From positions 1 to 15,899 of the forward strand of contig JAQSXN010000021.1 in the NCBI GenBank assembly GCA_029256665.1: a DNA stretch of 15,899 bases, written 5' to 3'. Positions within the stretch are counted from its first letter, which is position 1. Each line of letters begins with the position of its first letter. The notes beneath the pieces were generated by a model that was not told the origin of the DNA, ran no database searches, and saw only the letters and a program-made list of their open reading frames with translations. The position numbers were made by a program, and so were the translations under genes. The stretch is from Paenibacillus sp. (GTDB lineage: Bacteria; Bacillota; Bacilli; Paenibacillales; Paenibacillaceae). Shown in pieces: positions 1-15,899 of the stretch.

Positions 1-558
1 GGAAACCGCCGAGGGCGCCGTCGTATCGCCGCCTCCGCCGGATCCAGACGGCGAGCCGTACAGGACGATCTCGCCGACGTTTGCGCTTTGCCCCGCTCTC
101 GTCACGCGGATGTACCTCGTCGTTACCGTGACGGGATGCGCGTTCCATTCGTTGTAATTGCCGAGCGAATCGGTGAATAGCGTCGTCCAGGAGCCCGGCG
201 TCCCCGTAGATATCGTCAAATTGCCGATATCGTTAATGTCCCTGATGTAAATATCCGTCAGATCGTATAATTGCCCCAGGTCGATATAGGCGCTTGCCGG
301 ATAAACCGAAGATCCCCAACCGGGAAACCAGTTCGAGGACGGAGCCCCGCCAGTGCCGTTCTTGGGATCGCCCGCGGCGGTCTGTTCGTCTACCAGATCC
401 CCCGCGTCGCCAAACCCCGATTCGTTCGTGACCATTCCTTCCGTCAGCGCGATCTTGGTCGATACGGCCTGCGCGCTAGGCGTATAAGCGAGCGCAAGGC
501 CGAGCGTTGCGGCCAGAGCGGCCAATGCGACCCTCCGTAACCTCTTCCACTTCATCAT
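1..558 (-). CDS. Secreted discoidin-like (F5/8 type C-like) domain protein, N-terminal part only
   Basis: Open frame of 186 codons from ATG at 558 running off the left edge without a stop. AGGAGG at 566-571 lies 7 nt upstream of the first of two adjacent ATGs. Residues 1-31 form a classical signal peptide: positive MMKWKRLRR, a hydrophobic Ala/Leu core, and a signal peptidase site after AQA. Residues about 32-170 look like a galactose-binding/discoidin fold: a stretch with YIDLGQLYDLTDIYIRD, a middle with WTTLF and ending RYIRVTRAGQSANVGEIVLYGS, typical of F5/8 type C modules. A Gly/Ser linker (SGSGGGGDTTAP) follows and usually leads into a further module such as Fn3; that part lies outside the window. 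Such proteins are commonly extracellular polysaccharide-binding enzymes or carbohydrate-binding proteins. The catalytic part, if any, cannot be seen. The gene lies downstream of the rhamnosidase on the same strand but is separated from it by a terminator, so it is probably a separate transcript. Confidence 0.8.
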   Translation of the reverse strand, partial: MMKWKRLRRVALAALAATLGLALAYTPSAQAVSTKIALTEGMVTNESGFGDAGDLVDEQTAAGDPKNGTGGAPSSNWFPGWGSSVYPASAYIDLGQLYDLTDIYIRDINDIGNLTISTGTPGSWTTLFTDSLGNYNEWNAHPVTVTTRYIRVTRAGQSANVGEIVLYGSPSGSGGGGDTTAPSAVS

Positions 559-649
559 TTCGTTCCCTCCTCGTATGGACTCCTGCATTCGGGCCGCCCT
601 TCCTGATCTGCCTGCACGCCCTCCTCCCCCTCTGGCTTTTCGCGGAACA

Positions 650-663
650 TGAAAGCGCTTGCC
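650..663 (-). promoter_or_regulatory. cre-like site (candidate CcpA binding site)
   Basis: Read on the minus strand the sequence is GGCAAGCGCTTTCA. It matches the catabolite-responsive element consensus TGWAANCGNTNWCA at all but two positions and keeps the central AAGCGCTTT symmetry. It lies about 90 nt upstream of the start of the secreted protein at 558. That position fits catabolite repression of a carbohydrate-related gene. I could not find a convincing -35/-10 pair near it, so the role is inferred from similarity and position only. Confidence 0.4.
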
Positions 664-776
664 CAACTTCAGTATGCTCGGGACGGGGCCTGGGCGGATA
701 GAAGATTTTCATGACTTTCCTATCCATTTCATGCCTTGTTGCTTGAGATGAAACGCCTGCGCGCGTCCTTTCCGTC

Positions 777-813
777 AAAAAAAAGCCCGATCAGACAACG
801 CGTCTGACCGAGC
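777..813 (-). terminator. Rho-independent terminator of the rhamnosidase gene
   Basis: On the minus strand, 12 nt after the TAA of the rhamnosidase, arms GCTCGGTCAGAC and GTCTGATCGGGC (802-813 and 785-796) pair over all 12 positions, two of them G-U. The loop is 5 nt and eight T residues follow (777-784). This is a textbook intrinsic terminator and separates the rhamnosidase from the secreted-protein gene. Confidence 0.92.
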
Positions 814-825
814 ATATAAAACTTC

Positions 826-3792
826 TTATTGGAACGACTTCAGCCGTCTGGTCGAAACCGCGCAGCCTTCCGGCACCCGGATATCAAGCTCGACGCCGTC
901 CGGCGCCACGATCTCGAGCGTCGCGATCGCGCCGGCGCTCGCCGTCCACGATACCTCGACTTTGCCGCCGTCCGGCAGCGGCACGGCTCCGCGGGCCCAC
1001 GTCAGGTCGCCGGCCTTAGGCTCGATGACGATCGCGCTCCAGCCCGGAGCGCCCGAACGTACGCCGAGCACGAACGCGCCCAGGAAGTAGCCGGGCGCCG
1101 CCGACCAGGCGTGACAGTGGCTTCTCGTCAAATCATTGACATTCGCCCGGTTCATCGTCGTGTGGCCGTACATCTCCCAACAAGTCGTCGCCCCATTGTC
1201 GATCATGAAGCCGTAGTTATGGCGGATGTCGTTCAGCATGCTCGTCACGTCTCCGCCCGCTCCCATCAGCGCCTCGTAATAGAAGAACGACATGAACGGG
1301 CTGCCGATCGGCACGAAGCCTTCCGGCGCCTCGGATAAATAGCCGATCAAACGGTCCTTGCGTTCCCCTTCCGCCACGCCGGATAGAACCGCCATGACCT
1401 GTGTCTGCATGCTGAAGATGTCGGAGCGCCGTCCGTCCTTGTGGATGCAATCCAAGTAGGCGCCGCGCTCCTCGCTCCATAGGTGGCGGTTAATCCCCTC
1501 GGCGAGCTTGGCGGCCGTTTCCTCGCACCAGCGAATATCCGCTTCGGCATCTACGCCTGCGTACGCGGCCAATGCCGCGGTCCGTCGCAGCACCTGCGCG
1601 AATACCATGTTCTGGTGCGTCACGACGCCGTCGCCCGGCTGATCGATCGGCGCCCAGTCGAGCAGGTTCCAGCCTTTGATCTCCAGCACGCCGTCGGCGT
1701 TCAGCTTCTCCGCGTAGTGGCGCAGCGTGAACAGGATCTTCGGAAGCATCTCCGCCGCGAACTCCCGGTCGCCGGCATGCTCCGCGTATTCGGCGCAAGC
1801 CGCTGCCCAGAAGAACGTCCAGTTCGGGATGACGCTTTTCCAGCCGCTCGGCACCTGGTCCACGTACAGCGGCGTCTGGAACGCCGATCCCGGCACCAGC
1901 CTCAGGCAGCGCTTCACGATATCCGTTCCGCCGAAGAGATAATAATGGACGAGCGCTTCGTTGCGGGCGTCTCCCACCCAGAAGGTCTGCTCGTAAGCCG
2001 GACAGTCCACGAACGTATCCTCCATGCACAGCCTGGTCGTATGTTTGGCCATCTCCCAGATGGCGTCGAGCTTGGCGTCCGAGCTCTTGAAGGAGCCGAT
2101 CTCCGGCGTCGGGTAATTGCTCTGCAGCACGCGAACGCCGTGGATGCGCACCGGCTTCGCCGCCCCCCTAACGGTGACGATCAAGTAGCGGAAGCCTCGC
2201 CGTACGGGCGACGTATAGCGCTGATAGCCCTCCCGGGTGATGTAGCGAAGCGTATTGTCGAGTCCGTACGTGTGCTGGACATAGTCCCCTTTGATATACT
2301 CCACGCCGTACCAGTCGATCGTGACGCCGGGCTCCGCATCCAGCTCGAACTGCAGATACCCGCTCCACTCCTTGCCGAAGTCCAGCGTAAACTCGGTATC
2401 CCCGTTCTCGCATATCGGCACGGAGCCGACGTCCGCAGATGTGAGGACGACTTGCTGCAGCGAAGAAGGAACAACCCACGGCTCCGACAGGCTCTTGGCG
2501 TACTGAGGCATAAACGCGTCTTCGTCATTGGCGTACAAATGCGGGATCGGCTCCGCCGGGAAGCCGTTCGCTCCAAGCTCCTCCAGCGAGATATGTTCGG
2601 CAATCGCCTTGGCAAAAATCGCGCTTTGCGCCTTCCATTCCTCGAATTGAGCCGTCTGATCCTCGAAATCCACGATCGTGAAGGCATAGTGCGGACCGAT
2701 AGCCGCAAATGGGGAAAGCGGCTCTCCCGATCGGTTTGGCGCCCCGATCTCCAGCGGCTGGGACCAGGAGATCTCCTTGTCGCAGTCCACGCCGATCCGA
2801 TTCATTCTGCCGTGGTCCGGTCCGTATGCCGTATACAGCAGCAAGTGCTCGCCCGCGGGCAGCGTCGTCTCGTAATAAGTCACCGGCGCTTCGTGCCAGG
2901 CTTCCGTCAAGACCCGATCCCCCACACGAATCATCCCGCTGACGTCATCCCCGATGCCGAAGCCGCTCGCGTCCAGCGCGATCCGGACCTCCGCTTCTTC
3001 GCGCAGCGTAAGCTTGGTTGCAAAGGCTCCCGCGTAGCAAAGCTGATCGGCGTTCTCCTCGCCCTTCGGCTTCATCCACGCATAGTTGTCGATAAAAGCC
3101 GTCAGCTTGTACGGCTTAACTCGGTTCAACGACAATACGCTGAGCGGAGAGACGGGATCCTCGGTCAAATAAGGGATGTCGCGCGGCTGCAGCCGAATCC
3201 ATGGTTCCATGCCGACCTCTCCAAGGACCGTCGACTTCGCCCAATCCCCGTCGTCATACGCCGCATCCTTCCAGTTATCGTCGTACACGGCGGCATCGAT
3301 TCTTTCCGCGAACCCTTGTTGGCAGGACATGCGGGAGATGCCGCGATGATGCCCTTCGTTCACAGTCGTCAACCAATTCGATCCCGTGGCGGCTAACGTC
3401 AGCGCTTTTCCGTCGCCCGTCGTTACGCCGAGCTCGGCCAGCAGTCCTCCCCTGCCGCGCAAGTAATAGAAGTTCGTTACGCCGAAGTGATTCGCCATGA
3501 CGGCTATCGTATTTTTGACGCCCCGGCGCAGCAAGTGACCTACCGAATAACCGTCGTAAAATATATCCGTCGGGTAATACCGCACCGGACCCCGTCCGAG
3601 CCGCTCCCCGTTAACGTATACCTCATAACGCGAATCCGCTGTGATCCATAATGTGGCTTCCGCGTCCGTCGGCAGGTCACCCGGGCACTCGAAGGAATGC
3701 CGGAACCATCTCCATTCGTTGCGAGGGCTTTCCTCCTCGCCTCCCCAAATCCATTTGGCTTGCCATGGAGCCTGTTTGGCCGTTCCAATCAT
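826..3792 (-). CDS. Intracellular alpha-L-rhamnosidase, glycoside hydrolase family 78 (RhaB-like)
   Basis: Predicted inverting glycosidase of 988 residues that removes terminal alpha-L-rhamnose from oligosaccharides or glycosides. No signal peptide is present, so it should act in the cytoplasm on imported substrate. N-terminal beta modules (WQAKWIW, then ADSRYEVYVNGERLGRGP) precede the (alpha/alpha)6 catalytic domain. The motif VDCPAYEQTFWVGDARNE gives Asp596, Glu601 and Asp608, and CWEMYG gives Glu873 (numbering from the chosen start). Their spacing matches Asp567/Glu572/Asp579/Glu841 that I recall for RhaB of strain GL1. A longer frame opens at ATG 3828, but GGAGGGAGG at 3801-3809 stands 8 nt before ATG 3792, and the recognisable protein begins there, so 3792 is preferred. 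A divergent AraC regulator next door probably controls it. It ends in a strong terminator at 777-813. Confidence 0.93.
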   Translation of the reverse strand: MIGTAKQAPWQAKWIWGGEEESPRNEWRWFRHSFECPGDLPTDAEATLWITADSRYEVYVNGERLGRGPVRYYPTDIFYDGYSVGHLLRRGVKNTIAVMANHFGVTNFYYLRGRGGLLAELGVTTGDGKALTLAATGSNWLTTVNEGHHRGISRMSCQQGFAERIDAAVYDDNWKDAAYDDGDWAKSTVLGEVGMEPWIRLQPRDIPYLTEDPVSPLSVLSLNRVKPYKLTAFIDNYAWMKPKGEENADQLCYAGAFATKLTLREEAEVRIALDASGFGIGDDVSGMIRVGDRVLTEAWHEAPVTYYETTLPAGEHLLLYTAYGPDHGRMNRIGVDCDKEISWSQPLEIGAPNRSGEPLSPFAAIGPHYAFTIVDFEDQTAQFEEWKAQSAIFAKAIAEHISLEELGANGFPAEPIPHLYANDEDAFMPQYAKSLSEPWVVPSSLQQVVLTSADVGSVPICENGDTEFTLDFGKEWSGYLQFELDAEPGVTIDWYGVEYIKGDYVQHTYGLDNTLRYITREGYQRYTSPVRRGFRYLIVTVRGAAKPVRIHGVRVLQSNYPTPEIGSFKSSDAKLDAIWEMAKHTTRLCMEDTFVDCPAYEQTFWVGDARNEALVHYYLFGGTDIVKRCLRLVPGSAFQTPLYVDQVPSGWKSVIPNWTFFWAAACAEYAEHAGDREFAAEMLPKILFTLRHYAEKLNADGVLEIKGWNLLDWAPIDQPGDGVVTHQNMVFAQVLRRTAALAAYAGVDAEADIRWCEETAAKLAEGINRHLWSEERGAYLDCIHKDGRRSDIFSMQTQVMAVLSGVAEGERKDRLIGYLSEAPEGFVPIGSPFMSFFYYEALMGAGGDVTSMLNDIRHNYGFMIDNGATTCWEMYGHTTMNRANVNDLTRSHCHAWSAAPGYFLGAFVLGVRSGAPGWSAIVIEPKAGDLTWARGAVPLPDGGKVEVSWTASAGAIATLEIVAPDGVELDIRVPEGCAVSTRRLKSFQ

Positions 3793-3840
3793 TGATACGT
3801 CCTCCCTCCGATAGTTGGCGAATGACATCGCTTACGATTC

Positions 3841-3869
3841 ATTGTAAAATGGGCATAAAGATTGTTTTA
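3841..3869 (-). promoter_or_regulatory. Candidate promoter of the rhamnosidase gene (good -10, weak -35)
   Basis: Minus-strand TACAAT at 3841-3846 is a good -10. Seventeen bases upstream the hexamer TAAAAC (3864-3869) is a poor -35, and the direct-repeat operator begins right there. A weak -35 abutted by regulator sites is the usual layout of an AraC-activated promoter. The leader to ATG 3792 would be roughly 40 nt. Confidence 0.45.
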
Positions 3870-3870
3870 T
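3842..3870 (+). promoter_or_regulatory. Possible promoter of the araC-type gene
   Basis: TTGTAA (3842-3847), a 17-nt spacer and TTTTAT (3865-3870) each match the sigma-A hexamers at four of six positions. It overlaps the divergent promoter and touches the first direct repeat. Weak evidence; autoregulation would be an inference. Confidence 0.25.
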
Positions 3871-3909
3871 ACCCGTTACCGACATCAATAACCCGATTAC
3901 GGACACCAA
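3869..3909. promoter_or_regulatory. Direct-repeat operator candidate for the adjacent AraC-type regulator
   Basis: Two imperfect direct repeats lie head to tail between the divergent genes: ATACCCGTTACCGACATCAA (3869-3888) and ATAACCCGATTACGGACACC with a further AA (3888-3909). CCCG recurs at a 20-nt distance, and TTAC, GACA and CAA at 21 nt, which is about two helical turns. AraC/XylS proteins carry two HTH motifs and typically bind direct repeats spaced this way. The array abuts the weak -35 of the rhamnosidase promoter. Binding is inferred. Confidence 0.6.
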
Positions 3910-3932
3910 CGCCGACTGGAGGTTAGCAACGA

Positions 3933-4964
3933 ATGACGGTGCAACGAACGCCGCTGGAACATTATGCCGAACACATCTTTTTCGATCGCCATCCCGATCT
4001 TTATATCGAGGAAGCGGTAGAAGGCTTGTGGCTTGCCGAGCATGATCATGACTTCGTCGAATTGGTCCTCGTGCTCGAAGGAAGAGGGACGCATTACCTG
4101 AACGGAGAGCCGGTTCAAGCCCGGCGCGGCGATTTATTTGCCATCCCCGTTGGCACCCGCCATATTTTCCGGCCGGACGCGCGCGCTTCCAAAGCATCCA
4201 AAGCATCCAAGATCGAACGGTTGAAGGTCGTGAACGGTCTCATCCGGAAGAATGCCTTATCCAGACTGTCCGCGTTCCTGGAGGATCGGGACGCCGCAGC
4301 GTTCCTCTCTTGGCTGGCTGGAGACGTATCAAGCTCCGACAACTTGCTCGGGAACGGCGATCCATTCGCCGTTCATGCGGCAGAAACGGACCTCTCCCGG
4401 CCAAAACTCGATGCCGCACATGCTTGGCTGCACGTGCGCGACCGATCGGATAAGCTCCGGAATCTGTTCGTACAGCTGCATGCCGATTACAACGGCAGCG
4501 CCGACTCGCTTTCATTATGGAGCGGCGCGCTTGGCCTGCTGGCGGCCATCTACCGGCACGCGGAGTTCCCCGGCGGAGTCGGCGGCGAATCGCCGACCGG
4601 TCCGGCAACCGCGGCGTCCGCGGGCCGCGCCGCGGAGGCGGCTCCCTTGCGCAAGGCGCTCGCCTTCATGCGGGCGCGATACGCGGAGCCGCTGACCGCC
4701 GCCGTCGTCGCGGATGCGGCGGGGATCGGCGAGCGGCAGCTCGCGCGCCTGTTCGCCTCGGCGACGGGGCGTTCGTTCCTCCGCCATCTGGAGGATATCC
4801 GCATCGAAGCATGCTGCGGCTTGCTCCGCGACAGCCGAGTGGCGATCATGGATCTGCCTCCCCTCGTCGGCTACGAGCAATGGAAATCGCTTAACCGCGT
4901 CTTCCGCAGCCGCATGGGCGTCAGCATGCGCGAATACCGCAAGCATGCGGCTCACGAAGCCTAA
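3933..4964 (+). CDS. AraC/XylS-family transcriptional regulator with N-terminal cupin domain
   Basis: The 343-residue protein has the AraC two-domain plan. Residues about 15-80 form a cupin-type sensor domain, with HDHDFVELVLVLEG at 37-50 and GDLFAIPVGTRHIF at 66-79. The C-terminal DNA-binding domain (about 236-343) has a first HTH near 255-276 and a second near 304-326, ending GVSMREYRKHA. The central region is less conserved and includes the low-complexity ASKASKASK at 85-93. GGAGG at 3918-3922 stands 10 nt before ATG 3933. It is divergent from the rhamnosidase gene over 140 bp carrying direct repeats. It therefore probably activates that gene in response to rhamnose or a rhamnosylated oligosaccharide; the ligand is a guess from context. 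No terminator is seen after it; clpP regulation begins 9 nt downstream. Confidence 0.92.
   Translation: MTVQRTPLEHYAEHIFFDRHPDLYIEEAVEGLWLAEHDHDFVELVLVLEGRGTHYLNGEPVQARRGDLFAIPVGTRHIFRPDARASKASKASKIERLKVVNGLIRKNALSRLSAFLEDRDAAAFLSWLAGDVSSSDNLLGNGDPFAVHAAETDLSRPKLDAAHAWLHVRDRSDKLRNLFVQLHADYNGSADSLSLWSGALGLLAAIYRHAEFPGGVGGESPTGPATAASAGRAAEAAPLRKALAFMRARYAEPLTAAVVADAAGIGERQLARLFASATGRSFLRHLEDIRIEACCGLLRDSRVAIMDLPPLVGYEQWKSLNRVFRSRMGVSMREYRKHAAHEA
4188..4211 (+). repeat. 9-bp tandem repeat inside the AraC-type gene
   Basis: The unit TCCAAAGCA occurs twice perfectly, followed by a partial third copy (TCCAAG). It encodes SKA units, giving ASKASKASK (residues 85-93) in the linker after the cupin domain. 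Copy changes would stay in frame. Confidence 0.8.
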
Positions 4965-4973
4965 AAAGACTCT

Positions 4974-4990
4974 TTTGACCTTCTTTGACT
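4974..4990. promoter_or_regulatory. CtsR operator of clpP
   Basis: On the minus strand the site reads AGTCAAA-GAA-GGTCAAA, an exact fit to the CtsR heptad direct repeat (A/G)GTCAAA-NAN-(A/G)GTCAAA. It covers the -35 hexamer of clpP, so bound CtsR should exclude RNA polymerase. CtsR is the class III heat-shock repressor of low-GC Gram-positive bacteria; its gene is not in this window. Confidence 0.93.
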
Positions 4991-5013
4991 TTTTGTTTGG
5001 AATTCTGTATGAT
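4985..5013 (+). promoter_or_regulatory. Sigma-A promoter of clpP
   Basis: TTGACT (4985-4990), a 17-nt spacer and TATGAT (5008-5013) form a near-consensus vegetative promoter. Its -35 lies within the second half of the CtsR operator. Transcription should start near 5020, giving a leader of about 90 nt. Confidence 0.92.
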
Positions 5014-5073
5014 AGGGATACGAAATTTCGATATGCCGTTTCACCGATCGATGAGTGCATGCTTACGAAGATG

Positions 5074-5090
5074 CGTTTGCTTCGCAAACG
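5074..5090 (+). other. Small hairpin in the clpP leader next to the Shine-Dalgarno sequence
   Basis: CGTTTGC (5074-5080), loop TTC and GCAAACG (5084-5090) form a perfect 7-bp stem. It ends 3 nt before the ribosome binding site AAGGAGG (5094-5100). There is no T tract, so it is not a terminator. An effect on mRNA stability or ribosome access is possible but not shown. Confidence 0.6.
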
Positions 5091-5111
5091 ACTAAGGAGG
5101 ATTGGTTAAGA

Positions 5112-5693
5112 ATGAATTTTGTGCCTATGGTAATTGAGCAAAGCAACAGAGGGGAACGCTCGTACGATATCTACTCCCGCCTGCTGAAGGATCGCATTAT
5201 CTTCCTTGGCTCCGGCGTGAATGACGTAGTCGCCAACTCCATCATCGCGCAAATGCTGTTCCTTGCCGCCGAAGATCCGGAGAAGGACATTTCCCTTTAC
5301 ATCAACAGCCCTGGCGGTTCCATTACGGCCGGCATGGCCATCTACGATACAATGCAATACATCAAGCCGGACGTTTCCACGATCTGCGTAGGCATGGCCG
5401 CTTCCATGGGAGCCTTCTTGTTGACCGCGGGCGCGAAGGGCAAACGATACGCGCTGCCGAACAGCGAAGTCATGATCCATCAGCCGCTTGGCGGAGCCGA
5501 AGGCCAAGCCAGCGACATCGAGATTCGCGCGCGCCGCATCCTCAAGATGCGCGACAAGCTCAACAATATACTGGCGGAGCGTTCCGGCCAGCCGCTTAGC
5601 CGCATCGAGCAGGACACCGACCGCGATTACTTCATGAGCGCGGCCGAAGCGCAAGTTTACGGACTCGTCGATAAAGTCATCGAAAGAGTATAA
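5112..5693 (+). CDS. clpP: ATP-dependent Clp protease proteolytic subunit ClpP
   Basis: A 193-residue serine peptidase that forms the tetradecameric barrel used with ClpC or ClpX ATPases for cytoplasmic protein turnover. The catalytic triad is visible at standard positions: Ser98 in GMAASMG, His123 in MIHQP and Asp172 in DTDRDYF. The glycine-rich SPGGSITAG motif is also present. The frame extends upstream to 5055, but the true start is ATG 5112: AAGGAGG lies at 5094-5100, and the protein then begins [10 protein letters not shown], the usual ClpP N-terminus. It is monocistronic, with its own promoter, CtsR operator and a strong terminator at 5712-5745. Its place near whiA and the HPr/Crh gene is also seen in Bacillus relatives. 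Confidence 0.98.
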
Positions 5694-5711
5694 TCCGCCG
5701 CAAGGCAACCG

Positions 5712-5745
5712 GAGAAGCAGACGAAATCGTCTGCTTCTCTTTTTT
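5712..5745 (+). terminator. Rho-independent terminator of clpP
   Basis: GAGAAGCAGACGA (5712-5724) and TCGTCTGCTTCTC (5727-5739) are perfect 13-nt complements around a very small loop. Six T residues follow (5740-5745). It starts 18 nt after the clpP stop codon. Confidence 0.95.
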
Positions 5746-5820
5746 CATTCGCCCGTTTCAGTGACGAAAATCATTCCCCGCCACACGCCACCATCCGCAC
5801 ACCGGCAACCAACGCAAATA

Positions 5821-5896
5821 AGAGCCCCCCGCGCGGCCCGCTGCGCCGCATCAAAGGACTCTCTTGCTCTGCTGATGAAGGGACGGCATTCCGTCC
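5821..5896 (-). terminator. Stem-loops downstream of the HPr/Crh gene, possible terminator
   Basis: Two structures follow the HPr-family stop on the minus strand. First is GGACGG-AATG-CCGTCC (5881-5896), with no T tract. Then an outer stem AGAGTCC/GGGCTCT (5856-5862 with 5821-5827) encloses GCGGC/GCCGC and is followed by TATTTGCG. Either could end or protect the transcript, but the weak U tract makes an intrinsic terminator uncertain. Confidence 0.4.
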
Positions 5897-5905
5897 TCGC
5901 GTACC

Positions 5906-6175
5906 TTATTGGTTCTCGAGCTCTTCTTTGCTGACGAGCGCGACTAAAGCGTTTACAGCCTGCTCCGCGTCCGATCCTTCCGCACTTATCGAAATTTCAG
6001 TGCCGGAGCTGATCGCAAGGCTCATAATGCCCATAATGGACTTCGCGTTAACTTTCTTATCGTCCTTCTCTACAAAAACTTCGGAGGAGAATTTGTTCGC
6101 TTCTTGAACGAATAGCGCTGCAGGCCTAGCATGAAGCCCCGTCTTCAAACGAACGACAACCGGAAGCCTTGTCAT
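5906..6175 (-). CDS. HPr-family phosphocarrier protein in the Crh (yvcM) position
   Basis: An 89-residue HPr-fold protein. GLHARPA at 13-19 carries His15, the residue phosphorylated by PEP and enzyme I in PTS HPr. KSIMG carries Ser46, the site phosphorylated by HPr kinase to give the CcpA corepressor. The gene follows whiA, the place of crh in Bacillus subtilis; that Crh has Gln at position 15 and is regulatory only. This protein could therefore act as a true PTS phosphocarrier, a CcpA coeffector, or both. No ptsI is adjacent, unlike a typical ptsH. AGGGGG at 6185-6190 is a modest ribosome binding site 9 nt before ATG 6175. A 193-nt spacer with a promoter candidate and a long hairpin separates it from whiA, so it may have its own transcript. 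The symbol is left blank because ptsH and crh cannot be told apart from this window. Confidence 0.93.
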   Translation of the reverse strand: MTRLPVVVRLKTGLHARPAALFVQEANKFSSEVFVEKDDKKVNAKSIMGIMSLAISSGTEISISAEGSDAEQAVNALVALVSKEELENQ

Positions 6176-6258
6176 GGAAACATACCCCCTATATTATACT
6201 GAATCATCTAGCGGAAACGCCTGTCGGAGCCTCTCATGGAGGATTCCGCCGTTTCACG

Positions 6259-6311
6259 TTGAATTCTAAGGTCTATACAAGAGCAAAGCTTATATCGAGC
6301 TTAGAATTGAA
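6259..6311 (-). other. 53-nt imperfect hairpin in the leader of the HPr-family gene
   Basis: Arms TTCAATTCTAAG and CTTAGAATTCAA (minus strand; 6300-6311 and 6259-6270) pair at 11 of 12 positions. The stem continues inward through CTCGATATAAG and CTTGTATAGAC (6289-6299 and 6271-6281) with two mismatches and one G-U, closing on a 7-nt loop. In all about 23 positions have three mismatches. No T tract follows on either strand, so it is not an intrinsic terminator. It is AT-rich compared with the flanking genes. Confidence 0.7.
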
Positions 6312-6342
6312 CTTACATCGTCGTAAAAGCCAATTACAACTT

Positions 6343-6351
6343 ATTATATCA
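6343..6351 (-). promoter_or_regulatory. Candidate extended -10 promoter for the HPr-family gene
   Basis: Minus-strand TGATATAAT contains a consensus -10 (TATAAT, 6343-6348) with the TGn extension. No -35 worth the name lies at the right distance. It starts about 20 nt after the whiA stop. Its transcript would have a leader of roughly 160 nt including the hairpin at 6259-6311. A second TATAAT at 6193-6198 is only 17 nt from the ATG and also lacks a -35. Confidence 0.4.
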
Positions 6352-6368
6352 TTTTACAAGCTGTTGCA

Positions 6369-7310
6369 CTAGGCAAAAGTTGATCCTGACCGGATTTTTT
6401 CGGCCATTTCGTCGATTTTGCGAAGGCGGTGGTTCACGCCGGACTTGCTTACCTGGCCCCTCAGCATCTCGCCAACCTCCGTCAGGTTCAGGTCGGGATG
6501 CTGCATCCGGATGACGGCGACCTCGCGCAGCTTGTCGGGCAAGCTGTCGAGACCGATCTCCTTCTCGAGCAGCTTTATGTTATCGATCTGCCGGACGGCA
6601 GCTCCGATCGTTTTGTTCAAATTGGCGGTCTCGCAATTGACGATCCGATTAACCGAGTTGCGCATGTCGCGCATGATCCGGACATCTTCGAACTTAAACA
6701 GCGCCTGATGCGCGCCGATGATGTTCAGCAGCTCGATGATCTTTTCGCCTTCCTTAATGTAGAAAATAAACCCTTTCTTCCGCTCGATACATCTCGCGTT
6801 GAGATCGAACTTGTTCGCGAGCTCGACTAACGAGCAGCAATGCTCTTCGTACATGGAGGAAATCTCCAAGTGATACGACGAGCCTTCCGGGTTGTTGACC
6901 GAACCTCCCGCGAGAAACGCCCCTCGCAAATACGAACGCTTGCAGCAAGACTTCTGCACGATCTCCTTGTCGATGCCGTCGTTGAACATAAAACCTTCGG
7001 AGACGATCTTGAGATCGGAGAGCGTCTCTTGTACCTTCGCCGGAAGCCGGACGATATATACGTTGTTTTTCTTCAATCTCATCTTCTTGCGGACTAAAAG
7101 TTCTACGTGCAGGTCGTAATGCTTCTTGATCAGCGAATAAATCCTTCGCGCGATCGCGGCATTCTCCGTCGAGATGTCGAGAACGACCTTGCGGCTGGAC
7201 AGGCTGACCGAACCGTTCATCCGTATAAGGGCCGATAACTCGGCGCGCTCACAGCAGCTGTCCGCTTCTACCATCGTCAGCTCTTTCTTTGTTTGGGCCG
7301 CAAAAGACAT
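6369..7310 (-). CDS. whiA: DNA-binding protein WhiA (YvcL)
   Basis: A 313-residue WhiA-family protein. It has an N-terminal domain related to LAGLIDADG homing endonucleases, with [12 protein letters not shown] at 127-138, but degenerate and not expected to cut. A C-terminal HTH lies at about 259-303, with the hallmark [13 protein letters not shown]. WhiA is a sporulation regulator in Streptomyces and affects cell division and chromosome segregation in Bacillus. GAGGTGA at 7317-7323 overlaps the stop codon of yvcK and stands 6 nt before ATG 7310, so translation is probably coupled. Last gene of the tight glcK-rapZ-yvcK-whiA run. Confidence 0.97.
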
Positions 7311-7316
7311 TCGGGC

Positions 7317-8318
7317 TCACCTCTTTCGTAACATCCAATTCTCCACCAGCTTATAAATATGATGGCTTAGCCGTTCCGCGTCGTGACGCAGGAACGTCCG
7401 GAATAACACTAATCTGTCGGCGATTACTTTATACCCTCTGCGGGTAACCTCGTCGATATCGAGCTGGACCGCCTTCGCTCCAAGCTCCGCGTACTTGCTC
7501 TCCACCTGCGGCGGAATCTCGCCGTCGTTCACGATGACATAATCGAATAAGTGATGCCCGATATGGTTATGAATGGCATCCAGATGATTGCTGACCGTAT
7601 AATTGTCCGTCTCTCCCGGCTGCGTCATGACGTTGCAGACGAATAGCTTGACGGCTTCCGACTCCACGATGGCCTGTGCCAGCTTGGGAACGATTAAATT
7701 CGGCATGATGCTGGTATACAAGCTGCCAGGTCCGATCAAGATCGCGTCCGCTTGCTCGATCGCTTCAACCGCTTCGGCAAGCGGCTCCACGTCGGCCGGC
7801 TCCAGAAACACGCGTTTGATCGCCTTCCCCGCCTTCGGGATCTGCGACTCGCCGGTTACGATCGTGCCATCCACCAGCTCCGCCTTAAGGACGATGGCCC
7901 GGTTCGCCGCGGGCAGCACGCGCCCGCGAACGGCGAGCACTTGGCTCAGTTGGCGAATGCCCGTCACGAAATCGCCGGAGAGATCCGTCATGGCGGCTAG
8001 CATCAGATTGCCTAGACTATGTCCAGCAAGACCGTTGCCGGTCTTGAAGCGGTACTTGAGCATGTCTGCCAGTAGCGGCTCCACGTCGGCGAGCGCCATT
8101 AACACGTTGCGAATGTCGCCCGGCGGCGGAATTTGAAGCTCGTTGCGCAAAATGCCGGAGCTGCCTCCGTCGTCGGCAACCGTCACGATCGCCGTAATGT
8201 CGAGCGGCTTCTCCTTCAGTCCGCGCAGCATGACGGAGAGACCCGTACCGCCGCCGATGACGACGATTTTGGGACGACGTACAATCTTTTGTATCGTCTG
8301 CATGTTTTCCCCCCGCAT
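7317..8318 (-). CDS. yvcK: YvcK/CofD-like protein (gluconeogenesis and envelope factor)
   Basis: A 333-residue member of the CofD-like UPF0052 family. IGGGTGLSVMLRGL at about 21-34 and TVADDGGSSGILR form the nucleotide-binding region; PPPGDIRNVL and LAGHSLGNLML follow as family signatures. In Bacillus subtilis YvcK binds UDP-sugars such as UDP-GlcNAc and is needed for growth on gluconeogenic carbon sources and for correct PBP1 placement. ATG 8318 shares one base with the rapZ stop (TGATG). A second in-frame ATG at 8303 follows GGGGGG by 5 nt and is an equally possible start, giving 328 residues. The gene ends in a TGA embedded in the whiA ribosome binding site. Confidence 0.95.
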   Translation of the reverse strand: MRGENMQTIQKIVRRPKIVVIGGGTGLSVMLRGLKEKPLDITAIVTVADDGGSSGILRNELQIPPPGDIRNVLMALADVEPLLADMLKYRFKTGNGLAGHSLGNLMLAAMTDLSGDFVTGIRQLSQVLAVRGRVLPAANRAIVLKAELVDGTIVTGESQIPKAGKAIKRVFLEPADVEPLAEAVEAIEQADAILIGPGSLYTSIMPNLIVPKLAQAIVESEAVKLFVCNVMTQPGETDNYTVSNHLDAIHNHIGHHLFDYVIVNDGEIPPQVESKYAELGAKAVQLDIDEVTRRGYKVIADRLVLFRTFLRHDAERLSHHIYKLVENWMLRKR

Positions 8319-9205
8319 CAGTGCTTATCCCGCTCCGAATCTCGATGGCTGACGCGCACCCGTTCCGTATCGCTGCTGCCGAGCACCTTGCCCAAATATT
8401 CCGCGATGGCCACGGAGCGGTGTTTGCCGCCCGTGCAGCCGATCCCGATCACGACCTGGCTCTTGCCTTCCTTGCGGTATAAAGGAATAAGAAACTGCAG
8501 CATGTCGATCAGCTTCGCCAAAAACTGCTGCGTTTCGGGCCACTTCATCACGTAATCGTAGACATCGGGATTCTGGCCGGTATTGGGACGCAGATTCTCG
8601 ACGTAATGCGGATTGGGCAGGAATCGGACATCATAGATCAAGTCGGCGTCGATCGGGATGCCGTACTTGAAGCCGAACGAGGTAACGTTGACGGAGAGCC
8701 TGCTTTGCTCTACATTCGTGAAATGGGAGATGATGCGTTCCTTAAGCTGCAACGGCTTGAGATTGCTAGTATCGATGACTTGCGATGCCGAACCTTTGAG
8801 ATCCTCCAGGAGACGGCGCTCGCTATGGATGCCGTCCAGCGGCAATCCTTGTGGCGCCAGCGGATGCCGGCGCCGGCTTTCCTTGTAACGTTGCACGAGC
8901 ACTTCGTCCGTGGCGTCCAAGAACAAAATTTCACAGCTTATCGTATGATGGTCTTTGATATACGTTAACGATTCCGACAGCGCGGTAAAAAATTCGCGTC
9001 CACGCAAGTCGATGACTAGCGCGACATTGCCGATTTTGCCGTTGGACTGCTCGATAAGCTCCGCGAACTTGGGGATGAGTACCGGGGGCAGGTTGTCGAC
9101 GCAGAAAAACCCCAGATCCTCCAGGCTTTGAACCGCGATGGTCTTGCCCGCGCCCGACATGCCGGTAATGATCACTAGCTTAGCAAGCGTTGCCGTCGTT
9201 TCCAT
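8318..9205 (-). CDS. rapZ: RNase adapter/nucleotide-binding protein RapZ (YvcJ)
   Basis: A 295-residue P-loop protein. Walker A is GMSGAGKT at 15-22, DLRGREFF follows at about 66-73, and the C-terminal family signature [10 protein letters not shown] is at 256-265. In Escherichia coli RapZ guides RNase E to the GlmZ small RNA and senses glucosamine-6-phosphate; in Bacillus YvcJ is an ATP/GTP-binding protein linked to competence. The RNA-adapter role should not be assumed here. AGGTG at 9211-9215 stands 5 nt before ATG 9205, and the gene lies 11 nt downstream of glcK. Its stop overlaps the yvcK start. Confidence 0.96.
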
Positions 9206-9216
9206 GCGTACACCTA

Positions 9217-10167
9217 CTATCCTCTAAGAATGAGTCCTGCAGCGCCTACGACGCCCGCGTCGTTGCCCAGCGTAGCCGGTACGATCTTGACGCCTTCCTT
9301 GGCTTGATCCTGGGTATATTTCTCGAACACTTCGCGAATCTGATCGAACAGGAAATCTCCCGCTTTCGAGACGCCGCCCCCGATAATAAAGTATTGCGGA
9401 TTGAGCACGATCGCGATCATCGCCATCGACTTGCCGAGGTAATAAGCCGCGCGGCTAACGATGCGCGCCGCTACTTCGTCTCCGGCTTTCGCCGCGTCGA
9501 CAACGTCTTTGGCCATAATGTTCTCTACTTGCGACAGCGTCGTGCGGTCCCCGCGCGCCACCGCATCCTTCGCCATGCGAATAATGCCCGTCGCGGACGA
9601 TACCGTCTCGAGGCAGCCCATCTTGCCGCAGCCGCACTGAATCGCTTCCAAATCGGGCACGATCGCGATATGGCCAAGCTCGCCCGCCATGCCGTTATAT
9701 CCTTCGATGATCTTGCCGTCTATGATGATGCCGCCGCCTACGCCCGTGCCGAGCGTATAACATACGCAGTGGGCCACGCCTCTGCCCGCGCCAGCCCATG
9801 CTTCGCCCAGCGCCGCCACGTTCGCGTCGTTATTGATTTTGATCGTTTTGCCGAGCTCCTTCTCGAGGAACCCTTTCAAATCCGTATTTTCGATATACAG
9901 ATTCGCCGAATATTTCACATAGCCATTCGGAATGTCCAAGAAGCCCGCGATACCGACGCCTACGCCGTCCACTTGCTCCCATGCGTGATTGGACTCTTCT
10001 ACGATCGCCCGCGAATACTTCGCGATGTTGTTCAAGATAGCGTCCGTACCTTTATCCGTTTCCGTCGCCCCTTCATAGGTATGAAGCAATTGACCCTCCG
10101 CATCGCACAGGCCTACCTTGATGGTTGTGCCGCCGACATCGACGCCCACGTAAATCTTCTCAGACAT
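9217..10167 (-). CDS. glcK: ROK-family sugar kinase, probable glucokinase
   Basis: A 316-residue ROK kinase, expected to phosphorylate glucose at C6 with ATP in the cytoplasm. The ATP-binding motif [13 protein letters not shown] is at 7-19 and the probable catalytic Asp114 is in [16 protein letters not shown] at 163-166 and the zinc-binding [10 protein letters not shown] at 178-187 are the ROK signature. Substrate specificity within ROK kinases (glucose, GlcNAc, ManNAc) cannot be settled by eye, so glucokinase is the most likely call rather than proven. The frame extends upstream to 10281, but GAGGTGG at 10176-10182, 8 nt before ATG 10167, marks the start, and the promoter at 10211-10239 excludes the longer form. 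First gene of the operon with rapZ, yvcK and whiA. Confidence 0.93.
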
Positions 10168-10210
10168 GACAATAGCCACCTCGTTTACATAGTTAACATT
10201 CTCTGTTCCA

Positions 10211-10239
10211 ACTATAAGCGTTGTTACCACTCCGGTCAA
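10211..10239 (-). promoter_or_regulatory. Sigma-A promoter of the glcK-rapZ-yvcK-whiA operon
   Basis: Minus-strand TTGACC (10234-10239), a 17-nt spacer and TATAGT (10211-10216) make a near-consensus promoter. Transcription should start near 10204, about 37 nt before ATG 10167. The 343-nt stretch 10168-10510 holds this promoter, the hairpin at 10324-10374 and the inverted repeat at 10421-10462; I see no gene in it. Confidence 0.88.
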
Positions 10240-10323
10240 GCGTGGAAGGACGTCCGACGATCCCCCGTAAAACAAGGCCAAACGGCTGTCGCCTTCCGCG
10301 AAGGCCGCGTCCGCGTCTCATTG

Positions 10324-10374
10324 AAAAAGGGACAGCCTCCTGATTGATGCCGCCTCTCAGGTGCAGTCCCTTTT
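10324..10374 (-). terminator. Structured terminator downstream of trxB
   Basis: On the minus strand AAAAGGGAC (10366-10374) pairs perfectly with GTCCCTTTT (10325-10333), one more T following. Inside it CCTGA/TCAGG (10357-10361 and 10339-10343) makes a second stem. The U-rich tail is mostly within the stem, as in bidirectional terminators. It lies about 140 nt after the trxB stop and before the glcK promoter. A dispersed repeat is an alternative reading. Confidence 0.6.
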
Positions 10375-10420
10375 ATGCGGCTCCGGCGCGACCGTCCGCG
10401 TCCTGCCCCCTGATTAGAGG

Positions 10421-10462
10421 TTGTTCAAGAAGTCATCTTCCCGAACCGAGCTTTGTTGAACA
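10421..10462. repeat. Inverted repeat downstream of trxB, possible dispersed element
   Basis: TGTTCAA (10422-10428) and TTGAACA (10456-10462) are perfect inverted arms. Between them GAAG-TCAT-CTTC forms a second small stem. The outer arms belong to longer similar strings (TTGTTCAAGAAG and CTTTGTTGAACA). It has no T tract and no coding potential I can recognise, and it lies between trxB and its putative terminator. Confidence 0.45.
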
Positions 10463-10510
10463 CGCGCTACTAGACATAATCGGACGAGCCGCCGGTTCCT
10501 TGCTTGCCGA

Positions 10511-11458
10511 TTACAGCGATTGGCTCCAGTCATGCGTGATGGAACCTTCGAGGAACCGTTCGCAGTCGAGCGCCGCCATGCAGCCGCTGCCCGCGGCCGT
10601 AATCGCTTGGCGGTATTTGCTGTCCTGCACGTCTCCACAAGCGAATACGCCCGGGATGTTCGTCTCGGAGGTGCCCGGCTTCACTTTAATGTAGCCGTGC
10701 TCGTCCGTATCGACCTGGCCGCCGAGAAACTTCGTGTTCGGCGTGTGGCCGATCGCGATGAAGATGCCGTTCGTCTCGATGACTTCTTCTTCGCCCGTCG
10801 CGTTGTCGCGGACCTTAAGGCCCGTCACGCCCATGCCTGTCGCCACCACTTCCACCGGCGTCCGGTTGAGGCTCCAGCTGATCTTTTCATTCTCTCGCGC
10901 GCGGTCTTGCATGATCTTGGACGCGCGCAGCTCTTCGCGCCGGTTGACCAGCTCGACGTTCGTCGCGAATCGGGTCAGGAAGTTCGCTTCTTCCATGGCG
11001 GAGTCTCCGCCGCCGACTACGATGATCTTTTTCCCGCGGAAGAAGAAGCCGTCGCATGTCGCGCAAGTGCTGACGCCTTTGCCGACGTTATCTTTTTCGC
11101 CAGGAATGCCGAGATACTTAGCCGATGCGCCCGTGGATATAATGACGCTCTCGCCGACGATCTCGCCTTGTCCTTCGACTTGAAGCTTGAACGGACGCTG
11201 CGACAGATCGATGGAGTTGACCCAGCCCGTCAGAAACTTCGCGCCGAAGCGCTCGGCTTGCTTGCGCATATTTTCCATGAGCTCCGGTCCCATAATGCCT
11301 TCGGGGAAGCCGGGGAAGTTCTCGACCTCCGTCGTCGTCGTCAGCTGGCCGCCAGGCTCCGGTCCTTCGATTATGAGCGGGTTCATGTTGGCGCGAGCCA
11401 GATAGATGGCCGCCGTGAGTCCAGCGGGGCCCGTACCGATAATAATGGATTTGTACAT
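10511..11458 (-). CDS. trxB: Thioredoxin-disulfide reductase
   Basis: A 315-residue flavoprotein that reduces thioredoxin with NADPH. The FAD-binding GTGPAGLTAA is at the N-terminus (8-17), and the redox-active pair is Cys132/Cys135 in TCATCDG. The NADPH-binding GGGDSA lies at 149-154 with VNRREELRAS after it, and the FAD-binding GVFACGDVQD is near the C-terminus. The frame runs upstream to 11548, but the start is ATG 11458: GAGGTGA precedes it closely and the protein then begins MYKSIIIGTGPAG. It follows the TPR gene by 20 nt and is probably cotranscribed with it. That pairing (yvcD-trxB) is also found in Bacillus subtilis. Confidence 0.97.
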   Translation of the reverse strand: MYKSIIIGTGPAGLTAAIYLARANMNPLIIEGPEPGGQLTTTTEVENFPGFPEGIMGPELMENMRKQAERFGAKFLTGWVNSIDLSQRPFKLQVEGQGEIVGESVIISTGASAKYLGIPGEKDNVGKGVSTCATCDGFFFRGKKIIVVGGGDSAMEEANFLTRFATNVELVNRREELRASKIMQDRARENEKISWSLNRTPVEVVATGMGVTGLKVRDNATGEEEVIETNGIFIAIGHTPNTKFLGGQVDTDEHGYIKVKPGTSETNIPGVFACGDVQDSKYRQAITAAGSGCMAALDCERFLEGSITHDWSQSL

Positions 11459-11478
11459 CTTCGTCACCTCATGCGTTA

Positions 11479-13242
11479 TTAGTCTTGCTGGGATTCGTGC
11501 GCGGAAAAAAACGAGCTGATCGACTTCATCTTCTCCTTGATGCCGCACGCTCCGTCAATGAGCTTCACGTGTTTGCTTACCGTCGTGATCGACGTTCCGT
11601 AGCGAACCGCCACCTCGTGATACGAGATGGCCCGGCGATGCATCTTGGCCGTCAAATATTCCAGCGCCGCCGCCCAGCCCTCCGGCTTGGTCAGCTTGGG
11701 CACGTCCGGGTAGACGCGCGACAGGAATTCGACCCATAACGTCATCATATCATGCTGCTGAACGAGATCATAATGTTTGCTCATCCGGCTGAGCGCGGCT
11801 TGCGCCACCTCTTCCCACTTGTCATGCCACTCCGGCAGCCTCGACGGCACCCGATTAGGCTCGATGATCGTTTCTTTGCCTTCAAGCACGACTTTGAGCG
11901 GTTCAGCCACTCCGATCGTCCGAAGCACGAATACCGCGATTTTTTTCAAATAATCGTCTTCGTCCCGCTCCAACAAGAATGCGCGCAGCACATCCTTCAC
12001 TTCGTTGTCGGCAATCATGCCGAACGCCTGGATCACCTGCAGCTTCGTATGCTGATCGCCGTGGCGCAGCGCCCAGAAGAATGAAGAACGGACAAGCGGA
12101 TCGCTCTTCAGATGGTCGGGGATGCCGTCGGTCGACTTCTCCCATAATTTGAACTGCTCCTCGAAGGGCAGGTGGTAATGATAGCTGATCGGGGCCGAAG
12201 CGCTTCCCTGGCGAAGCATCTCCAGCTGTTGCATGTAATATTGCGGAATGTCGGAGCTCGGATCGAGCTTCATCGTCAATTTCCAGAGACGCTCCGCATC
12301 GTTAAACCTGCCGATATTGCAAGCGGCAACCGCCGCGTAATGGAACAGGCACGGATCCTGCTGCACCTCGCCATCCTTGGCAAGGCGAATGAAGTGACGA
12401 TACGCGATCTCGTGCTCGCCCAATATCCCCATCGTCGTCGCAAGCTTGAACACGTGCTCCTGATGGAACGGCACCGTCTTGGTCAGCAGCTCCACAAGCT
12501 CCGCCAGATTATCCTTGTCGCCTTCGTGCTGATAGAAGATCGCAAGATTGCATAAGGCATGCAAATTGCCGGAATCCTGGGCAAGCACGCTGCGGATGGC
12601 TTCCTTTGCTTTCTCGAACAGACCCATATAATAATAAGCGAGCGCCAAATTGTTGCGGGCGGCCAGAAATTCAGGCTGGCCCTCCACAATCTCCTCGAGA
12701 ATGCGCACGGCTTCGGTGAATTTCCCTTCCTCCAACAAAGCGCGGGCTTGGTCATGCTCGACCATCCCTTCTCGCGCCTTGATGTACTTGAGAGCCATAG
12801 GTCTTTCAAGCTCGAACTGCAGCAGGTCCATCATCTCTTCGGCCTCGTCAAGATACTGGCCGTCCGGGTCCTCCTGCAAGTATTGAACGAGCGATCGCTC
12901 GGCGGCCTCGTACATATCCATATTGGCATAGTTGTTGGCCATATAGAAATGGCATTCGGTCATCATGGGGTCGAGTTCGTCCACGATCCAGCTCAGAATC
13001 TCGTTCGACTCTTTATAATTGCCCATTTCCGAAAGAATGCCTGCCATATTGCAATGATTGACGGGATTCTCGGGTTCGTATTCGACGGCTCTCCGGAAGT
13101 ACTTGAGTGCCTTGTCATAATGGAATCGGTCCAGCGAGCGTACAGCGCGCTCGAAGAAGAACGTAGCGTCCCACTGAATGGATATGATATTCGTGACCGC
13201 GTCTTCCCCTACCGCTATGCGTTTCTTCCCTTTCACTCGCAA
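11479..13242 (-). CDS. Tetratricopeptide-repeat protein with C-terminal HTH-like segment (YvcD-like)
   Basis: A 587-residue, apparently cytoplasmic protein with no signal peptide or membrane segment. Several TPR units are visible: ALKYFRRAVEYEPENP near the start, YEAAERSLVQYLQEDP, FTEAVRILEEIVEGQP, FEKAKEAIRSVLAQDS and FNDAERLWKLTMKLDP. The C-terminal part (about 524-587) contains SYHEVAVRYGTSITTVSKHV at 540-559, which reads like a helix-turn-helix. TPR arrays bind proteins; a transcriptional role is only a possibility. Start choice is uncertain. TTG 13242 lies only 4 nt from GGAGG (13247-13251), and GTG 13236 lies 10 nt from it; either is possible. Its position before trxB matches yvcD of Bacillus subtilis. 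Biological role unknown to me. Confidence 0.88.
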   Translation of the reverse strand: MRVKGKKRIAVGEDAVTNIISIQWDATFFFERAVRSLDRFHYDKALKYFRRAVEYEPENPVNHCNMAGILSEMGNYKESNEILSWIVDELDPMMTECHFYMANNYANMDMYEAAERSLVQYLQEDPDGQYLDEAEEMMDLLQFELERPMALKYIKAREGMVEHDQARALLEEGKFTEAVRILEEIVEGQPEFLAARNNLALAYYYMGLFEKAKEAIRSVLAQDSGNLHALCNLAIFYQHEGDKDNLAELVELLTKTVPFHQEHVFKLATTMGILGEHEIAYRHFIRLAKDGEVQQDPCLFHYAAVAACNIGRFNDAERLWKLTMKLDPSSDIPQYYMQQLEMLRQGSASAPISYHYHLPFEEQFKLWEKSTDGIPDHLKSDPLVRSSFFWALRHGDQHTKLQVIQAFGMIADNEVKDVLRAFLLERDEDDYLKKIAVFVLRTIGVAEPLKVVLEGKETIIEPNRVPSRLPEWHDKWEEVAQAALSRMSKHYDLVQQHDMMTLWVEFLSRVYPDVPKLTKPEGWAAALEYLTAKMHRRAISYHEVAVRYGTSITTVSKHVKLIDGACGIKEKMKSISSFFSAHESQQD

Positions 13243-13274
13243 GGCACCTCCTTCTCTATCCTTCGTTAAGCACG

Positions 13275-13283
13275 ATTATACCA
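13275..13283 (-). promoter_or_regulatory. Extended -10 promoter of the TPR-trxB unit
   Basis: Minus-strand TGGTATAAT carries a consensus -10 (13275-13280) with the TGn extension. The -35 region is weak (TTGGGA at 15 nt or GTTGGG at 17 nt). It sits just after the prs terminator and about 33 nt before the start codon. Confidence 0.65.
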
Positions 13284-13319
13284 TAGCGGGGCCCGTCCCA
13301 ACATGCAAGAATATGTGGG

Positions 13320-13353
13320 AAAATCGCGGACAGCCATGGGGCCGCCCGCGATT
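13320..13353 (-). terminator. Probable rho-independent terminator of prs
   Basis: On the minus strand AATCGCGG-G-CGGCC pairs with GGCTG-T-CCGCGATT around loop CCAT. The 14-bp stem (13322-13353) includes G-U pairs and is followed by a short T run (13320-13323). It lies about 30 nt after the prs stop and ahead of the promoter of the TPR gene. Confidence 0.7.
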
Positions 13354-13384
13354 CTCTCGGATAAACTGCGTATGGGGCTTAAGG

Positions 13385-14257
13385 TTAAACGCCTTTGTTC
13401 TTGAATAAAGTGCTGATGGAACCGCCATCCAAGATGATGCGCGTCGCTTCCGCGAGCAACGGGGCGACGGACAGGATTTTGAACCGTTCCGGCGTCGTCT
13501 CCGGCAGCATGATGGAGTCGGTCACGATAACTTCTCTTATGGATGGATGGTCTAGACGCTCAATGGCGGAACCGGAGAACAGAGGATGCGTCGCGCAGAC
13601 GAATACGTCCTCGGCGCCGCGTTCCTTCAAACTTTCGACAACGTTGACGATCGTGCCGCCCGTATCGATCAAATCCTCGATGATGATAGGCGTCTGTCCT
13701 TCGACATCCCCGATCACGTGCGTGATGGAGGACTCGTTGTGCGCCGAACGCTTCTTGATCATGATCGCGAAGGACGTATCCAAGTAGTTGGCGAGCTTCT
13801 CCGCCGTGGACGCGCGGCCCGCATCCGGGGATACGACAACCGGGTTTTTGATGTTCTTGGACTTCAGATAATCGCTGATCAGATCCAGCGCGGTCATATG
13901 GTCCACCGGAATGTTGAAGAAACCTTGAATAGCCGGAGCATGAAGATCGATCGTAATGACGCGGGTCGCTCCAACCGTCGTCAACACATCCGCAAGCATC
14001 TTCGCCGAGATTGGCTCCCGAGGAGCGGCTTTCCGTTCCTGGCGCGCATATCCGTAGTACGGCATGATAATGTTCACCGTTCTGGCGGAAGCGCGCTTCG
14101 CCGCGTCGATCATGACCAATAATTCGACAAAATGCTCGTTGATGGGATGCGAGAACGACTGCACGAGAAAGACGTCGCAGTTCCGAATCGTTTCTTCATA
14201 GTGAACGTAGATCTCACCGCTCTTGAAACGGGACAGTTTGATGGAACCTAGGTTCAA
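13385..14257 (-). CDS. prs: Ribose-phosphate pyrophosphokinase, main frame after a 5' frameshift
   Basis: The 290-residue frame covers all but the first 26 residues of a PRPP synthetase, which makes PRPP from ribose-5-phosphate and ATP for nucleotide, histidine and tryptophan synthesis. Visible motifs are RFKSGEIYV, the catalytic ARQERKA region, DLHAPAIQGFF, SPDAGRAS at 143-150 (usually PDHGG-like) and the PRPP loop EDLIDTGGT at 194-202 (usually DDxxDTAGT). The normal start at ATG 14352 is out of frame because of a 17-bp duplication at 14257-14290. The only start for this frame is TTG 14257, which overlaps the stop of the upstream fragment. Without the first strand and helix, activity is doubtful unless reinitiation suffices. 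It may be a second Prs paralogue; many relatives have another prs elsewhere. A sequencing error must also be considered. Confidence 0.85.
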   Translation of the reverse strand: MNLGSIKLSRFKSGEIYVHYEETIRNCDVFLVQSFSHPINEHFVELLVMIDAAKRASARTVNIIMPYYGYARQERKAAPREPISAKMLADVLTTVGATRVITIDLHAPAIQGFFNIPVDHMTALDLISDYLKSKNIKNPVVVSPDAGRASTAEKLANYLDTSFAIMIKKRSAHNESSITHVIGDVEGQTPIIIEDLIDTGGTIVNVVESLKERGAEDVFVCATHPLFSGSAIERLDHPSIREVIVTDSIMLPETTPERFKILSVAPLLAEATRIILDGGSISTLFKNKGV

Positions 14258-14352
14258 ACCAAGCTCTTCGCTGAACCAAGCTCTTCGCTGATTTTCTGAG
14301 CCAATACCGGATTTGAAGAACCCGAAAAAATACGCACCTTGTCGCTTAACAT
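14254..14352 (-). pseudogene. prs: Frameshifted 5' fragment of prs
   Basis: AGGAGG at 14358-14363 stands 5 nt before ATG 14352. The reading frame gives MLSDKVRIFSGSSNPVLAQK and then ISEELG, the standard Prs N-terminus. After that the duplicated copy makes it read SAKSLV and stop at TGA (14254-14256), 32 residues in all. Removing one 17-bp copy joins it to the downstream frame and yields 316 residues, the usual Prs length. The stop overlaps TTG 14257 as TTGA, which could allow termination-reinitiation. Confidence 0.88.
14257..14290 (-). repeat. Perfect 17-bp tandem duplication inside prs
   Basis: The unit CAGCGAAGAGCTTGGTT (minus strand) occurs twice in direct contact, at 14274-14290 and 14257-14273. 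Seventeen is not a multiple of three, so the second copy breaks the prs frame. Confidence 0.97.
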
Positions 14353-14431
14353 GATACCCTCCTGAGCGTTTCGACCAAATAATTTATTACGAGAACCAGG
14401 CGATCGATAGTCGCCGACCTTTACCTGTCCT

Positions 14432-14459
14432 ATTATACATTGATTTATGAAGATTTCAA
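14432..14459 (-). promoter_or_regulatory. Sigma-A promoter of prs
   Basis: Minus-strand TTGAAA (14454-14459), a 16-nt spacer and a consensus TATAAT (14432-14437). Transcription should start near 14425, about 70 nt before ATG 14352. The leader contains a small stem GGCGA/TCGCC (14399-14415). A weak CAAAGT/ACTTTG hairpin at 14484-14499 lies between hisIE and this promoter, without a T tract. Confidence 0.8.
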
Positions 14460-14517
14460 AAACGTAAAAGCACTATTTTTCGACAAAGTGATGACTTTGG
14501 GCGGTTCGCTTGCCATT

Positions 14518-15216
14518 TTAACGCATTTTGTTCGTCGTCGGTTTGCCGTGGCGGCTGGCCAGCTCGCCCATAATGTCGTCAAGCGGCAATCCGCGGTCGC
14601 GCAGCAATACCATTAAGTGGAAGAGAAGGTCGCTTGCTTCGCTCCGCAGCTCGTCGTTGTCTTGGTTCTTCGCGGCGATAATGACCTCGGCGGATTCTTC
14701 GCCGACCTTTTTGAGAATTTTGTCCACGCCTTTATCGAATAAATAGGTCGTATAGGCGCCCGCCGGACGCTCCGCATGACGCTGGGCGATGATTTCCTCC
14801 AGCTTGCCGAGAACGGCGAAGCGGTCTTTAGCGATTTCCTCGTCGGCCGTTTGCGCGGCTTGCTCGGCGCCGCCTTGGAGCTCGATGTCGTTATAGAAGC
14901 AGCTATATCGTCCCGTGTGGCAAGCCGGCCCTTGCTGTTCCACGCGCACGAGCAGCGTGTCGCCGTCGCAATCGTAGCTCATGGACGCGATGCGCTGCGT
15001 ATGGCCGCTTGTCGCGCCTTTGTTCCACAGCTCGCCGCGCGAACGGCTCCAGAACCAGGTCGAACCCGTCGATACGGAGAGTCCTAGCGATTCTTCGTTC
15101 ATGTAGGCGAGCATAAGCACTTCCTTGCTCTGCGCGTCCTGAACGATCGCCGGCACGAGTCCGTCCTCGCTCCACTTGATCGCCGCCTTCAGCTCGTTCA
15201 TGTTGCCTGTCGTCAC
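14518..15216 (-). CDS. hisIE: Bifunctional phosphoribosyl-AMP cyclohydrolase / phosphoribosyl-ATP pyrophosphatase
   Basis: A 232-residue fusion catalysing the second and third steps of histidine synthesis. The N-terminal HisI domain (about 1-115) has the Mg-binding DCDGD at 82-86 and Zn cysteines at 83, 99 (GPACHTGR) and 106 (SCF). The C-terminal HisE domain (about 135-232) has [13 protein letters not shown] at 171-183 and the helix [15 protein letters not shown] 15216 is the chosen start: it overlaps the hisF stop as GTGA, and AAAGGAG precedes it by 10 nt. ATG 15201 (residue 6) is an alternative. Overlap with hisF indicates coupled translation at the end of the his operon. Confidence 0.97.
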
Positions 15217-15899
15217 CTGACTTCGACTCCTTTGCTTCGCAGATCGTCTTTCACTTCGCCGATCGTTAGCTCTTTATAGTGGAATATCGTAGCCGCCAGC
15301 GCGGCATCCGCTTGCGCTTCCCGGAACACCTCGGAGAAATGCGCGATCCGTCCCGCTCCCCCGGAAGCAATGACCGGAATGCCTACGTCTCGAGATACGG
15401 CGCCGGTCAGCTTGAGGTCGAAGCCGTCCTTCGTGCCGTCTGCGTCCATGCTCGTCAGCAGAATCTCGCCCGCTCCCAGACGTTCCACCTCGCGCGCCCA
15501 TTCCAGCGCGCGGATGCCCGTCGTCTGTCGTCCGCCATGCGTATAAACTTCCCACTCGCCCCACTCGGGATTAAACTTCGCGTCGATCGCCACGACGATG
15601 CATTGCGCGCCGAAGCGGCGAGAGCCTTCGGACACGAGCGCCGGATTTTTGACGGCGGCCGTGTTGATGCCGATTTTGTCCGCGCCCGCGCGCAGGATCC
15701 GCTTCATGTCGTCGACGTGCGAGATGCCTCCGCCAACGGTGAACGGAATCGTGATCTCGCCCGCCGTGCGTTTCACGACCTCGATCATCGTCGCGCGTCC
15801 TTCTACCGACGCCGATATGTCGAGGAACACAAGCTCATCCGCCCCTTCGCGGTCATAAGTCGCCGCGAGCTCCACCGGATCGCCCGCGTCGCGCAGGTT
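15213..15899 (-). CDS. hisF: Imidazole glycerol phosphate synthase, cyclase subunit (5' end outside window)
   Basis: The last 228 residues of HisF, a TIM-barrel enzyme that works with the glutaminase HisH to make imidazole glycerol phosphate and AICAR. The visible frame starts [20 protein letters not shown] at the right edge, so about 24 N-terminal residues, including the first catalytic Asp, are missing. Present are the strand ADELVFLDI, the phosphate-binding TVGGGI, the catalytic region VVAIDAKF, and the second phosphate site ASGGAG near the C-terminus. ATG 15875 and GTG codons in this stretch are internal, not the start. The stop overlaps the GTG of hisIE. Confidence 0.97.

Follow-up and report, generated by a model that had tools for sequence, protein, structure and literature searches.

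A 17-bp tandem duplication interrupts the his-linked prs gene in the draft genome of one Paenibacillus lineage

The protein encoded at the locus described here can be compared with the Prs of Bacillus subtilis (PDB entry 1dkr), which we take to be a class I PRPP synthase. In the accessible part of a study on pseudogenes in genome assemblies, many of them are described as spurious, low read coverage being a main cause (PMC11017572). As far as that part goes, these cases have in common with the present locus that one frame-breaking lesion affects a conserved and otherwise undecayed gene of a draft genome; the lesion differs in that it is an exact 17-bp duplication here. For fission yeast, the available part of a review describes small tandem duplications by which genes are inactivated reversibly (PMC13207564), and the microhomology-mediated duplications in ssp1 treated there are, like the one described here, short, exact and frame-breaking and could revert. 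A literature search on Paenibacillus prs and PRPP synthase, on paralogues and on frameshifting tandem duplications yielded, at the level of the search results, nothing on this gene.

The window, i.e., the whole stretch of 15,899 nucleotides that was analysed, is contig C538 of a Paenibacillus draft assembly of 4,144,769 bases in 630 contigs, which is 63.91% complete and 0.13% contaminated. Its minus strand carries a prs gene (ribose-phosphate diphosphokinase, 13385..14352) that is broken near the 5′ end. The original prediction had placed a perfect tandem duplication at 14257..14290, and it was verified by direct reading as well as with Tandem Repeats Finder (array 14257-14291, period 17, 100% matches, 2.1 copies). 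The two copies are identical and adjacent on the minus strand, with copy 1 reading from 14290 to 14274 (14274..14290) and copy 2 from 14273 to 14257 (14257..14273); the second copy is missing from every relative examined. T14291 adds one further base of periodicity, so that the periodic stretch comprises 35 bp (2 × 17 + 1) and the microhomology at the duplication junction is 1 bp, while several bases are expected of a microhomology-mediated tandem duplication. By a hand estimate, a perfect adjacent 17-mer is expected by chance about 1e-6 times in a window of such size. A chance repeat was ruled out by the 17 exact bases together with the fact that the tandem unit occurs in none of 80 named loci of relatives.

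The duplication puts prs out of frame. The frame that starts with the ATG at 14352 (14254..14352) has 32 codons and ends at the TGA at 14256-14254, instead of running on uninterrupted for about 316 codons. This stop shares bases with a TTG of the main frame at 14257-14255 (TTGA, 14254..14257), and from this TTG the main frame remains open for 290 amino acids (13385..14257), without the first 26 Prs residues. The frameshift, the stop, the overlap and the AGGAGG upstream of the ATG (14363-14358) had all been predicted, with coordinates that turned out to be right. The duplication is thus real in the draft assembly, and at 63.91% completeness its presence in the organism is not thereby proven.

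The identity of the gene was established by profile matches and by its neighbours. The 290-aa part alone scored above the curated cut-offs for class I PRPP synthases (NCBIfam NF002320, 373.5 bits, cut-off 297; TIGR01251, 348.9, cut-off 113), and both fragments match one protein, covering residues 1-27 and 20-316 of the read-through query. Residues 32-316 of 1dkr match the 290-aa part with an E-value of 6.7e-97. Unlike 1dkr, the Prs of the window is broken near the N terminus, and one stretch differs, which is PDAGRASTAEKLA in the window and PDHGGVTRARKLA in 1dkr. At the position of PDHGGVTRARKLA, PDAGRA(S/T)TAEKLA was observed in both Prs types (window 13388-14257; L004 2515-3450), and we assume that this divergent stretch may be close to the active site. 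The gene order hisF, hisIE, prs, TPR protein, trxB is the same in five relatives, including P. agaridevorans, Paenibacillus sp. LHD-117, P. nanensis and P. soyae, and the two nearest relatives have about 85–87% DNA identity in the stretch containing prs. RNA elements were not found within the window at gathering thresholds.

The AGGAGG ribosome-binding site (14358..14363, minus strand) lies inside a conserved leader, AACGCTCAGGAGGGTATCATG (14350-14370), which is present exactly in 37 of the 80 named loci and with at most two mismatches in 55 of them; these counts, like those of the restart codon below, were taken from the named loci and not from the alignment of 29 relatives. In that alignment, of which 16 relatives were usable because 13 loci stood in the opposite orientation, the sequence farther upstream of the leader was seen to differ among relatives. 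The leader is possibly a translational control site. A promoter-like TTGAAA-N16-TATAAT with 11 of 12 matches (14432..14459, minus strand) shows no statistical excess, because shuffles of the region contain 1.0 such site on average. Directly behind the duplication stands a perfect 12-bp palindrome (14244..14255), which might stall the polymerase; it occurs in five of the 80 named relatives, none of which is duplicated or frame-broken at this locus. With 1 bp of microhomology the junction does not point to a strong mutational mechanism, although the palindrome adjoins it.

A comparison of the site in relatives, which had been proposed with the original prediction, revealed that the broken state is private to this genome. 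All 80 named loci, which a genome scan had kept from 311 encoding a relative, have a single uninterrupted frame through the duplication site. The same is true for the his-linked prs of all 50 other genomes of the genus (at least 322 codons, no inner stop), a set that overlaps with the named loci, with one genome per species in the sample. A duplication shared by ancestry was thus ruled out, as the tandem unit is found in none of the 80 loci and a broken frame in none of the 50 genomes. The unbroken form in the relatives is an uninterrupted protein of about 316 residues, as expected. In the 120 clusters listed of 637 passing (7,999 scored), Prs homologues are 313–339 amino acids long, and the nearest homologue among them is 98% identical and has 316 amino acids.

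To the main part of prs, the window's own branch contributed 17 synonymous and 1 nonsynonymous changes, compared to 20:1 for the sister P. agaridevorans and 19:1 for LHD-117, counted only at codons that are identical in the three others of the four sequences compared. These ratios indicate full constraint on the gene until very recently and rule out an old pseudogene; together with the intact leader they imply that normal selection acted on prs up to very recent times or is acting still. A hand calculation, in which the neutral ratio of nonsynonymous to synonymous changes was assumed to be about 3, limited the time without constraint to less than roughly a tenth of the branch.

It had also been proposed to look for another prs in the genome, and an intact one was found behind fabV on contig C54, with 69% identity to the broken copy. 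It is the sole other Prs in the available part of the genome. A second Prs match at 67–73% identity exists in all 51 genomes of the genus (hand count), and fabV adjoins the second gene in all six relatives whose surroundings were read. The second copy of genome G044, with one TAA listed inside, continues to its terminal stop without another. A third Prs-like gene with about 67% identity was observed in four genomes of the genus (G002, G035, G047 and G048); in G048, fabV was not found in the 12-kb stretch surrounding it (L041, G048:C1:893000-905000).

The classical, glmU-linked prs is missing from contig C625, at the place between glmU and a ctc-like gene (L140, 2931-5844). The order there is a spoVG-like frame, glmU, a ctc/rplY-like frame, a pth-like frame and an mfd-like frame, without prs; glmU was named by family search, and the other names as well as the classical gene order are our assumption. 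By hand count, 93 of 295 Paenibacillaceae genomes, that of the window included, do not have a classical-scoring Prs, defined by a best TIGR01251 E-value weaker than 1e-120, with G234 falling between both classes. The his-linked type is found in all 93 (E-value of 7.5e-160 or better, no inner stop), and thus the 92 others all retain it. Only one Prs is present in 17 of the 93, two of which are only 87–89% complete, and it is of the his-linked type in every case (83–89% identity to the window's prs, 69–72% to the C54 copy); three further one-copy genomes have only a classical Prs. Across five relatives the his-linked prs is the slower-evolving of the two, with 97.6–98.6% identity compared to 82.4–89.7% for the fabV-linked copy. 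Judged from these sequence comparisons, it is not the dispensable prs that is broken. The reading as a recent mutation in a redundant paralogue was therefore only partly borne out: the event is recent and private and a second prs is intact, but the broken copy is not the redundant one. From the 92 genomes and the 17 one-copy genomes, a fixed loss of this type is unexpected, and a fixed null allele would be so surprising that the chance of an artefact is raised.

According to the explanation that we favour, and to which we give about an even chance, a sporadic, very recent 17-bp duplication occurred in the sequenced DNA of one Paenibacillus lineage and left the his-linked prs as a null or near-null allele. 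The other explanation to be taken seriously, which we hold to be a real possibility at somewhat less than even, supposes that the draft assembly or the library went wrong locally and that the organism has an intact prs with one 17-bp copy. Two contig ends with 17 bp in common could have been joined without collapse of the overlap, or a slip during amplification could have entered the consensus. Spurious broken genes are known from drafts like this one, with its 630 contigs and 64% completeness, which speaks against a real duplication. Retention of the broken gene's type in the 92 other genomes without a classical Prs, the lack of decay (17:1) and a microhomology of only 1 bp, as an arbitrary join would give, point in the same direction. 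Short-read errors are usually single-base errors, however, and a repeat graph by itself would not create a 17-bp loop. In addition, the genome's own contigs gave no further example: within 101 of the 630 contigs (939,586 bases, 23%), no long open frame contained another perfect duplication whose period is not divisible by three, and an assembly-wide duplication artefact was not seen. The 101 contigs, among them the window and C54, were picked by their numbers and not randomly, and one contig was cut at 20 kb of its 31 kb. The period is divisible by three in 14 of the 16 perfect tandem arrays that they contained; the two exceptions are the prs duplication and a 13-bp array that is crossed by no open frame (L229 12539-12575 on contig C13, 2.8 perfect copies). 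A 9-bp unit with 2.6 perfect copies was also observed in the window (4188-4210), in frame within a regulator gene that we take to be AraC-like. The control, arrays in the loci of relatives, goes against this reading of the survey: 6 of 9 rows (80 loci) and 3 of 5 rows (12 loci) have a period not divisible by three, with two L043 rows duplicating two overlapping L060 rows because both loci are from one genome. No open frame of more than 115 codons runs across eight of these nine rows, and the ninth (L113, 29 bp, 300-371) is crossed by an open frame of 338 codons, which may be a gene. A scan for frame breaks in 61 contigs yielded 21 candidates, at least two of which are ordinary neighbouring genes in the window; prs, the first part of which is short, was not listed. 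Pfam searches with five of the suspicious pairs of neighbouring frames showed distinct genes in three cases and were uninformative in two, and thus no split gene was found among them.

The original prediction had further considered that the break might have a function, and for neither form of this idea was positive evidence obtained. A reinitiation at the overlapping TTGA, yielding low-level or alternative expression of a shortened functional Prs, is improbable. The arrangement itself would allow it, since the TGA overlaps the TTG that opens the 290-aa main frame, and a start-type codon is present at this position in 40 of the 80 named loci (24 TTG, 8 ATG, 8 GTG). Yet the other 40 loci have none, and the stop is found in none of the 80; with TTG in just 24 and any start-type codon in half of the loci, the restart codon is neither conserved nor special, and the position is not exceptional. 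The N-terminal stretch of Prs has a structural role, and a restarted product would be devoid of this stretch, which the solved full-length Prs chains contain, while the homologues are of full length in all of the 120 clusters listed of 637. A reversible switch, by which gain or loss of one 17-bp unit would toggle Prs in a subpopulation, is slightly less probable still. Two perfect adjacent copies could in principle lose one through slippage, but two copies with 1 bp of microhomology do not make a slippery tract, a broken frame at the site was seen in none of the relatives examined and the tandem unit in none of the 80 named loci, and the copy number does not vary among relatives, as the frame is uninterrupted in all 80 loci and all 50 genomes. 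Prs belongs to central metabolism and is not a typical contingency function. As far as the available part of the review shows, the duplications of fission yeast ssp1 differ from the prs duplication, which has 1 bp of microhomology, gives no sign of reversion or of a subclonal state, and is found in a bacterium (PMC13207564). Least to be expected is a genuine, reversible copy-number switch of 17 bp by which some of the cells would lose their principal PRPP synthase and grow slowly on the fabV-linked paralogue. Restart and switching could at most be accidental side effects of the duplication, which is no regulatory device.

The event, a 17-bp duplication private to one draft genome, is of an ordinary kind. 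If it is a sporadic recent mutation, as we favour, it is present in cells and not just in the assembly; translation from the normal ATG would end after 32 codons, a product made by restart at the TTG would be devoid of the first 26 residues, and we infer that such a truncated Prs is inactive. Should the allele be real and widespread in the population, PRPP would have to come from the intact fabV-linked prs, and this paralogue would probably carry the load of PRPP synthesis. The interest of the duplication would grow only if reads show that it is real and fixed, because the fabV-linked enzyme would then suffice alone. This would be the only lineage here that lives without an intact his-linked or classical Prs, and the fabV-linked paralogue alone could supply PRPP. 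If the duplication is artefactual, it cautions against declaring essential genes lost in fragmentary genomes. Of more lasting importance, a group of Paenibacillaceae appears, from the distribution of the gene types, to be without the classical prs and to rely on the divergent his-linked enzyme, and a core enzyme that seems to have been replaced may merit study above the duplication itself.
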